From Phascolarctobacterium faecium DSM 14760 (GTDB lineage Bacteria > Bacillota > Negativicutes > Acidaminococcales > Acidaminococcaceae), in NCBI RefSeq assembly GCF_003269275.1, contig NZ_QLTS01000003.1, positions 124,001 to 188,000 of the forward strand: a stretch of 64,000 bases of DNA, given 5' to 3'. Positions within the stretch are counted from its first letter, which is position 1; every line of letters starts with the position of its first letter. A program made the translations under genes and the position numbers. The notes under the pieces were generated by a model, which was not told the origin of the DNA, made no database searches, and saw nothing but the letters and a program-made list of their open reading frames with translations. This document shows positions 1 to 64,000 of the stretch, one piece after another.

Positions 1-419
1 AAAATAGCAATAATGATGGAAGTCCACGGATTAGCCAAAATAAAACCAATTTCACACATAGCCCCAATGCCCATAAAAACCAGACAGGCTACCAGACTGT
101 TGCTGAAGGTCAAATTATAGATCGGCTGCAAAAAATTGATCTGCATGATATTCATCAATGCGCCCGGTTCTGAAACGAGCGGATCCAAAAACAAAGTGCC
201 AAGCTTACCGCCGTCTAAAAAAAGTACGCCGCAGTTGATACAAATCATACCAACACCCATCGGTACCATGATCAAAGGCTCTAAGGTTCTCTTAAAGCCC
301 AGATAAGCCAGAATAAAACCGAAAATTATCATAAAAATACGCGCACAGGCGATTACAGGATCTTGCACAAATAAACTGGCAATACCAGGAAACAATGTTG
401 CGACCAGACTCATTTCCAT
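1..419 (-). CDS. Sodium-ion-translocating decarboxylase beta subunit (N-terminal part, runs off the left edge)
   Basis: The first ~139 residues of an integral-membrane carboxyltransferase/Na+-pump subunit of the OadB/GcdB/MmdB family. This subunit decarboxylates carboxybiotin and exports Na+ across the cytoplasmic membrane. The sequence begins MEMSLVATLFPGIASL and shows a hydrophobic segment, a family-like KRTLEPLIMVPMGVG stretch, and the conserved VFMGIGAMCEIGFILANP region. The family is usually about 375-430 residues, so roughly two thirds lie beyond the window. The ATG at 419 is preceded by a GGAGAAGGG Shine-Dalgarno located inside the end of the upstream 43-residue gene, so the two are translationally close. 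The substrate (glutaconyl-CoA, methylmalonyl-CoA or oxaloacetate) cannot be told from this fragment. Family assignment is secure; substrate is open. Confidence 0.85.
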   Translation of the reverse strand, partial: MEMSLVATLFPGIASLFVQDPVIACARIFMIIFGFILAYLGFKRTLEPLIMVPMGVGMICINCGVLFLDGGKLGTLFLDPLVSEPGALMNIMQINFLQPIYNLTFSNSLVACLVFMGIGAMCEIGFILANPWTSIIIAI

Positions 420-421
420 CG

Positions 422-553
422 TTATTCCATCCCTTCTCCATTAGAATTATTATTGCCCATCAATTTATTGAGCAATACCACTACGCCAATCATAAACAAC
501 GAAATAGCCGCAGTGAACAAGTAAGAAAATCCTGCATACGCATAAACATTCAT
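422..553 (-). CDS. 43-residue one-helix OadG-like small subunit
   Basis: Tiny gene read directly from the sequence: MNVYAYAGFSYLFTAAIS, then a hydrophobic stretch to about residue 31, then a polar tail GNNNSNGEGME. It has one predicted membrane span (about residues 10-31). It starts at ATG 553 after GAAAGGGG and ends two bases before the beta-subunit ATG, so it is in the same operon. Oxaloacetate, glutaconyl-CoA and methylmalonyl-CoA decarboxylases all carry a small membrane subunit (gamma, delta, epsilon) that anchors the complex. Position and topology suggest this is a minimal relative of that subunit. The role is inferred; sequence similarity alone is too short to prove it. Confidence 0.65.
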   Translation of the reverse strand: MNVYAYAGFSYLFTAAISLFMIGVVVLLNKLMGNNNSNGEGME

Positions 554-624
554 TGCTTCAAACCCCTTTCAAACTTTTCTTTCCTGGCGTATCAACTGTC
601 GGTTTCCGGATAACCAAATTATGG

Positions 625-662
625 TAAAAAAAATAGAGAAACAGAATCATCTCCATCTCTCT
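625..662 (-). terminator. Second (promoter-distal) attenuator terminator in the decarboxylase leader
   Basis: A 12-bp stem with G-U pairs between 635-646 and 651-662, a 4-nt loop, and a run of eight T on the transcribed (minus) strand at 625-633. It lies about 70 nt ahead of the first gene, so it must be read through or melted for expression. Confidence 0.7.
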
Positions 663-774
663 TTCACCACTTTGCAATTGCCAATCAGGAAAATTAATGC
701 CAAACACTCGCACACTCACAAGACTTTATCCTAACCGGTTTTTACCGGTGCCTTGTCCGTCATTGAAACATGCT

Positions 775-817
775 TAAAAATAAAAAGACGAAGTAATAGA
801 ATCACTATCACTCCGTC
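775..817 (-). terminator. First (promoter-proximal) attenuator terminator in the decarboxylase leader
   Basis: A 12-bp stem (GACGGAGTGATA against TATTACTTCGTC, two G-U pairs) at 787-817, with loop GTGATTC, followed on the minus strand by TTTTTATTTTT (775-786). It lies about 75 nt after the predicted transcription start, and no gene lies between it and the promoter, so it acts as an attenuator. Confidence 0.75.
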
Positions 818-897
818 ACCACTATGCAGTTGTAATAAACTATTTTGAAAACTCTCAAATACTCTCTTGGTAAAGCTCTCATATTCTCTACGCTTTT

Positions 898-925
898 ATA
901 ATAACACAAAAAATCGATTTGTCAA
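898..925 (-). promoter_or_regulatory. Sigma-70/A promoter of the decarboxylase leader
   Basis: Minus-strand TTGACA (925-920), 16-bp spacer, TATTAT (903-898). It lies between the hutP stop codon and the leader, so the decarboxylase operon has its own promoter in addition to any read-through from hutP. Confidence 0.7.
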
Positions 926-952
926 TTATTTGTTAAATATTTTCAAACTTTT

Positions 953-1393
953 CTATATATGCATAATGCCAAAACCCATGCGTTTATGATTAGTGATATA
1001 ATGCGCCGCTGAATCTCCATAAAAAGTTACGGCAATCCATCCATTTCCTCTTACAATCGCAACCTTACACGAAATATTGGCCTGAAGCAGGTTCTGGGAA
1101 TAACCAGATTTTGCATCAGCTGCTGCATGTAATACCGCATGTATCTCCTGCGCAGTTTTTGAAATAACACTACAGTTGAGACAGGCTCCAATAATTGACC
1201 GTGTCATTTTTTCTCTAAATTCGCTTTTAGATGCATCGCCGCCAAGTTCCGTAACAGCAAATTTGTAACCTTGTTTCTGTAACAGCTCTTTTAAAGCATT
1301 TTCATCGGCCAGTGATGTCGTCATTGCTAACAAAATTGATGCAGCCTCGGTACAATTCAGCATACCCGTCAAAATATCATGTTGCTCCTTCAT
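953..1393 (-). CDS. hutP: HutP-family RNA-binding antitermination protein
   Basis: 146 residues, the usual length of HutP. HutP is a hexameric, L-histidine- and Mg2+-dependent protein that binds NAG triplets in mRNA and destabilises a terminator ahead of the hut operon in Bacillus. The C-terminal half carries the family hallmarks: HAVLHAAADAKSGYSQNLL, then AIVRGNGWIAVTFYG, and the terminal GFGIMHI matching the GINHI-type ending of HutP. ATG 1393 has a GAGAGGG ribosome site. In Bacillus, hutP precedes a terminator and then hutH. Here the downstream genes are instead a duplicated terminator leader and a Na+ decarboxylase, with no hut enzyme genes visible. The family call is firm; the RNA target and effector are inferred. 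Confidence 0.85.
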   Translation of the reverse strand: MKEQHDILTGMLNCTEAASILLAMTTSLADENALKELLQKQGYKFAVTELGGDASKSEFREKMTRSIIGACLNCSVISKTAQEIHAVLHAAADAKSGYSQNLLQANISCKVAIVRGNGWIAVTFYGDSAAHYITNHKRMGFGIMHI

Positions 1394-1429
1394 CTCTGCA
1401 CCCTCTCTTTCTACTTTTCAAGTACGATT

Positions 1430-1438
1430 ATTATAACA
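1430..1438 (-). promoter_or_regulatory. Extended -10 promoter element of hutP
   Basis: Minus-strand TGTTATAAT, a consensus extended -10, lies about 37 bp before the hutP start. No good -35 is visible at 17 bp, which is tolerated with an extended -10. Confidence 0.45.
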
Positions 1439-1481
1439 TGTACCCCCCCACATCACAAATTTCTGTTCCAAAAAAACAAAG

Positions 1482-1527
1482 AACTTTGCGTTTACACCAA
1501 TTTTAAGCATAAACGCAAAGTTTTTTA
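1482..1527 (-). terminator. Terminator downstream of the asparaginase gene
   Basis: Perfect 13-bp inverted repeat AACTTTGCGTTTA / TAAACGCAAAGTT (1482-1494, 1510-1522) with T-rich tracts on both strands. It follows the leftward asparaginase gene and separates it from hutP. Confidence 0.75.
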
Positions 1528-1566
1528 ATTATTAGTTATCGTTTTCCATTTAACTGCAAATTCCGC

Positions 1567-2541
1567 TCAGTTATCAAAAAATCTGCGCAGTTCCTCATTT
1601 TCCTTCGTCAGTCCCAAAGCCAGCATCAGCTTTATTCTGGCTTTCTGTCCTGTTAATTCCCCGCCCAGAATGATCTTACTTGCTTCCATTGACCTGGCAC
1701 TGCCAAAATAACTGTACGCCGGAACTACACGCCCCGTATGAACACGTGAAGCCAAAACTACAGGAATATCCCTGCTCCGCACATATTCGATACCTTCCTT
1801 AACTGCCGGCGGCACATTCCCGCAGCCTAAAGCTTCAACTACCAATCCCTGTACCGGCTTTTCCGCCAGCATTTTAAATAAATACGCATCCATCCCCGCA
1901 TAGGTTTTCAGCAAACAGACATCTTCTGCCAGCACTGCCGGACAGATTTTTTCAAGATTCAGCGGCTGACGTCGAAAAACCACTCTGTCAAAATAAATAT
2001 GCCCTATAGGACCCCAGCCCGGCGAATGAAATGTAGCACAGGACGTAGTATGCGTTTTGGTAACTTCTGCAGCGGCATGTATCTCATCGTTAAAAATAAG
2101 TAATGCGCCTTTGCCCAAGGCTTCATCGCTGGCAGCGACCATTACTGCCGCCAGGATATTTGCCGGTCCGTCCGGTCCTGTTTCTGAAGCGCCGCGCATG
2201 GCTCCTGTAAGACAGACAGGCTTGTTCGTTTTTACTGCCAAACCTAACATATAAGCTGTTTCTTCCAGTGTATCTGTCCCGTGGGTCACAACAATGCCGC
2301 TGACGTCTTCCCGCTCTGCATACCGATCAGCCATTTTTGCCAAATCAAACATCATCTGCGGTGTTATGTGACCGCTGGGCACATTGGAAAATTCAACTAC
2401 CTCCACTTCGGCAATCTCCCGCAGTGCCGGGACGGCTTCGATCAAATCATCACCACTGACAGCCGGGATCAGGCCCTGCGTCACAGGATCATATTTCATG
2501 GCAATAGTACCGCCTGTAGTCATTACAACAACTTTTTTCAT
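1567..2541 (-). CDS. L-asparaginase, cytosolic type
   Basis: 324 residues hydrolysing L-asparagine to aspartate and ammonia. Both catalytic signatures of the asparaginase/glutaminase family are present: TTGGTIA at residues 8-14 (nucleophilic Thr) and THGTDTLEETAY at about 86-97 (Thr-Lys-Asp dyad region). The conserved C-terminal GGELTGQKARIKLMLALG segment is intact. No signal peptide precedes the first motif, so the enzyme is predicted to be cytoplasmic. ATG 2541 has a strong AAGGAAGG site. It is divergent from the patatin gene and transcribed alone, with its own terminator. Aspartate made here could feed the panD reaction and amino-acid fermentation, but that link is only inference. Confidence 0.9.
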   Translation of the reverse strand: MKKVVVMTTGGTIAMKYDPVTQGLIPAVSGDDLIEAVPALREIAEVEVVEFSNVPSGHITPQMMFDLAKMADRYAEREDVSGIVVTHGTDTLEETAYMLGLAVKTNKPVCLTGAMRGASETGPDGPANILAAVMVAASDEALGKGALLIFNDEIHAAAEVTKTHTTSCATFHSPGWGPIGHIYFDRVVFRRQPLNLEKICPAVLAEDVCLLKTYAGMDAYLFKMLAEKPVQGLVVEALGCGNVPPAVKEGIEYVRSRDIPVVLASRVHTGRVVPAYSYFGSARSMEASKIILGGELTGQKARIKLMLALGLTKENEELRRFFDN

Positions 2542-2678
2542 GCTCGCACCTTCCTTGCATCATTATTTACTTCATCATAACATATCAGCCGCCGGCAGAC
2601 AATTTCCTGCCACCCAAATTCCCGCTGGCATTACAAATGGTGTATAATATTTATATCATTGATTACGAGGTGTCATGT

Positions 2679-3533
2679 ATGATAGTAAGCGGTATCAGCC
2701 TGGTTTTGGAAGGCGGCGGTATGCGGGGCATGTTTTCCGCCGGAGTTTTTGAAGCATTCATGCAGAAAGAACTTATTTTCCCGCATATTGTCGGCGTTTC
2801 TGCAGGTGCCTGCAATATTGTTTCCTATATGTCACAGCAGCCGCTGCGTACCAGACGTGTCATTCAAAATTATGTTGGTGATAAACGTTACTGCAGCCTG
2901 AGCAACTGGCTCAGGACCCGTTCACTTTTTGGTTTTGACTTCATTCTCAAAGAACTGCCGCAGAATCTGCTGCCTTTTGACTATGAAGCTTTTCGTAAAT
3001 ATCCCGGACAGCTTTATGTCGGCACGACCGATGTTATCACAGGCAAGCCTGTCTGGTATACCCAGGGCGATATGGATAAAGATTTTCTGCCGCTGCGCGC
3101 ATCCGCTTCATTGCCCTTTTTTGCTCCTGTCGTCACCATCGGCGGCCATAAATTATTAGACGGAGCTATAGTAGAGCCCATACCTATCAGCAAATCCATT
3201 GCTGACGGTTATCAGAAATTCGTTATCGTACTTACCCGTAATGCCGGTTACCGTAAAAAACACCCGGTACCGCAATATCTGCTGCGCCTCGTCTATAAAC
3301 ACTATCCTAAATTATGGGAAACCATGGCCAGACGTCCTGACCTATATAATGACCAGCTTGCTTTTGCCGAACAACTGGAACAGGACGGCAAGGCCGTTAT
3401 CATCCGTCCAACCGTACCTTTAAAGATCGGCAGACTGGACCAGAAACCGCAGCAGCTTTTAAAGCTGCACGATCACGGTATCGAATGCGGATTAGCAAAA
3501 TTTCACGAAATCATGCAGCTTTATCGTAAGTAA
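2679..3533 (+). CDS. Patatin-like phospholipase family protein
   Basis: 284 residues from ATG 2679, chosen because GAGGTG ends 7 bases upstream. An upstream in-frame ATG at 2637 overlaps the -10 sequence TATAAT (2643-2648) and is unlikely. The patatin fold is shown by the oxyanion motif LEGGGMRGMFSAG (residues 9-21), the nucleophile elbow GVSAG (about 40-44) and the catalytic Asp in LLDGAIVEP (about 165). These form the Ser-Asp dyad of bacterial patatins of the YlbK/RssA-like type, acyl hydrolases of unknown natural substrate. There is no signal peptide, so it is cytosolic or membrane-peripheral. sbcD follows after 13 bp, so the three genes may share a transcript. Confidence 0.88.
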   Translation: MIVSGISLVLEGGGMRGMFSAGVFEAFMQKELIFPHIVGVSAGACNIVSYMSQQPLRTRRVIQNYVGDKRYCSLSNWLRTRSLFGFDFILKELPQNLLPFDYEAFRKYPGQLYVGTTDVITGKPVWYTQGDMDKDFLPLRASASLPFFAPVVTIGGHKLLDGAIVEPIPISKSIADGYQKFVIVLTRNAGYRKKHPVPQYLLRLVYKHYPKLWETMARRPDLYNDQLAFAEQLEQDGKAVIIRPTVPLKIGRLDQKPQQLLKLHDHGIECGLAKFHEIMQLYRK

Positions 3534-3546
3534 TAAAGGAGGAACC

Positions 3547-4689
3547 ATGCGTTTTTTACATACTTCCGACTGGCACCTGGGCCGTATTTTTCACGGCTTA
3601 CATATGACCGACGATCAGGCTATAGTACTGGAAGAATTAATCGCCCTGGTCAAAGAAAGTAATGTTGACGCCGTCCTGATCGCCGGCGACATTTATGACC
3701 GCGCCGTACCGCCGACACAGGCAGTGACCCTGCTGGACGAGGTTCTGCGCCGTTTAGTCCAGGAGGCCAGCAAAAATGTCATTATGATCGCCGGCAATCA
3801 CGATAATGCCGACCGTCTCGGCTTCGGTCAAAGCCTGTTATCTCAGAACAAGCTTTATATCACCGGGCCAGTCAGCCCTTCTACCCAGCCCGTTGTATTA
3901 TATGATACCTACGGGCCAGTTTATTTTGCACCGCTGACTTATGGCGAGCCCCTGGCAGCGTCCGAACTGCTCCGGCAGCCTTTAAAAACACACGAAGATG
4001 TTGTTCGCTGGCAGATAAGCAACCAGTTAAGACAGATCCCTGATACAGCGCGTAAGGTTGCGCTGGCGCATGTCTTTCTGACAGGAGCGCAGGAATCTCC
4101 GGACAGCGAACGCCCTTTGGCTATCGGCGGAGCAACCACCGTAGGCATCGACTGCTTTGCCCCGTTTAATTATGCGGCTTTAGGACATCTGCACGCCTGC
4201 CAGAACGGCAGCAGCAAGGTACGTTACAGCGGTTCCCTGCTCAAATATTCTTTTAATGAAGTCCAGCAGTCCAAGGGCGTACATATTATCGATATGGCCG
4301 CAGACGGCAGTATTACTGTTGAAACAGTACAGCTCAAGCCTCGCCGGGAACTGGCCTGTCTGCACGGCAGTTTTTCTGAATTAGTCAGCAAGCCGCAGCC
4401 GGAATTGTATGATTGTTATCTGCAGGTAACTCTGACTGACGAACAGCCGATACTGGACGCAAAATACCGGCTGGAACAGGTCTACCCCAATATACTGCAT
4501 TTAGAATACGCACGGCTGCATACTGGCCGCTATGCGGACACTGCCGCAGTAAATCATAAAAAGCTTGGTACCTCCGAGCTTTTTGAAGCTTTTTTTACAC
4601 AAGTCAACAATCGTCAGCTCACCGAAAGCGAAAAATCCCTTTTATCGGACATTATTAACAGCGAAGTGCAGACAGAAAGGCAGGCCTGA
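3547..4689 (+). CDS. sbcD: Exonuclease SbcCD, nuclease subunit SbcD
   Basis: 380 residues of the Mre11/SbcD calcineurin-like phosphoesterase. Metal-binding motifs appear in order: SDWHLGR (residues 7-13), AGDIYDRAVPP (about 47-57), AGNHDNADR (about 83-91), AHVF (His about 177) and LGHLHACQ (about 215). With SbcC it forms the ATP-dependent double-strand nuclease that cuts hairpins and cruciforms and processes blocked DNA ends. AAAGGAGGAACC precedes the ATG. sbcC starts 2 bp after its stop, so translation is coupled. Confidence 0.95.
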   Translation: MRFLHTSDWHLGRIFHGLHMTDDQAIVLEELIALVKESNVDAVLIAGDIYDRAVPPTQAVTLLDEVLRRLVQEASKNVIMIAGNHDNADRLGFGQSLLSQNKLYITGPVSPSTQPVVLYDTYGPVYFAPLTYGEPLAASELLRQPLKTHEDVVRWQISNQLRQIPDTARKVALAHVFLTGAQESPDSERPLAIGGATTVGIDCFAPFNYAALGHLHACQNGSSKVRYSGSLLKYSFNEVQQSKGVHIIDMAADGSITVETVQLKPRRELACLHGSFSELVSKPQPELYDCYLQVTLTDEQPILDAKYRLEQVYPNILHLEYARLHTGRYADTAAVNHKKLGTSELFEAFFTQVNNRQLTESEKSLLSDIINSEVQTERQA

Positions 4690-4691
4690 CC

Positions 4692-7016
4692 ATGAAACCA
4701 TTACAACTTACCATGCGGGCCTTTGGTGCTTACGCCGGTGAGCAAATTATTGACTTCACGCTTTTAGGAGATAAAAACTTTTTCCTGATCCACGGACCGA
4801 CCGGTTCCGGTAAAACTACTATTTTAGATGCGATCAGCTTCGCTTTATACGGCAGCGCCAGCGGCGATCTGCGCGAAAGTAAAAACCTGCGCAGCGACTA
4901 CGCTCCCGCCGAACAAAAAACCGAAGTAGAATTTACCTTTAAAAGCGGGGAATATATCTATCAGGTACTGAGATCTCCCGAGCAGGAATTAAAAAAGCAA
5001 CGCGGCGAGGGCACTCGAAAGGTACCGGCAGCCGCCGCCCTTTTTAAAATCCTTACTGACGGCAGCAAGGAACCGCTGGCCGCAAAAAGTGACGAAGTGA
5101 CCAGAAAAATTACAGAACTTATTGGGTTTAAAGCGGAACAGTTCCGTCAAATAGTTTTGTTGCCCCAGGGAGAATTCCGACGGTTTCTGATCGCTGAATC
5201 GAAAGACCGCAAGGCGATTCTGGAAACGATCTTTAAAACCGAGCTGTACCGGCGTATCGAAGCACTGATGGCAGAACGCAGCACTGCTATCGACAACGAT
5301 TATAAAGCACTTAAACAACAACAACAGTTTATTTTGAACAGCACCGAATGTGAAAACAACGACCAGCTTCTTGCTAACATACAAATATTTCTGCAGCGGC
5401 AAAAGGAAGAAACGGCTGCACTGCAGACTGCTTCCGCACAGCTTGCAGCAGCAAAAATGCAATTGCAGCAGGCTCAGGAGCTGCATAATGCTTTTGTGGA
5501 AGCAACTGCAGCACGAACGGCTTTCTTAACTTTGACAGAACAGCGCAGCGCTGTTGAAACTGCAAAAACTGAAGCAGCACAGGCTGATAAAGCCGCACTG
5601 CTGGAAGAAATTTACAACTCTACCCTGCGCGCACATAAACACAACCAGGAATGTCTGTCAGCCGAACAAAGCGCTCAGCAGGCAACAGCAGCGGCGCAAG
5701 CAGCGCTGCAGAAACTGCACCAAAAGCTTTCAGAACAATTACAACAGCTTGACGGTCAAAGTATCAAGGATACTGCGAACCTGGATAAAGCGCTGGAGCT
5801 TTTGAACCAGCGGATCCTGCAGCTCCACAGCGAAGCCGCTAAATTATCCGGTGTCACTTCTGAATTAGAACGTCTGGCCGCGGCTCTCGTTGACAATGAA
5901 CCGTGTCCTGTCTGCGGAGCTTTGCAGCATCCGCACCCGGCTACAATAACTGCGGCCCAGAAATCTGAGCTGCAGTTGAAAACACAGACGATTACCAGAC
6001 AGGTCCAGAGCTTACAGCTGCTGCAGCAAAGCTATCAGCAGGCTCAGCTGCATCTGGCAGGCTGCGAAGCTACTCTGAAAGCAAACCAGGCGGCTTCTGT
6101 AAATGCTGCCAAAGAATTCAGCGCTCTGCGCGAACATTTTAAAGAACGCCTGGACGCTTCAGACTTTGAATCACAGACAGCCTTTCTTGCCGCTTTGCGT
6201 ACTGAAGGTACGCGAAAACAACTGCAGCAGACCATCGCCGCCTATGAACAAAATCTGGCCGCAGCAACAGACCGCCTGCAACGCGCTCAAAATGCCGTCA
6301 ACGGTAAGACCGAGCCAGAACTCAGTGCCTGCAAAGCAGCGGAACAGCAGGCAGACGCTCTCTACCGTCAGCTGACAGCTCAAACGGCAGTAACCGCCAA
6401 AGAGCTTTCTGATCTGCAAAAAGCACAGCTCCAGCTGCAGGAATTGGAAAAAAAGATGGGCACTTTACAGGATGCCTATCAAACAGCGGCCTCTCTGGCA
6501 GAAACCGCAAGAGGCAATAATCCCTCACGACTTACCTTTTCCGCATTTGTTTTGCAGGCTATTTTAGACGACGTACTGCAGGCCGCCAATCTACGTTTAA
6601 CCTCTATGAGCCGTGGACGTTACAGTTTATCACGTACCGGTGATGTTCTGGATGCCAGAAGGGAAAACGGTTTAAACATTGAAGTTACCGACAGCTTTAC
6701 AGGCGTTGCCCGTCCTGTCAAAACACTTAGCGGCGGAGAACTGTTTCTGGCTTCACTCTCGCTGGCCTTAGGGCTTTCCGATGTAGTACAGGCCTATGCG
6801 GGAGGTATCCGCCTTGATACCATTCTGGTCGATGAAGGTTTTGGCACGCTTGACTCCGAAGCCCTGGATATGGCTATCCGCACGCTTACCGATCTGCAGA
6901 AAGGCGGGCGTCTGGTAGGAATCATTTCCCACGTCAGCGAGCTGCGCGAACGCATTTCAGCCCGATTGGAAGTAATCCCCGGCCAACGTGGCAGTACTGC
7001 TGTTTTTCACGTCTAA
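4692..7016 (+). CDS. sbcC: Exonuclease SbcCD, ATPase subunit SbcC (short coiled-coil form)
   Basis: 774 residues of the Rad50/SbcC SMC-like ATPase. Walker A GPTGSGKTT is at about residues 35-43. The zinc hook CPVCG (about residue 403) sits between two Gln/Ala-rich coiled-coil arms. The signature LSGGELFLASL and Walker B ILVDEGFGTLD are near the C-terminus, with the His switch in IISHVSEL. Typical SbcC proteins are 1000-1150 residues, so the coiled coils here are several hundred residues shorter while all catalytic elements remain. It is coupled to sbcD and ends just before a bidirectional terminator shared with the pan operon. Confidence 0.94.
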   Translation: MKPLQLTMRAFGAYAGEQIIDFTLLGDKNFFLIHGPTGSGKTTILDAISFALYGSASGDLRESKNLRSDYAPAEQKTEVEFTFKSGEYIYQVLRSPEQELKKQRGEGTRKVPAAAALFKILTDGSKEPLAAKSDEVTRKITELIGFKAEQFRQIVLLPQGEFRRFLIAESKDRKAILETIFKTELYRRIEALMAERSTAIDNDYKALKQQQQFILNSTECENNDQLLANIQIFLQRQKEETAALQTASAQLAAAKMQLQQAQELHNAFVEATAARTAFLTLTEQRSAVETAKTEAAQADKAALLEEIYNSTLRAHKHNQECLSAEQSAQQATAAAQAALQKLHQKLSEQLQQLDGQSIKDTANLDKALELLNQRILQLHSEAAKLSGVTSELERLAAALVDNEPCPVCGALQHPHPATITAAQKSELQLKTQTITRQVQSLQLLQQSYQQAQLHLAGCEATLKANQAASVNAAKEFSALREHFKERLDASDFESQTAFLAALRTEGTRKQLQQTIAAYEQNLAAATDRLQRAQNAVNGKTEPELSACKAAEQQADALYRQLTAQTAVTAKELSDLQKAQLQLQELEKKMGTLQDAYQTAASLAETARGNNPSRLTFSAFVLQAILDDVLQAANLRLTSMSRGRYSLSRTGDVLDARRENGLNIEVTDSFTGVARPVKTLSGGELFLASLSLALGLSDVVQAYAGGIRLDTILVDEGFGTLDSEALDMAIRTLTDLQKGGRLVGIISHVSELRERISARLEVIPGQRGSTAVFHV

Positions 7017-7022
7017 CATAAC

Positions 7023-7060
7023 AAAAACCTCCGCAGGCAAATGCTTACGGAGGTTTTTTA
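7023..7060. terminator. Bidirectional terminator between sbcC and panD
   Basis: Inverted repeat AAAACCTCCG / CGGAGGTTTT (7024-7033, 7048-7057), flanked by A and T runs, lies between two convergent genes and can stop both. Confidence 0.85.
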
Positions 7061-7444
7061 TTAACCTATTTCGCGTTCTTTTTCTGTTCCGCGCACATTA
7101 ACAGGGCGGTTATTTTCATCTACCATAACTACCTTTGGTTCAAAACCTGCCGCCTCTTCAGGCGTCATCAGCGCATAAGCGATAATGATCACTGTATCAC
7201 CCACTACGACCTTGCGTGCCGCAGCGCCATTAAGGCAAATCACACCGCTGCCGCGTTCCCCTGCAATAACATAGGTTTCCAGGCGGCTGCCATTATTATT
7301 ATCAACGATCTGTACCCGCTCGCCCGGCATGATGCCGGAAAGTTCCAACAGCTCGGAATCAATGGTAATACTGCCCATATATTCTAGACAGGCTTCTGTC
7401 ACCGTAGCACGGTGGATTTTTCCATGAAACATATTCAAAAGCAT
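7061..7444 (-). CDS. panD: Aspartate 1-decarboxylase precursor
   Basis: 127 residues, the normal size. It converts L-aspartate to beta-alanine for pantothenate synthesis. The pro-enzyme self-cleaves at a Gly-Ser bond to form a pyruvoyl group. That site is visible as YMGSITID (cleavage at about G24-S25), together with the N-terminal [10 protein letters not shown] and the NGAAAR segment that are characteristic of PanD. The ATG directly abuts the panC stop codon (TAAATG), with GGAGG inside the end of panC. It is the last gene of the leftward pan operon. Confidence 0.95.
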
Positions 7445-8299
7445 TTATTCAACCTCCAAAATCACATTATCGATCAGCCGCGTAGTCCCAAAACGCACTG
7501 CTACTGCCAATAGGCACGAACCGGTAATATCACCTGCAACAGGTTTCAGATCGGGCAGCTCATAAATTTCTACATAGTCAATCTCACTCAACGGCTCTGA
7601 ACCGATCAGCTTGGCAGTTTCAGCTGCAATTCTACTGCTGTCACGCTCACCCTGCTTAAAAAGTTCTTCCGCATAACGCAGGCTTTTTGATAAAATCAAA
7701 CCGGCTGTGCGTTCTTCCTGGCTCAAATAAGTATTACGCGAACTTTTAGCCAAGCCGTCAGCCTCACGTACGATCGGCATAATCCGCAGCTGAACGTTAA
7801 AAAACAGATCTTTGACCATTCGTTTGATAACCTGTACCTGCTGCGCGTCCTTCTGCCCAAAATACGCCCTGTCAGGCTGTGCCAGATTGAACAGCTTGCT
7901 GACAACAGTAGTCACGCCACGAAAATGTATGGGACGGCTGCGGCCGCATAAAACCTTTGTAATATCACCTGTTACCTCTACCCAGGTCATATCGGCACTG
8001 GGATACATTTCTTTAGCCGCAGGGGCAAAAACGATATCGGCCCCCATTTTCCCTGCCAATATACAATCTGCTTCCAAAGTGCGCGGATAGGCTTCCAGAT
8101 CCTCCCCCGGCCCAAACTGTGTCGGATTGACAAAAACACTGACTATCACCAGCTCATTCTCTTTACGTGCGGCAGCAATGAGTGAACCATGCCCTTCATG
8201 CAGAGCCCCCATAGTCGGTACCAGACCGATGCTTTTACCCGCTGCCTTTGCTAAAGCTACCTCTTCCTGTAAATCCGCTGTCGTTTGGCAAAGTTTCAT
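7445..8299 (-). CDS. panC: Pantothenate synthetase (pantoate-beta-alanine ligase)
   Basis: 284 residues from ATG 8299. A longer reading from TTG 8317 would start inside the ribosome-site region and is rejected. It joins pantoate and beta-alanine using ATP. Nucleotidyltransferase-superfamily motifs are present: PTMGALHEGH (HxGH at about 31-34), VNPTQFGPGEDLEAYPR, GQKDAQQVQVI and SSRNTYLS (the KMSKS-like region). It lies 14 bp after panB and abuts panD, completing the beta-alanine branch and ligation within one operon. Confidence 0.95.
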   Translation of the reverse strand: MKLCQTTADLQEEVALAKAAGKSIGLVPTMGALHEGHGSLIAAARKENELVIVSVFVNPTQFGPGEDLEAYPRTLEADCILAGKMGADIVFAPAAKEMYPSADMTWVEVTGDITKVLCGRSRPIHFRGVTTVVSKLFNLAQPDRAYFGQKDAQQVQVIKRMVKDLFFNVQLRIMPIVREADGLAKSSRNTYLSQEERTAGLILSKSLRYAEELFKQGERDSSRIAAETAKLIGSEPLSEIDYVEIYELPDLKPVAGDITGSCLLAVAVRFGTTRLIDNVILEVE

Positions 8300-8313
8300 T
8301 TTAAGGCTTCCTC

Positions 8314-9153
8314 TCAATATAATTTCTCTAAAACTTCATCATCTATTTTAAACGTATGCTCCGGCGCAGGAAAACTGCGCTCCTTAACTTCCCTGATGTA
8401 TTGCTGCACTGCGCTGACAATACTTCCGTGCAGATCGCTGTATTTTTTGGCAAATTTCGGACAGAACCCGTCCGAAAATCCCAGCAGATCATTACAGACC
8501 AGGACCTGCCCATCACAGGAATTTCCGGCGCCGATACCAATAGTTGCCGCTGTTTTCAGTTCAGCAGTCACCTTTGCAGCCAAAGCAGCCGGCACACATT
8601 CCAGCACAATAGCAAAAGCTCCTGCTGCCTCTAACGCTTTAGCATCATCCAGCAATTTCTGCGCTGCGGCTACATCCTTACCCTGCACTTTAAAGCCGCC
8701 CATTTGATTGACAGACTGCGGCGTCAGACCAATGTGTCCGACCACGGGAATGCCTGCGGCAACCATTTTTTGTACCAGTTCACAGATTTCACTGCCGCCT
8801 TCCAGTTTTACTGCCGTGCAGCCAGTTTCCTTTAAAAAGCGGGCCGCATTATAAAGACCGTCAGCAATGCTGGCCTGATAACTCATAAAAGGCATGTCAG
8901 CGACAACCAGTGCCGTCCCGCAGGCGCGCATCACTGCTTTGGTGTGATGAAGCATCTCTTCCATCGTTACGGGCACAGTAGAACCGTAACCCAACATCAC
9001 ATTACCAACAGAATCACCTACCAGAATCATCTCAACACCGGCTTCATTAACATTACGGGCCATCGCAACGTCGTATGCTGTAACCATCGTTATCGGTTCA
9101 CCCTGCTGTTTCATTGCTTTGATAGTCGATGTGGTTATTGCTTTTTTATTCAT
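8314..9153 (-). CDS. panB: 3-methyl-2-oxobutanoate hydroxymethyltransferase
   Basis: 279 residues. It transfers a hydroxymethyl group from methylene-tetrahydrofolate to 2-ketoisovalerate, giving ketopantoate. Conserved features include MVTAYDVAMA near residue 25, the metal-site LVGDSVGNVMLGY (about 42-54), PFMSYQ, KLEGG, GHIGLTPQSVN (about 134-144) and GIGAGNSCDGQVLV. It follows the reductase gene after 18 bp and precedes panC by 14 bp. Ketoisovalerate comes from branched-chain amino-acid metabolism, for which uptake genes lie at 27.7-33.6 kb. Confidence 0.96.
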   Translation of the reverse strand: MNKKAITTSTIKAMKQQGEPITMVTAYDVAMARNVNEAGVEMILVGDSVGNVMLGYGSTVPVTMEEMLHHTKAVMRACGTALVVADMPFMSYQASIADGLYNAARFLKETGCTAVKLEGGSEICELVQKMVAAGIPVVGHIGLTPQSVNQMGGFKVQGKDVAAAQKLLDDAKALEAAGAFAIVLECVPAALAAKVTAELKTAATIGIGAGNSCDGQVLVCNDLLGFSDGFCPKFAKKYSDLHGSIVSAVQQYIREVKERSFPAPEHTFKIDDEVLEKLY

Positions 9154-9171
9154 GGTTTTACTCCTTTACTG

Positions 9172-10044
9172 TCAAGCTTTCAATAGTTCTTGTAAACTTT
9201 TTGCTTTCGCTTCATCGATACTGCCGTTTTCACTCGCCAGACGCACAGTCTGAAGTGCCAGTTCCCGATAAACCAGCTGCAGTTCCTCCGGCAGAATTTT
9301 CAGATGTCCTGCTACAGTGCCTGCATCACCGCGGGCAATCGGCCCGGTCAATGCCTTGCGGGCCAACGGAGTCTGATGCAGATTACTGACAGTCCCATCC
9401 AGCAGCGGCAGCAAAAACTGCAAAGCCCTTGCCTTGTCAGGTGTCCAGCGTTCAAACAGTTGCTGTGCTATCGCAGTTATTGTCACAAGATAATTAGAAC
9501 AAAAACAAGCAGCCGCATGATAGGCACTGCGCTCCGCTTCAGGAACTCTGAATGGATATGCCTGAAGCGCTTCGGCCAGATAACAGGCAGCTTGCTGTGC
9601 TTCATTATCACCATCAACAGCCATGCCGATATCTTTAAATCTGGCACTGCCTCCGGCAAAGCTCTGCAATGGATGCAGACTGCCGCAGTGAATCCCCAAG
9701 GCAGAAAGCGCCGCCAAAGGGTCCAAACCCAAAGAACCGCTGCAATGCAGGCACACCTTCTTTGACAGAATATCCCTACGCCCGGCAGTACCTACTTCCG
9801 CAGCCAGTGTTTCAGCTGCTGCCGCGATCTGCCCGTCCGGAACTGCCAGCAAAACTACATCAGCAGCCGCCAGCACCTCTGCCCCGACTGAAGTAATCTG
9901 AAAGTCACCCATGCCCGCCAGCCTCGCACAACTTTTCGGCGATCGACCCGCTTTGACGCTGACTACCTGTAAAGCAGCAGTTACTGCACAGGCTTTCAAA
10001 AAAGCACTGCCAACCTTACCCAGCCCAATGATGCCTATTTTCAT
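9172..10044 (-). CDS. Rossmann-fold DUF2520 reductase of the pan operon (probable PanG-type ketopantoate reductase)
   Basis: 290 residues from ATG 10044, which has GGGAGGG ahead of it. A longer reading from 10080 lacks a ribosome site. The N-terminal NAD(P)-binding motif is MKIGIIGLGKVGSAFLKAC, followed by AADVVLLAVPDGQIA (about 80). A helical C-terminal domain has the DUF2520 features HCGSLHPLQSFAGG and YHAAACFCSNYLV. As first gene of a panBCD operon with no PanE in view, it is positioned to reduce ketopantoate to pantoate. A family of alternative ketopantoate reductases (PanG) of this type has been described in Francisella and some Firmicutes. Domain assignment is firm; the reaction is inferred. 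Confidence 0.8.
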   Translation of the reverse strand: MKIGIIGLGKVGSAFLKACAVTAALQVVSVKAGRSPKSCARLAGMGDFQITSVGAEVLAAADVVLLAVPDGQIAAAAETLAAEVGTAGRRDILSKKVCLHCSGSLGLDPLAALSALGIHCGSLHPLQSFAGGSARFKDIGMAVDGDNEAQQAACYLAEALQAYPFRVPEAERSAYHAAACFCSNYLVTITAIAQQLFERWTPDKARALQFLLPLLDGTVSNLHQTPLARKALTGPIARGDAGTVAGHLKILPEELQLVYRELALQTVRLASENGSIDEAKAKSLQELLKA

Positions 10045-10086
10045 GGTTCCCTCCCTTTCTTCGCTTGAGAGCATAACCAAGGCAGT

Positions 10087-10119
10087 AAAATAAAAAACGC
10101 ACTCCCGCCGGGAGCGCGC
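10087..10119 (-). terminator. Intrinsic terminator within the pan operon leader
   Basis: Minus-strand 9-bp GC-rich stem CGCGCTCCC / GGGAGTGCG with a 3-nt loop, followed by TTTTTTATTTT. It lies about 43 bp before the reductase start, so it either attenuates the pan operon or ends a separate small RNA. Confidence 0.8.
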
Positions 10120-10262
10120 AAAAATACTTATAAAAAGGCCTTGTTATTGCGTCTCGTCCCGGTCATTACTGATCCAAGCGATTAATGACTGATTTTAAAT
10201 TAAGACCTGCGGCTTATGGTACAGCTCACAAAGATACTGCCCGGCCATTTATGGTCACCGCT
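10120..10262 (-). ncRNA. Candidate structured leader or small RNA upstream of the pan operon
   Basis: A transcript starting near 10256 from the promoter at 10263-10292 and ending at the terminator at 10087-10119 would be about 165 nt with no credible ORF. It contains a perfect GTCATTA/TAATGAC stem (about 10163-10190) with a 14-nt loop and several GC-rich blocks (GGCCGGG, CCGGGACGAG, AAGGCC). No TPP, FMN, SAM, THF, T-box, c-di-GMP or ZTP consensus was recognised. It may be an uncharacterised attenuator responding to a pantothenate-pathway signal, or an independent sRNA. No decision is possible from sequence alone. Confidence 0.4.
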
Positions 10263-10292
10263 ATAATAGCACAAGCACTCCGGCCTTGACAA
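10263..10292 (-). promoter_or_regulatory. Promoter of the pan leader
   Basis: Minus-strand TTGTCA (10292-10287), 18-bp spacer, TATTAT (10268-10263). Confidence 0.55.
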
Positions 10293-10459
10293 GCGTTTTT
10301 TACCTTACTTTACAAAAAAACCTTTCTTTCGGTCCCTGCCTGTATATTTTGTAAAAAGCACCGTGGAAACACAGCGTACTCATGATATCACCCACTTTAA
10401 AATTCCTGTTGTTTTTCATTCTTTCATGCTATACTGAAAGAAAAAAGGAGGTCTTTGTT

Positions 10460-10666
10460 ATGCCCTACGTAAATATTAAAATCACCCGTGAAGGCAACGT
10501 GACACCAGAGCAAAAACAAGCCCTGATAGAAGGTGCTACCAATCTGCTGCACGACGTGCTCGGTAAAAACAAAAAGACTACTGTTGTCGTTATCGATGAA
10601 GTCGATACTGATAATTGGGGCATCGGAGGCATTTCTGTTACCGAGATCCGGAAAAGAAACAACTAA
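10460..10666 (+). CDS. 4-oxalocrotonate tautomerase family protein
   Basis: 68 residues from ATG 10460, set by AAGGAGG 7 bases upstream. After removal of Met the protein begins with Pro (MPYVNIKITREG), the catalytic general base of tautomerases. The domain continues with VTPEQKQALIEGATNLLHDVL, VVVIDEVDTDNWGIGG and a short basic tail, matching the ~62-residue single-domain 4-OT subunits that form hexamers. The substrate is unknown, as for most short 4-OT homologues. It stands alone, closed by its own terminator. Confidence 0.88.
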   Translation: MPYVNIKITREGNVTPEQKQALIEGATNLLHDVLGKNKKTTVVVIDEVDTDNWGIGGISVTEIRKRNN

Positions 10667-10678
10667 AAGCACTATTTT

Positions 10679-10713
10679 AACGCCGTTATCTAAATGATAA
10701 CGGCGTTTTTTAT
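10679..10713 (+). terminator. Terminator of the tautomerase gene
   Basis: Perfect 12-bp stem AACGCCGTTATC / GATAACGGCGTT with a 5-nt loop and a six-T tail. Confidence 0.88.
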
Positions 10714-10926
10714 ATTTCTTTATTTTATTCATTTGCAGACTAATATTAGTCTGCATTTTAATTTCTAATTTTTCAGTTTTATTCTTAATATTTTAAATAC
10801 AGCCGACTTTTTATCAGCTATTGTAATTTCAAATTACCCAGAGTAATACCCTGCGCTTTCTTCTAAAAACACAGTATTATTTCCTTTTCCTCGATTAAAC
10901 TGTATAGATATATAATCTATAAATGC
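10714..10926. other. AT-rich intergenic stretch upstream of the autotransporter
   Basis: About 210 bp, strongly AT-rich, with no credible ORF on either strand. It holds a small ATTAGTCTGC/GCAGACTAATA-type inverted repeat at about 10734-10756, of unclear role, and otherwise leads into the promoter at 10927. Confidence 0.4.
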
Positions 10927-10956
10927 TTGACACAGTACATTTTTACAAAATATAAT
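10927..10956 (+). promoter_or_regulatory. Promoter of the autotransporter gene
   Basis: Consensus TTGACA (10927-10932), 18-bp spacer, consensus TATAAT (10951-10956). An AT-rich leader of about 85 nt follows, with AAGGAGGA at 11034-11041 ahead of the ATG. Confidence 0.8.
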
Positions 10957-11048
10957 TATTTTAACTTATAGGATTTAAAATTCTTTATTGCAATAATTAT
11001 TTTATTATTTTTATCTTCTATTGTTTTATTCTTAAGGAGGACCCAATT

Positions 11049-14000
11049 ATGTACAGCAACAAGAAACGTCAAGCAATACTTTTGGCGCTCCTTGCAGCGC
11101 ACTGCACCTTTTACGGAACTAACGTAATGGCTGCACCGGTACCTGTTACAGACGGCAAATACACTGCAGATGGCACAGACACTTATGATCCTATCACACA
11201 TACCGATACTATCAACAGTATCAAAGTTTCTAATGGCGCTCAGGTTTCTGTCACCGCCGGTGCAACAACCGTCAACGGTGTAAACAGCAGCGAATCCCTC
11301 ACCGCCAGCAGCGGCGGTCAGCTTACTGTTAATGGCAGTTTAAATGCCACGGTCGGTTTAGGCGATACCTATTCTACAGGAGTAGGTTATTCTGGAATTG
11401 TTGCTAACGGCAGCGGCAGTAAAATAATCCTCAGCGGTACCGATAATTCTATTACCTCCAAATCCACAAACTATAAAAATTCTGAATCAGCATTTTTTGC
11501 TTACAACAATGGTGAAATACATGTAACCGGTGACACGACAACTGTCAAAGTAAGTCAGAGCCGCATTGTAGCCGCTCAGGATGGAGCTTCTATAACTTTT
11601 TCCAATGGTAAAAGCGATGACCAGTCAGCCTTATTTAAAGCAGCAAGCAGCAGTCAGCGCTGGATGGTAGTTGCCAACGGGACAGGGAGAATCAATTTTG
11701 ACCGAGTGGAAATAGACGGAACCGGCTACAGCAATGGCAGAATGTTCTTAGCCAACGGCGATCCTGCTAAAGACATTAACGAACAGGCTAAAATAACTTT
11801 TCTTGGAGGCAGCTTCAATAGAAATGACGGTGCCGGCAGACCAGGAGCTACGGCACTGGAAACAGGCAATTTCGGGCAGATAGAAGTACTTGGCTATGAG
11901 GGCGGTGAGCTTGATATCCGTACAGGAGGCAATCACGAATCCGGTATTATCGCTATTGGCGGCGGCAGAATAGATATCAACAGTACTCAAAGCAGTAATT
12001 TCAAAACTACTATCGAAACCAGCGGGCGCAATCATCAACATGGTATTGTTATCGGTACTCTGGCTGCAACAAATCAAGCTGCAGAAAAACATCTGGGAAG
12101 TAAATACGGATCATCGGAGGTCAACCTCTATGGTACTGCAGATATAAAAGTAGATCATGAAAAAGCTTATGGCATCAAAATAGCAGGAGATGGGGCTGGA
12201 TTCAATATGTTTGCTGTCGATGGACAGCTTGAACGCAGTAAGATCCACGCCAGCTCCACAGCCGTAAAATATTCTTCAGCTCTGGGCAACTCCACTGATA
12301 AGACCGGTAATAATATGGATGCCGGTAAGCAAATAATCCATTTGGAAAATACTGATATCACTAATGACGGAGTTGCCAGCACCAGTGACAGTGACGGTGT
12401 CTATACCGGCCACCTGATACAGATAGGTTCACATGGCCAGGAAATAACCACTGACGGGCATCAACGTGCCAGCAATCCTGGCGGTACTAATTACAGTGAC
12501 ATTATCAATGTCGCGGATGCAGTCAAGGACGCTACTTTAAACTTGGTAAACAGTACAGCAACCGCTCATGATTCCAGTAATAAAGACTTGATCCATATTA
12601 CCTATGGCGGTCAAACGACAACTAATCCGGATCTTGTTGCCAGTAATATTACTGTCAATACTTCTAAAAACACTGTTCTGAACGGTGCTATTTTTACAGA
12701 TTATACAATAGACAGTACCGGTAAAAGCAGCAGGCTTGATCTTGCTCTGACGGATAACAGTACCTGGAATATGACCCAAAACGCTTCTGCAAAAAATTTA
12801 TGGCAGGGATCTGAAGCAGAAGGCAACTTTGTTACTGATCTGTCCCTGAATAATTCAGTTATTAAATTTGGTCATCTGGACTGGAACAACGATAATGAAC
12901 TTCTCGAAGCTCAAAAGGCTGAAAATTTCAAAAATTTATATGTGGCGGGAAACTACAGCGGCGACAATGGCCAGCTGCATATGAATGTCGTCTTGGGCAA
13001 AGACGATTCTGCAACTGATAAAATGATCGTCGGCGGTGACACTTCAGGCACAACCTATATCAATTTTAAAAATATCGGTGGTAGTGGCGCACAGACCGCT
13101 CAGGGTATCAAGGTCATTGAAGTTCTCGGGAATTCTGATGGTAATTTCATCAAGTCTAATCCCCTGGTCGGTGGCTTATATGAATATTCACTCGTCAAAG
13201 GCGGCAATCAAGGTACTGAAAGTGATTGGTACTTAACATCCTATGCGCCTACTACTGCCCCTGTCTATCGTCCTGAAACAGGTTCATATCTGGGAAACAT
13301 GGCCTTAGCCGGTTCTATGTTCGATCTCCGCCTTTATGATCGTGAAACGCATCTGCAGCATCAAAACAATCAGGAAGATGCCCCTAATATCTGGATCATA
13401 AACAACTATACCCGTACGAAACAGGATTTCAGCAACGATCAGATCCACGGTAATGCCAATCTATACAAACTGCGCATGGGCACTGATCTTTATAATGAAG
13501 TCAGTGATAAAGGTGAACAGCAGCTGTTCGGCATAATGGCAGCTTATGGCAATGGCAGCCAGACGACTTCAGCCAGTTTCGCCAACCGTGATTCCAAAGG
13601 TTCTGTCGATGGATTTTTATTAGGTGTCTATGGCAGCTGGTTTGAAAACGCACATGACAGAAGCGGCTGGTATGCTGATACCTGGTTCCAATATGGCTGG
13701 TTTGATAACGAAGTCAATGGTGCCGGACTAAGCAAAGAAAGCTATGATACCAACGGCTGGGGACTTTCGGCAGAAATCGGTAAATCCATAAATTACAAAG
13801 AAACAGATCGGCGTACTTATTCTTGGCAGCCTAAGCTTCAGCTTACCTATACCAAGCTTAATAATGATACGTATACTGAAAATAATGACAGTACTATCGC
13901 TTTTGGCAATGAAGCCAATCTTCAAACACGTTTGGGACTGCGTTGGTTAAGTGAACAGAATACAGCTTCGACAAAAAAAGATTCTTTCTTTGCCGAGGTA

Positions 14001-14210
14001 AACTGGCTCCACAATTCTAATAATTACACTATTTCTTCTCTTGGTGACAGTGTTTCTCAAGACGGTAACAAAAATCTTGGCGAACTTCGTCTCGGTTATG
14101 AAAAAGAATTCAATAAAGACTGGTTCATCTCTGCTGATCTCAGCGGACGTTTTGGCAGTAATTCTTACAGTTCTTTCCAAGGCATGCTGTCTTTGGAGTA
14201 TCTATTCTAA
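11049..14210 (+). CDS. Type Va autotransporter (pertactin-like passenger plus outer-membrane beta-barrel)
   Basis: 1053 residues. The N-terminal signal peptide runs to about residue 29 (basic MYSNKKRQ, a hydrophobic core, cleavage near NVMAA). The passenger (about 30-740) is rich in Gly, Ser, Thr, Asn and short beta-helix-like repeats. It ends in a pertactin-type block with IKVIEVLGNSDGNFI and the tryptophan-containing SDWYLTS. The C-terminal ~290 residues form an autotransporter barrel with alternating aromatic strands, ending in SLEYLF with the terminal Phe recognised by the outer-membrane BAM machinery. No cysteine occurs after the signal peptide. It shows that the host has an outer membrane. 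The passenger has no recognisable enzymatic motif; adhesion is likely but unproven. Confidence 0.93.
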   Translation: MYSNKKRQAILLALLAAHCTFYGTNVMAAPVPVTDGKYTADGTDTYDPITHTDTINSIKVSNGAQVSVTAGATTVNGVNSSESLTASSGGQLTVNGSLNATVGLGDTYSTGVGYSGIVANGSGSKIILSGTDNSITSKSTNYKNSESAFFAYNNGEIHVTGDTTTVKVSQSRIVAAQDGASITFSNGKSDDQSALFKAASSSQRWMVVANGTGRINFDRVEIDGTGYSNGRMFLANGDPAKDINEQAKITFLGGSFNRNDGAGRPGATALETGNFGQIEVLGYEGGELDIRTGGNHESGIIAIGGGRIDINSTQSSNFKTTIETSGRNHQHGIVIGTLAATNQAAEKHLGSKYGSSEVNLYGTADIKVDHEKAYGIKIAGDGAGFNMFAVDGQLERSKIHASSTAVKYSSALGNSTDKTGNNMDAGKQIIHLENTDITNDGVASTSDSDGVYTGHLIQIGSHGQEITTDGHQRASNPGGTNYSDIINVADAVKDATLNLVNSTATAHDSSNKDLIHITYGGQTTTNPDLVASNITVNTSKNTVLNGAIFTDYTIDSTGKSSRLDLALTDNSTWNMTQNASAKNLWQGSEAEGNFVTDLSLNNSVIKFGHLDWNNDNELLEAQKAENFKNLYVAGNYSGDNGQLHMNVVLGKDDSATDKMIVGGDTSGTTYINFKNIGGSGAQTAQGIKVIEVLGNSDGNFIKSNPLVGGLYEYSLVKGGNQGTESDWYLTSYAPTTAPVYRPETGSYLGNMALAGSMFDLRLYDRETHLQHQNNQEDAPNIWIINNYTRTKQDFSNDQIHGNANLYKLRMGTDLYNEVSDKGEQQLFGIMAAYGNGSQTTSASFANRDSKGSVDGFLLGVYGSWFENAHDRSGWYADTWFQYGWFDNEVNGAGLSKESYDTNGWGLSAEIGKSINYKETDRRTYSWQPKLQLTYTKLNNDTYTENNDSTIAFGNEANLQTRLGLRWLSEQNTASTKKDSFFAEVNWLHNSNNYTISSLGDSVSQDGNKNLGELRLGYEKEFNKDWFISADLSGRFGSNSYSSFQGMLSLEYLF

Positions 14211-14247
14211 AAAGAAAAACTCCCGGTTTTCCGGGAGTTTTTCTTTT
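14211..14247. terminator. Bidirectional terminator between autotransporter and MATE genes
   Basis: 12-bp stem AAAAACTCCCGG / CCGGGAGTTTTT with a TTTT loop and T runs on both sides, between convergent genes. Confidence 0.88.
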
Positions 14248-15605
14248 TAGCCGTTTATACCAGCATGCTGTTTATATGAATCCTCCAGCAGCCTGATGAA
14301 ATAATGATAACTCGCAAAGAGAAATAACGACGAACCCAGCCAGGCAATCGGACTGGCGTAACAAATGCCGCTGTAACCAAAATATTCGGTCAGATATACT
14401 GCGGCAGAAGTACGCAGTATCAGCTCTACGATACCGCTGAACATAGGTATCATCGCAATACCCATACCCTGTACGGCATTACGATAGATAAAAATCTGAC
14501 TGAGGAAAAAATAAAACGGCACGCTGAGATGCAGATACTGCTGCGCCTGCGATAAAACCTGTTCATTAGCTTCGCTGATAAAAATACTGATCATTTCGCG
14601 GCCGAAGAAATACATAATAACAGCGGCAAATAAACTAAAACACAGAGCCAGCAACGAACATTTTTTTACACCCTCGCGGATCCTATCAAACCGATGAGCG
14701 CCAAAATTCTGCGCGCTGAAAACCGCCATCGACAAGCCAAAAGAAATCATCGGCTGCAATGCCAGCTGTTCGATCCGCATTGCGGAAGTGAAAGCTGCGA
14801 TCGCAGTCGGACCGAACTTATTACAAACAGCCTGAATGAAAATCATACCAAGCCCCAACACTGAAAACTGCACCGCCATTGGCAGGCCCATACGCAGATG
14901 CTCCCAGGCAAAATTCCAGTCAAAATGCCAGTCCTGCTTTTGCAGACGCAGGATCGGAAATTTTTTGACAATATAAACAATACACAGCAGCGCGGAAAAG
15001 CCCTGCGCAATAACCAACGCTACTGCTGAACCAGGCACGCCCCAGCCGAACTGAATAATAAACAGCAGCGCCAGAAAAATATTCAGGATCGTTGCGATAA
15101 TCAAAAAATATAACGGTGTTTTACTGTCGCCCAGAGAACGCAAAATGCCTGCCAGAAGATTATATCCCATCATGGCGATAATACCATGACTGATGATCAA
15201 AACATAACTTTTAGCATCTTCAAACAACTCCTCAGGAACGTTCATCGCCGCTAAAGCCGGATCAAGGGCAAATGTTGCTATAAGCATCATTATCAAAACA
15301 AAAAACAAACTCAGCATCGTGCTCATCGCCACACTGCGGCGCACACCGTCAAGATCACCGGCGCCGTACCGCTGGCCCGTAACCACCGTGAACCCATTAG
15401 ACAAACCCATCGTCAGCACAACCAGCATCATGAACAGAGGCGCTGTAGCCCCAACTGCCGCCAGTGCGTTGACCCCTATCGTCCGTCCTACAATGATGAT
15501 ATCTGCTATATTATATAATTGCTGAAAGACATTACCTATCAAAAGCGGTACCATAAAAGGAAGGATCAGCTTCAGCGGATCTCCCTCTGTCATATTCCTT
15601 ACCAT
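14247..15605 (-). CDS. MATE family multidrug/Na+ antiporter
   Basis: 452 residues from ATG 15605, with GGGTGGTG upstream. About 12 membrane segments arranged as two six-helix halves can be followed in the sequence. The start MTEGDPLKLILPFMVPLLIG and the following NVFQQLYNIADIIIVGR are typical of the MepA/DinF-like MATE branch, which exports cationic drugs or metabolites using Na+ or H+. The promoter is followed by a perfect 16-bp palindrome just upstream of the start, implying repression by a dimeric regulator, although no regulator gene adjoins it. The substrate is unknown. Confidence 0.92.
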   Translation of the reverse strand: MVRNMTEGDPLKLILPFMVPLLIGNVFQQLYNIADIIIVGRTIGVNALAAVGATAPLFMMLVVLTMGLSNGFTVVTGQRYGAGDLDGVRRSVAMSTMLSLFFVLIMMLIATFALDPALAAMNVPEELFEDAKSYVLIISHGIIAMMGYNLLAGILRSLGDSKTPLYFLIIATILNIFLALLFIIQFGWGVPGSAVALVIAQGFSALLCIVYIVKKFPILRLQKQDWHFDWNFAWEHLRMGLPMAVQFSVLGLGMIFIQAVCNKFGPTAIAAFTSAMRIEQLALQPMISFGLSMAVFSAQNFGAHRFDRIREGVKKCSLLALCFSLFAAVIMYFFGREMISIFISEANEQVLSQAQQYLHLSVPFYFFLSQIFIYRNAVQGMGIAMIPMFSGIVELILRTSAAVYLTEYFGYSGICYASPIAWLGSSLFLFASYHYFIRLLEDSYKQHAGING

Positions 15606-15627
15606 AAAAACACCACCCAACCATTTC

Positions 15628-15643
15628 CTGACTGATCAGTCAG
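15628..15643. promoter_or_regulatory. 16-bp perfect palindrome, probable operator of the MATE gene
   Basis: CTGACTGATCAGTCAG is an exact palindrome between the -10 element and the start codon. Its length and TGACTGATCAGTCA core resemble operators of TetR-family repressors. Confidence 0.6.
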
Positions 15644-15649
15644 AGCTTA

Positions 15650-15678
15650 ATTTTAACATTTATTTCAAATATTTGCAA
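15650..15678 (-). promoter_or_regulatory. Promoter of the MATE gene
   Basis: Minus-strand TTGCAA (15678-15673), 17-bp spacer, TAAAAT (15655-15650). The palindrome lies immediately downstream, around +1 to +20. Confidence 0.55.
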
Positions 15679-15788
15679 TTCATCTTCAGGATGAATTCAC
15701 AAATAAATCAAATCTCTTTTTTTACTGATTCAAATATCTTAACAAGACAAATTTTTTTCTGTCAATTCACTGCCTCTTCAAACAATAA

Positions 15789-15815
15789 AAAAGGACGCCG
15801 CAGCGTCCTTTTTAT
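15789..15815 (-). terminator. Terminator of the PHP-FAH operon
   Basis: 9-bp stem AAAGGACGC / GCGTCCTTT with a CGCA loop and flanking A/T runs, directly after the leftward FAH-family gene. Confidence 0.85.
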
Positions 15816-15820
15816 TTATT

Positions 15821-16582
15821 TCAGTATCCTTTTACCACTTCATTACGCAGCTTGCCGATACCCTCGATCTCTACGACAACTTCATCTCCAGGCAGCATTG
15901 GACCGCAACCCATAGGCGTACCGGTCAGAATCAGATCGCCGGCATCCAGTGTCATACTTTGCGAAATATAGCTTAATATCTCATAGGGATTATATACCAT
16001 GTCGCTGGTGCGCCCATTCTGCTTAAGCTGTCCGTTCAAATACAATTTGATCGACAGATCTGTAGGATCAAGATCAGTTTCCAGCCAGGGCCCCAATGGG
16101 CAAAAAGTATCAAAAGATTTACTGCGCAGCCACTGTACGTCCGACAACTGCAGATCCCGTGCTGTAACATCATTAGCGCAGGTATACCCTAAAATATAAT
16201 CCGGCACATCTTCCGGAGCTACGTCTTTCATCCGCTTTTTGATAACAACGCCTAACTCAGCCTCATAAACTACCTCATGGCTCTGACGCGGATAAATGAT
16301 TTTGCCGTCGTTACCGATAACAGTATGCGCAGCTTTAGTAAAAAGCGCAGGCTCCTTAGGTACGTCCACATGAAATTCTCTTGCATGGTCACGATAATTG
16401 AAACCGACACAAATAATCTGCTTCGGCACACATGGAGCCAAAAGTTTAGCGCCAGCCAAAGGAAAAACCTCATCTGTCATCCGCCAGTAAGTATCAATAC
16501 TGCCATAAACGGCACGAATCACGTCGCCGTCGATAAAGCCGATTCTGGCGCGGCCCTGTTCTTCAAAACGTACGCATCTCAT
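15821..16582 (-). CDS. Fumarylacetoacetate hydrolase family protein
   Basis: 253 residues with the FAH C-terminal-domain fold. Landmarks in order are IICVGFNYRDHAREF (about 53-67), the metal-ligand segment VYEAELGVVI (about 108-117), YTCANDVTARDLQ (about 148-160), KSFDTFCPLGPW (about 172-183), and LTGTPMGCGPMLPGDEV near the C-terminus. Such proteins hydrolyse or decarboxylate beta-dicarbonyl acids (acylpyruvate hydrolase, oxaloacetate tautomerase/decarboxylase or related), requiring Mg2+. The exact reaction cannot be assigned. It begins 5 bp after the PHP gene in the same operon. Confidence 0.88.
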   Translation of the reverse strand: MRCVRFEEQGRARIGFIDGDVIRAVYGSIDTYWRMTDEVFPLAGAKLLAPCVPKQIICVGFNYRDHAREFHVDVPKEPALFTKAAHTVIGNDGKIIYPRQSHEVVYEAELGVVIKKRMKDVAPEDVPDYILGYTCANDVTARDLQLSDVQWLRSKSFDTFCPLGPWLETDLDPTDLSIKLYLNGQLKQNGRTSDMVYNPYEILSYISQSMTLDAGDLILTGTPMGCGPMLPGDEVVVEIEGIGKLRNEVVKGY

Positions 16583-16587
16583 AAATT

Positions 16588-17364
16588 TTAGCTCCTTATC
16601 TTTCTCATCTTACGTTCTTTAAAATATACAGGCTCCAATCCTGCTTCATCTGCCAGGGTCAACGCTTCTTTCAGCCGCCGCCCTACATGTTCTTTATAAT
16701 GGGCATCGCTGCCGATCACCGCATATTTACCTCCCAGCTGTGCATAACGTCTGTACACCGCCAGTAATGCAGCCATAGCTCCAGCATCATCCAACCGGCG
16801 GGTATTGATCTCCAGTGGTTTTTCTTTTGCTATCAGCAGCTTAAAAACCTGATCAAAAAGTTCCGGCGCTTCTCCCAGAATCAGTTCTTTATCTGCGTAA
16901 GGCATATACCGGCACATATAATCAATATGGGCAAAAGCGTCAAAATTATTATGCCGCTCCAAATTAGCCAGTGTATCTATCAGAAATTCACGTACAGCTT
17001 CAACTTTTGCCAGCCCTTCATAACAGCGTTCTTCATACAGATCGCGGCCATTAATGCAATGCATGGATGCCAGCACATAGTCAAAGGGATATTTCCCAGC
17101 CAAAGCTTCATCTGCAGCTGTTGTCTGCTTCTGCATTCCGATCTCGATTCCCAAAAGCACTTTGTCACTGCGATAAGGGCCAAACCGTTCAAAATATTCG
17201 TCTACATCAAACATAAATGCACTCGGATTCGTCGGGTAATCATCGTCCCAGTGCTCAGTGATAACGATGCCAATATTCTGCTGCTTTGCCGCAGCGACGG
17301 CCTCGGCAATTTTCATATGACTATCGCAGGAATAATCACAATGCATATGTGTGTCAAAAATCAT
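16588..17364 (-). CDS. PHP-domain phosphatase, histidinol-phosphatase-like
   Basis: 258 residues from ATG 17364, preceded by AAAGGA. The upstream alternative start has no ribosome site. The PHP metal site is visible as DTHMHCDYSCDSH (HxH at residues 6-8), TEHWDDDYP (about 40), the IEIGMQ Glu, SMHC, and the C-terminal GSDAHYKEHVGRR (Asp-His). The family includes HisK-type histidinol phosphatases acting in histidine biosynthesis and other phosphoesterases. No other his genes adjoin it, so the substrate remains open. It is co-transcribed with the FAH-family gene. Confidence 0.82.
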   Translation of the reverse strand: MIFDTHMHCDYSCDSHMKIAEAVAAAKQQNIGIVITEHWDDDYPTNPSAFMFDVDEYFERFGPYRSDKVLLGIEIGMQKQTTAADEALAGKYPFDYVLASMHCINGRDLYEERCYEGLAKVEAVREFLIDTLANLERHNNFDAFAHIDYMCRYMPYADKELILGEAPELFDQVFKLLIAKEKPLEINTRRLDDAGAMAALLAVYRRYAQLGGKYAVIGSDAHYKEHVGRRLKEALTLADEAGLEPVYFKERKMRKIRS

Positions 17365-17465
17365 ATTCTGGCCATCCTTTCGTAGTTTATATTGTATCAA
17401 ATAGGCTTGAAAAAGCAACTAGAAAAACTATTTAAAACTATTTTTCACAATATTTAACCGGTATT

Positions 17466-17507
17466 AAAAAACTCCTTAACAGAAAAAATTCTGTTAAGGA
17501 GTTTTTT
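17466..17507 (-). terminator. Terminator of the lipoprotein gene
   Basis: 17-bp perfect stem AAAAAACTCCTTAACAG / CTGTTAAGGAGTTTTTT with an 8-nt A-rich loop, just after the stop codon at 17509. Confidence 0.88.
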
Positions 17508-17508
17508 A

Positions 17509-18063
17509 TCAACGTTTTTTAAAATCAATCATTTTACCATTTAAATCAAATTCTGCGCTGTATGCTTCTCTGTCGCTCTCTGCGTCCATCATGACGGTCC
17601 AATCGCCTTTCCAAAAACGATACACTAACGATTCTTTGACTTTTACATCTTTTTTATCACTTACTTTTTCCTGGAAAGCTTTATACATCTCAGGAATTTT
17701 GTCCATATTTAATGCTTGCAAAGCGATCAGATTATCTTCCATATTACCGCTGCCGGTAATCTTTACAGCAGATGGGCCGCTCCAGCTCCCGTTGCGGTAT
17801 TCATAATGATCGACATCTTCTTTGGTGCCTGGTTTAAGGATATTGATAGAAATAAAATTACCACCGTAATCTTTTCCTGAAACAATCGTAATATCCTGAA
17901 ATACCTTAAGCTCCTGTCCTTTTAAACCATCTTTATTCTGCAGCTCGCCCATAATTTTCCCGATAGCGCCGGGCTCAGTGAAAACACTTTTACTGCTGCC
18001 ACCACAGGCAGTCATGAGCATTGCAAAAATCAACATGGAAATAACTAACAATAATTTTTTCAT
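17509..18063 (-). CDS. Uncharacterised lipoprotein
   Basis: 184 residues with a lipoprotein signal: MKKLLLVISMLIFAMLMTAC, then GGSSKS. The lipobox LMTAC places the lipidated Cys at residue 20. The mature part is soluble and mixed alpha/beta, with no motif that I recognise. A run of KVSDKKDVKVKESL and a final EFDLNGKMIDFKKR suggest a compact domain. ATG 18063 has AAAGGAGCG upstream. It is monocistronic, with its own promoter, a 12-bp inverted repeat in the leader and a strong terminator. Function unknown. Confidence 0.8.
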   Translation of the reverse strand: MKKLLLVISMLIFAMLMTACGGSSKSVFTEPGAIGKIMGELQNKDGLKGQELKVFQDITIVSGKDYGGNFISINILKPGTKEDVDHYEYRNGSWSGPSAVKITGSGNMEDNLIALQALNMDKIPEMYKAFQEKVSDKKDVKVKESLVYRFWKGDWTVMMDAESDREAYSAEFDLNGKMIDFKKR

Positions 18064-18094
18064 TAGAATCGCTCCTTTAACCGAGTTCGTCTGA

Positions 18095-18139
18095 ATATTT
18101 ACAAATAACTGTTAAAGTTTCTCAATCATTTGTAAATAT
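18095..18139. repeat. Perfect 12-bp inverted repeat in the leader of the lipoprotein gene
   Basis: ATATTTACAAAT (18095-18106) and ATTTGTAAATAT (18128-18139), separated by 21 bp, lie between promoter and start codon. There is no T tail, so it is more likely a pair of protein-binding half-sites or an mRNA hairpin than a terminator. Confidence 0.55.
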
Positions 18140-18162
18140 CATCAGATGGATAATTTGCAATT

Positions 18163-18191
18163 ATTATAGCATACTTTTATCTGCACTTCAA
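18163..18191 (-). promoter_or_regulatory. Promoter of the lipoprotein gene
   Basis: Minus-strand TTGAAG (18191-18186), 17-bp spacer ending in TGC, TATAAT (18168-18163), i.e. also an extended -10. Confidence 0.65.
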
Positions 18192-18240
18192 AAATATTTC
18201 CGGTTCATAAACATTTGTGAAAATTTATAACGTGATATAA

Positions 18241-18283
18241 ATAAAACTCTTTTGGACCGCTTATTAAAACCGTCCAAAAGAGT
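18241..18283 (-). terminator. Terminator of ychF
   Basis: 12-bp stem ACTCTTTTGGAC / GTCCAAAAGAGT (18246-18257, 18272-18283), followed on the minus strand by TTTTATTTAT. Confidence 0.8.
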
Positions 18284-18290
18284 CTGCAAA

Positions 18291-19397
18291 TCAAACGTTA
18301 AAACGAAATTCGACTACGTCGCCATCCTGCATCACGTATTCCTTACCTTCAAGCCGAACCAGCCCTTTATCGCGGGCAGCCGCTTTACTCCCGCACTCAA
18401 CCAGATCATTATAGGAAACTATTTCCGCACGGATAAAGCCGCGTTCGAAATCTGTATGGATCTTGCCTGCTGCCTGCGGCGCTTTAGTTCCACGTACGAT
18501 CGTCCAGGCACGTACTTCTATTTCGCCGGCAGTAATATAGGTCATCAGCCCTAAAAGTTTAAATCCGGCTTTGATCAGGCGGTCAAGCCCTGCTTCTTCT
18601 AATCCGGCCATCGCCAAAAATTCCTGCGCTTCTTCATCCGGCAGTTCGGCGATCTCCGATTCCATCTTCGCCGATACGGTAATCACTTCTGCACCCTCAC
18701 CGGCCGCATACTTTATAACAGCCTGCACATGCGGATTGGCAGATGCGTCGGCAACTTCCTCTTCACTGACATTGGCTACATATAAAACAGGCTTCATAGT
18801 CAAAAGATGCAGTTCTTTCAAAAATTCCAGCTCATCTTCAGTCAGCCCCAGACGGCGTGCCGGCACTGCCTCGCTGAGTCCTGCCAAGACTTTATCCAGA
18901 ACAGCCTTTTCGATTGGCACCTTTTTATCACCAGTCTTTAAAAGCTTCACCAGTCTTTCCTGGCGTTTTTCAACCGATTCCATATCTGCCAGGCACAGCT
19001 CTGTATTGATGATCTCAATGTCACGCAGAGGATCGATACTGCCCTCGACATGAGTGATATTTCCATCTTCAAAGCAACGTACGACCTGTGCAACGGCATC
19101 AACCTCACGGATATGCGCCAAAAATTTGTTACCCAGGCCTTCACCCTTAGACGCGCCTTTAACAAGCCCGGCTATATCTACAAAGCGCATTGCCGCAGGT
19201 ACGATTTTTTTTGCTTTGACCATTTCTCCCAAAACAGACAAGCGTTTATCAGGCACATCAACAACACCTACATTAGGTTCTATAGTACAAAAAGGATAGT
19301 TGGCAGCCTCTGCTCCCGCTTTGGTAATAGCATTGAACAGGGTGCTTTTGCCGACATTAGGCAAACCGACTATCCCTACTTCTAAATTGGTACTCAC
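18291..19397 (-). CDS. ychF: Redox-regulated ATPase YchF (Obg-family)
   Basis: 368 residues, full length. The P-loop [13 protein letters not shown] is at about residues 11-23, the G3-like [18 protein letters not shown] follows at about 72-89, and a C-terminal TGS-like domain is present with [17 protein letters not shown] and the ending [12 protein letters not shown]. YchF prefers ATP over GTP and interacts with ribosomes and the proteasome-like/oxidative-stress machinery in other bacteria. In Bacillus the orthologue (yyaF) is also near the origin, next to an MscS-like gene and a DUF951 gene. The same neighbours occur in this window. Confidence 0.95.
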
Positions 19398-19595
19398 TCT
19401 GATCGCTCCTCATCTATTAGTAATACTTTATTTTACCTCAAAGACCGTTTTTATGCAATATCATTACTGCGGCGGAGATTATGCCATTGCTTTTATTAGT
19501 TGTTTTCAGCCCATATTTATTTATATTTCTACAGTATATATTTTTGCAGTAAATTATTAAAATCTCATTTAAAGATATTTAATTACATTATTTTA

Positions 19596-19604
19596 TGTTA
19601 TAAT
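19596..19604 (+). promoter_or_regulatory. Extended -10 promoter element of the MscS gene
   Basis: TGTTATAAT, a consensus extended -10, lies 53 bp before the ATG. The -35 region is weak (TATTTA). Confidence 0.45.
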
Positions 19605-19619
19605 AATAATATATTTTAG

Positions 19620-19637
19620 CTTGTTTGTATAAACAAG
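19620..19637. repeat. Inverted repeat in the MscS leader
   Basis: CTTGTTTGTATAAACAAG is a 7-bp perfect dyad with a GTAT centre, lying just downstream of the predicted start of transcription. It could be an operator or a small hairpin near the ribosome site AAGGAG (19644-19649). Confidence 0.5.
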
Positions 19638-19657
19638 TATGAAAAGGAGCTGTTTAT

Positions 19658-20473
19658 ATGATGGAAACGATTCAGGAAATCCTTAATTTTTCAGTCGGTA
19701 AACTGACTGTTGGCAACATTATTTCCGCACTTGTCATTTTTCTTGTCTGCCACGCAGTAATCAAAGCATTGATGGGTCCAATAGAAAGACTGCTGGATAA
19801 ACTGAACGTAGATTTGACGCTGCGCGGTTTTTTACGCACTGTTATCAGAGTAGTGCTCAATTTTGTAGCTGTATGCATCGTTGCTGAAAGTATCGGTATT
19901 CCTATTGCTTCACTGCTGGCCGTTTTAGGTATGTTGGGTTTAGCTGTTTCACTTTCTGTACAGGGCGCTTTATCCAATCTTTCCAATGGTATCATGCTGC
20001 TGATCACCAAACCATTCAAAGCAGGCGATTATATTGCCGCAGCTGGTATCGAAGGTACAGTTAAAGAAATTTCCATGCTCTGCACCAAAATCATCACTGT
20101 CGACAACAAAGATATTTTCGTACCGAACAGTGAGATCGCCGGCGGGAAAATCACTAACTTTTCCTCGGAACCGGTACGCCGCGTCGATATTGTGATCCGC
20201 GCCGGCTATAATAACGACATTGCCACTGTAAAAAAAGCTCTGACCGAGGCAGTTGCAGCTACGGACAATACTCTGAATGATCCCGCGCCTTTTATCAGGC
20301 TTTCCGGTTATAAAGAATATGCCGTCGAATATACGATCCGTGTTTGGGCCCAGGGCTCCGATTACTGGAATGTATATTTTGACCTGTTGGAAAACATCAG
20401 CAAAGCTTATGCCGCTAATGGCGTCAAAGGCGCTGTTCCCGGTATGAATATCTATATGCAGGAAGATAAATAG
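19658..20473 (+). CDS. Small-conductance mechanosensitive channel, MscS family
   Basis: 271 residues, typical of the short three-helix MscS proteins. Hydrophobic segments are at about 15-35, 60-80 and 85-112. The third carries the pore-lining Gly/Ala pattern LLAVLGMLGLAVSLSVQGALSNLSNG, followed by the conserved beta-domain entry ITKPFKAGDYI and VPNSEIAGGKITNFS. It opens under membrane tension to release osmolytes during hypo-osmotic shock. Transcribed alone between a dyad-containing leader and a strong terminator. The ATG at 19661 is an equally possible start. Confidence 0.92.
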   Translation: MMETIQEILNFSVGKLTVGNIISALVIFLVCHAVIKALMGPIERLLDKLNVDLTLRGFLRTVIRVVLNFVAVCIVAESIGIPIASLLAVLGMLGLAVSLSVQGALSNLSNGIMLLITKPFKAGDYIAAAGIEGTVKEISMLCTKIITVDNKDIFVPNSEIAGGKITNFSSEPVRRVDIVIRAGYNNDIATVKKALTEAVAATDNTLNDPAPFIRLSGYKEYAVEYTIRVWAQGSDYWNVYFDLLENISKAYAANGVKGAVPGMNIYMQEDK

Positions 20474-20474
20474 A

Positions 20475-20515
20475 AAATAAAAGAGCACTTCTGTTTAGAA
20501 GTGCTCTTTTATTTT
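20475..20515. terminator. Bidirectional terminator after the MscS gene
   Basis: Long perfect stem AAATAAAAGAGCACTTCT / AGAAGTGCTCTTTTATTT with a GTTT loop. It also overlaps the 3' end of the small leftward ORF ending at 20495. Confidence 0.85.
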
Positions 20516-20617
20516 ATTCAGGAGTTCTTTTTCTGCATATTTAATGCGCAGCTCTGCTATGCTCAGCAATACCGTCAGTACTGCCGGAAAAAACAGCACC
20601 ACCAGCAAATCAACCAT
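20495..20617 (-). CDS. Candidate 40-residue membrane peptide
   Basis: Small ORF with ATG 20617 preceded by AGGAAG at a good distance. It starts MVDLLVVLFFPAVLTVLLS (one hydrophobic helix, residues 3-20), followed by a charged amphipathic tail with KYAEKELLNKIKEHF. It resembles in outline small hydrophobic type I toxins or one-helix transporter accessory peptides, but no family is recognised. It lies 29 bp downstream of a second small ORF on the same strand, and its stop codon is inside the terminator stem. Confidence 0.5.
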   Translation of the reverse strand: MVDLLVVLFFPAVLTVLLSIAELRIKYAEKELLNKIKEHF

Positions 20618-20646
20618 CAGGTTCACTTCCTATCACGGATACCGCT

Positions 20647-20757
20647 TTATTTATGTACGTTAGTATGCAGACAGATTCTGTATTTACGCCAGCAGGCAAA
20701 GGTTAATACACCCAATACTGCTAAACTCAAACAAGCATTAAAGGTTGCGGCTGTCAT
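20647..20757 (-). CDS. Candidate 36-residue membrane peptide
   Basis: Small ORF with ATG 20757 preceded by GAGGTGA. It starts MTAATFNACLSLAVLGVLTF (one helix, about residues 5-22), then has a basic WRKYRI segment and the tail NVHK. It is followed by the 40-residue ORF, giving an apparent two-gene cistron of tiny membrane proteins. A TATTAT-like -10 is about 30 bp upstream. Function unknown. Confidence 0.45.
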   Translation of the reverse strand: MTAATFNACLSLAVLGVLTFACWRKYRICLHTNVHK

Positions 20758-20946
20758 TTATCTTCACCTCTCTCTTTCATAACCATATAATACCGCTGCC
20801 CCAACGGCAGGTAAATGCCAGGAACCGTAAAAATAGCCCTGACCAGCATAAAAAAGCTGTAAATATTACCCGGGCAATAAATGATCTGTTTCCGATCAAT
20901 TACCCTCGGCTTACCGGCCTTCTCTTTTGCAGTCTGACAGATTATA
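20758..20946. other. Intergenic stretch between the tiny ORFs and the TetR gene
   Basis: About 190 bp without a further convincing ORF. It contains a CTGCC/GGCAG dyad near 20790-20808, a possible hairpin ahead of the small leftward ORFs, and the rightward promoter for the regulator at its right end. Confidence 0.35.
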
Positions 20947-20947
20947 G

Positions 20948-20953
20948 TATAAT
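20948..20953 (+). promoter_or_regulatory. -10 element of the TetR-family regulator gene
   Basis: TATAAT, 30 bp before the ATG, with a weak TTTTGC-like -35 at 17 bp. Being the only visible promoter, it may drive the regulator and possibly the efflux operon. Confidence 0.45.
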
Positions 20954-20983
20954 TAAATTAATAAAAGCAAAGGGGATTTTGCC

Positions 20984-21568
20984 ATGACTAAGCCGACAAC
21001 AGCACGTACCTGCATTGTAGAAGCTTTTCTGCAGCTGTGCCAGACCCTGCCCTGCGACAAAATAACAGTTTCACAGCTTACAAAAAAAGCCGGTTACAAC
21101 CGCAGTACTTTTTACGCCTATTTCAATAATACAGATGATCTGCTGAAACAATTAGAAAATGAATTATTTCAGCTTGTCGACACTTTTCTGCCGCATGGCC
21201 TTCGTATTTTTCGCACAGGTATGCCTACAGCAGAAGAACGCCTGTTGTCACAAAGATTTTTTAAAAGCAATGCCCGTATTTTGGCAATGCTCCTAGGCCA
21301 GAACGGCGATCCGCGTTTTGTCCATAAAATGAAAAACCATATTCGGAAAGTACTGATCCAAAACCTGCAGCTGACTACTCAGCAGATAACACCGCAGCTG
21401 CAGCTGTTGATAGAATTTATCATCAATGGTCATCTGCAGGTATTGGTCTATTGCTACGAGCATGACAGTCCGCTTTCACCGCTCGATTTTTGGCTCAAAC
21501 TACGCAGCTTTATCGACCAGCCCGCCCTGCTGGCTGCAATGACTGCAAAATCCGACAAAAGCCCCTGA
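20984..21568 (+). CDS. TetR/AcrR-family transcriptional regulator
   Basis: 194 residues. The N-terminal helix-turn-helix is clear: IVEAFLQLCQTLPCDKITV, then LTKKAGYNRSTFYAYFNNTDDLL (about residues 29-51), matching the TetR recognition helix and the YxYFxxxxxL tail. The C-terminal domain is helical and divergent, as expected for ligand binding (the TetR_C_11-like subgroup is plausible). It has AAAGGGG ahead of the ATG and lies 66 bp upstream of the membrane-fusion gene, so it most likely controls the efflux operon, as CecR does for ybhGFSR in E. coli. The ligand is unknown. Confidence 0.9.
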   Translation: MTKPTTARTCIVEAFLQLCQTLPCDKITVSQLTKKAGYNRSTFYAYFNNTDDLLKQLENELFQLVDTFLPHGLRIFRTGMPTAEERLLSQRFFKSNARILAMLLGQNGDPRFVHKMKNHIRKVLIQNLQLTTQQITPQLQLLIEFIINGHLQVLVYCYEHDSPLSPLDFWLKLRSFIDQPALLAAMTAKSDKSP

Positions 21569-21634
21569 TTTGTTGATTGCCAAGAGGCTGCTCTTCTTCT
21601 ATTATTAAATTAAGAAAGCACTCAAAGGAGCCGT

Positions 21635-22495
21635 ATGATGAAGAAAAAATTTTTAATCATGATAGCAGTAATAACAGCGGTAATAAGCTGCCTGTGGTTT
21701 TTCTTGAAACCTGCTGCAAAAGATCCTACGCTGGTAACACTATATGGGAATGTAGATATCCGCCAATTTGATATTGGCTTTCAGGTTCCGGGACAAATCA
21801 CCAAAATGTATTTTGAAGAAGGAGATACAATACGGGAAGGCAGCCTAGTCGCAGAGATCGACGCGGCAGATTACAAGCTGCAGGAAGCCAAGTCGGAAAG
21901 TGAAGTAGCCAAGGCCTATGCAGCAATGGTCCAGGCGCAGTCAGTCTATGATAAATATACTGTTTTATATGGCACAGGCGCTATTTCCAAGCTGGATTTT
22001 GAAACTGTGGAAAACACCTTGAAGGAAGCGCGCTCAGCTTATAATGCATCCGTAACCGCAAAAGATCTTTTAGCCAGGCAAAGTGATTACTCCAAACTTT
22101 ATGCACTGGAAGAAGGCATCGTTACCGCACGTTTAGTTGAGCCTGGTACGATCATTCAAAAAGGAACGGCCGTCTATACTTTATCCAAACCGCGCCCGAT
22201 CTGGGTCAGAGCCTATATCAATGAAACAGATCTGGGCAATATTTACGATGGTATGCCGGCACAGATCATTACCGACAGTACTGATCCGCAGACAGGCGCC
22301 AGGAAAACGTATCAGGGTCATATCGGTTATATTTCCCCTGTCAGCGAATTTACGCCCAAAAGCGTACAGACAACCGATCTGCGTACAGATCTAGTCTACA
22401 TGATCCGTGTTTATGCCGATAACCCGGATAAATTTCTGCGTCAGGGAATGCCCACGACTGTTTTGATCGATTTGAAGGATACCCGGGGTAAGTAA
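21635..22495 (+). CDS. HlyD-family periplasmic adaptor (YbhG-like)
   Basis: 286 residues. One N-terminal membrane anchor (about residues 4-24) is followed by a lipoyl-like half DIRQFDIGFQVPGQITKMY, a short coiled coil rich in Glu, Ala and Lys (about 85-145), the returning lipoyl/beta-barrel part EGIVTARLVEPGTIIQKG, and a membrane-proximal domain. It bridges the inner-membrane ABC transporter to an outer-membrane channel, again consistent with a diderm cell. AAAGGAG precedes ATG 21635. It stops one base before the ATPase ATG. No outer-membrane factor gene is in the operon. Confidence 0.9.
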   Translation: MMKKKFLIMIAVITAVISCLWFFLKPAAKDPTLVTLYGNVDIRQFDIGFQVPGQITKMYFEEGDTIREGSLVAEIDAADYKLQEAKSESEVAKAYAAMVQAQSVYDKYTVLYGTGAISKLDFETVENTLKEARSAYNASVTAKDLLARQSDYSKLYALEEGIVTARLVEPGTIIQKGTAVYTLSKPRPIWVRAYINETDLGNIYDGMPAQIITDSTDPQTGARKTYQGHIGYISPVSEFTPKSVQTTDLRTDLVYMIRVYADNPDKFLRQGMPTTVLIDLKDTRGK

Positions 22496-22496
22496 A

Positions 22497-23993
22497 ATGG
22501 ATACGGTAGTAATAAATAATATTACTAAAAAATTTGAACATACGACTGCTATAGACGATTTGACGCTTACCATACCTACAGGACAAATGACAGGTATCGT
22601 AGGTGCCGATGCCGCGGGTAAAACCACGCTTCTGCGTATCATAATCGGGCTTTTGTGTGCCGATTCGGGAACCGTTACGACCCTTGGTTATGATCCGGCC
22701 CGGCAAAAAAAAGAACTTATCGCTCAAATAGGTTATATGCCGCAAAAATTTGGACTGTACGAAGACCTGAGCGTACGTGAAAACCTGGAATTCTATGCAG
22801 ATTTGAAATCAGTCGATAAAAATTTTGACGAACTTTTGGACTTTACCGGTCTGCGGCCCTTTCAAAAACGACTGGCCGGTAATTTATCCGGCGGTATGAA
22901 GCAGAAGGTTGGTTTAGCCTGCGCGCTTTTAGGAGACCCTAAATTCCTGGTCTTAGATGAGCCTTCTGTTGGTGTAGATCCCATCTCACGCCGCGATTTA
23001 ATGCGTCTGGTACGGGCGACGATCAAAGAAGATACCACCGTAATCTGGTCTACGGCTTATCTGGACGAAGCTAACAGTTTTGACAATACCGTCGTTATCG
23101 ATAAGGGAAAAGTCATCTTTCATGGTCCGCCGGAAACACTGGCTGCCACTTCTGCTGATTTTGAACGCGAAGTTATCCGCCTGATGGGCGGCTATGAAGA
23201 AAAAGAATCACAGATCGCAGCCCATTATATTTATCGGGAAAGCACTGTAGAATATCCCGTGGAAGCTTTAAACCTCTTAAAAATGTACGGTAACTTTGCC
23301 GCTGTAAAAAATAACACCTTTCACATCAGAAAAGGTGAAATTTTTGGTTTGCTGGGCCCTAATGGTGCCGGCAAATCTACCTCCTTTAAAATGATGTGCG
23401 GCCTGGCCCGGCCAACAGACGGTACTGCAAAAATCATGGGGGTAGATATCAGGAAAAATCCTACTTTAGCCCGCTCCTATCTAGGCTATATGGCGCAGAA
23501 ATTTTCATTATACGGCAATATGTCAGTCCGCGAAAATCTGGAATTCTTCGCCGGTATTTACGGTATTCCCCTGGCAAAAATCAAAGAACGTGTCGGCAGC
23601 ATCGCGTCTTATTTTGGTTTGACTGTCTATTTTGACCAGCTGTCAGAAAAACTGCCTTTGGGCATCAAACAGCGCTTATCTTTAGCCTGCGCGCTCATCC
23701 ATAATCCGCCGATCTTATTTCTGGACGAAGCCACCTCCGGCGTAGACGTGGTCACCCGCAAAGAATTTTGGTGTCATCTGCGCGCCCTGGCAAAAAAAGG
23801 CGTCACGATTTTGATTACTACTCATTTTATGGATGAAGCGGAATATTGTGATAACATCAGTTTATTTTATCAGGGCGAAACTATAGCCGTCGGCACTCCG
23901 GCAGCTTTAAAAGCGCAGGCTGCTGCTGCGACGATGGAAGAAGCCTTTATTACGCTTATTAACCGCAAAGATGCAGAAAGCGGACGGCTATGA
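22497..23993 (+). CDS. ABC transporter ATPase with two fused nucleotide-binding domains (YbhF-like)
   Basis: 498 residues made of two NBDs. The first (about 1-240) has Walker A GADAAGKTT, signature LSGGMKQKVG and Walker B FLVLDEPSVGVD, but STAYLDEA where the H-loop His is normally found. The second (about 250-498) has GPNGAGKS, the degenerate signature LPLGIKQRLS, Walker B ILFLDEATSGVD and a normal TTHFMDEAE. The complementary defects imply an asymmetric pair with one competent site, as in many ABC exporters. It overlaps the following permease by 4 bp. It powers export by the YbhS/YbhR-like permeases; the substrate could be drugs or another amphipathic compound. Confidence 0.92.
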   Translation: MDTVVINNITKKFEHTTAIDDLTLTIPTGQMTGIVGADAAGKTTLLRIIIGLLCADSGTVTTLGYDPARQKKELIAQIGYMPQKFGLYEDLSVRENLEFYADLKSVDKNFDELLDFTGLRPFQKRLAGNLSGGMKQKVGLACALLGDPKFLVLDEPSVGVDPISRRDLMRLVRATIKEDTTVIWSTAYLDEANSFDNTVVIDKGKVIFHGPPETLAATSADFEREVIRLMGGYEEKESQIAAHYIYRESTVEYPVEALNLLKMYGNFAAVKNNTFHIRKGEIFGLLGPNGAGKSTSFKMMCGLARPTDGTAKIMGVDIRKNPTLARSYLGYMAQKFSLYGNMSVRENLEFFAGIYGIPLAKIKERVGSIASYFGLTVYFDQLSEKLPLGIKQRLSLACALIHNPPILFLDEATSGVDVVTRKEFWCHLRALAKKGVTILITTHFMDEAEYCDNISLFYQGETIAVGTPAALKAQAAAATMEEAFITLINRKDAESGRL

Positions 23994-25096
23994 GAATTTT
24001 ATGGGCTTTTATCAAAAAAGAATTCCTGCAGATCTTTCGCGATCCCAGCAGTATTTTGATTGCTTTTATCTTGCCGACGCTGCTGTCTTTGATTTATATG
24101 TATGGCATCAATGTCGACTCCGTCAATATCAATCTGGGTCTTAAGCTGGATGACGCCAACCCCAGAGTAGTTTCTCTGGCCAGGTCTTTCAGTAATAATC
24201 AGTATATCAGAACGAAGGTCTACGATGACAAGGACGCCATGTACAGCGATATCGTCAATTCCAAACTTCAGGGAGCCGTGATCGTTCCTAACGATTTTAC
24301 TGTCACTCTTAACAATGGCCGCACCGCACAGATCCTGGTCATTACCGACGGCAGCGAAACCAACACTGCCAACTATGTCCAAAGCTATGCCAGCGGCGTT
24401 ATTTATCAGTGGCTGGAAACGACCGGCTACAGTAAGCAACAGGTAAGTCTGATAGATCCACAGCTGCGGATCTGGTATAACGAGAAGCTTGACAGCCATT
24501 ATTTTATTTTGCCGGGTTCTCTGGCCGTAACCCTAAGTCTGGTCGGTATCCTTTTAACAGCGCTTGTCGTAGCCAGGGAATGGGAACGGGGTACAATGGA
24601 AGCTTTGTTAAGCACCAGGCTCAGCAGATTGCATTTTGTAGCCGGAAAATATTTTTCCTACTATATTTTGGGCATCTGCTCGCTTTTGTTTAACGTGTTT
24701 TTATGCATCGCTGTTTTTGATCTGCCCTTCCGCGGTTCTTATATCATACTATTTTTGGTGGGCAGCCTGTTTTTGCTGACCTGTATGGGCATCGGCTTAC
24801 TGGTATCCACGATTTTTAAAAATCAATTTCTGGCCTGCCAGATCTCTTTAGTCATGGGTTTTTTACCGGCACTGCTCCTTTCCGGGCTGATGTTTCCGAT
24901 TTCATCCATGCCTGCTTTTTTCAGATATTTAACAGCTGTTTTGCCGCAGCGTTATTTTGTGTCGTTTATTGAAAGTGAGTTTTTAGCAGGAACTATCAGT
25001 GATATAGTTCTGATCAACACCGTTTATTTAAGCTGTCTGTGCCTTGTGTTGTTATTTTTAGTTTATAAAAATACGTTAGTGAGGTTGGAAAAATGA
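23990..25096 (+). CDS. ABC-2 type permease (YbhS-like)
   Basis: 368 residues. An N-terminal helix (about 20-40) is followed by a large extracytoplasmic domain (about 45-170), then five membrane segments in the C-terminal half beginning at HYFILPGSLAVTLSLVGI. The conserved ABC-2 element REWERGTMEALLSTRLSR is present. The ATG overlaps the ATPase stop (ATGA) and the 3' end overlaps the next permease, so the operon is tightly coupled. It is half of a permease heterodimer. Confidence 0.92.
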   Translation: MRILWAFIKKEFLQIFRDPSSILIAFILPTLLSLIYMYGINVDSVNINLGLKLDDANPRVVSLARSFSNNQYIRTKVYDDKDAMYSDIVNSKLQGAVIVPNDFTVTLNNGRTAQILVITDGSETNTANYVQSYASGVIYQWLETTGYSKQQVSLIDPQLRIWYNEKLDSHYFILPGSLAVTLSLVGILLTALVVAREWERGTMEALLSTRLSRLHFVAGKYFSYYILGICSLLFNVFLCIAVFDLPFRGSYIILFLVGSLFLLTCMGIGLLVSTIFKNQFLACQISLVMGFLPALLLSGLMFPISSMPAFFRYLTAVLPQRYFVSFIESEFLAGTISDIVLINTVYLSCLCLVLLFLVYKNTLVRLEK

Positions 25097-26190
25097 CAAC
25101 ACGATTATTGACGCTGATCATTAAAGAATTTAAAGCAATCTGGAAAGATCCCCGCAGCAGAATGATCGTTACCATCATGCCTATTATTCAGCTTATTGTT
25201 TTCGCCAACGCTGTAACAATGGAAGTAAAAAATATTGATATGTTAGTGCTGGATAACAGCCGCAGCTACTATTCCCGCGAACTGATCAGCCATTTTGCAA
25301 ATTCGCCCTGGTTCAACTCTGTAGCGGTTGTTGACACGCCTGAACAGCTCAAACAAAGCATTGATATCCAAAAAGCAAGCCTGGCTCTGGAAATACCTCC
25401 TGATTTTGCCGTATCTATAAAAAACAAGACCGGCGCCAGCGTGCAGCTGATAACAGACGGCAGGCAGACAAATTCCGCTTCGATCATCGGCAGCTATGCT
25501 ACACAGATCATCCAAAGCTATGCCAAAGAATTATCCGGCAGCGAGCCACGCTTGGAAATAGTCACCAGAAACTGGTTCAATGTCAACCTTGATTATAAGT
25601 ATTACTCACTCGTTTCCCTGATGGCTATGCTCTCGATGGTCATCGTGCTTTTACTGACATCACTGTCTATTGCCCGGGAAAAAGAAGTCGGTACTTTTGA
25701 CCAGCTCATTGTCAGCCCTCTGTCTTCTACCGAGATCCTCATCGGCAAAGCCGTACCGGCCCAGCTCTTAGCCTGGCTTCTGACAATGGTGATGCTTGCT
25801 ATTTCAGTACACTTTTTTGATTTTCCTTTGGTTGGTTCGCTTGCAGTTTTTTTAGCAGCTGACTTTGTCGCTCTTTTAGCTTTAGTCGGTGTCGGTCTGT
25901 TTATTTCATCCTTATGCAGAACGCAGCAGCAGGCTATTTTAGGTGTCTTTACCTTTCAGATGCCTGCCGTATTGTTATCAGGATTTATCTCGCCTATTGA
26001 TAATATGCCGGTCATACTGCAATACCTCACTTACCTTAATCCGCTGCGTTTCTTTCTGGTCATTGCCAAAGGCGTACTGCTGAAAAATATGGATATGTAT
26101 CATGTGCTGATAAATTTGATACCGCTGGCTTTAATAGCTGTTTTAACACTAAGTATTGCCGGCTGGACCTTTAAAAGTAAACTGGAATAA
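25093..26190 (+). CDS. ABC-2 type permease (YbhR-like)
   Basis: 365 residues, paralogous in architecture to the preceding gene: N-terminal helix, periplasmic domain (about 40-170), then five helices from YYSLVSLMAMLSMVIVLLLT. It carries the coupling motif REKEVGTFDQLIVSPLSS. Together with its neighbour it forms the transmembrane part of the exporter. It is the last gene of the operon, followed after about 85 bp by a terminator. Confidence 0.92.
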   Translation: MTTRLLTLIIKEFKAIWKDPRSRMIVTIMPIIQLIVFANAVTMEVKNIDMLVLDNSRSYYSRELISHFANSPWFNSVAVVDTPEQLKQSIDIQKASLALEIPPDFAVSIKNKTGASVQLITDGRQTNSASIIGSYATQIIQSYAKELSGSEPRLEIVTRNWFNVNLDYKYYSLVSLMAMLSMVIVLLLTSLSIAREKEVGTFDQLIVSPLSSTEILIGKAVPAQLLAWLLTMVMLAISVHFFDFPLVGSLAVFLAADFVALLALVGVGLFISSLCRTQQQAILGVFTFQMPAVLLSGFISPIDNMPVILQYLTYLNPLRFFLVIAKGVLLKNMDMYHVLINLIPLALIAVLTLSIAGWTFKSKLE

Positions 26191-26274
26191 AATCATCAAA
26201 TTCCGGAAACTGTTACTATCACACCGGAACAGAGCCTTGTACTCTTTGCCCTGCAACGTCACTTCAACCTTTAT

Positions 26275-26320
26275 AAAAAAACAAGCCCTCCGTTTCATCA
26301 GAAACAGGGGGCTTGTTTTT
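26275..26320. terminator. Bidirectional terminator between the efflux operon and the VOC gene
   Basis: AACAAGCCC paired with GGGCTTGTT and an inner GTTTC/GAAAC stem, with A runs before and T runs after. It lies between convergent genes. Confidence 0.8.
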
Positions 26321-26329
26321 CAACCGTTT

Positions 26330-26707
26330 TCATTCATATCTGCTGATTTCGACCAGATTGTTATCAGGGTCACGCACATAAAGGCTCTGCATTTTCCCTA
26401 AAGCACCATTACGCTCGACGATGCCAACTTCAACCGCGATACCATGCTTTGCCAGCTCCTGATAAACAATGGGCAGTTCCGTTACCGTCAGCAGACAAAT
26501 ATCCAGACTGCCGTAAGCCACATTTCCGGCCGCCGGCAAAAATTCCGCAGGACAACGATGAACATTGATCTTCTGCATACCGAAGCGAAATGCATAATGG
26601 TCGTTCTGGCACAACAGTTCCATCCCCAGGACATCACGATAGAACCAGACGCAGAGTTCAAAATTACTCGTTGTCAAAACCAAATGATCTAAAGCTGTAA
26701 TCTGCAT
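26330..26707 (-). CDS. VOC (glyoxalase/dioxygenase superfamily) protein
   Basis: 125 residues. A single vicinal-oxygen-chelate module pair: MQITALDHLVLTTSNFELC (metal His at residue 8), FYRDVLGMELL (about 22-32), then the second half ending in VRDPDNNLVEISRYE, whose Glu is the usual final metal ligand. Such proteins range from glyoxalase I to drug-resistance proteins; the substrate cannot be assigned. It is transcribed toward the efflux-operon terminator, apart from the liv operon. Confidence 0.85.
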   Translation of the reverse strand: MQITALDHLVLTTSNFELCVWFYRDVLGMELLCQNDHYAFRFGMQKINVHRCPAEFLPAAGNVAYGSLDICLLTVTELPIVYQELAKHGIAVEVGIVERNGALGKMQSLYVRDPDNNLVEISRYE

Positions 26708-26737
26708 TTTGCGCCGCTCTCTTTCAATATTTTTAAT

Positions 26738-26768
26738 TAAAAAGCTCTGCCTTTCAGCAGAGCTTTTT
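26738..26768 (-). terminator. Terminator at the end of the liv-CBS-DUF951 operon
   Basis: Perfect AAAAAGCTCTGC / GCAGAGCTTTTT stem with a 7-nt loop, six bases past the DUF951 stop codon. Confidence 0.88.
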
Positions 26769-26774
26769 GCTATT

Positions 26775-26972
26775 TTACTGATCGGCCGCAGAAACCACAG
26801 CTTTTACAGCTTTAATGAACTTAGGCCTGGCAATCATTACAAAATGACCGCAGCCCCTGCATTTTAAACCAAAATCCATTCCTGTACGGGTAATTTCCCA
26901 TTCAAAGGACCCGCAGGGATGAGCTTTTTTCATCCGCACTACATCGCCGACATTGAACTTAGCGTCCAACAT
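26775..26972 (-). CDS. DUF951 family protein
   Basis: 65 residues with the family pattern: FNVGDVVRMKKAHPCGSFEW at residues 6-25, TRTGMDFGLKCRGCG (CxxC, possibly metal binding), and HFVMIARPKFIKAVK. DUF951 proteins (YyzM in Bacillus) are small, conserved, of unknown function and often lie near the origin next to ychF or MscS genes. Here the gene starts 3 bp after the CBS-ACT gene, so it is the last member of the liv operon. Confidence 0.88.
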   Translation of the reverse strand: MLDAKFNVGDVVRMKKAHPCGSFEWEITRTGMDFGLKCRGCGHFVMIARPKFIKAVKAVVSAADQ

Positions 26973-26975
26973 AGC

Positions 26976-27635
26976 TTATTCTACACCCTTCACCGTACTG
27001 ATATCCGTTACATCGTAACCGGCTTCACGGATCTGCTCAATAATATCCATACCATGCTGCGAAAGGTCAGCGCGAATAGTCAGCTCCGTAGTATCTGCAT
27101 CATTACGCTTGGTTACAACAGAAATGATATTGATGCCCTGATCGCGGAACATACCGCCAATATCGGCAATAACGCCGACCTTATCAGTAACATCGATCGT
27201 GATACGAGTGCAGCTTTTAGCAATGCCCATGATGGTAACGAAAGCACGGAAAATATCGCTGTCCGTAATAATGCCGCACAGCCTGTTATCTTCATTCACA
27301 ACAGGCAGAGCGTTGATCTTATGTTTATACAATATATAGGCGACATCCTCAATTGCACTGTTATCACGCACAGTAATCACATCGCGGGTCATTACGTCGC
27401 GTACCTTCAGACGTGACAGCAGATAATTAGCTTCATAACGTGATAAAGTACTGGCATCAGAAGGTGAAGTGCGCCCAACGTCGCCATCAGTGATAATGCC
27501 CATCACTCTTTTGATATCATCTACAACCGGAATACGGCGAAAAGCACTGCTCTTCATCAGTTCCCGGGCTTCCAGCATGCTTTTGTCTTCTGAAATCGTT
27601 AATACGTTAGGTGTCATAAAGTCTTTAACTAGCAT
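26976..27635 (-). CDS. CBS-domain pair with C-terminal ACT domain
   Basis: 219 residues from ATG 27635, positioned after AAAAGGAG; the upstream GTG is inside that region. Two CBS motifs can be read: MLVKDFMTPNVLTISEDKSM with RRIPVVDD (residues 1-50), and VRDVMTRDVITVRDN with ALPVVNEDNRLCGIITDSDI (about 78-125). These are followed by an ACT domain RITIDVTDKVGVIADIGGMF (about 142-215). CBS pairs bind adenosyl nucleotides and ACT domains bind amino acids, so this is a plausible sensor for branched-chain amino acids at the end of the liv operon. The function is inferred from domains and position only. Confidence 0.88.
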   Translation of the reverse strand: MLVKDFMTPNVLTISEDKSMLEARELMKSSAFRRIPVVDDIKRVMGIITDGDVGRTSPSDASTLSRYEANYLLSRLKVRDVMTRDVITVRDNSAIEDVAYILYKHKINALPVVNEDNRLCGIITDSDIFRAFVTIMGIAKSCTRITIDVTDKVGVIADIGGMFRDQGINIISVVTKRNDADTTELTIRADLSQHGMDIIEQIREAGYDVTDISTVKGVE

Positions 27636-27659
27636 TGTAAACACGCTCCTTTTCCGGCA

Positions 27660-28364
27660 TCAGCCGCCCAAATAAGCCTTACGCACAGCTTCACTGCTGG
27701 CTAATTCCTGTGCTGTACCTGCCAAAGCGATGCGACCGGTTTCCAATACATAAGCTTTATCGGCAATTGATAAAGCCATATTGGCATTTTGTTCTACCAA
27801 AAGCACCGTTGTACCGCTCTCGTTTATTTCTTTTATTATATTAAAAATTTCTTTAACAAGCAATGGTGCCAGACCCATTGAGGGTTCATCCAACAGCAAA
27901 AGTCTCGGCCTGCTCATCAAAGCCCGTCCCATAGCCAGCATTTGCTGCTCACCGCCGGAAAGCGTTCCTGAAATCTGGTCCTTACGTTCCAGCAGTCTAG
28001 GAAATTTTTTAAAAACGTCTTCCAGATCGCGGGCAATACCATCCTTATCATTACGCAGGTATGCACCCAGTTCCAGGTTTTCCATGACCGACATATTTGC
28101 AAAAACATGCCTTCCTTCCGGAACCTGACATAGGCCCATACCCACAATTTTATGTGCCGGTACGCCGACGATATTTTTATCTTCAAACAAGATCGTGCCG
28201 TTTTTCGGTTTCATCAGCCCGGAAATAGTCCTCAGCGTTGTGCTTTTGCCGGCGCCGTTAGACCCTACCAGAGTTACGATCTCACCTTTCGGTACCTCGA
28301 TACTGATGCCCTTGATAGCGTGGATAGCACCATAATATACATCGATATTGTCTACCTTTAACAT
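27660..28364 (-). CDS. livF: Branched-chain amino-acid ABC transporter ATPase LivF
   Basis: 234 residues, the standard LivF length. Walker A GSNGAGKST (about 34-42), the signature LSGGEQQMLAMGRAL, Walker B RLLLLDEPSMGLAP and the LVEQNANMAL H-loop-like region (with Gln in place of His, usual in LivF) are present. It shares one base with the livG stop codon (TGATG), indicating coupled translation. With LivG it energises uptake through LivHM. Confidence 0.95.
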   Translation of the reverse strand: MLKVDNIDVYYGAIHAIKGISIEVPKGEIVTLVGSNGAGKSTTLRTISGLMKPKNGTILFEDKNIVGVPAHKIVGMGLCQVPEGRHVFANMSVMENLELGAYLRNDKDGIARDLEDVFKKFPRLLERKDQISGTLSGGEQQMLAMGRALMSRPRLLLLDEPSMGLAPLLVKEIFNIIKEINESGTTVLLVEQNANMALSIADKAYVLETGRIALAGTAQELASSEAVRKAYLGG

Positions 28365-29134
28365 CAGGACACCTCCTCGCCCAAGTATGCTTCGATAACG
28401 CGTTTATTATTTTTGATTTCATCAGGCGTGCCGCTGGCAATACAAAAACCATATTCCAGAACATATATCCGCTCGCAGACCCCCATAACCAAACCCATAT
28501 CATGTTCGATCAGCAAAATCGACAATCTGAATTTATCTCTGATCCAGCGGATCATTTCCATCAGCTCTTTAGTTTCCTGTGGATTCATACCTGCAGCCGG
28601 TTCGTCCAAAAGCAGCAGCTTCGGTTCCGTGGCCAGTGCACGGGCAATCTCCAGCCGTCTCTGTTCACCATAGGGAAGATTTTTTGCTGTTTCATAAGCT
28701 TTATCTTCCAGCTTAAAGATTTTTAAAAGCTCCAGGGCTTTTTTGGTAATTTCATCCTCTTCGCTGAAATAACGGCCAACCCGGGCAATCGCCTCGCCTA
28801 AAGTATATTTGACATGCATATTATAAGCAATTTTGACATTGTCGATAACCGAAAGCTCGGAAAAAAGTCTGATATTCTGGAAAGTACGCGCCATTCCCAG
28901 CTGCGTTACCTGATACGATTTTTTACCGCTGGTTCGCGTACCGTTGAACATTATCTCGCCTTCAGTAGGTGTATAAACACCGGTAATCATATTAAAAGCC
29001 GTAGTTTTTCCGGCTCCGTTGGGACCGATCAGCCCAATCAGCTCACCTGCTTTGATTTCCATGGAAAAGTTGGAGACAGCACGCAAGCCGCCGAAAACCA
29101 TCGAAATATCATTTACTTTCAGCAGTGCTTCCAT
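28364..29134 (-). CDS. livG: Branched-chain amino-acid ABC transporter ATPase LivG
   Basis: 256 residues from ATG 29134, chosen because AGGAGGTGG lies just upstream; the GTG at 29143 is within that site. Walker A GPNGAGKTT (about 38-46), NIRLFSELSVIDNV, the signature LPYGEQRRLEIARAL (LivG-type in place of LSGG), Walker B KLLLLDEPAAGMNP and LIEHDMGLVMGVCE are all present. It overlaps the end of livM by 26 bp. Confidence 0.95.
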   Translation of the reverse strand: MEALLKVNDISMVFGGLRAVSNFSMEIKAGELIGLIGPNGAGKTTAFNMITGVYTPTEGEIMFNGTRTSGKKSYQVTQLGMARTFQNIRLFSELSVIDNVKIAYNMHVKYTLGEAIARVGRYFSEEDEITKKALELLKIFKLEDKAYETAKNLPYGEQRRLEIARALATEPKLLLLDEPAAGMNPQETKELMEMIRWIRDKFRLSILLIEHDMGLVMGVCERIYVLEYGFCIASGTPDEIKNNKRVIEAYLGEEVS

Positions 29135-30068
29135 CTTTGCCACCTCCTAAATGAAACATTTTCAAGCTGAGCTCCTTATTACCGAACAGTCCCTGCGGAC
29201 GGCGCAGCATCAGGACGATCAGAGTAATCGAGTAAATTATCATCCGCCATTCAGGATATTCTGCCAGATAAGCAGAAATAAAAGTCAGCAGCACAGCGCC
29301 GGTAATAGCGCCTGTCATCGAGCCCAGGCCGCCTAAAACGACCATGGTCAGAATATCGAAAGAACGCATGAAAGTAAAGGATGCCGGATGTGCAATATAA
29401 AAGTAATGCGAGAACAATACGCCTGCAGTGCCGGCAAAAGCAGCCCCCAGCGTAAACGCCATAACTTTGTATTTCGTAGTGTCGATACCCATAGTATCAG
29501 CAGCGATCTCATTCTCGCGAATTGCCAGACAACAGCGTCCTGGCGCTGAATTCTTGAAATTTTTAATAAAGAAAATGATGAAGATCATAATCCAGAAAAC
29601 CCAGGGGAAATTGGTCAAACGGGGTATGCCCATCAGTCCGGAAGCACCGCCCACATAATCGATATTCAGGATACAGATACGAATGATCTCACCTAAACCA
29701 AGTGTCGCGATCGCCAGATAATCGCCATTCAGACGTAATGTCGGCAGACCGATCAAAAATCCCAAAAAGCCGGCAGCAACTGTGCCCGCTATCAATGCCA
29801 GCTCATATGAAAAACCAAGCTTGACCGTAACGATAGCGCCGGTATAAGCACCAACCGCCAAAAAGCCCGCATGTCCGATAGAAAACTGGCCTGTGTAACC
29901 ATTGATCAGGTTCAAGCTGACTGAAAGAATAATATTAATACAAATCAGAACGATATTCAGTTCCCAGAAAGGTCCGATGATCTCTGCCATCATCAATCCC
30001 TGCATAACAGCAAAAAGTACAGCGCAGGCTACCAATGTCAGCAAATCTTTTTTTCTCAATGCATTCAT
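29109..30068 (-). CDS. livM: Branched-chain amino-acid ABC transporter permease LivM
   Basis: 319 residues from ATG 30068, preceded by AGGTGAG. Nine or so hydrophobic segments, with family motifs INGYTGQFSIGHAGFLAVGAY (about 52-72), GLPTLRLNGDYLAIATLGLGEI (in two parts, about 106-127) and VVLGGLGSMTGAITGAVLLT near the C-terminus. The C-terminal cytoplasmic tail overlaps livG. It forms the membrane channel with LivH. Confidence 0.95.
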   Translation of the reverse strand: MNALRKKDLLTLVACAVLFAVMQGLMMAEIIGPFWELNIVLICINIILSVSLNLINGYTGQFSIGHAGFLAVGAYTGAIVTVKLGFSYELALIAGTVAAGFLGFLIGLPTLRLNGDYLAIATLGLGEIIRICILNIDYVGGASGLMGIPRLTNFPWVFWIMIFIIFFIKNFKNSAPGRCCLAIRENEIAADTMGIDTTKYKVMAFTLGAAFAGTAGVLFSHYFYIAHPASFTFMRSFDILTMVVLGGLGSMTGAITGAVLLTFISAYLAEYPEWRMIIYSITLIVLMLRRPQGLFGNKELSLKMFHLGGGKDGSTAESK

Positions 30069-30077
30069 AGCTCTCAC

Positions 30078-30974
30078 CTACACTTTCTCACGTACATTTT
30101 TGCCCAATATACCGGCAGGTTTATAGAGCAAAATAAGGATCAGGATAGCAAATGCCGCAGCATCGCGGAAGGTTGAAGAAAAGAAACCGCTGACCATCGC
30201 CTCAACAACGCCCAGGATAATCCCTCCCAGCATAGCGCCGGGAATAATGCCAATACCGCCGAGAACTGCGGCAACGAAAGCCTTGATGCCAGGCACCATG
30301 CCCATCAGAGGATCGATAGAGTTATAATAGATACCTACCAAAACACCGCCGGCTGCTGCCAAAGCAGAACCTAAAGCAAAAGTCATGGAAATAACACGGT
30401 CAATATTAATACCCATCAAACGGGCGGCATCAGCATCAAAAGATACTGCACGCATCGCTTTGCCCGCTTTGGTGTTTTGTACAATGTAAGTCAGTACGGC
30501 CATCAAAATCAGCGCACTGATCAGGATAACGATCTGCTGGCTGTTTACTACCAACGGTCCAAAATGATAAATAGTCGCTTCAAACACAGCCGGGAACGTA
30601 CGCGGCTGCGGCGTTGCAATAAGGATCATACTGTATTCCAGAAAGAAAGATACACCGATTGCCGTAATTAAGATTGCGATTCTTGGAGCATTACGCATCG
30701 GCCTATAAGCCACGCGTTCAATAATAATACCGGCTAATGCGGCACAGGCCATAGAAAAGAGTATAGCCGGAATAAAAGAAAAGCCAAACATTGTAGTTGC
30801 TATAAAGCCGAAATACGCACCCAACATGTAAATATCGCCATGAGCGAAGTTGATAAGCTTGATGATACCATAGATCATCGTGTATCCCAATGCTACCAGC
30901 GCATAAATACTGCCCAACGAAATGCCGTTAATAAGCTGTTGGACAAATTGCTGCATAAAGGAACCCATGTCCAT
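30078..30974 (-). CDS. livH: Branched-chain amino-acid ABC transporter permease LivH
   Basis: 298 residues from ATG 30974, chosen for AGGAGG at 10 bases; the track-independent longer reading to 31010 has no ribosome site. Typical sequence: QLINGISLGSIYALVALGY (about 9-27), MIYGIIKLINFAHGDIYMLG, AYRPMRNAPRIAILI, FVAAVLGGIGIIPGAMLGG and the final KPAGILGKNVREKV. It lies 9 bp from livM. An intercistronic hairpin separates it from the upstream binding-protein gene. Confidence 0.95.
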   Translation of the reverse strand: MDMGSFMQQFVQQLINGISLGSIYALVALGYTMIYGIIKLINFAHGDIYMLGAYFGFIATTMFGFSFIPAILFSMACAALAGIIIERVAYRPMRNAPRIAILITAIGVSFFLEYSMILIATPQPRTFPAVFEATIYHFGPLVVNSQQIVILISALILMAVLTYIVQNTKAGKAMRAVSFDADAARLMGINIDRVISMTFALGSALAAAGGVLVGIYYNSIDPLMGMVPGIKAFVAAVLGGIGIIPGAMLGGIILGVVEAMVSGFFSSTFRDAAAFAILILILLYKPAGILGKNVREKV

Positions 30975-31005
30975 AATTCCCGTCCTCCTGATCTCGTGGA
31001 TTAAA

Positions 31006-31045
31006 CGCAATGAGGCTGTGGTAATACCACAGCCCGCACCATTGC
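31006..31045 (-). repeat. Intercistronic hairpin between livK and livH
   Basis: GGCTGTGGT / ACCACAGCC stem (31014-31034) enclosed by GCAATG/CATTGC. No T tail follows on the minus strand, so it is more likely an mRNA-stabilising or processing structure that keeps the binding protein more abundant than the permeases. Confidence 0.6.
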
Positions 31046-31067
31046 AAAAATTAATTGTGGATTTTTA

Positions 31068-32243
31068 TCAAGGATTGATTTTTGTCCTGAAGGTTTGAGC
31101 GCCGTCTTTATGTTCGATAATTACAGCACTTTTAACCGGATTATGCTGCGCGTCAAAGGTTACGGTACCTGATACGCCCTGGAAACCGTTGATCTTGGCC
31201 ATAGACTGAGCGATTTTCACCGGATCGGTATCGCCTGCATTTTTGATTGCCTCGGCAACCAGCAAAGCAGAGTCATAAGCAAGCGCTGCAAAAACGTCTG
31301 GTTTTACTTTATAAGCCTTTTCATACTCGCTGACAAACGCTTTATTCAAAGCAGAATCGTCATCAGGAGAATAAAGGCTTGAGAAATAAGTATTATTGAG
31401 TGCCGCCTTACCTGCTATTTCAGGCAGTTTAGCGCTGTCCCAGCCATCGCCGCCGGCCATGGGGATCTCGATACCCATCTCACGGCCCTGCTTAACGATC
31501 ATACCAACTTCCTGATAATAGCCGGGAACATACAGAATATCCGGAGCCGCAGCTTTGATTTTAGTCAAAGTAGCTTTAAAATCGGTATCCTTTTGCAGAT
31601 AGGATTCTTCAGCCACAACAGTGCCGCCGTTCTTGATAAAGTTCTCTTTAAAGAACGCCGCCAGACCTTTGGCATAGTCAGAAGAATTATCGATAAGGAT
31701 CGCTGCTTTTGTTGCCTGTAAATCATTTTTAGCAAAGTTTGCCATAACAGTACCCTGGAACGGATCAATAAAGCAGGCGCGGAAATTATATTCTTTTGTT
31801 TTTCCTGTCGCCGGATCAACTGTAACGTTAGGGTTGGTAGCCATAGGAGCAATATCCAGCACTTTACTGCCGTTATTGATCGCGCCTGCGGCTATCGTAG
31901 CCGAGGAAAGGTTTGGGCCGATAACGGCAACAACCTTGTCCTGAGAGACCAGCTTCTGCATGGCATTGGTAGCTTCTGCTGCTTCGGACTTGTTATCCGC
32001 CACAACAAGCTCCAGTTTTTTGCCATTAATGCCACCTTTGTCATTAATGTTTTTGAAAGCCAGCTCAATAGCATTTTTCGAAGAAATACCAAAACTGGCA
32101 CTGCCGCCGGTCATCTCAAGATTACCGCCGACCTTGATGGTATCGCCGCCGGCCGGTTTTTTATCGCCGCCGCAGCCGCTGAGCATAGCTGCTAAAGCTA
32201 CGCTTGCTACCATTACTGAGAATACCTTGGTAACTTTTTTCAT
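31068..32243 (-). CDS. Branched-chain amino-acid binding lipoprotein (first copy, operon-proximal)
   Basis: 391 residues. The lipoprotein signal MKKVTKVFSVMVASVALAAM ends in lipobox LSGC (Cys about 24), followed by a GGDKKPAGG linker. Type I periplasmic-binding fold of the LivJ/K family: IKVGGNLEMTGGSASFGISS near 35, VVAVIGPNLSSATIAA, and the late LVAEAIKNAGDTDPVKIAQSM segment. Ligands of this family are Leu, Ile, Val or related compounds. It is about 60% similar by eye to the next upstream gene, so the pair arose by duplication. About 93 bp separate it from livH, containing a hairpin. Confidence 0.92.
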   Translation of the reverse strand: MKKVTKVFSVMVASVALAAMLSGCGGDKKPAGGDTIKVGGNLEMTGGSASFGISSKNAIELAFKNINDKGGINGKKLELVVADNKSEAAEATNAMQKLVSQDKVVAVIGPNLSSATIAAGAINNGSKVLDIAPMATNPNVTVDPATGKTKEYNFRACFIDPFQGTVMANFAKNDLQATKAAILIDNSSDYAKGLAAFFKENFIKNGGTVVAEESYLQKDTDFKATLTKIKAAAPDILYVPGYYQEVGMIVKQGREMGIEIPMAGGDGWDSAKLPEIAGKAALNNTYFSSLYSPDDDSALNKAFVSEYEKAYKVKPDVFAALAYDSALLVAEAIKNAGDTDPVKIAQSMAKINGFQGVSGTVTFDAQHNPVKSAVIIEHKDGAQTFRTKINP

Positions 32244-32387
32244 TGTTTTTCCCCCTCTGATGAAAACTGCAAAATATATTTAATCTGGCGCGTTTAAAAC
32301 ACGCCGGACTAAAAAACATCTAAAAAACAATGGGTCTACCTGGGTTCTATATTATATATTCTTTTGCAAACAGTTTTTTTATCTGAA

Positions 32388-33566
32388 TTACAGCGTGATT
32401 TTTTCTTTGAAGGTCTGAACGCCGTCTTTTAATTCAATAATAATAGCGCTGGTAATCGGGTTATGATCTGCGTCATAAGTCAATTTACCACTGGCAACAG
32501 ACAAGTCTTTAGTCGCAGCAATAGCCGCAGCCAATTTAGTACCGTCAGTAGTTCCTGCACGTTTAATAGCGTCAGCTAAAATCAGACCGGCATTATAACC
32601 CTGCATACAGAAAACATCAGGCTCTTTATTATACATAGCTTTATAACCGGCGATGAATTTTTGTACGGAAGGCTCTTTATCCTGTGCGGAATAAGCGCTG
32701 GAGAAATAGGTATTGTTCAAAGCTTCAGGACCGCCGATTTCAACAAGCTTCGGACTATCCCAGCCATCGCATCCCAAAAGCGGAACATTCAACCCCAATT
32801 CACGTGTTTGTTTAATGATTTTAGCAACTTCTTCATAATACCCGGGAATATAGATTGCTTCCGGATTAGTGGATTTGATTTTCGTCAGGGCAGATTTAAA
32901 ATCAAGGTCTTTAGCAAGAAAAGCTTCTTTAGCGACGATCTTGCCGCCTTTTTCTTCCATAGTTTTAGTAAATACTTCAGCTAAGCCTTTGGAATAATCA
33001 CTGGAAGCATCATACAAAATCGCTACATTTTTTACTTTCAGGTTTTTATCAGCAAATTCTGCCATAACACGTCCCTGGAAGGGATCGATAAAGCAGGAAC
33101 GGAACACAAATTCTTTTACTTTGCCATTTTCGACAGTAATGTTCGGCGCAGTTGCACAAGGTGCAATCAAAGGCACTTTATTAGCAGTAGTGATAGGTGT
33201 GGAAGCAGCTACACAACCGCTGGTTGCCGGTCCGACAACAGCTATTACCTTATCCTGAGTGACGAGTTTGGTAACCGAGTTACCTGCTTCAGAAGGTTCC
33301 GACTTGTTATCGCTTTCCACGATACGCAATTTTTTACCATCAATACCGCCGGCTTTATTTACTTCATCAAAAGCCATTTTTAAGCCTGAAAGAGTAGACT
33401 TGCCGTAATTGGCGACATTACCGGTCAGCTCAAAGCTTGCACCTACTACGATTTCGTTGCTGTTTGCAGCCTCTTTCTTTTTGTCTCCGCCGCCGCAGCC
33501 TGCTGTCAGCGAAGCAAATACCATCGCTGCCAAAGCAGCACTGGCAACTTTTTTCCAGGTTTTCAT
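32388..33566 (-). CDS. Branched-chain amino-acid binding lipoprotein (second copy, promoter-proximal)
   Basis: 392 residues. Signal MKTWKKVASAALAAMVFASL with lipobox LTAGC (Cys about 24). It is collinear with the downstream paralogue (IVVGASFELTGNVANYGKST, SCFIDPFQGRVMAEFADKNL, ILYDASSDYSKGLAEVF, GCDGWDSPKLVEI), with substitutions around the predicted ligand pocket. Two binding proteins feeding one LivHMGF permease would widen substrate range. About 144 bp separate the two copies, containing only a weak GC stem without a T run (about 32285-32303). Transcribed from the promoter at 33686-33715. Confidence 0.92.
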   Translation of the reverse strand: MKTWKKVASAALAAMVFASLTAGCGGGDKKKEAANSNEIVVGASFELTGNVANYGKSTLSGLKMAFDEVNKAGGIDGKKLRIVESDNKSEPSEAGNSVTKLVTQDKVIAVVGPATSGCVAASTPITTANKVPLIAPCATAPNITVENGKVKEFVFRSCFIDPFQGRVMAEFADKNLKVKNVAILYDASSDYSKGLAEVFTKTMEEKGGKIVAKEAFLAKDLDFKSALTKIKSTNPEAIYIPGYYEEVAKIIKQTRELGLNVPLLGCDGWDSPKLVEIGGPEALNNTYFSSAYSAQDKEPSVQKFIAGYKAMYNKEPDVFCMQGYNAGLILADAIKRAGTTDGTKLAAAIAATKDLSVASGKLTYDADHNPITSAIIIELKDGVQTFKEKITL

Positions 33567-33685
33567 TTGTTCTTTCCCCTTTTCCTATAATAGTATAAAT
33601 TGGTTACTTCTATGCAGCAGCCGACGCTGTTCCCCTCTTAACAGTATTTTCCTGGCAAAGCTACGTTTGTAACTATCTGCTCACA

Positions 33686-33715
33686 ATTATAAATAATTTT
33701 TCACACTTTTGTCAA
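33686..33715 (-). promoter_or_regulatory. Promoter of the liv operon
   Basis: Consensus minus-strand TTGACA (33715-33710), 18-bp spacer, consensus TATAAT (33691-33686). A leader of about 110 nt follows with no clear terminator. Farther upstream (33716-33855) the DNA is very AT-rich and shows no ORF. Confidence 0.75.
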
Positions 33716-33855
33716 CTCTTTTTTTGTAAATCCATACAAAAAACAAATAATTTACCTTACGATTTTGTATTTTTTGGACTTTTTTTATTTTAATCCGTAT
33801 CCAAGATACTTTTTTCCATTCAACGTAGACTGTATACAAAATTCATGGAAATGGC

Positions 33856-33885
33856 TTGGCAGCTTTTCTTGATATGATGTATAAT
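33856..33885 (+). promoter_or_regulatory. Promoter of the small membrane-protein gene
   Basis: TTGGCA (33856-33861), 18-bp spacer, consensus TATAAT (33880-33885), 37 bp before the start codon. Confidence 0.65.
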
Positions 33886-33922
33886 ATCCTTGTATGTTAA
33901 TCGATTACAGATAGGAGCTCCT

Positions 33923-34333
33923 ATGCATTATATACCCTTACTTTTTTTATGTGCGAAAGTTTTTTCCTTCATATATCACCGGGAGCTGGCTTTATTCCTG
34001 CATAACTTCCGGGCCATAGTCGAAGCGCGCAGAAGTACCAAAAAGGTACATGTTGTTTTTATTGATAAAACCACTATTTTTTTTCTGATTTATTTTCTCA
34101 TTGATATTCTTTTCTTATTCTACTGTATCTGGCTCATTACCGGTGACAGCTGGGAACCCGGATGTATGCTGTTATTTCTTTCTGCTTTGGAGTCTTATGG
34201 TGTCCAGGGACGTATTGCCGGTGCCTATGAAGTAAGTCCACAGGGATTTATTTATGCTAAAATCTGGTTTAAGTACCTGATGAGCGCGCAAATAATGTTC
34301 ATCCTTCTGCAACTGTTCCACGGAAATATGTAG
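33923..34333 (+). CDS. Uncharacterised membrane protein
   Basis: 136 residues from ATG 33923, with AGGAG at 33913-33917. An N-terminal hydrophobic part (MHYIPLLFLCAKVFSFIY), a basic loop with EARRSTKKVHV, then a strong helix (about residues 48-72, rich in Phe, Leu, Ile). A further weakly hydrophobic region with KYLMSAQIMFILLQLF is at the C-terminus. No family is recognised. It lies alone on the lagging strand with its own promoter and a hairpin terminator, just upstream of the PEtN-transferase-like gene. Confidence 0.6.
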   Translation: MHYIPLLFLCAKVFSFIYHRELALFLHNFRAIVEARRSTKKVHVVFIDKTTIFFLIYFLIDILFLFYCIWLITGDSWEPGCMLLFLSALESYGVQGRIAGAYEVSPQGFIYAKIWFKYLMSAQIMFILLQLFHGNM

Positions 34334-34400
34334 TGCGTAGAACTGCTCATCTTTTTCTACAAAAATAAGAATTACCAATATATATATGTAAACATTATAA

Positions 34401-34440
34401 AAGCGATTTCTAAATTATTAGGAATCGCTTATTTATTTCC
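34401..34440 (+). terminator. Hairpin after the small membrane-protein gene
   Basis: AAGCGATT (34401-34408) and AATCGCTT (34423-34430) with a 14-nt loop, followed by ATTTATTT. The T tract is interrupted, so termination may be moderate. Confidence 0.55.
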
Positions 34441-34533
34441 TCCAAATAAATAACAGCTATTATAACCTCTTTTTAGTTTTGCGGTCTTGTGGGGGGGCAA
34501 ATGTGCTAAAATATTTGTTCGGAGGCGATTTTA

Positions 34534-36336
34534 TTGCATATAATGATAAAAAACAAATTATTACTTATGAAAAATATTTTCACCAAACAATTTAGGCACT
34601 TTTTTCTTATTTTATTTGCAGTCCTGCTAATCCTACAGCTGCTTGGCAGCGGAACTTTTATTATTACCAAAACAAAGCAGCTGTTATTCACCGTATTTAT
34701 TACGAGCTGCCTTACATCAATATTCTCCTATTCCAGAATTTATTTTTACAATTATTTATTAGCTCTGCTGCCGCTTTTATCACTGCTATTTTGTAAAACC
34801 GCAGCCGGCGAAGTTATAACTTCCGTCAATATAGCTTATTATTCTATATTTTCACTTTCATTTACCAATATCATTTTTTTTCTGTATTATTACAGTACCG
34901 CATATAAAACTCTACGACTTCTTTCTCCAGTAGTACTGTTACTCCAAATCTGTACGTTTCTTCTTTCAACAGCAGTTTGGGGTTATTATACTTCCAGCCA
35001 AAGTTTCCCCACTGCCACAACAATTCTTGCACTATTACAAACCAATGTTTCTGAAAGTTACGAATATCTGCAAACAAACTTTACTGGGCAGACTTTATTA
35101 TTATTTCTTTTTCTTGTTCTTGTTTATCTGGTGTTTTCTCTGCTTTTACACTTGCGTCTTAAAAGCTGCCGCATAAATAATATGCCTCCAGTAGCGATTG
35201 CTGTATTTGTGCTTCTTAACCTGCTGACAGTATATAAAAGTTCTATAACCCCTGATAATTTTTTTACCAATACATTACGGGAGACAAGAAATGCTTTGGC
35301 TCAATATGATAATTTTTCTGCCCAAAAAAACGCCCGTCAAAAAATACTTGGGTCTTTAAAATCCCTTCCCAAAAACGCTGCAGGTGTCTACGTTCTGGTT
35401 ATAGGCGAATCGCAAAATAAAGGCCACATGTCTGCTTACGGTTATCACCGGCCTACGACACCATGGCTTCAATCAATCAAAAACCAGCATGGCTTTCTGC
35501 TTTTTGATAACGCCTATTCCTGTCACAGTCATACTGTTCCCGTTCTGACTTATGCTCTAACAGCTAAAAATCAGTATAATACTCTGCCTCTGGAACAGGC
35601 AGCATTTATTATAGAAATTGCTCAGGCAGCAGACTTTCATACTGTATGGATAAGCAATCAGGTAAAATACGGCGCTTGGGATACTCCGGTTTCCGTAATT
35701 GCTGATCAGTCACAAACACAATACTGGTTAAACGGACATCTGGGAGAAACTACTCAAACTACTCATTTCGACTTGAGTCTGGTAGATGTTTTAAAAAAAC
35801 TGCCGGTATTCGACAAAGCCCTGATAGTTGTGCATCTGATGGGTAATCATGGTTCTTACGAAGAACGTTATCCGCATGCGTTTAATCGCTGGACGGGAAA
35901 ATCTCATATTGATAAGTATGATAACAGTATTCTTTACAACGATTTTGTCATGAAGCAGCTTTTTAGTGCGGTAAAAGATCTGCCAAACTTTCAGGGGCTG
36001 ATTTATTTTTCAGATCATGCCGATGATGTTGATGCAGGTCTTGGTCACGACGCTTCCAGATTTACTTTCGATATGGCACGCATTCCATTGTATATGTATT
36101 TCTCTGATAACTATATTCAAAAATACCCGCATACTATGGCTATTTTAAAGAAGCATACGTCAGCCTATTTTACTAATGACCTTATTTTTGATACGCTTAT
36201 CAATATCATGCAGATTCCTTTTCCTGTTTTGGAAGAAACAAACTCGCTGGCAGATAAAAATTATAAAAACACAAGCACAAATTTAAAAACTTTATATGGC
36301 AAAAAAAGTCTTAGTGAAGATCCATTTGCTGATTAA
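34534..36336 (+). CDS. Phosphoethanolamine-transferase-like membrane sulfatase-fold protein (EptA/CptA family)
   Basis: 600 residues. The start is TTG 34534 because GGAGG (34521-34525) is 8 bases away; the next ATG (34543) would be 17 bases from it. Five hydrophobic segments occupy residues about 25-215, then comes a periplasmic alkaline-phosphatase-superfamily domain. It shows IGESQNKGHMSAYGYHRPTT (about 289-308), SCHSHTVPVLTYAL, VHLMGNHGSYEERYPHAF, YFSDHADDVD and GLGHDASRF. EptA-type enzymes move phosphoethanolamine from phosphatidylethanolamine to lipid A or core sugars. The usual nucleophile Thr of GETAR is Ser here (GES). The exact acceptor is unknown. Confidence 0.85.
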   Translation: MHIMIKNKLLLMKNIFTKQFRHFFLILFAVLLILQLLGSGTFIITKTKQLLFTVFITSCLTSIFSYSRIYFYNYLLALLPLLSLLFCKTAAGEVITSVNIAYYSIFSLSFTNIIFFLYYYSTAYKTLRLLSPVVLLLQICTFLLSTAVWGYYTSSQSFPTATTILALLQTNVSESYEYLQTNFTGQTLLLFLFLVLVYLVFSLLLHLRLKSCRINNMPPVAIAVFVLLNLLTVYKSSITPDNFFTNTLRETRNALAQYDNFSAQKNARQKILGSLKSLPKNAAGVYVLVIGESQNKGHMSAYGYHRPTTPWLQSIKNQHGFLLFDNAYSCHSHTVPVLTYALTAKNQYNTLPLEQAAFIIEIAQAADFHTVWISNQVKYGAWDTPVSVIADQSQTQYWLNGHLGETTQTTHFDLSLVDVLKKLPVFDKALIVVHLMGNHGSYEERYPHAFNRWTGKSHIDKYDNSILYNDFVMKQLFSAVKDLPNFQGLIYFSDHADDVDAGLGHDASRFTFDMARIPLYMYFSDNYIQKYPHTMAILKKHTSAYFTNDLIFDTLINIMQIPFPVLEETNSLADKNYKNTSTNLKTLYGKKSLSEDPFAD

Positions 36337-36347
36337 GGTCAACACAG

Positions 36348-36383
36348 AAAAAACGCCCACAAATCGCTTGTGAGCGTTTTTCC
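36348..36383 (+). terminator. Terminator of the PEtN-transferase-like gene
   Basis: AAAACGC-CCACAA / TTGTG-GCGTTTTT stem with one internal mismatch and a T tail, 12 bp past the stop codon. Confidence 0.75.
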
Positions 36384-36466
36384 TTTATGATACAGTCCAT
36401 TCTATTCGTTTTTGATTTCGCCAGCCTTACAAGCCGTTTAAAACGATGCTTTTTTTGTCTGTTTTA

Positions 36467-36952
36467 TCACTTTTGCTGCAATACTTCCTGTTCTTCTTTG
36501 GAAAGTACATACTGGGATTTTCCAGCTATAACCGGTTTGGCATAACAGCGATTTTCTTCTCTGCCATAAATGCTTGAAAGCACCACACCATTATTTTCTT
36601 CATCAACCAGAGCTACAGAATAACTTAAATCACTTCCTGTATTATCAAAAGCATTATATCTTAACACGCGTAAATTCTGCACACAACTTTTTAACCGCAT
36701 CCGCAGATCATCACGGCTCTTTTCCAAAGCTGTTATTTTGGCTTCCGCACTGCGCACATCTTCCAGCGTCTGAGTAAGTACTTCGTCCAAATCCATAGTT
36801 GTGCCTTTAGTAAAATAATCATACTTCCACTGTAATTTTCTCAGCTTACTATTCATATTTACCAGCATCACCAGCAAAAATACTATCAAGACCAGTAGTA
36901 CCGCTATTATAAACAGTAGATTATTGCCCAAAATTTGATTGATCTGTTCCAT
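36467..36952 (-). CDS. DUF4446 family membrane protein
   Basis: 161 residues from ATG 36952, preceded by AAAGGGAGAAGGA; upstream in-frame codons lack a ribosome site. N-terminal MEQINQILGNNLLFI, then a membrane helix to about residue 33, a coiled-coil region (about 35-95), and the conserved C-terminal RYNAFDNTGSDLSYSVALVD typical of DUF4446. This family is found near the origin beside parB in many Firmicutes. Function unknown. It follows the DUF554 gene by 17 bp in one operon. Confidence 0.85.
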   Translation of the reverse strand: MEQINQILGNNLLFIIAVLLVLIVFLLVMLVNMNSKLRKLQWKYDYFTKGTTMDLDEVLTQTLEDVRSAEAKITALEKSRDDLRMRLKSCVQNLRVLRYNAFDNTGSDLSYSVALVDEENNGVVLSSIYGREENRCYAKPVIAGKSQYVLSKEEQEVLQQK

Positions 36953-36969
36953 TGTTCTTCCTTCTCCCT

Positions 36970-37674
36970 TTATAAAAGACCTGAAACTGCAACGATGATC
37001 CCGGCCCAAAGCACTGCCGGCAACAGATTAGAAATACGAATCTGCACCACTTTCAGCATATTGACACCGATCGCCATAATCAGCATACCGCCCGTAGCAG
37101 TTACTTCATTTAAAATACTGGTAGTTAAGACCGGTTCCAGTACCCCGGCCAGCAAAGTCAAAGTACCCTGATATAACAGTACGCTTACTGCTGACAAAGC
37201 GACGCCGATACCAAGATTGGCCGTCAGTATAATCGCAATGATACCATCCAAAGTCGATTTAGCGAATAAGATCGTTGTATCACCTTTTAATCCATCCTGC
37301 AAACTGCCGATAATCGCCATTGCGCCTACACAATAAATCAGGCTGGCAGCAACAAAACCTTCTCCAATAGCTTTGGCCGCTCCGGCATCATGTCCGCCAA
37401 TCAGCTTACTGCCGATCCAATCTCCAAATCTTTGCAGCTTCGTATCGATATCGATACCTTCGCCAACGATAGCACCTAAAACAATACTGAAAATGACAAC
37501 CATGATATTTTCACTTTTAAAAGCCATCTGTACACCTATAACAATGATACACAGTGCCACACCCTGCATGATGCTTTCCTGCCATTTTTCCGGCAGTCCG
37601 CGGCGCAGCAATAATCCTGCGCCCGCTCCGGCTAAAATCGCTCCGGAGTTAACCAGCGTTCCCAAACCGACCAT
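36970..37674 (-). CDS. DUF554 family membrane protein
   Basis: 234 residues with six or seven hydrophobic segments. N-terminal GLGTLVNSGAILAGAGAGLL, GIDIDTKLQRFGDWIG and the central AKSTLDGIIAIILTANLGIG are characteristic of DUF554 (YdfK/YqgA), a putative transport or channel family of unknown substrate. It is followed 17 bp later by the DUF4446 gene, and the start lies 81 bp from the parB stop. Confidence 0.88.
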   Translation of the reverse strand: MVGLGTLVNSGAILAGAGAGLLLRRGLPEKWQESIMQGVALCIIVIGVQMAFKSENIMVVIFSIVLGAIVGEGIDIDTKLQRFGDWIGSKLIGGHDAGAAKAIGEGFVAASLIYCVGAMAIIGSLQDGLKGDTTILFAKSTLDGIIAIILTANLGIGVALSAVSVLLYQGTLTLLAGVLEPVLTTSILNEVTATGGMLIMAIGVNMLKVVQIRISNLLPAVLWAGIIVAVSGLL

Positions 37675-37755
37675 AATTCCCCTCCCGGTAAGCGCTGCTC
37701 GTGCCAGATCCTTTGCACTTACTTCATTCTTTCACAAATGCAGCAACACTTTATT

Positions 37756-38724
37756 TTAAACAGACAGCCAGGGCTTCTTCCTTTTTAATGTCTGCTGCGC
37801 CGGTCTGTTCAGCAAATCATATATCCGCTCCAGATCCTCAGGTGAATAATATTCTATTTCTATTTTGCCTTTTTTTTCATCCTTGGGCACAACTTTGACC
37901 TTTGTTCCTAATAATTCTACCAACCTGTTTTGAAAATCGCTGGTAAAAACATCTCCTGCCGCGGCTGCCTTTCCTTTTTTATTGTTTTCTTTTTCCTCAG
38001 CAACAATTACCGCTTCTTCAGTAACTTTGAATCTGCGCCCAGTTTTCAGCTCTTTGACAACGTCTTCCACTGTCCGTGAACTCCAGCCTTTTTCAATAAT
38101 GGCCGCAGCAACTTCAAGCTGCTGCTTTTCATTATCCAAAGAAAGCAGCGGTTTTACCTGCCCCATCGTCAATGTTTCACGTGAAACATATTCTCTGATC
38201 TGCTGCGGTAAATTTAACAGCCGCAGCAGATTAGCAACAGCAGTACGGCTGCGGCCAACTTTTTTCGCAGCATCTTCCTGTGTCAGCTTGCATTCGGTCA
38301 TTAGCCGTTTGATGCCTTCTGCTTCTTCCAGCGGATTAAGATCATGACGCTGAATATTTTCTACCAAAGCAATTTCCATCATCGTTGCATCATCATAATC
38401 ACGAATAATAACCGGAACAGTTTTCAGCTTGGCTTCCTTGGAAGCACGCCAGCGACGCTCTCCGGCAACGATCTCATATTTACGTCCGTGTTTACGTACT
38501 ACCAACGGCTGAATTACTCCATGCAGCTTGATAGATTCAACTAATTCTGCCAGTTTCACTGCATCAAAAACCTGCCGCGGCTGATGTGGATTAGGAACAA
38601 TATCTTTCAGAAGCAGCTCCTTCTTTTCTTCGTCACTACGTACCGGTTCTACCGCTGTATTGACCGGATCGGCTGCATCACCAAAAATTGCACCCAGACC
38701 TTTGCCTAAACCTTTTTTATTCAT
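37756..38724 (-). CDS. parB: Chromosome-partitioning protein ParB (Spo0J)
   Basis: 322 residues from ATG 38724; the preceding GTG lies in the ribosome-site spacing of GGGAGG. The N-terminus KKGLGKGLGAIFG is the usual ParA-interacting stretch. The CTPase domain has NPHQPRQVFD (about 47-56), GVIQPLVVRK, the GERRWRA box (about 92-98) and ALVENIQRHDLNPLEEA. A helix-turn-helix with KLTQEDAAKKVGRSRTAVAN binds parS, and the C-terminal dimer domain ends in KRKKPWLSV. It overlaps parA by 8 bp. An exact parS site lies within its own coding sequence. Confidence 0.96.
   Translation of the reverse strand: MNKKGLGKGLGAIFGDAADPVNTAVEPVRSDEEKKELLLKDIVPNPHQPRQVFDAVKLAELVESIKLHGVIQPLVVRKHGRKYEIVAGERRWRASKEAKLKTVPVIIRDYDDATMMEIALVENIQRHDLNPLEEAEGIKRLMTECKLTQEDAAKKVGRSRTAVANLLRLLNLPQQIREYVSRETLTMGQVKPLLSLDNEKQQLEVAAAIIEKGWSSRTVEDVVKELKTGRRFKVTEEAVIVAEEKENNKKGKAAAAGDVFTSDFQNRLVELLGTKVKVVPKDEKKGKIEIEYYSPEDLERIYDLLNRPAQQTLKRKKPWLSV
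38173..38188. promoter_or_regulatory. parS site within parB
   Basis: Exact TGTTTCACGTGAAACA, the canonical ParB nucleation sequence. Confidence 0.95.
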
Positions 38725-39478
38725 CACCGATTACCTCCCGTGCCAGCTCCTGGTAAACCATCGCACCCTTGGATTTTGGGTCGTATACAATGACCGGCTG
38801 TCCATGGCTGGGAGCTTCACTCAAGCGTACGTTGCGCGGGATAATAGTATTGTACATTTTCGTTTCAAAATATTTTTTTACTTCATCGACAACGTCGGCC
38901 GATAAATTGGTCCGCGCGTCATACATCGTCATCACTACGCCCTCCAGCTTTAAAGCCGGATTAAGATTTCTCTGCACTAATTTTATCGTATTCATCAGCT
39001 GACTGACACCCTCCAGGGCGTAAAATTCGCACTGAATAGGGATCAGCACCGAACTGGCAGCCGTCAGTGCGTTGATAGTCAGCAGTCCTAAAGACGGAGG
39101 GCAGTCGATCAGCACATAATCATAGTCGTGCTTAACACGTTCCAATGAGCTTTTCAGGCGGCCTTCTCTGTTCATCAGACTTACCAGTTCGATCTCGGCT
39201 CCTGCCAGCTGGATCGTCGCCGGCAGTACGTCCAAATTATCATAGGAACTATGGATGATCAATTCTTTCATCGGCACATCATCGATCAACGTATCATAAA
39301 TGCACTTTTTGATATCGCGCTTATCAAACCCCAACCCGCTGGTAGAATTACCCTGCGGATCAGAATCTATCAATAATACTTTGCGTCCCTTCTGTGCCAG
39401 ACACGCCGCCAAATTGACAGTAGTCGTAGTTTTACCGACGCCGCCTTTCTGATTGGCAATAGCGATAACCTTAACCAA
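38717..39478 (-). CDS. parA: Chromosome-partitioning ATPase ParA (Soj)
   Basis: 253 residues from TTG 39478. GAGGTG lies 6 bases upstream, and this start gives MVKVIAIANQKGGVGKTT, the normal ParA N-terminus and normal Soj length. Starts further upstream add an unrelated extension. Deviant Walker A KGGVGKTT (about 11-18), Walker A' with DSDPQGNSTSGLG (about 40-52), Walker B YVLIDCPPSLG (about 118) and the C-terminal PSHGQPVIVYDPKSKG are present. ParA forms a nucleoid-bound ATPase gradient that segregates ParB-parS complexes and can also act on DnaA. Confidence 0.95.
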   Translation of the reverse strand: MVKVIAIANQKGGVGKTTTTVNLAACLAQKGRKVLLIDSDPQGNSTSGLGFDKRDIKKCIYDTLIDDVPMKELIIHSSYDNLDVLPATIQLAGAEIELVSLMNREGRLKSSLERVKHDYDYVLIDCPPSLGLLTINALTAASSVLIPIQCEFYALEGVSQLMNTIKLVQRNLNPALKLEGVVMTMYDARTNLSADVVDEVKKYFETKMYNTIIPRNVRLSEAPSHGQPVIVYDPKSKGAMVYQELAREVIGDE

Positions 39479-39633
39479 AATCTTCACCTCACCCTTAATA
39501 TCTTCAAAATAAATTATTTGAATTTCATCTGTTTCCCATTTTATCACAAATTAAGTGTTTCACCTATAGCAAAAACTAAAATTCACTTACTTTCTTTCAA
39601 ATCATCGTCTTTTACACAGCTTCTTCCAGGCAA

Positions 39634-39649
39634 TGTTTCACGTGAAACA
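39634..39649. promoter_or_regulatory. parS site upstream of parA
   Basis: Exact TGTTTCACGTGAAACA within the longer palindrome GCAATG-TTTCACGTGAAA-CATTGC (39630-39653), about 155 bp before the parA start. Confidence 0.95.
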
Positions 39650-39716
39650 TTGCTGCAACATTCTTTGCAGCCAAAACTTCCTCCAGCTTTGCTTCTATTA
39701 CCATTGCTTTGAGTTT

Positions 39717-39746
39717 TTATCAACATAACCCACAGTTTTATCCACA
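39717..39746. promoter_or_regulatory. Pair of DnaA boxes between parA and the GNAT gene
   Basis: TTATCAACA (39717-39725) and the exact consensus TTATCCACA (39738-39746), both on the plus strand, 12 bp apart and about 70 bp from a parS site. They are about 15 kb from oriC. Confidence 0.6.
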
Positions 39747-39798
39747 TATTTAATGAAATTTGCTTTTACTAAAACTTCATCAAAATCTGTTTTTTATT

Positions 39799-40212
39799 TT
39801 ACAGGCTTTTTTCCATTAAAATATGCGGGCAAAATTCATCCAAATATGCCTCACCAATTTCCCGGTAGCCTAAAGTCTGGTAAAAGCCGCTGGCACGACA
39901 TTGAGCGGACAAACTGATCCGCTTACCGCCAACTCTGCGAGCTTCCTGTTCCAGTGCCAGCATGATCTGTGCCCCTAAATTTCTGCCACGGAACTTCGGC
40001 AAAACAGCCACCCTCCCAATAATAAACTCCCCCGACCGCTCTCCCGGAAGTAACCTTCCTGTCGCCACAGCACGCCCTTCCATAAATAGTACTGCATGCG
40101 GAACCATTTCGTCATATTCATCAAATTCATTTTTAAAACCTTGTTCTTCCATAAAAACTTTTTCTCTGATAGTTTTTGCTTCTGTACACAAAAAATTATA
40201 AATTTTTACCAT
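39799..40212 (-). CDS. GNAT family N-acetyltransferase (ElaA-like)
   Basis: 137 residues from ATG 40212, with GAAGGGAG upstream. The acetyl-CoA site is seen as VAVLPKFRGRNLGAQIMLAL (Q/RxxGxG/A-type loop, about 69-88). It is followed by ISLSAQCRASGFYQTLGYRE and a short C-terminus EFCPHILMEKSL. The N-terminal IREKVFMEEQGFKNEFDEYD is shared with ElaA/YjcF-type GNATs that act on small molecules. The substrate is unknown. Confidence 0.87.
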   Translation of the reverse strand: MVKIYNFLCTEAKTIREKVFMEEQGFKNEFDEYDEMVPHAVLFMEGRAVATGRLLPGERSGEFIIGRVAVLPKFRGRNLGAQIMLALEQEARRVGGKRISLSAQCRASGFYQTLGYREIGEAYLDEFCPHILMEKSL

Positions 40213-40358
40213 TTGTCTGCTCCCTTCAAAAAAAGTGTTCAAATCTACACCTTTCAAAAACAAGGCGTGACTTAGAACACCCAATCATTTTCTTCATCCG
40301 CTGATAAAGAATTTACATCCTGTATTTATAATTGCCGTAATATAACCTGAGTATACTG

Positions 40359-40736
40359 CTATTTCAGACCTGCATTCTGTCGCTGCTGTAATAATTGTTC
40401 TTGATAAACAGCTATTTTAGCCTGCAGATTTTCACTGTACTGTTGCCATTTATGTACTTCTTCAGCTACATAAACCTGATGTTTCAGCAAAAGCTCCAAC
40501 CGCTCGGCAATAGTACCGTCCCCATTATAACGCAGCTGTGCATATCTCTTTATATCACGCAGCAGCATCCCTGTCGCTTTTAATTTACACAAAAACTGTA
40601 CCCATTCCCTATCTTCGGCCAGATAATTGCGACAGCCATTTTGACCACGTTTAACAAACAACAGGCCCTTTTTTTCATAATATCTCAAAGTATAAGCACT
40701 GATCCCAGTTAATTCCGCAAATGCACCGATTTTCAT
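40359..40736 (-). CDS. MerR-family transcriptional regulator
   Basis: 125 residues. The winged helix MKIGAFAELTGISAYTLRYY (residues 1-20) with EKKGLL is the MerR signature. FLCKLKATGMLLRDIKRY continues the wing and linker, and a dimerisation coiled coil follows (about 80-120). No effector cysteines are evident. It is divergent from the AhpD-like gene and separated by 78 bp that contain a 19-bp-spaced promoter with a dyad, exactly the type of promoter such activators act on. Confidence 0.9.
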   Translation of the reverse strand: MKIGAFAELTGISAYTLRYYEKKGLLFVKRGQNGCRNYLAEDREWVQFLCKLKATGMLLRDIKRYAQLRYNGDGTIAERLELLLKHQVYVAEEVHKWQQYSENLQAKIAVYQEQLLQQRQNAGLK

Positions 40737-40752
40737 TTTTTATCCTTAATCC

Positions 40753-40783
40753 TTGACTTAGAGTATAGTCTAAAATTTATACT
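40753..40783 (+). promoter_or_regulatory. MerR-type promoter of the AhpD-like gene
   Basis: TTGACT (40753-40758), 19-bp spacer, TATACT (40778-40783). The spacer contains the dyad TTAGA-GTATAG-TCTAA (40759-40774). Over-long 19-bp spacing with a dyad between the hexamers is diagnostic of MerR-family control. Confidence 0.75.
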
Positions 40784-40814
40784 TTCATTGTAATCATTTT
40801 GGAGGTGAATGTAA

Positions 40815-41186
40815 ATGTCTGATAATTATTTTAAAACAGGTTTAGAAAATTTAAAGAAAATCGATGGGACTGCAGGCAGTAACGTCATCGAAAATCTCAG
40901 TGATATTGCTCCTGATTTGGCCCGCTATATCATTGAATTTGCTTTTGGCCAGATTTACGAACGTCCCGGGCTCAGTCTGCAGGAACGAGAACTGCTGACG
41001 CTGTCCAGCCTTTTGACTGCAGGCGGCTGCGAAGCCCAGCTGCAGGTACATATCAACGCAGCATTACATGTTGGCATAAAAGAAGACAAAATTATCGAAG
41101 CATTTCTGCACTGCATACCTTATACGGGTTTCCCTAAAGTCCTCAATGCTGTTGCCGTAGCCGGACAGATATTCTCTGGCAAATAA
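40815..41186 (+). CDS. Carboxymuconolactone decarboxylase (AhpD-like) family protein
   Basis: 123 residues. An all-helical CMD domain: IAPDLARYIIEFAFGQIYER, LSLQERELLTLSSLLTAGGC, QLQVHINAALHVGIKEDKI (conserved His-x3-4-Gly segment) and IPYTGFPKVLNAV. The redox CxxC of true AhpD is absent; one Cys (GGCEAQ) is in place and another (HCIP) later, so peroxidase-partner activity is uncertain. It is the likely target of the divergent MerR regulator. Preceded by GGAGGTGA. Confidence 0.87.
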   Translation: MSDNYFKTGLENLKKIDGTAGSNVIENLSDIAPDLARYIIEFAFGQIYERPGLSLQERELLTLSSLLTAGGCEAQLQVHINAALHVGIKEDKIIEAFLHCIPYTGFPKVLNAVAVAGQIFSGK

Positions 41187-41250
41187 ATTTGCAGTAATCG
41201 ACTGTACTGCTTATACTTAAAGTATCATTAATATTTTAAGGAGCAATTAT

Positions 41251-41619
41251 ATGCAATTACAGATTCTACCACAAACCTTTGCTGTGTGCCAGATTCAGGA
41301 TACTTCTCAAATAAACTGGCAGATGCCGCTGTTTTTTTTTAGTAAAACTGCTGAAGAATTGTCCCTGGTCTGCCCTGAAACCGACCTTCCTGCAGCAGTT
41401 CTGCAATGTGAACGAGGCTGGCGGGCTTTAAAGATCTGCGGCGTACTTGATTTTGCTTTAGTCGGTATCCTCGCTAAAATTTCCAGTCTGCTGGCAAATG
41501 CCGGTATCAGTATTTTTGCCGTTTCAACCTATAATACTGACTATATCCTTATCAAAGAATCCCATCTGCAGAAGGCTGCTGCTGCATTAAGAACCAACGG
41601 CTATCAGATAACAGCATAA
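41251..41619 (+). CDS. ACT domain-containing protein (CASTOR/ACT_7-like)
   Basis: 122 residues. N-terminal half with FAVCQIQDTSQINWQMP and FFSKTAEELSLVCPE, then LKICGVLDFALVGILAKISS (about 68-87) and NAGISIFAVSTYNTDYILIK, the hallmark of a tandem ACT pair of the CASTOR/aspartokinase-regulatory type. These proteins are stand-alone amino-acid sensors of unknown target in bacteria. It follows the AhpD-like gene by 64 bp with AAGGAG ahead of ATG, so it may share its transcript. Confidence 0.88.
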   Translation: MQLQILPQTFAVCQIQDTSQINWQMPLFFFSKTAEELSLVCPETDLPAAVLQCERGWRALKICGVLDFALVGILAKISSLLANAGISIFAVSTYNTDYILIKESHLQKAAAALRTNGYQITA

Positions 41620-41623
41620 AAGC

Positions 41624-41660
41624 AAAAAGCGATGTTTCAAATGAAACATCGCTTTTTATT
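41624..41660 (+). terminator. Terminator after the ACT gene
   Basis: AAAAAGCGATGTTTCA / TGAAACATCGCTTTTT with a tiny central loop. It looks superficially like parS but lacks the central CG, and the flanking A/T runs make it a terminator. Confidence 0.82.
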
Positions 41661-41704
41661 ATATGTACAGCTTATCATTACAACTATAGATCTCATAACA
41701 CAGC

Positions 41705-42730
41705 TTACTTTTTAAGCCTACGATCGTTCTTCAAAAAACGTTCTAAATACACCATATCTTTAAGCTGTATGCCATTTTCAAAAATCGGCTGAGGATAATT
41801 ATCTGTAAAAAAATTTTTTATCACATGGCTTCTTGTAAAACCACAGGCTTGATAAAAATTCAGCGTTTCAAAAACATCACCTGTTCCGACCAGCATTCTT
41901 GTTCCCAAGCGACTATACAAGCGGCACATTTCTGTCATTAAAAAACGTCCATAACCACGACGTTGTTCTTGCGGCCATACCGCCAGGTTTTTGACTTCAA
42001 ACACATCCTCTTTTTCCTGGGTCACGACCACTGTCGCCTTCAGATCTCCCTTATATAAAGCAAACAGATCTCCTCTCTTCAGATAACGATCCAGCATTTT
42101 CTCGTCTTCGTCCCCCAGCAGTAATAATTGTAAAAAATCTTTTTTTGCTTCCAGTTCCAGCATTATTACAGTTCCGTTCGATGCTGTCTTCAGCCATTTA
42201 TCACGATCCAGCGTATAAAGAAAATGCGGCATTTCCTGGCCTCGGTAAATTTTCACAAAATTACACATTGCCTTCATACCAAGTCCTTCTGCAATGTGCT
42301 GCGAAGTAAAATTATTCGTCCTGACCTGCGCCGTAAGCGTTTGCAGCTGCAGTTTACGAAAAGCATATTGACACAAAGCCGCAGTTCCTTCTCCTGCATA
42401 GCCTTGTCCCCAATATTTTTTGTTCAGAATATATCCTATTCCAATATATTGCTTACCTTCTGCCACTTCTTTCAGTATCCCCATCACCCCAATAAGATTG
42501 CCATCATTTTTTTTACGAACTGCCCAGTAGCTGTAACCATCACTGCTATAACGGCGAAGATTTTCATTCAGCCAGGCCTGTGATTCTATTTTAGTAAAGC
42601 CATGTTCCCAGGCATACATGATCTCAGGATCACCAAGCAATATTTCCAGCTCTGGCAAATCAGCCTGGGTCAATTGAAAAAATTCCAGCCGTTCAGTTAT
42701 TAAAAACGGCAGTATACATTTATCTCTCAC
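41705..42730 (-). CDS. Protein with two fused GNAT acetyltransferase domains
   Basis: 341 residues from GTG 42730. The N-terminal domain (about 1-175) is RimJ/RimL-like: LITERLEFFQLTQADLPELE, YILNKKYWGQGYAGEGTAAL (acetyl-CoA loop) and ARTNNFTS-like VRTNNFTSQHIAEGLGMKA. The C-terminal domain (about 190-330) has EVKNLAVWPQEQRRGYGRFL (QxxGxG loop) and DVFETLNFYQACGFTRS. Both acetyl-CoA loops are intact, so both halves could be active. The pairing of two unlike GNATs in one chain suggests either two substrates or intramolecular regulation. Substrates unknown. Confidence 0.88.
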   Translation of the reverse strand: MRDKCILPFLITERLEFFQLTQADLPELEILLGDPEIMYAWEHGFTKIESQAWLNENLRRYSSDGYSYWAVRKKNDGNLIGVMGILKEVAEGKQYIGIGYILNKKYWGQGYAGEGTAALCQYAFRKLQLQTLTAQVRTNNFTSQHIAEGLGMKAMCNFVKIYRGQEMPHFLYTLDRDKWLKTASNGTVIMLELEAKKDFLQLLLLGDEDEKMLDRYLKRGDLFALYKGDLKATVVVTQEKEDVFEVKNLAVWPQEQRRGYGRFLMTEMCRLYSRLGTRMLVGTGDVFETLNFYQACGFTRSHVIKNFFTDNYPQPIFENGIQLKDMVYLERFLKNDRRLKK

Positions 42731-42836
42731 CTGCCAACCACTCCATTTCTATTATTTCCCATTGTTCTCCTAAAAATTCGACAAGGACGTAATTTAAACA
42801 TTTTCCACCTTCATCTTTCAGTTTTTGTGTTCGCAC
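42720..42836 (-). CDS. Possible 38-residue ORF between DUF3788 and double-GNAT genes
   Basis: GTG 42836 opens a frame reading EGGKCLNYVLVEFLGEQWEI and ending LAGER just inside the start of the double-GNAT gene. The composition looks protein-like (acidic, with two Trp), but it has no clear ribosome site and follows a stop codon in the same frame as the upstream gene. It may be a translated micro-ORF, a remnant, or chance. Confidence 0.25.
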   Translation of the reverse strand: MRTQKLKDEGGKCLNYVLVEFLGEQWEIIEMEWLAGER

Positions 42837-42839
42837 TTA

Positions 42840-43250
42840 TTATTTATTCGGCTTGCGTTTAAGATATAATAACTTTTTCAGATCGGCAAATAGGCGTTCA
42901 TCCTGCAGTTCTATCATCAGCCATTTACCATCATGATACGTAGTTGCAGCATCATACGCCTGTACTATTGAATCAGAAAAATTTGCTCTGTCTTGTTCAA
43001 ATTTTTCCCTTTCAGCTTTTCCCAAAATAACCATAAACCCTAAACAGCTTTCACGTAAATATAATCCACATAAAGTTCTGCCGCCGCGACGGTATTTATA
43101 TTCATAACGCCAGCAACTGCCGCCTTTATTCCAGATGTGTTCCATATCATAATCGGCTTCAATCTGCCAACAAAGTTTCTTATAAATTTCAAATGTCGTC
43201 ATCCCTAATAAAGCGCTTAACTCTTTCTGCGTCAATGCCTTTTCCAGCAT
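42840..43250 (-). CDS. DUF3788 family protein
   Basis: 136 residues. The pattern KKLCWQIEADYDMEHIWN, then GSCWRYEYKYRRGGRTLCGLYL, VILGKAEREKFE and YHDGKWLMIELQD is that of the DUF3788/YdhG-like small proteins of unknown function, common in gut Firmicutes. It lies 26 bp after a GNAT gene in the same orientation. Confidence 0.75.
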   Translation of the reverse strand: MLEKALTQKELSALLGMTTFEIYKKLCWQIEADYDMEHIWNKGGSCWRYEYKYRRGGRTLCGLYLRESCLGFMVILGKAEREKFEQDRANFSDSIVQAYDAATTYHDGKWLMIELQDERLFADLKKLLYLKRKPNK

Positions 43251-43276
43251 AAATTCTCTCCTATAAACAGCAGCCT

Positions 43277-43729
43277 TTATTTTAATTCTTTGGCCATAGT
43301 TATTGTTCTGGCAGCAAAACCATAATGTTCATAAAACCGCTCCGCTTCAGTATTTCCACAAACAACTTTCAGTTCCAGCAGCTTCAAAGGCAGACGCTCA
43401 AGTCGTTCAAGCATCCATTGCATCAGCATCTTTCCCGCCCCCTGCCCACGCAGCTCCTGCCTGATATAAAGATAGTCAATACTGCCGCAGACATCAGTAT
43501 GCGAAAAAACACAGAAACCTTTCCACCCATGATCAACAGCCAGAACTGCTGCGACAGTTTTGCCTGCGCTGATTCCCCGCTGCAGAGTCCTGATCTTTTC
43601 ATCTGCACAAACCAGCGGATACAGCCCCCGGAAATTTAAAGCTGTCTGATTATGGTAATCTGCCAGCTCCAATAGTAAAGGTTTCAACGCACCAACTGTT
43701 TCCACCGTCAGCATTTCTATTTTTAACAT
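43277..43729 (-). CDS. GNAT family N-acetyltransferase
   Basis: 150 residues counted from the second of two adjacent ATGs. The acetyl-CoA loop is in IDYLYIRQELRGQGAGKMLM (Q/RGxGA, about 86-105), then LKVVCGNTEAERFYEHYGF and a short C-terminus. Substrate unknown. It is one of four GNAT genes within 5 kb here. Confidence 0.85.
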   Translation of the reverse strand: MLKIEMLTVETVGALKPLLLELADYHNQTALNFRGLYPLVCADEKIRTLQRGISAGKTVAAVLAVDHGWKGFCVFSHTDVCGSIDYLYIRQELRGQGAGKMLMQWMLERLERLPLKLLELKVVCGNTEAERFYEHYGFAARTITMAKELK

Positions 43730-43749
43730 CATCTATCCACCTTCCAGCT

Positions 43750-44217
43750 TTATCTCACACAGGCACGCACAAATTTTTCCGGCACATTCATTCTTACAGC
43801 AGCAGCTTCTATCGTCATGCCGCTGTCAAGAAACCTTCTGCAGACAGACTTCATATTTTCACCAACTTCCAAGATATGAAAATCCGGGTCATAAAAACGA
43901 ATTACTCTTTGCCCCCAGCTATATTGCTGTACTGGATGTACATAAAAAATCCCTTTTATTGCTGCCAGCTTTTTTAAAAAATCATCGAATTTATCTTCTT
44001 CAAAATAAAGTTCAGCAGCATTGCCGCCAAAACTGATACTTTGAAGATCCTTACTGATAAATTCACACCAGCTTTCTTGAGTCTGTAACGCTACTCCGCC
44101 TGTTAAAGTAACATTCGCACCCAGATCCATAGTAACTCTCAGTCCTAAAACTTCTTTATAAAATTTGACTGACCTTTCCATATTTTTTACAACCAGAAGT
44201 GCTGCCTGAAATTTCAT
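43750..44217 (-). CDS. VOC (glyoxalase/bleomycin-resistance superfamily) protein
   Basis: 155 residues. The first module begins MKFQAALLVVKNMERSVKFY with FYKEVLGLRVTMDLG. The second contains VHPVQQYSWGQRVIRFYDPD and FHILEVGENM (Glu ligand). A 30-residue C-terminal extension with MTIEAAAVRMNVPEKFVRACV resembles a short helical tail, unusual for this family. Substrate unknown. Confidence 0.85.
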   Translation of the reverse strand: MKFQAALLVVKNMERSVKFYKEVLGLRVTMDLGANVTLTGGVALQTQESWCEFISKDLQSISFGGNAAELYFEEDKFDDFLKKLAAIKGIFYVHPVQQYSWGQRVIRFYDPDFHILEVGENMKSVCRRFLDSGMTIEAAAVRMNVPEKFVRACVR

Positions 44218-44244
44218 TATGATCTACCTGCCTTCTTTATATTT

Positions 44245-44703
44245 TTAACCATCTTTCGCAGATATATACCTGAGATGCAAAACAGGAAACGGGTTACCTT
44301 GTCCATCCAACTCAGACCGCGAATATTTTTTAAAACCTTGTTTCTGATAAAAACAATAGGCCTGCGGATTTTGTTCATTAACGTCGACTTCCGTCACTCC
44401 AAGCCCGCTGACAGCATAACGCAGCAGCTTCGAACCAAATCCCTGCCCACGTTCACTGCTTGCGACAAATAACATTTCCAGTTTTATTCCGTCAATGCCC
44501 ATAAAACCCTTATAACAGCTATCTTCAGCCTTAATAGCCCATAATTCAGGAATAGATTCCAAATTCTGGTATACCAACGGACGCAGCGCTTTAATATCGC
44601 TCTCCCTCAAAAAATCATGTGTATGACGCACCGAATCTTCCCAAATAATCATTAATATTTCCAGCAAATTTCGTTCTCGTCTTACAATTTTTATTATTTC
44701 CAT
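44245..44703 (-). CDS. GNAT family N-acetyltransferase
   Basis: 152 residues from ATG 44703, with AAGGAAAG just upstream. Reading from 44784 would place a parS site inside the coding region without a ribosome site, so the shorter start is preferred. Conserved GNAT features: MLFVASSERGQGFGSKLLRY (acetyl-CoA loop) and VNEQNPQAYCFYQKQGFKKY, typical of small-molecule or protein N-acetyltransferases. Substrate unknown. Confidence 0.86.
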   Translation of the reverse strand: MEIIKIVRRERNLLEILMIIWEDSVRHTHDFLRESDIKALRPLVYQNLESIPELWAIKAEDSCYKGFMGIDGIKLEMLFVASSERGQGFGSKLLRYAVSGLGVTEVDVNEQNPQAYCFYQKQGFKKYSRSELDGQGNPFPVLHLRYISAKDG

Positions 44704-44745
44704 CTTTCTTTCCTTCACTATTTCCAAATATGAGTAAAAAGAGGA

Positions 44746-44761
44746 TGTTTCACGTGAAACA
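44746..44761. promoter_or_regulatory. parS site upstream of the GNAT gene
   Basis: Exact TGTTTCACGTGAAACA, inside the extended palindrome GAGGATG-TTTCACGTGAAA-CATCCTC (44741-44766). It is the nearest of the three sites to oriC. Confidence 0.95.
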
Positions 44762-44794
44762 TCCTCTTCATAATGCTTCTGCACTTATAAACAT

Positions 44795-45814
44795 TTAACT
44801 GCGGCGCACCATCTCAGAGGTTATTTCCTTCAATGTAAACGCACCGCACATCGCCATAGTATCTTTCAGTTCAGCAGCCAGTTTTTCGATATATACTTTG
44901 ACACCCTCTTTCCCTCCGCCAAAAACAGCAGTAACAAAAGGACGGGCAATAACAACAGCATCAGCTCCCAAGGCCAGCGCTTTAAAAATATCAACACCAC
45001 TGCGAACGCCGCCGTCAACAATAATACGCATCTTCCCGCCTACTGCCGCCGCTATCTCCGGCAATACTTCTGCCGTTGCGGCACACTGATCCAGGACACG
45101 TCCGCCGTGGTTAGAAACAATGATCGCATGCGCTCCCGCCTGCTGCGCTTTTAACGCTGCTTTCGCCGTCATAATACCTTTTACAATAAATGGTACACCT
45201 GCCTGCTGCGCAATTTCTGCCAGTTCAGAAACGGATTTGCTGCCGGCCGGCGGCATCATATTCTGTAAAAACGGTAATCCAGCAGCATCAATATCCATGG
45301 CTACGGCAAAAGCGCCAGACTCCTTTACCAGGGCCAGCTTTTCTTTAATCGTTTCCAGATTCCAAGGTTTGACAGTAGGTATACCCTGCCCGTCAACAGC
45401 TTTGATAGCCCGCGTCGCCGCTGCCATAACACTGCTGTCCAAGCCGTCGCCTGTAAAAGCGGCAATACCATTTTCCGCACAGGCTGAAACCAGGACTTCA
45501 TTATAAGTAACGTCACTATAAGCTTTACTGTAATGCATTGCTATTGCTCCTACAGGACCGGCAAAAAAAGGATAGCTGAAGTGCTTGCCAAACAGCTCCA
45601 AACCTGTATCTATCTGTTTTTTCTCACAAATAGTATCCATATTGACACGGATCTCCTGCCATTTCTGATAATTGCGGATAGCAGTATCTCCTATACCTTT
45701 CGCCCCTGGTCCTGGCATCGTATTTCTGCAGGCTACACCATTGCATATGGGACAAGCCTTACATTTAGTACCGATTTTTGTCCGCGCCGTTTCTAAAACC
45801 TCATTATAATCCAT
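44795..45814 (-). CDS. FMN-dependent alpha-hydroxy-acid oxidase/dehydrogenase family protein with N-terminal Cys cluster
   Basis: 339 residues. The TIM barrel carries family features: DTAIRNYQKWQEIRVNMDTI, FAGPVGAIAMHYSK, IVKGIMTAKAALKAQQAGAH (catalytic Lys region), IVSNHGGRVLDQ (active-site His) and IIVDGGVRSGVDIFKALALG (FMN phosphate loop). Before the barrel lies C18-x2-C21-x2-C24-x4-C29, a possible Fe-S or Zn site not found in lactate or glycolate oxidases. In an anaerobe it is more likely a dehydrogenase than an oxidase. The substrate is unknown. It is monocistronic, between the parS-containing gap and noc. Confidence 0.85.
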   Translation of the reverse strand: MDYNEVLETARTKIGTKCKACPICNGVACRNTMPGPGAKGIGDTAIRNYQKWQEIRVNMDTICEKKQIDTGLELFGKHFSYPFFAGPVGAIAMHYSKAYSDVTYNEVLVSACAENGIAAFTGDGLDSSVMAAATRAIKAVDGQGIPTVKPWNLETIKEKLALVKESGAFAVAMDIDAAGLPFLQNMMPPAGSKSVSELAEIAQQAGVPFIVKGIMTAKAALKAQQAGAHAIIVSNHGGRVLDQCAATAEVLPEIAAAVGGKMRIIVDGGVRSGVDIFKALALGADAVVIARPFVTAVFGGGKEGVKVYIEKLAAELKDTMAMCGAFTLKEITSEMVRRS

Positions 45815-45907
45815 GGAATTGACCCTCCCTTATTCTCCTGTCACCTTGTTTCTATTTTACTACATTAGCTGGATTTGTACAGAACTATTCTTAAAAATAC
45901 ATAAAGA

Positions 45908-45936
45908 AAAGCAGTGATCTTTAAAGACCACTGCTT
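45908..45936 (-). terminator. Terminator after noc
   Basis: AAGCAGTG / CACTGCTT stem with a 12-nt loop and TTTTCTTTAT on the minus strand, just past the noc stop codon. Confidence 0.7.
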
Positions 45937-45944
45937 CAGTAGGC

Positions 45945-46829
45945 TTAAAACAAACGCGGCTCTTTTGGTTTTTTAGTATTACGGATTCTTAAAGTCACCA
46001 GCACGTCACCGCCGTCAACATCCTGCTCCATTGATACGGGAATACCAACATCTTTTATCGTAGAAACTATTTGCTTAATACTGTTCAGATAGATACGCAC
46101 ATCATTAACGATCACCAGACGCTTTTTCTTCGGAGTAACTTCGCCTTCATCTGTATCCAAATATTTTTTTACATATTCTTCTGTCTGACGCACACTGAAA
46201 TTATTCTTTACAATCGTTTCTACAATCTGCAGCTGCTCTGCCTCTGTCGGCAGCTTAAGCAAAACTCTGGCATGCCTTTCTGTTAAGGCATTTTTGCGCA
46301 GAGACTCGCGTACAGGCTGCGGCAAACGCAATAAACGCAGCTTATTGGCAATAGTCGATTGTTTTTTACCAACCCGAGCCGCCATAGAATCCTGCGTCAG
46401 ATGGAATTCGTTCATCAGCATTTCGTAGCCTTCGGCTTCTTCCAAATAATGCAGATCCTCCCGCTGCAGATTTTCGATCAAAGCTATCTCCGCAATCTGC
46501 TGTTGAGTATAATCACTGATAATAACAGGAATTTCACTCAAAGCTGCCATTTTGGAAGCACGCAGACGTCTCTCGCCGGCGATAAGCAGATAATTACCGC
46601 TGCCATCTTCCATGGGTGCTACCAAAAGCGGCTGTAAAACACCATATTGGGCAATAGATGCCGCCAGATCCTGTAAACCATCTTCATCAAATGTTTTACG
46701 CGGCTGGTAAGGATTCGGTATAACTTTAGCTAAAGGCACCCGTACTACCTCGATTGCTTTACTGCTATGCTTGGTACCCATTTCCGCACGTCCTGCTTCT
46801 AAAACAGAAAATCCATCATCAACTGTCAT
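45945..46829 (-). CDS. noc: Nucleoid occlusion protein Noc (ParB paralogue)
   Basis: 294 residues from ATG 46829, which has GGAGG at a good distance. The ParB-like CTPase domain has NPYQPRKTFDEDGLQDLA, GVLQPLLVAP, AGERRLRASKMA and ALIENLQREDLHYLEEAEG. The helix-turn-helix FHLTQDSMAARVGKKQSTIA differs from that of ParB in the recognition helix, as in Noc. The gene follows rsmG (18 bp), exactly the position of noc in Bacillus, where it binds NBS sites and blocks division over the nucleoid. It ends in a basic tail KKPKEPRLF. Confidence 0.85.
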   Translation of the reverse strand: MTVDDGFSVLEAGRAEMGTKHSSKAIEVVRVPLAKVIPNPYQPRKTFDEDGLQDLAASIAQYGVLQPLLVAPMEDGSGNYLLIAGERRLRASKMAALSEIPVIISDYTQQQIAEIALIENLQREDLHYLEEAEGYEMLMNEFHLTQDSMAARVGKKQSTIANKLRLLRLPQPVRESLRKNALTERHARVLLKLPTEAEQLQIVETIVKNNFSVRQTEEYVKKYLDTDEGEVTPKKKRLVIVNDVRIYLNSIKQIVSTIKDVGIPVSMEQDVDGGDVLVTLRIRNTKKPKEPRLF

Positions 46830-46847
46830 AAACTTAACCTCCACTAT

Positions 46848-47564
46848 TTATTCCAGGGGTTGTTTGTCCGGCAAACCAGCTTTACGCGGATATGCCTTGG
46901 GAGTAGTTTTTATTTTGGCTATTTTCACAATAGCACGACCATCATTCAACCCAGGAAGCTTTACGGCGTCGGCACTTACCAGGCGCCCACCCAAAATTTG
47001 CAGCGCTTTATCAGCAGCAGCTATCTCTTCCTGATATTTGCTGCCTTTTAGTGCAATAAAGCTGCCGTCTGTTTTTACTAACGGCAGGCAATATTCTGCC
47101 AAAACACTCAGTCTGGCAACTGCTCTTGCCGTCACCAGATCATACTTTTCACGATGCCTGGGATCTCTGCCGGCATCCTCGGCCCGTAAATGCACACAGC
47201 GAATACCTTTTAGTCCTAATTCAATAATAACCGTTTCCAAAAATTTCAGCCGTTTAGCCAGGGAATCAATCAAAGTTACTTTTAAAGAAGGGCAGTATAT
47301 TTTCAGGGGGATACCAGGAAATCCTGCCCCTGTACCAACATCAGCTAAAGTTTTTTCACCAAACAGCTTCTCATCAAATGCCAGCAGAGAATCAATCATA
47401 TGTTTAACGGCTACTTCTTCAGGCTCGGTTATCGCCGTCAGATTCATCACTTTATTCGTCTCCACAAGCAGTTCATAATAAGCACTGAATTGTTCCAGCT
47501 GCTGTGCTGTAAAGCTCAGTCCCGCTTCTTTCCCTTTCAACTGCATTATTTCAGCAAACGTCAT
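46848..47564 (-). CDS. rsmG: 16S rRNA (guanine-N7) methyltransferase RsmG
   Basis: 238 residues. It methylates G527 of 16S rRNA with S-adenosylmethionine. Features: [23 protein letters not shown] motif [18 protein letters not shown] (about 68-84), [15 protein letters not shown], and [20 protein letters not shown]. Its ATG overlaps the mnmG stop codon by four bases. Confidence 0.95.
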
Positions 47565-49441
47565 GATTCATATTCCTTCCTGCGCATTACTTCCAACGCT
47601 ATCATCAACACGCTGACGTCAGCCGGAGAAACGCCGGAAATGCGTGAAGCCTGACCGATTGAAGCAGGCTTCACTTTCGCCAGCTTCTCTGCTGCTTCGG
47701 AAGACAGCTCTTTGATACTCAAATAATCGATATCAGCCGGTATTTTTTTATTTTCCAGCTTCAATGCTTTTTCCACTTCCTGTTTTTGCTTATTGATGTA
47801 ACCTTCATACTTGGCAAAAATCTCTACCTGCTCGGCAACTACTTCCGGCAGCTCCGGCACTTCAAAAGCCTGCTGTAATTTTTCATAAGTCATTTCACTG
47901 CGGCGCAGCAGATCCAGCAGTGACATCCCCGAACGAATCGGCGCTGTTCCCAGCTCTGCCAATTTGGCAAGCACTTCCGCATTAGGAGGTAAATGTGTAC
48001 TGCTCAAATTCTGCAATGTCCGTTCAAGCAAACTGCGTTTTGCAGTAAAAGCTTCGTAACGAACATCGTTTACCAGACCAACCGCTCTGCCTTTTTCCGT
48101 TAACCGAAGGTCAGCATTATCCTGACGCAGCAGCAGCCGGTATTCAGCACGCGAAGTCATCATGCGGTAAGGCTCATTCGTTCCTTTTGTAACCAGATCA
48201 TCAATCAAAACACCTAAATAGCCTTCGCTGCGGCTTAAAATAAGCGGCTCTTTACTCCTTATTTTCTGCATGGCATTAACGCCGGCAAGAAGCCCCTGCG
48301 CGGCGGCTTCTTCATACCCACTGGTACCGTTCGCCTGACCGGCAGAAAAAAGTCCGCTAATAGCTTTATGTTCTAACGTCCGCTGCAATTGCAGCGGATC
48401 AAGACAATCATAATCAATAGCATAACCGGCGCGCATCATCCGGCAATTTTCCAAACCGGGTATAGTCTGCATAAACTGCAGCTGAACATGTGCTGGCAAA
48501 GACGATGACATTCCCTGCACATACATTTCATTTGTACGTAACCCTTCCGGTTCCACAAATAACTGATGCCGTTCCTTATCGGCAAAACGTACGATTTTAG
48601 CTTCAATAGAAGGACAATAGCGTGGACCGACGCCTTCGATCATACCATTGAACATACCTGACAAATGCAGATTATCACGAATTATCTTATGAGTATCAGC
48701 ATTGGTATAAGTCAGCCAGCAGGGAATCTGCTTTCTCTCCGTAATCGTACTCATAAAAGAAAAATTACGTACCTGTTCATCGCCATATTGAGCTTCCATT
48801 CTGCTGTAATCCAGGCTGCGGGCATCGATTCTCGCCGGCGTACCCGTTTTAAAACGCATCAGCTCTACTCCATGCTCTAATAAAGAAGACGACAGTTTAT
48901 TGGCTGAGCGCAATCCGTTAGGTCCTGATTCATAATTTACCTGACCATAAACAATACGCCCGCGCAGATAAGTGCCGGTAGCTAAAATGACGCACTTCGC
49001 TTCAAAAACTTCGCCCGTTTCAGCCTCTACACCAACTACAGCTCCATTTTCAACTAATAATCTGTCGATCATCAATTGTTTAACATCCAGATTTTCCTGG
49101 TTTTCCACAACCTGCTTCATCAAAGTATGATAAAAAGGCTTATCAGCCTGAGCTCTTAACGCATGGACAGCATAACCTTTACCTGTATTTAAAAGCCGCA
49201 TCTGAATACAGGCTTCATCAGCAGTTAGACCCATCTGACCGCCTAAAGCATCAATCTCACGCACTAAATGACCCTTAGCCGGTCCGCCGACAGAAGGGTT
49301 ACAGGGCATCAAAGCAATATTATCCAAAGACAAAGTAGCAAGAAGAGTCCTGCCGCCAAGGCGTGCAGCCGCCAGGGCCGCTTCTACTCCGGCATGACCT
49401 GCACCGATAACGACGACATCATAATTATCAGTAATATACAT
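47561..49441 (-). CDS. mnmG: tRNA uridine-5-carboxymethylaminomethyl modification protein MnmG (GidA)
   Basis: 626 residues. FAD-binding [17 protein letters not shown] (about 13-29), [41 protein letters not shown] and [15 protein letters not shown] are conserved. The C-terminal domain with [19 protein letters not shown] binds MnmE. With MnmE it installs the cmnm5 group on the wobble uridine. It lies 23 bp after mnmE and overlaps rsmG by 4 bp. Confidence 0.96.
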
Positions 49442-49464
49442 TTTGTCACCTACAACCTAAACTC

Positions 49465-50868
49465 TTATTTCCCAACACAGAATTTTGAAAAAATCTCATT
49501 GATGATTTCATCCTGAAGAGTATCACCTGTAATCAAACCCATAGCATCGATCGCTTTATGCAGATCAATGACCAGACAATCATATGGCAGCATCGATGCC
49601 GCTGCTCTGATTGCTTCTTCCACACTTAACAAAGCTTCACGCAGCAGATTCTCGTGACGTGTATTTTGTACATAAGCACCACCAGATATAGCATGCTCTG
49701 AACCATAAACATAACTTTGCAGCCAGGCAGTAAACTGTTCCAGCCCACCGCCGGTTTTTGCAGATAAAAGCAGTACTCTATCTTTACCAAAGCGTTTCTG
49801 TAAAGCTGTTAAATCATTTACCTGCGGTCGATCACCTTTATTTACTATTATAACACAGGGCTTACCTGCAACTGCATTTAAAATTTCTTCATCTTCTTCA
49901 TTTAAAGGCTGAGATCCATCCAAAACTACTACAGCCAATTCTGCTTTGTCAAGACGTTCCTTACTCCTGGCAACCCCTATCTTCTCAACATAATCTTCTG
50001 TCTGCCTGATGCCGGCAGTATCAACTAATACCAATGGCACACTGCCAAGCAATAACTGTTCTTCAATTACATCGCGCGTAGTTCCGGCATATTCTGAAAC
50101 AATAGCCCTTTCCTCACTGAGCAGAGCATTTAAAAGACTTGATTTGCCTACGTTAGGACGACCGACAATTACTGTCTGCAGACCTTCGCGTAATATTTTA
50201 CCGGTATGAGCATGTTTAAGCAGATATTCCAGTTCCTGTTTTACCTTTTCCATACCTTCACTGACAGTATTAAAAGTTATTTCCTCAATATCTTCTTCCG
50301 GATAATCAATAACTGCTTCCAGATTTACTACAATATCTAATAAATTACGGCGCAGACCTTTGATTTTTTTAGACAGTTGGCCATCCTGTTGACGTACTGC
50401 CATTTTTAAAGAAGCTTCACTGCGTGATTTAATAATATCCATAACTGCTTCCGCCTGGATCAGATCTATACGTCCGTTTAAAAAAGCTCTCTTTGTAAAC
50501 TCGCCCGGTTCAGCCGGACGAGCGCCCATTTTATAGGTTAGACCCAGGATAGTTTTTAACGATTGTAAACTGCCATGACTTTGTATTTCCACTACATCTT
50601 CTGCAGTATAGGAATGTGGTCCCTGCATATAAACAGCAAGCACCTCGTCTATTTTACTATTTTCTTCATCAACTACATGACCATAAACAAGCAGATGCGG
50701 TGTATGTTCGGTCAATTTTTTACCCGAAGCTGATCGAAACAGCTTATCACCTATCGCAGCAGCCTCAGTACCACTGATGCGTATTATTCCTACCGCACCT
50801 TCACCTAAAGCCGTAATAACGGCGCTGATTGTTTCGTTAGTTTCAGAAACTGTATGTTTCTTTGCCAT
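49465..50868 (-). CDS. mnmE: tRNA modification GTPase MnmE (TrmE/ThdF)
   Basis: 467 residues. N-terminal tetrahydrofolate-binding domain (ISAVITALGEGAVGIIRISG), a helical domain, and an inserted G domain with GRPNVGKSSLLNAL (about 230), the switch DTAGIRQTEDYVEKIGV and NKGD. The C-terminal CVGK contains the catalytic Cys conserved as C(I/V/L)GK. It acts with MnmG in wobble-uridine modification. Confidence 0.96.
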   Translation of the reverse strand: MAKKHTVSETNETISAVITALGEGAVGIIRISGTEAAAIGDKLFRSASGKKLTEHTPHLLVYGHVVDEENSKIDEVLAVYMQGPHSYTAEDVVEIQSHGSLQSLKTILGLTYKMGARPAEPGEFTKRAFLNGRIDLIQAEAVMDIIKSRSEASLKMAVRQQDGQLSKKIKGLRRNLLDIVVNLEAVIDYPEEDIEEITFNTVSEGMEKVKQELEYLLKHAHTGKILREGLQTVIVGRPNVGKSSLLNALLSEERAIVSEYAGTTRDVIEEQLLLGSVPLVLVDTAGIRQTEDYVEKIGVARSKERLDKAELAVVVLDGSQPLNEEDEEILNAVAGKPCVIIVNKGDRPQVNDLTALQKRFGKDRVLLLSAKTGGGLEQFTAWLQSYVYGSEHAISGGAYVQNTRHENLLREALLSVEEAIRAAASMLPYDCLVIDLHKAIDAMGLITGDTLQDEIINEIFSKFCVGK

Positions 50869-50883
50869 AATTACTCTCCAATA

Positions 50884-50915
50884 GAGAAACCCAGTAAAAT
50901 AAATTACTGGGTCTC
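50884..50915 (-). terminator. Hairpin between jag and mnmE
   Basis: ACCCAGTAA / TTACTGGGT stem (50888-50913), extended by GA/TC, with no long T run on the minus strand. It is a weak terminator or a processing hairpin in an otherwise continuous operon. Confidence 0.5.
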
Positions 50916-50924
50916 AGACACAAA

Positions 50925-51692
50925 TTATTTTTTTAATTCGATTACTACCTTACGATAAGGTTCTTCACCTTCGCTTAAAGTGGTAATGCGGCGATCATTC
51001 TGCAACGCCATATGAATAATCTTTCTTTCATGAGGGTTCATCGGTTCAAGAACTACTCTTTCACCGTTACGTTTAACTTTATCAGCAAGACGTACAGCCA
51101 AACGGCTCAATGTTTCTATTCTCCGCTCACGGTAATCTTCAACATCGATAATAATACGAATTCTTTCACTGGAATTTTTATTAGCCACGAGATTAGTCAG
51201 ATATTGCAGAGCATCCAAAGTCTGTCCGTGTTTGCCGATCAGTATCCCCATATCTGGACCATGTAATTTTAAAGTAACAGTACTATCAGCTTTATTAACG
51301 AATTTTTCCATAACCACTTCAATTTTCATGGAATGGAATATTTTCTGTAAAAATTCCTTACCGGCCTGGACTGCTTCTTCATCAACTACAAATTCTTTTT
51401 TTACTGCTGCTTCTGTATCTGTGTCTACAGCAGTATTTTTATATTCTTCTTTACCGGCCTGAACGTCAGCTTTAATATTATCTAAAGCTTCTTCAACAAC
51501 ATCGCCGATTTTAGCAGCAGCATCTTTTAAAGTAACACGAATTTTAGCTTTTTTAGAAAATAAACCAAATAAACCGTTTTTCGCTTCTTCAATAACTTCG
51601 ATATTTACTTTATCCCGAGTAGTTTTTAACTCATTCAAAGCCTGTTCTAAAGCTTCATCAACATTTTTTCCTGTTTTTTCTAGGAAACCCAT
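50925..51692 (-). CDS. jag: RNA-binding protein Jag (KhpB, SpoIIIJ-associated)
   Basis: 255 residues from ATG 51692 (CAGGAGGCG upstream); the longer reading to 51713 starts inside the ribosome site. Three parts: a Jag_N domain MGFLEKTGKNVDEALEQAL (about 1-50), a KH domain with LHGPDMGILIGKHGQTLDAL, and a C-terminal R3H domain with MNPHERKIIHMALQNDRRI. It partners KhpA in binding small RNAs and mRNAs in Firmicutes. It starts 21 bp after yidC. Confidence 0.94.
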   Translation of the reverse strand: MGFLEKTGKNVDEALEQALNELKTTRDKVNIEVIEEAKNGLFGLFSKKAKIRVTLKDAAAKIGDVVEEALDNIKADVQAGKEEYKNTAVDTDTEAAVKKEFVVDEEAVQAGKEFLQKIFHSMKIEVVMEKFVNKADSTVTLKLHGPDMGILIGKHGQTLDALQYLTNLVANKNSSERIRIIIDVEDYRERRIETLSRLAVRLADKVKRNGERVVLEPMNPHERKIIHMALQNDRRITTLSEGEEPYRKVVIELKK

Positions 51693-51713
51693 CTTTTTCG
51701 CCTCCTGTAGCAA

Positions 51714-52343
51714 TTATTTTACAGTAGCCTTATTCATCAGTGCCTGCTGACCGATCTGCATCAGGTTCATAACAACCCAGTAAAGCACCAGACCAGCTGG
51801 GAAGCTAAAACTGATATAGCCAATAAAAAGTGGCATAAAATACAGCATCATCTTATTTTGTGCTGAAGAAGTATCCGGCATAGTCTGTTTTGACTGCACA
51901 AAAGTAGTCAAAGCTGATAAAACCGGCAGTATATACATCGGATCCGGATTAGAGATACTTTGAATCCATAAAAAATTAGCCGGTCCAACATAATGAAAAT
52001 CACGAATACCATAGAAAATACCGATCATAATCGGCATTTGTACTAATAACGGCAGACAGCCAGCTAAAGGATTGACATTTTCCTGTTTATAAAGGTTTGC
52101 CAGTTCCATATTCAAACGTTGTTTATCGTTCTTGTATTTTTCCTGGATAGCTTTCATTTTAGGCTGCATAGCCATCATTGCTTTTGTTGATTCGATTTGT
52201 TTTTTTGTTAAAGGATACAACAGTATTTTAACAATAATCGTCATAATGATAATTGCCAGGCCATAATTAGGTAAACCTACAGTAGCAGTCATATTATAAA
52301 GTACCGTAATAACCTGCTGAACAATATTACTGAGAAAGTCCAA
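51714..52343 (-). CDS. yidC: Membrane protein insertase YidC (short form)
   Basis: 209 residues. Five hydrophobic segments; MTIIVKILLYPLTKKQIEST carries the conserved Pro-Leu and the Arg/Lys region of the hydrophilic groove, then QPKMKAIQEKYKNDKQRLNM and NPLAGCLPLLVQMPIMIGIF. There is no large periplasmic P1 domain and no lipobox, so this is a compact Firmicutes-type insertase lacking the lipoprotein signal found in Bacillus SpoIIIJ. It inserts and folds inner-membrane proteins. Confidence 0.95.
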   Translation of the reverse strand: MDFLSNIVQQVITVLYNMTATVGLPNYGLAIIIMTIIVKILLYPLTKKQIESTKAMMAMQPKMKAIQEKYKNDKQRLNMELANLYKQENVNPLAGCLPLLVQMPIMIGIFYGIRDFHYVGPANFLWIQSISNPDPMYILPVLSALTTFVQSKQTMPDTSSAQNKMMLYFMPLFIGYISFSFPAGLVLYWVVMNLMQIGQQALMNKATVK

Positions 52344-52403
52344 GATATCACTCCTTAGAGGTTAGTGTATATATTTACTACTTTAATTTGCATTATCAAG
52401 TTG

Positions 52404-52613
52404 TTAACTAACAGGGTCATAACCGCCCGGATGAAAAGGATGACATTTTGCTATCCTTTTAACTGCCAGCCAGCCGCCCTTTAAAGCGCCTTTTTTTCGG
52501 ATAGCTTCAATGGCGTACTGAGAGCATGTAGGATAAAACCTGCATGTAGGCGGAAATAACGGTGAAATAAATAACTGATAAAAACGGATACAAACAATCA
52601 TCAATGTTTTCAC
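52404..52613 (-). CDS. yidD: Membrane protein insertion efficiency factor YidD
   Basis: 69 residues, full-length. The conserved core [20 protein letters not shown], then [20 protein letters not shown] and [11 protein letters not shown], is characteristic. It lies 11 bp after rnpA and 60 bp before yidC and assists YidC-dependent insertion. Confidence 0.95.
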
Positions 52614-52624
52614 AGAAATTCACC

Positions 52625-52984
52625 TTACTTCAATAAAACGGCTCTTTTAGCTAAACGCATAAATACTCGATCATAAGTTTTTAAATCTGCAGCAGCCAGT
52701 TTTTTACGAGCTACCCAAATAAGCTGTATATTCGTCAACAATTCCGATTTATGATGACGAAATACTTCTCTCATCATTCTTTTGACACGATTACGTACTA
52801 CGGCGTTACCAATTTTTTTACCGACAGCAAAACCAATCTTAGGACCTTCTGCGTCTAAAGGTAAAACATAAAGTACAGATAAACTGTCAACGACAGAACG
52901 TCCGGTAGTATACACCAATTGAAAACCGGCTTTAGACTTGATTCGATTTTTTTTAGGAAAAGTGAACTTTTTTCTTGGTTCCAA
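52625..52984 (-). CDS. rnpA: Ribonuclease P protein component
   Basis: 119 residues from TTG 52984, with AGGTG 7 bases upstream; a GTG at 53020 would sit in the rpmH-rnpA hairpin and is less likely. The protein is basic. The RNP motif is KKIGNAVVRNRVKRMMREVF (about 57-76), with an earlier FQLVYTTGRSV and a late LIWVARKKLA. It assists RNase P RNA in tRNA 5' processing. Confidence 0.92.
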   Translation of the reverse strand: MEPRKKFTFPKKNRIKSKAGFQLVYTTGRSVVDSLSVLYVLPLDAEGPKIGFAVGKKIGNAVVRNRVKRMMREVFRHHKSELLTNIQLIWVARKKLAAADLKTYDRVFMRLAKRAVLLK

Positions 52985-53007
52985 ATTCTTGCACCTGCCC
53001 GCATGGA

Positions 53008-53037
53008 AAAAATAGGCCACTCTCGCGGCCTATTTTT
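53008..53037 (-). terminator. Hairpin between rpmH and rnpA
   Basis: Perfect AAAAATAGGCC / GGCCTATTTTT stem with an 8-nt loop and a run of T on the minus strand. It can reduce rnpA expression relative to L34, a common arrangement. Confidence 0.75.
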
Positions 53038-53043
53038 ATGATA

Positions 53044-53178
53044 TTATGCAGACAATTTCTTTCTGCCTCTAGCACGTCTTCTTTTGAGAACTTGACGACC
53101 GCCCAAAGTTTTCATTCTTTCTCTAAAACCATGGGTTCTTTTTCTTCTAAGGTTGTTAGGTTGAAAAGTACGTTTCAT
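53044..53178 (-). CDS. rpmH: 50S ribosomal protein L34
   Basis: 44 residues, read directly: [20 protein letters not shown], then [20 protein letters not shown] and KLSA. This is the canonical L34 length and composition. GGAGG lies ahead of ATG 53178. It is the first gene of the leftward rpmH-to-noc block, driven by a consensus promoter. Confidence 0.97.
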
Positions 53179-53248
53179 GAAATCTTACCTCCTTACCACT
53201 CACTAGTTTTATCAAATTCTATATTGATTTGAATTGATAGCTACAGAA

Positions 53249-53277
53249 ATTATATTAGAAACGACTTAAAGTGTCAA
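53249..53277 (-). promoter_or_regulatory. Promoter of rpmH
   Basis: Perfect consensus minus-strand TTGACA (53277-53272), 17-bp spacer, perfect TATAAT (53254-53249), about 70 bp before the start codon. Confidence 0.85.
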
Positions 53278-53346
53278 GAATAAAGCAGTTAGTTAAAGAA
53301 ATTTTTATTATTTTCTATCCTTCAAAATTTTCTTCTCAATTAAAAA

Positions 53347-53375
53347 TTGCTAATAACTCTTAATTTTGATAGAAT
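53347..53375 (+). promoter_or_regulatory. Candidate dnaA promoter
   Basis: TTGCTA (53347-53352), 17-bp spacer, TAGAAT (53370-53375), leaving a ~155-nt leader. The dyad ATAGTAA / TTACTAT (53382-53388, 53397-53403) lies just downstream. The remaining rpmH-dnaA gap is AT-rich and shows no DnaA box that I can confirm. Confidence 0.5.
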
Positions 53376-53539
53376 ATAGTGATAGTAATAATAGTCTTAC
53401 TATGTCATTTTTTATATTTTACAGCGACAGAAAACCGACTGTAGGATTTTTTATAAGCCTTGCTATTATTTTTTGTCTCAAATCATTATTTCAACGCCTT
53501 ACAAGCCGTTTATGAGTAGCCACAGGAAGGATGTATTTT

Positions 53540-54952
53540 ATGAGCTCGTACGATTTAGCAGAGGTTTGGGTAAAATTCCTGGAAAAATTCCATGAATCTA
53601 CCAGTGAAAATGTTTATAATGCCTGGATCAAACCTTTGATTCCCTTAGAAATAACAGATACCTACTTAAAAGTAGGCGCCAAAAATAATTTTACAAAAAA
53701 ATGGCTTGAAGAAACGTATACTACAGTCATTGAAGGTATGCTTGCCAGTATTACCGGCACAAACCTGCAGTTTAAAATTGAAAACCTTGATTTGAAAACT
53801 GAAGAACTCCCTATAAATTCAGCAGAAACTACTCCAGTACAAACTGAAAACAGGTCTCTGCTTCCTGAGGCAGTTCTGCCGCCTGTAAAAAACAGTTTTA
53901 CCCAGCAAGATCTTTTTGAAGATGATATCCAAAGCAACCTTAACCCAAAATATATCTTTGAAACTTTCGTTATCGGCAATTCCAACAGGTTTGCTTATGC
54001 AGCAGCTCAAGCTGTAGCTTCAAATCCTGCTAAAGCCTATAATCCACTTTTTATTTATGGCGGTGTCGGTCTAGGTAAAACACACTTGATGCATGCGATT
54101 GGCAATCAGATAAAAATGAATGATTCCAAAATGAAAATTTTATACATCTCAAGTGAAAAATTTACCAATGAAATAATTAATTCTATTCAAAATAAAAATA
54201 CAGATGCTTTCAGAAAAAAATATCGTAATATCGATTGCTTAATTATCGACGATATTCAATTTTTAAAAAATAAAGAAATGACACAGGAAGAATTCTTTCA
54301 TACTTTCAACACCTTATACGAAGCTAACAAACAGATTATCATATCCAGCGACCGTCTTCCGCGTGAAATCGAAACGCTGGAAGACCGATTGCGTTCACGT
54401 TTTGAATCAGGACTTCTCGCAGATATTCAATCTCCAGATCTGGAAACAAGGATCGCTATTTTGAGAAAAAAAGCAGAATCAGAAAACATATCTATTCCTC
54501 ATGATGTTATTTCTCTTGTTGCATCCAGCATTGACACTAATATACGTGAAATAGAAGGCGCTTATACAAAAATAGTAGCCTATGCTTCATTGATGGGAAG
54601 TCCAATAACTATAGATCTGGCAAAAAAAATACTTGACGCTATGGGAACCAGCACTAAAAACAAACAAATTACTTTTGACGATATCATTCAGGTTACATCT
54701 GATTATTTCAAAATCAAAAAAGAAGAATTTTTTACAAAAAAACGTACTCAGAATATTGCTTACCCAAGACAGATAGCAATGTATCTGTGCCGTGAAATGG
54801 CTGATTTTTCTTATCCCCGAATTGGTGAGTTTTTTGGAGGACGCGATCACACTACTGTTATCCATGCATATGAAAAAATCGTAAAAAAGATCAAAGAAGA
54901 TCCTAATTGTGAAAAAACTATTACTTACCTTGTAGATAAATTAAAACAATAA
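53540..54952 (+). CDS. dnaA: Chromosomal replication initiator DnaA
   Basis: 470 residues from ATG 53540. AGGAAGG ends 9 bases before it, whereas the upstream ATG 53531 directly abuts that site. Domain I (LAEVWVKFLEKFHESTSENV), a linker, then the AAA+ domain with NPKYIFETFVIGNSNRFAYA, Walker A YGGVGLGKTHLMHAI (about 170), Walker B CLIIDDIQFL and sensor/arginine-finger parts. Domain IV ends with FFGGRDHTTVIHAYEKI, the DnaA-box recognition signature. It precedes the DnaA-box cluster of oriC. Confidence 0.97.
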   Translation: MSSYDLAEVWVKFLEKFHESTSENVYNAWIKPLIPLEITDTYLKVGAKNNFTKKWLEETYTTVIEGMLASITGTNLQFKIENLDLKTEELPINSAETTPVQTENRSLLPEAVLPPVKNSFTQQDLFEDDIQSNLNPKYIFETFVIGNSNRFAYAAAQAVASNPAKAYNPLFIYGGVGLGKTHLMHAIGNQIKMNDSKMKILYISSEKFTNEIINSIQNKNTDAFRKKYRNIDCLIIDDIQFLKNKEMTQEEFFHTFNTLYEANKQIIISSDRLPREIETLEDRLRSRFESGLLADIQSPDLETRIAILRKKAESENISIPHDVISLVASSIDTNIREIEGAYTKIVAYASLMGSPITIDLAKKILDAMGTSTKNKQITFDDIIQVTSDYFKIKKEEFFTKKRTQNIAYPRQIAMYLCREMADFSYPRIGEFFGGRDHTTVIHAYEKIVKKIKEDPNCEKTITYLVDKLKQ

Positions 54953-54960
54953 CTTTCAAA

Positions 54961-55200
54961 ATTCTACTATTATATAATACTTATCTACAGTTTCTGTGGA
55001 TAAGTTGCGTTATTTCTGTGGATAAACAGTTAATAAAAAGCATCACACAAAAAACTGTTGATAATGTTAATAAATTTTCCCAATTATCCACACTTATATC
55101 AACAAGTTTCATAAAAGCTTTTATCAGTGTTTTTAGGCTGTTTCCACATATTCACACTCCCTACTACGACGTCTACTAAGATTTTAAATTAATATAGCAA
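54961..55200. other. Chromosomal origin of replication (oriC) with DnaA-box cluster
   Basis: The dnaA-dnaN gap holds TTATCTACA (54981-54989, plus), two exact TTATCCACA boxes on the minus strand (54995-55003, 55017-55025), TTATCAACA on the minus strand (55056-55064) and one exact TTATCCACA on the plus strand (55084-55092). A near-box ATATCAACA (55096-55104) follows. AT-rich stretches between and after the boxes could be the unwinding element. Gene orientation reverses across dnaA, as expected at an origin. Confidence 0.88.
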
Positions 55201-55228
55201 TAATAAAAAAGATGGAGGTCTGTATAAC

Positions 55229-56338
55229 ATGATTTTTACCTGTAAAACAACTAACCTTAACAAATCAATCCAAACAGTTCAAAGAGCTATTTCTTCCAAA
55301 CCTAGTACTCCTATCTTTTCCGGAATCCATTTAATTGCAGATAATAACATTTTAGAGATCCAGGCAATGGATCTGAATATGGCTATAGCTTGCAGTATAG
55401 AAGCGGAAATACAGGAAAAAGGAGAAATAGTTGTTTCAGCAAAGCATTTTTCAGAATTAATGCGTAAGCTTCCTGGCGAAAATGTTACCATCGTAAAAAA
55501 TAAAGAAGAAAAAACTATCAATGTTCAATCCGATAAATCTGATTTTCAGCTCTTACTGATGAATGAAGATGATTATCCAAAATTTCCAGAATTTAATGCT
55601 GATAAACAAATAGTTTTAGAAGATGAAAAAATCAAGGAACTTATTAAAAAAACTATTTTTGCCTGCTCTACAGACGAAGCAAGACCTTTGTTCACAGGTA
55701 TTTTAGTGGAACTCCAGGATGGTAAGATAACCTTTGTAGGTACTAATACTCACCGTTTATCAATCAAAACTATGGAACAGGAAAGCAGCGAAGCTATGTC
55801 AATGATTATTCCTTCCAGAGTTTTAAGTGAAATTGCTCGTAATTTAACAAGTGAGTTACCTCAGGAAGTAAAACTTTCTTTATTAAATAATCAAATCATG
55901 GTACAGATCGATAAAGTGGTAATTGTTTCCCGCTTAATCGAAGGAAAATTCCCTGATTATCGTAGAGTTATTCCTCCTGCTTTTAACATTAAAACTCTAT
56001 TCAATGTTAAAGAACTGGCCGGAGCTGTAGAACGCGTTGCTTTATTTTCCAGTGATGGTGATTACAGTATTATCAAAGTAAGTGTCGGAAATAATGAAAT
56101 CGTTGTAAGCTCCAGCAGTCCAGACGTTGGTAAGGGACGTGAAGTAATCGAATGTCAAACTCAGGGCGAAACGATCAATGTAGCTTTTAATTCTAAATAT
56201 ATCATTGATATTTTAAAAAATCTTACTGATGAACAGGCTACGATGGAGTTAAATACTTCTCTGAGTCCTGTTTGCATTAAACCGATTGCTGAAAGTAATT
56301 ATATTTATATTGTTACTCCTGTCAGAGTCGTATTTTAA
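55229..56338 (+). CDS. dnaN: DNA polymerase III beta subunit (sliding clamp)
   Basis: 369 residues. Three clamp domains. Recognisable parts: CKTTNLNKSIQTVQRAISSK, PIFSGIHLIADNNILEIQAM, ARPLFTGILVELQDGKITFV, GTNTHRLSIKTM, LIEGKFPDYRRVIP and the C-terminal YIYIVTPVRV. It encircles DNA as the processivity clamp. A good GGAGG precedes the ATG, 28 bp after oriC. Confidence 0.97.
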   Translation: MIFTCKTTNLNKSIQTVQRAISSKPSTPIFSGIHLIADNNILEIQAMDLNMAIACSIEAEIQEKGEIVVSAKHFSELMRKLPGENVTIVKNKEEKTINVQSDKSDFQLLLMNEDDYPKFPEFNADKQIVLEDEKIKELIKKTIFACSTDEARPLFTGILVELQDGKITFVGTNTHRLSIKTMEQESSEAMSMIIPSRVLSEIARNLTSELPQEVKLSLLNNQIMVQIDKVVIVSRLIEGKFPDYRRVIPPAFNIKTLFNVKELAGAVERVALFSSDGDYSIIKVSVGNNEIVVSSSSPDVGKGREVIECQTQGETINVAFNSKYIIDILKNLTDEQATMELNTSLSPVCIKPIAESNYIYIVTPVRVVF

Positions 56339-56353
56339 GCGAGAAGGTAAAAA

Positions 56354-56575
56354 ATGGAAAAAATAACTGTCGGTATCACTACTGAATTTATTACGATCTC
56401 TAATCTTTTGAAATATGCAGGAGTTTTAGAGACCGGAGGACAGGCGCATGAGGCTATTGAAGCGGGAGTAGTTACGTTGAATGGTATTATAGTTACGGAA
56501 AAACGCAAGAAAGTTTTTCCGCAAGATACTGTTGTTTTAGATCAGCAAGTAGAAATAAAAGTTATAACGGAATAA
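56354..56575 (+). CDS. S4-domain protein (YaaA/RlbA-like)
   Basis: 73 residues. ITISNLLKYAGVLETGGQAH and VTLNGIIVTEKRKKVFPQDT are the S4 RNA-binding motif. The small S4 protein between dnaN and recF is conserved in Firmicutes and implicated in ribosome assembly. It ends 3 bp before recF. Confidence 0.92.
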   Translation: MEKITVGITTEFITISNLLKYAGVLETGGQAHEAIEAGVVTLNGIIVTEKRKKVFPQDTVVLDQQVEIKVITE

Positions 56576-56578
56576 TTT

Positions 56579-57703
56579 ATGAAAGTAAAAAGAATCTATG
56601 CAGTTAACTTTAGAAATTATAAAGAATGCTGTTTGGAAATTACTTCAATGGTCAATATCTTTTATGGGCAAAATGCCCAGGGAAAAACAAATCTTTTAGA
56701 AGCGATGTTTTATGCTGCCTTTGGAATGTCACATCGTACTGCCCAGGAAGATGATATGCAGCGTCTGGATACAAATCAGTTAGCTGTTGGTATTAATTTT
56801 GAAGATTTACATGGGGTAAATGATGTTAAAATAAAAAGACAGCATCTCGATGGTAAGAATAAAAAAGAATTGTTTTTGAACGATGTAAAGGTTCGGCCCA
56901 AGGAACATTACGGAACTTTAAATATGGTGATGTTTTCACCTGAGGATCTGCAGCTTATCAAAGGTGAGCCCGCTTTACGCAGACGTTTTTTTGATATGCA
57001 GATCTCACAGACTGATAAAGCTTATTATGATATGTTGATAAAATATAATCGTATTTTACAGCAGCGCAACAGGCTTCTTAAAGATATCCGTGATAATAAT
57101 GCCAGTATTGAGCTTTTATTGACCTGGGATCAGGAATTTGTGCTGACTGCGGCCAGAATAGCTGTAAAAAGGATGGCCGCTTTGCAGAAATTAAAAAATA
57201 TAGCTAAAGATATTTATGCTGCTTTAACTGGTGAATTAGAAACATTAACTGTTTTTTATGAACTTAAAGCTAATAATGGCGAGCTTCTTTATCCTGATGA
57301 AGCTATCTGTTGGGAAGATTTCTATCGCAGTAAGCTGTCTGAACGGCAGCAGGTAGATATTTTAAGAGGTAGTACGGGTATAGGACCTCATCGTGATGAT
57401 CTATTATTTAAAGTAAATGACAGAATTTTGAAAGCTTTTGGTTCACAGGGGCAGCAGCGCAGTGCTGCTTTAGCCTTAAAACTGGCACAGCTTGAATATG
57501 TCCGCCAGGAAATAGATGAGTTTCCTGTATTACTGTTGGATGATGTAATGAGTGAACTTGATGATCAAAGACGTTGTCAGCTATTAAAATTTATTGATGG
57601 TAAAGTTCAAACTTTTATTACGGTAAACGATAAAGCTTTGATTCCGGATTTGAGCGGAAATGCGTATTTCAGGATTATTGAAGGCAGAATCGCAGAGGGA
57701 TAA
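56579..57703 (+). CDS. recF: DNA replication and repair protein RecF
   Basis: 374 residues. Walker A GQNAQGKTNLLEAMFYAAFG (about 30-49), the ABC signature SQGQQRSAALALKLAQLEYV and Walker B PVLLLDDVMSELDDQRR are intact. SMC-like head without long coiled coils. It loads RecA at gaps with RecOR. It lies 2 bp before dciA. Confidence 0.96.
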   Translation: MKVKRIYAVNFRNYKECCLEITSMVNIFYGQNAQGKTNLLEAMFYAAFGMSHRTAQEDDMQRLDTNQLAVGINFEDLHGVNDVKIKRQHLDGKNKKELFLNDVKVRPKEHYGTLNMVMFSPEDLQLIKGEPALRRRFFDMQISQTDKAYYDMLIKYNRILQQRNRLLKDIRDNNASIELLLTWDQEFVLTAARIAVKRMAALQKLKNIAKDIYAALTGELETLTVFYELKANNGELLYPDEAICWEDFYRSKLSERQQVDILRGSTGIGPHRDDLLFKVNDRILKAFGSQGQQRSAALALKLAQLEYVRQEIDEFPVLLLDDVMSELDDQRRCQLLKFIDGKVQTFITVNDKALIPDLSGNAYFRIIEGRIAEG

Positions 57704-57705
57704 AA

Positions 57706-58527
57706 ATGGAAGGTATAGAAAGAGTCCTTTTAAAAATGCTTCCTAATCAGGAAGGTCGTAATAAATATTTTATTTTTTCTATGCAGAGTAAATGGGAACA
57801 GATCTGTGGTGCTAACGTAGCTAAGCATTCAAAACCAGTACGTTTGGAACGCAAAGTTTTATATATAAATACGGATAGCTCTGTTTGGGCTAATCATCTT
57901 TTGATGATGAAACAGCAGTTTATTAATAATATCAATCGTGTTATGACTAATGACCCTGTCAAGGATATAAAATTTTTCACAGGCTCTATTGAAAATTTTT
58001 TGCAGCTTCCGAAAGAAGAACAGGAAGTGAAATTAAATTTTAAACCTTTGACAGAATCAGAGAAAATTTTTATTAGACAGGCACTGGTAAATATTAATAA
58101 TCAGGAATTGCAGAAAAAGCTTGCTCATTTCAGGAAAGTTTGTCTGCAAAGAAAAAAAGCATTACTTATCGAAAACAATGATATGAAATGTAAATATTGT
58201 GGTGCTGCGTTAATTGAAAAAAATGATCTTTGCCGCGTTTGCCAGCGTTATGAAAAAGAGAAATTGAGAACAGAAATAGTATCTATTTTGACATCTGAAC
58301 CTTGGCTGAATTACAATGACTGTCAAAAATATGTCAAATGTGATAAAATGTTATTCGATAGTGTAAAAAATTCTTTGAAACAGTATTATTATGCCAAGGT
58401 TTATAATAATCAGTCTGATATCAGAGAAGAAATGACGGCTGTGATGTTAAAAACAGGGATGCAGCCTGATAAAATCAGTGAACAGCTTGCACAAAATATT
58501 ATTAAAGGATTGCGGAGGAAATATTAA
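57706..58527 (+). CDS. DciA (DUF721) protein with C-terminal zinc-ribbon extension
   Basis: 273 residues. The N-terminal ~100 residues are a DUF721/DciA domain (WEQICGANVAKHSKPVRLER, VLYINTDSSVWANHLLMMKQ, with INNINRVM), a helicase-loader-like factor widespread in bacteria. A linker (about 100-160) is followed by CKYCGAALIEKNDLCRVCQR (C-x2-C-x10-C-x2-C, about 164-183), a likely zinc ribbon, and a helical tail. Firmicutes versions are usually shorter and often lack the ribbon, so this is an extended form. The family call is good; the role of the extension is unknown. Confidence 0.82.
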   Translation: MEGIERVLLKMLPNQEGRNKYFIFSMQSKWEQICGANVAKHSKPVRLERKVLYINTDSSVWANHLLMMKQQFINNINRVMTNDPVKDIKFFTGSIENFLQLPKEEQEVKLNFKPLTESEKIFIRQALVNINNQELQKKLAHFRKVCLQRKKALLIENNDMKCKYCGAALIEKNDLCRVCQRYEKEKLRTEIVSILTSEPWLNYNDCQKYVKCDKMLFDSVKNSLKQYYYAKVYNNQSDIREEMTAVMLKTGMQPDKISEQLAQNIIKGLRRKY

Positions 58528-58528
58528 T

Positions 58529-58798
58529 ATGTATCTGCATCTTGGTGCCGACTGTATGATAAAAAATACGGATATTATAGCTATTTTTAATATTCGTGAT
58601 CAACAGTCGGAAATTTATGATAATTATATTTCTGTGAATAAGGATAAATATAAAATTATTGATTTATCGGAAAATGGTGAGTGTTCAAGCTGTATTTTAA
58701 CAACTGATACTTTGTATTTATCGGGAATTTCCGCTCTGACTTTAAAACGAAGGGCTGAAGAAGATTTTGGCAGTGATGCCATTTATAAAAGTTTTTGA
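58529..58798 (+). CDS. RemB/YaaB-like DUF370 protein
   Basis: 89 residues from ATG 58529, preceded by GGAGGAA. MYLHLGADCMIKNTDIIAIF is the family start, and TLYLSGISALTLKRRAEED is the conserved C-terminal segment of the DUF370/extracellular-matrix-regulator group, which in Bacillus lies between recF and gyrB. DNA binding is suspected in the related RemA. Function here unknown. Confidence 0.85.
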   Translation: MYLHLGADCMIKNTDIIAIFNIRDQQSEIYDNYISVNKDKYKIIDLSENGECSSCILTTDTLYLSGISALTLKRRAEEDFGSDAIYKSF

Positions 58799-58818
58799 TC
58801 GTTGAAGGAAAGTATTAA

Positions 58819-60774
<1,956 letters not shown>

Positions 60775-60788
60775 TTACGGAGGTCATT

Positions 60789-61091
60789 ATGAAAATCAAA
60801 AAAAATCTTTCTGATGAAGAAATGTTTAAAGGCTATGTAGAAAAAGAAAGCTTTGAAAATGCTTTTGATGCTGATGAAAAAATAGTTTCTTCTAAAATGA
60901 AAAATAAAGCCGCAGCAGCGAAAGAATTATTATTACCTGCTGAAGCTCAAGAAAAATTAAATCAGTATTTGCTGGAAATAAGCATGGATTGGTTTAAAAA
61001 TGGTAATGGTGACGTTGTCTGGAAAATTTATAAGGAACAGGGACAAATTATAATTAAACCTGCACCTGCTAAAAAGAAGGATTTAAGGTAA
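60789..61091 (+). CDS. Uncharacterised 100-residue protein between gyrB and thiN-like genes
   Basis: 100 residues, Lys- and Glu-rich, mostly helical: LSDEEMFKGYVEKESFENAF near the N-terminus, KNKAAAAKELLLPAEAQEKL, a Trp-containing SMDWFKNGNGDVVWKIYKEQ and a basic tail. GGAGG precedes ATG. Its stop codon overlaps the next ATG (TAATG). No family is recognised. Position in a conserved gyrB-gyrA gap is its only clue. Confidence 0.75.
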   Translation: MKIKKNLSDEEMFKGYVEKESFENAFDADEKIVSSKMKNKAAAAKELLLPAEAQEKLNQYLLEISMDWFKNGNGDVVWKIYKEQGQIIIKPAPAKKKDLR

Positions 61092-61801
61092 TGGAGAATT
61101 GGAAGCTACTTTTGCCTCAGGGAGAGCTGGAAATAAAAACTTCCAGGCAGGGTTCTTCTACAGCTTTATTATTGGCCGGAGGTAGAAAGCCTGCGTCCGA
61201 ATGGCTGGTGCAAATAGCTGCATCTAAAGATATTTACTGTGCCGATAAAGGGATCGAATGCTGCTGTGAAAATAATTTAAAACCTGTTTGGTTATGCGGC
61301 GATGCTGATAGTGCGGCAAAAGACTGCTGGGAGAAAGCACAGCTTTCGGGAGTTAAAATACTTCTGCATGATCCTCTGAAAGATGATACAGACTTACAGC
61401 TTTTACTGGCAGCTATGCCGGAAGCTGTAAATATTGTTGTCAGCGGTATTTGGGGCGGCAGATTTGATCATTTGTACAGTAATGTTTTTTCTTTGCTGAA
61501 TTATAAAATTCAACGTGATGTGCAGGTTGTTATGGCTGATGAACAGGAAATTTTATTACTGCTCCAAAAGGATGAAAGTTTGATTTTCAAACCTTTCAGT
61601 CCTGAAAATATAGAAGCTTTGTCGTTGCTGCCATTAACAGATTGCAATGAAGTTACTTTGCAGGGCGTTCAATGGAATTTGGAGCATGCGCCACTGCTTT
61701 CAGCTCATCCTTATGCTATCAGTAATATGGTTGAACAGGAAAAAGTGGTTTTTACCTGTAATCAGGGTCGCGTAGGTTTTTATCTTAAATATAAACTTTA
61801 A
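61091..61801 (+). CDS. Thiamine pyrophosphokinase-like protein
   Basis: 236 residues. The TPK catalytic pattern: IYCADKGIECC (about 48), LCGDADSA (about 74-81), LLHDPLKDDTDLQLLLAAMP (about 95-114) and VVSGIWGGRFDHLYSNVFSL (the GGRxDH motif, about 122-141). TPK makes thiamine diphosphate from thiamine and ATP. The protein is longer at the N-terminus than many ThiN proteins. It shares one base with the upstream gene, and is followed by a TauE-type exporter. Activity is likely but the substrate could be a thiamine analogue. Confidence 0.8.
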   Translation: MENWKLLLPQGELEIKTSRQGSSTALLLAGGRKPASEWLVQIAASKDIYCADKGIECCCENNLKPVWLCGDADSAAKDCWEKAQLSGVKILLHDPLKDDTDLQLLLAAMPEAVNIVVSGIWGGRFDHLYSNVFSLLNYKIQRDVQVVMADEQEILLLLQKDESLIFKPFSPENIEALSLLPLTDCNEVTLQGVQWNLEHAPLLSAHPYAISNMVEQEKVVFTCNQGRVGFYLKYKL

Positions 61802-61827
61802 GCTTGGTGATGGGTGAGGGGAAAATT

Positions 61828-62595
61828 TTGGAAATTTTAGATCCAAGTACGATTGCTTTTTTATTGTTAGCAGGGTTTATAGCCGCATTTATCGATTCAA
61901 CTGTTGGCGGAGGTGGTTTAATTTCTACGCCGGCATTACTGGCCCTAGGGTTGCCTGTAAATTTTGCTTTGGGAACTAATAAGCTGGCTGCTTCTATGGG
62001 CGGTTTGATGAGTGTTTTTTCTTTTTGGCGTGCGGGAAAGATCAATCAAAAGGTTGCCATAAGTCTGATGCCGCTTTCTTTTCTCGGATCGGCTTTAGGT
62101 GCTTATGTAGTTTATCTTCTGCCGGAACAGCTGATGAAAAATGTGATCGTTGTCCTTTTAGTCGCAGTTGCTGTTTACACCTACCGTCGTAAAGACTGGG
62201 GCGATGTATCGGCAGTTAAACAATTGGGATTGGCAGCTTTGCTTGGGTCTGTAGTAATGGCCTTTGGTATTGGCTTTTATGATGGTTTTTTTGGTCCGGG
62301 AACAGGTTCGTTCCTGATTTTTGGATTTTTATTTTTGGGTTATGATTTTGTAACGGCAGCCGGTAATGCTAAGGCCCTGAATTTTGCCAGTGGTATCGGA
62401 GCGCTGTTGTCTTTTACTTTAAGTGGTTCAGTTTTGTGGACTTATGGTCTTTTGATGGGCTTTGCCATGGTGATAGGTGCTTATTTTGGTTCCCGTATGG
62501 CTATCAGGCATGGTGCTTCTTATGTTAAACCGCTTTATTTGATCGTAACCACGCTTTTAATAGGCAAGCAGGTTTATGAATTGTTGTTTAAGTAA
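61828..62595 (+). CDS. Sulfite exporter TauE/SafE family protein
   Basis: 255 residues if started at TTG 61828, which has GAGGGG 6 bases upstream; an ATG at 61810 is the alternative with a poor ribosome site. Eight hydrophobic segments. Duplicated TauE signatures: IDSTVGGGGLISTPALLALG (about 21-40) and GFYDGFFGPGTGSFLIFGFL (about 150-169). It probably exports an organic or sulfur-containing anion; the substrate is unknown. Confidence 0.88.
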   Translation: MEILDPSTIAFLLLAGFIAAFIDSTVGGGGLISTPALLALGLPVNFALGTNKLAASMGGLMSVFSFWRAGKINQKVAISLMPLSFLGSALGAYVVYLLPEQLMKNVIVVLLVAVAVYTYRRKDWGDVSAVKQLGLAALLGSVVMAFGIGFYDGFFGPGTGSFLIFGFLFLGYDFVTAAGNAKALNFASGIGALLSFTLSGSVLWTYGLLMGFAMVIGAYFGSRMAIRHGASYVKPLYLIVTTLLIGKQVYELLFK

Positions 62596-62618
62596 TTATG
62601 AGATGTTGAGGTGATATT

Positions 62619-64000
62619 GTGGATTTAGAGACAGGTACTGGTAAAGTTTTACCGGTCTACATTGAAGAAGAAATGCAAAAATCCTATATCGATTACGCAA
62701 TGAGCGTTATCGTGCAGCGTGCTTTGCCTGATGTACGTGACGGTTTAAAACCGGTACACCGCAGAATTTTATATGCAATGCAGGAAGCCGGTATGGCATC
62801 CAACAAGCCTTATAAAAAATCTGCCCGTATCGTTGGTGAAGTTCTCGGTAAATATCATCCTCACGGTGATACTTCCGTTTATGATGCCATAGTACGTTTG
62901 GCACAGAATTTTTCGACACGCTATCTGATGGTAGACGGTCATGGCAACTTCGGCAGTGTCGACGGTGACTCGGCTGCTGCTATGCGTTATACGGAAGTGC
63001 GTATGGCCAAGGTTGCTGAAGTTATGCTGGAAGATATTGAAAAAGAAACTGTTGATTTTGTGCCTAACTATGATGAATCGCTGAAAGAACCAAGCGTTTT
63101 ACCGGCGAAGGTACCTGCTCTTCTCATTAATGGCAGTGCCGGCATCGCTGTAGGCATGGCCACCAATATCCCGCCGCATAATCTGAGTGAAGTAGTTGAC
63201 GGATTGATTATGCTGATTGACAATTCTGATATAGAAATACCGGAATTGATGACAGCAATCAAGGGTCCTGATTTTCCTACCGGAGCTACGATCCTTGGTA
63301 CCGAAGGCATCCGCAGCGCTTATACTACCGGCCGTGGTATAGTAAAAATCCGCGCACAGGCAGAAATAGAACCCATGCAGAAGGGCAAGCACCGCATCGT
63401 TGTTACGGAAATTCCTTATCAGGTCAATAAAGCCCGTCTGATCGAAAGTATTGCTCAATTAGTTAAAGACGGTGTGATCGAAGGCATTACTGATTTGCGT
63501 GATGAATCTGACCGCCGTGGTATGCGTATCGTTGTCGAATTAAGAAATGACGTTGTTCCTGATGTTATTTTAAATCAATTATATAAACATACCAAATTAC
63601 AGGATTCTTTCGGTATTATCATGCTGGCTTTGGTTGACGGGCATCCTCGGGTTTTAAATCTGAAAGAAATCCTTGTCCACTATCTGAACCATCAAAAAGA
63701 AGTTATCACACGTCGTACAAGATATGAATTAGGTAAAGCCAAAGACCGCGCTCATATCTTGGAAGGTTTGAAAATTGCCCTGGATAATCTGGATGCAGTT
63801 ATCAATACTATCCGCAGCAGTGCTAATGCAGATATTGCTAAAACTGCGTTAGTAGAAAAATTTACTTTAAGCCTGCGTCAGGCTCAGGCTATTTTGGATA
63901 TGCGTCTGCAGCGTTTAACAGGTTTGGAACGTAAAAAAATCGACGATGAATATATCGACGTTATGGAAACGATTGATTGGTTGGAGAGCGTTTTGGCAGA
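62619..64000 (+). CDS. gyrA: DNA gyrase subunit A (N-terminal part, runs off the right edge)
   Basis: About 460 residues visible from GTG 62619, preceded by GAGGTG. Winged-helix region: [54 protein letters not shown], and the catalytic Tyr in [19 protein letters not shown]. The quinolone-determining region reads GDTSVYD, with Thr at the position of E. coli Ser83. The protein continues beyond 64000. Confidence 0.96.

Follow-up and report, generated by a model that had tools for sequence, protein, structure and literature searches.

A pan motif RNA in the leader of a pantothenate synthesis operon of Phascolarctobacterium faecium, probably acting as a transcription attenuator

The pan operon and its leader

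The window analysed here, a 64,000-nucleotide stretch of the genome of P. faecium DSM 14760, carries on its minus strand an operon of four pantothenate synthesis genes, the first start codon of which lies at position 10044. The first gene (9172-10044) encodes a protein with a Rossmann-like domain (PF10727) and a DUF2520 domain (PF10728, 2.9e-33), probably a ketopantoate reductase of the PanG type. It is followed by panB, encoding ketopantoate hydroxymethyltransferase (8314-9153; PF02548, 1.7e-114), panC, encoding pantoate-beta-alanine ligase (7445-8302; PF02569, 1.2e-105), and panD, encoding aspartate decarboxylase (7061-7444; PF02261, 2.2e-51). Because the first protein matched only these two Pfam domains, and no NCBIfam model above cut-off, its PanG name and function rest on context; we take PanG to be the DUF2520 protein. 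PanG is cited as a new ketopantoate reductase in the accessible text of PMC4207893, and in that of PMC11487621 the name is given to another protein, YkpB of B. subtilis.

The region preceding the operon (10087-10292, minus strand) had been described in an earlier note, made from the sequence alone, as an ORF-free stretch between a promoter and a GC-rich terminator, upstream of pan genes. This description holds. No ORF of 60 or more amino acids is present inside 10094-10292. A sigma-70-type promoter is predicted at 10292-10263, with TTGTCA as -35 (10292-10287) and TATTAT as -10 box (10268-10263), separated by an 18-nt spacer; a TG precedes the -10 box, and 10 of the 12 consensus positions match. 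The predicted intrinsic terminator (10092-10119) consists of a stem-loop at 10119-10097 followed by a T run. When the 601-base stretch scanned was shuffled, promoter-like and terminator-like sites each occurred at a mean of 0.8, so that either signal in the window is weak when taken alone and the support comes from the relatives, in which both recur (see below).

On the plus strand, inspection by eye suggested a small ORF at 10463-10666 that resembles 4-oxalocrotonate tautomerase and is followed by a terminator-like stretch, and a 1053-amino-acid protein of autotransporter-like appearance at 11049-14210.

Identity, distribution and geometry of the RNA

The earlier note had recognised no known class in the leader, the short pan motif included, and had asked for an Rfam scan. 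That scan, with 4227 families, overturned this view: the sole match in the window at or above its gathering score was RF01749, the pan motif, at 10243-10150 on the minus strand (49.0 bits versus a cut-off of 36.2), and it covers model positions 1-92, the full length of the covariance model. In the alignment, two hairpins follow one another, and two A residues bulge out of each. In hairpin 1 (10218-10243), a 5-bp helix separates the outer from the inner pairs; hairpin 2 (10154-10181) has the same geometry, and its 3' strand is shared with the antiterminator proposed below. The accessible text of Weinberg 2010 (PMC2864571) describes the pan motif in the same way, as a pair of hairpins in tandem, with two bulged A per hairpin, located upstream of panB, panC or panD, and we found no difference between that RNA and the window element. 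The element is a pan motif, a class already known, to which this locus adds one more member. The genome of DSM 14760 contained no second RF01749 match at E ≤ 0.001. As far as their accessible text goes, PMC4342826 and PMC5670726 annotate pan before panB, the reconstruction in PMC6593275 names TPP, FMN, THF and B12 riboswitches without pan, and PMC3766115 and PMC11487621 gave no mention of the motif.

A search of the 61 nearest genomes placed RF01749 in 39 of them, at 48 loci; in the phylum as a whole, 152 of 398 genomes carried it. The 257 loci compared here are these 48, another 90 from the wider phylum (of more than 150 matches) and 119 pattern matches, from a scan of named genomes that gave at least 119 stretches; the pattern matches listed belong mainly to Deltaproteobacteria and kin, Chloroflexi and Bacillota, with some Nitrospina-type and other records. 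The three groups overlap, since each of the pairs L099/L207, L138/L215, L125/L202 and L114/L038 seems to represent a single site, and near-duplicates were removed for the antiterminator tests only. The pattern group also holds probable chance matches: in 26 of its 119 stretches no panB, panC, panD, DUF2520 or kinase gene lay on the leader strand of the part examined. Among the 61 nearest genomes, motif and panC occurred together in 38, neither in nine, and the motif without panC in one (G048, where it precedes a sodium:solute symporter gene). The remaining 13 have panC and no motif at the search threshold. Four of eight such genomes examined (L258, L260, L264 and L265) gave, on the strand of panC and 1.7-2.0 kb before that gene, sub-threshold matches (27.9-32.6 bits, E 0.06-0.8), which are so weak that they may be chance.

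The geometry of the hairpins was compared in the nearest and wider-phylum groups (138 loci, eight of which were dropped by the core pattern). In the other 130, a common scheme describes both hairpins: a 5-bp helix lies between outer pairs and inner pairs, the latter usually UC/GA, and each strand has one bulged A. Hairpin 1 occurs in 110 distinct versions in these 130 loci, and it is mainly the geometry, the bulged A and the inner pairs that are kept. Of its cells, 98.6% are paired, as against 38-39% when slid by one position, and each of its nine pairs shows at least three standard types, the variation between loci being compensatory. Hairpin 2 exists in 47 distinct versions, with 94.3% of the cells paired versus 41-45% when slid, and its inner U-A pair is non-standard in 12 of the 47; its tighter sequence agrees with a second role, as part of an antiterminator. 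At least eight of nine pairs plus both A residues were found for hairpin 1 in 97.7% of the 130 real loci and in 5.9% of 650 mononucleotide-shuffled segments. These pairing and bulge percentages are inflated by the choice of hairpin positions by best fit of pairing and A. Both bulged A were also present in the best fit of 70% of the shuffled segments, and the core pattern itself demands the 3' bulged A of hairpin 2; the bulge counts are therefore weak on their own, and it is the Rfam alignment that carries the bulged-A point.

The signals flanking the motif recur in the other loci. In 41 of the 48 nearest and 79 of the 90 wider-phylum loci, the 60 nt preceding pan contain an extended -10 pattern, against rates of 0.14 and 0.10, respectively, in mononucleotide shuffles, indicating that the motif usually sits near the start of the transcript. 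A terminator was detected in 213 of the 257 loci (45/48 nearest, 81/90 wider phylum and 87/119 pattern matches) by a finder that overlooks some terminators visible by eye, at a median distance of 18 nt past a 15-nt hairpin arm.

The earlier note had also singled out a perfect GTCATTA/TAATGAC stem. The stem exists (10162-10189, minus strand; arms at 10189-10183 and 10168-10162), and no other perfect 7-bp stem with a 3-25-nt loop occurs in the region. When the region was dinucleotide-shuffled 2000 times, however, 21% of the shuffles contained at least one such stem, and a 206-nt piece of the window holds 0.98 of them on average. At the corresponding stretches of 46 other loci, the number of consecutive pairs was two to five in 40, six in five and seven in one (L021), the stem of which differs in sequence. 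Moreover, the stem uses bases of hairpin 2, which belongs to the conserved structure of pan. Being at chance level and unconserved, it was rejected as a functional structure and is regarded as an incidental alternative pairing, although the enforced antiterminator fold accommodates six of its seven pairs. As a separate observation, a GTCAATA-like element lies directly 5' of hairpin 2 in L006, L016, L027, L042 and others of the nearest family; it was not seen in the other loci of that comparison, which lie outside the family of the window.

Complementarity between hairpin 2 and the terminator

A terminator placed between the pan motif and the operon is what a transcription attenuator requires, and such an attenuator would also need an antiterminator that cannot coexist with the sensor hairpin and that fits the terminator of the same leader. 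In the window, the candidate upstream strand (10148-10162) comprises CCGGGA (10162-10157) and CGCA (10151-10148), and the candidate downstream strand (10108-10120) comprises UCCCGG (10113-10108) and UGCG (10120-10117), overlapping the 5' arm and loop of the terminator. The predicted duplex between the hairpin 2 side and the terminator side has an energy of -19.0 kcal/mol.

Across loci, the 3' strand of hairpin 2, taken together with the adjoining flank, proved complementary to its own terminator beyond its fit to the terminators of other loci. In a first test with 42 distinct loci, drawn from the 45 nearest ones with a good terminator, cognate duplexes averaged -15.1 and non-cognate ones -13.0 kcal/mol, and none of 20,000 permutations was as low. 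For a larger test, 44 of the 257 loci were left out (36 without a detected terminator and eight with an atypical core), and removal of near-duplicates from the remaining 213 gave 122 loci. The cognate duplex then reached -13.84 versus -11.87 kcal/mol for non-cognate pairs (z -9.1), again a value reached by none of 20,000 permutations; shuffled 3' arms gave a mean of -10.53 kcal/mol with the cognate terminator. Two controls in the same 122 loci displayed no cognate excess, with z -0.5 for the 5' arm of hairpin 2 and z 0.04 for the linker, and shared composition or relatedness is therefore no easy explanation of the complementarity. The three groups taken separately gave z values of -4.0, -5.8 and -4.9, with 3, 0 and 1 of 20,000 permutations as low, and the effect persisted under tighter redundancy cuts (n=29, z -5.9; n=10, z -3.3).

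At least three antiterminator pairs take bases of hairpin 2 in 121 of the 122 loci. When the arm was divided, the junction of hairpin strand and flank scored best (z -6.2), followed by the hairpin strand (z -3.8) and the flank alone, which was weak (z -2.3). On the terminator side, z was -5.3 for the 5' arm and -4.1 for the loop and 3' arm combined. Since the loop and 3' arm are complementary as well and the flank contributes little, the effect is spread and not limited to one helix. Together, these results strongly indicate that hairpin 2 and the antiterminator compete. They also back the layout of a riboswitch or protein-controlled attenuator that had been suggested for this leader on its arrangement alone.

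Folding of the window leader adds a constraint. At full length it adopts the terminator form (-51.6 kcal/mol), and with the antiterminator enforced it reaches -36.7 kcal/mol, so the antiterminator, matched to its own terminator across loci, is not the lowest state in this fold and a switch would have to be kinetic. In the nascent fold up to the 5' half of the terminator, hairpin 2 is retained and the terminator half pairs with the 5' strand of hairpin 1 and the bases preceding it. The stability of the leader relative to shuffles is only modest (z -1.77; 10 of 200 shuffles fold equally well).

The following scheme is proposed. Judging from the promoter, the transcript would begin roughly a dozen nucleotides before hairpin 1. 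With hairpin 2 folded, the terminator at 10119-10097 would form and transcription would stop. With hairpin 2 open, 10162-10148 would pair with the 5' arm and loop of the terminator at 10120-10108; this pairing would block the terminator and the operon would be read. Binding of a factor to the two hairpins, in each of which two bulged A flank a short helix, would hold hairpin 2 in its folded form and reduce expression. As hairpin 2 competes with the antiterminator, its stabilisation should turn the operon off. In five loci without a detected terminator (L013, L122, L127, L145 and L146), hairpin 2 ends, on its 3' side, no more than about 10 nt from the called start codon; to judge from this arrangement, they would represent a second platform, on which folded hairpin 2 would again mean off. 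It is from this sign, common to both platforms, that we infer the direction in which the bound state is the off state.

Comparison of the loci shows the motif, the flanking predicted promoter and terminator, and a locus-specific antiterminator complementarity that overlaps hairpin 2. We put the probability that the window element is a pan motif in the leader of the DUF2520-panB-panC-panD operon and acts as a transcription attenuator at about 0.85, a joint figure for identity and attenuation that leaves signal and factor outside it.

Operons headed by pan, candidate signal and factor

Gene labels in the other loci were assigned by BLASTP against a few references, some of them drawn from the same loci, and representatives alone were checked with Pfam and NCBIfam. 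In all 48 nearest loci a labelled first gene lies within 450 nt: a DUF2520 gene in 23, panC in 10, a PanS-like transporter gene of the bile-acid:sodium-symporter family in six, panB in five, and in one each panD, an ECF S component gene, a sodium:solute symporter gene and a DUF997 gene before a panF. In the wider phylum, the first gene was labelled in 76 of 90 loci; a pan gene or kinase gene is present on the leader strand in 86 of the 90 and an ECF S component gene in three more, leaving L201 with none.

Several of these operons, according to the BLASTP labels, extend to transport and phosphorylation. The motif is followed by bioY, an ECF S component gene and a type III pantothenate kinase gene in L202, L208 and L243, by birA, an ECF S component gene and a type III kinase gene in L249, and by panC, panD and birA, with a type III kinase gene further on, in L032 and L047. 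An OPT-family transporter gene and then a type II kinase gene come after pan in L203, L207 and L215 (the latter two resemble L099 and L138). Representatives confirmed the type II kinase (NF009842, 278.8 bits, cut-off 234), the type III kinase (NF009847, 418.5 bits, cut-off 381), the BioY and BirA domains and the PanF of L038 (TIGR02119, 464.8, cut-off 328.05). The transporter names are looser. The S components matched ECF_trnsprt and obtained no NCBIfam substrate name above cut-off, pantothenate as their substrate being a guess; the PanS-like protein scored 254.6 against a cut-off of 400 and the symporter of L024 fell below the PanF cut-off, so both names are tentative. The OPT protein of L203 matched PF03169 (1.5e-49), with both NCBIfam OPT models below cut-off, and the OPT transporters of L203, L207 and L215 are candidate importers of a CoA precursor.

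The genes in operons behind pan serve the synthesis and probable uptake of pantothenate and include type II or III kinases, which makes CoA or a late precursor the likely candidate for the signal. Control over synthesis, uptake and phosphorylation alike fits a signal at or beyond phosphopantothenate, of which CoA is the natural end product. The biotin genes in some pan operons (birA in 13 and bioY in four of the 138 nearest and wider-phylum loci) speak against a pure CoA reading, which they complicate. The birA-like genes lie on the leader strand in L031, L032, L047, L063, L200, L205, L206, L218, L229, L240, L249, L251 and L254.

The earlier note had considered that the RNA might equally be independent, that is, a small RNA ending at the terminator. 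Enclosure between a promoter and a terminator would suit such an RNA; the genes that follow argue against it, and we consider it very improbable. All 48 nearest loci precede pathway or transporter genes. Four of the reference transporters came from the same loci, and the independent count, with the four proteins of the window as references, is therefore 44 of 48 with a panB, panC, panD or DUF2520 gene on the leader strand, the other four being transporter loci. Complementarity between hairpin 2 and the terminator is, in addition, a requirement of an attenuator.

If the leader is an attenuator, the hairpins could be bound by a protein or by a metabolite, and we infer a dimeric protein as the more likely factor. 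Control by a CoA-status sensor, either a dedicated or a moonlighting protein, comparable to PyrR with its own signal, seems the somewhat favoured reading: within each hairpin, 5 bp followed by a bulged A on either strand make a pseudo-twofold arrangement that would suit a dimer. It has brought forward no candidate protein; CoaX, the type III kinase, is the one protein whose distribution was compared, and with its presence in 60 of the 61 relatives, with or without the motif, it does not discriminate, making presence and absence uninformative for a role in trans. That the hairpins bind CoA or a precursor directly, making the same attenuator a true riboswitch, appears rather unlikely. The gene content does point to the end product of the pathway, and CoA is listed among the cofactors without a known riboswitch, though one is expected, in the accessible text of Breaker 2022 (PMC9971707). 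Few unpaired nucleotides are fixed, however, and hairpin 1 tolerates its many versions. The available part of Weinberg 2010 (PMC2864571), which marks the riboswitch column for pan with '?', reads the simple tandem form as suggesting the site of a dimeric protein.

Both kinds of control have well-known counterparts. In the PyrR- and TRAP-controlled attenuators of Bacillus, the bound upstream RNA element keeps the antiterminator from forming, so that the terminator can form, as proposed here, and PyrR senses pyrimidine nucleotides; their RNA is unrelated to pan, for which the literature searched contained no binding protein. TPP and FMN riboswitches, of the class that responds to vitamins and cofactors, resemble pan in that one leader RNA governs the synthesis and uptake genes of one vitamin. 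Unlike them, pan has no large conserved binding core, and a ligand was not found in the accessible text of the literature searched.

The pan class was described in 2010, and the interest lies in how the class works more than in this locus. A locus-specific antiterminator competing with hairpin 2 gives the class a concrete two-state assay, and the kinases and transporters in the regulon narrow the candidate signals from pantoate or beta-alanine to CoA or late precursors. In the accessible text of the literature found, the 2010 supplement lying outside the search, no mechanism, ligand or wider regulon is given for pan; the antiterminator test and the wider regulon are the additions made here, and that supplement may already note the antiterminator.

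A few gene contexts stand apart. The motif is followed by a gene for an S58-family peptidase and then pan genes in L081, L150, L162 and L166 (Pfam was run on L081 only). S58-family peptidases are linked to beta-aminopeptidases, and those of the four loci are possibly a source of beta-alanine. ABC-type ATPase genes come after the motif in the pattern loci L085, L111 and L164, and in L240 an amidohydrolase gene comes first, then birA and an ECF S component gene. In L096 and L104, both in Deltaproteobacteria-type records, a pan-like hairpin precedes the gene for a SIS-domain protein.
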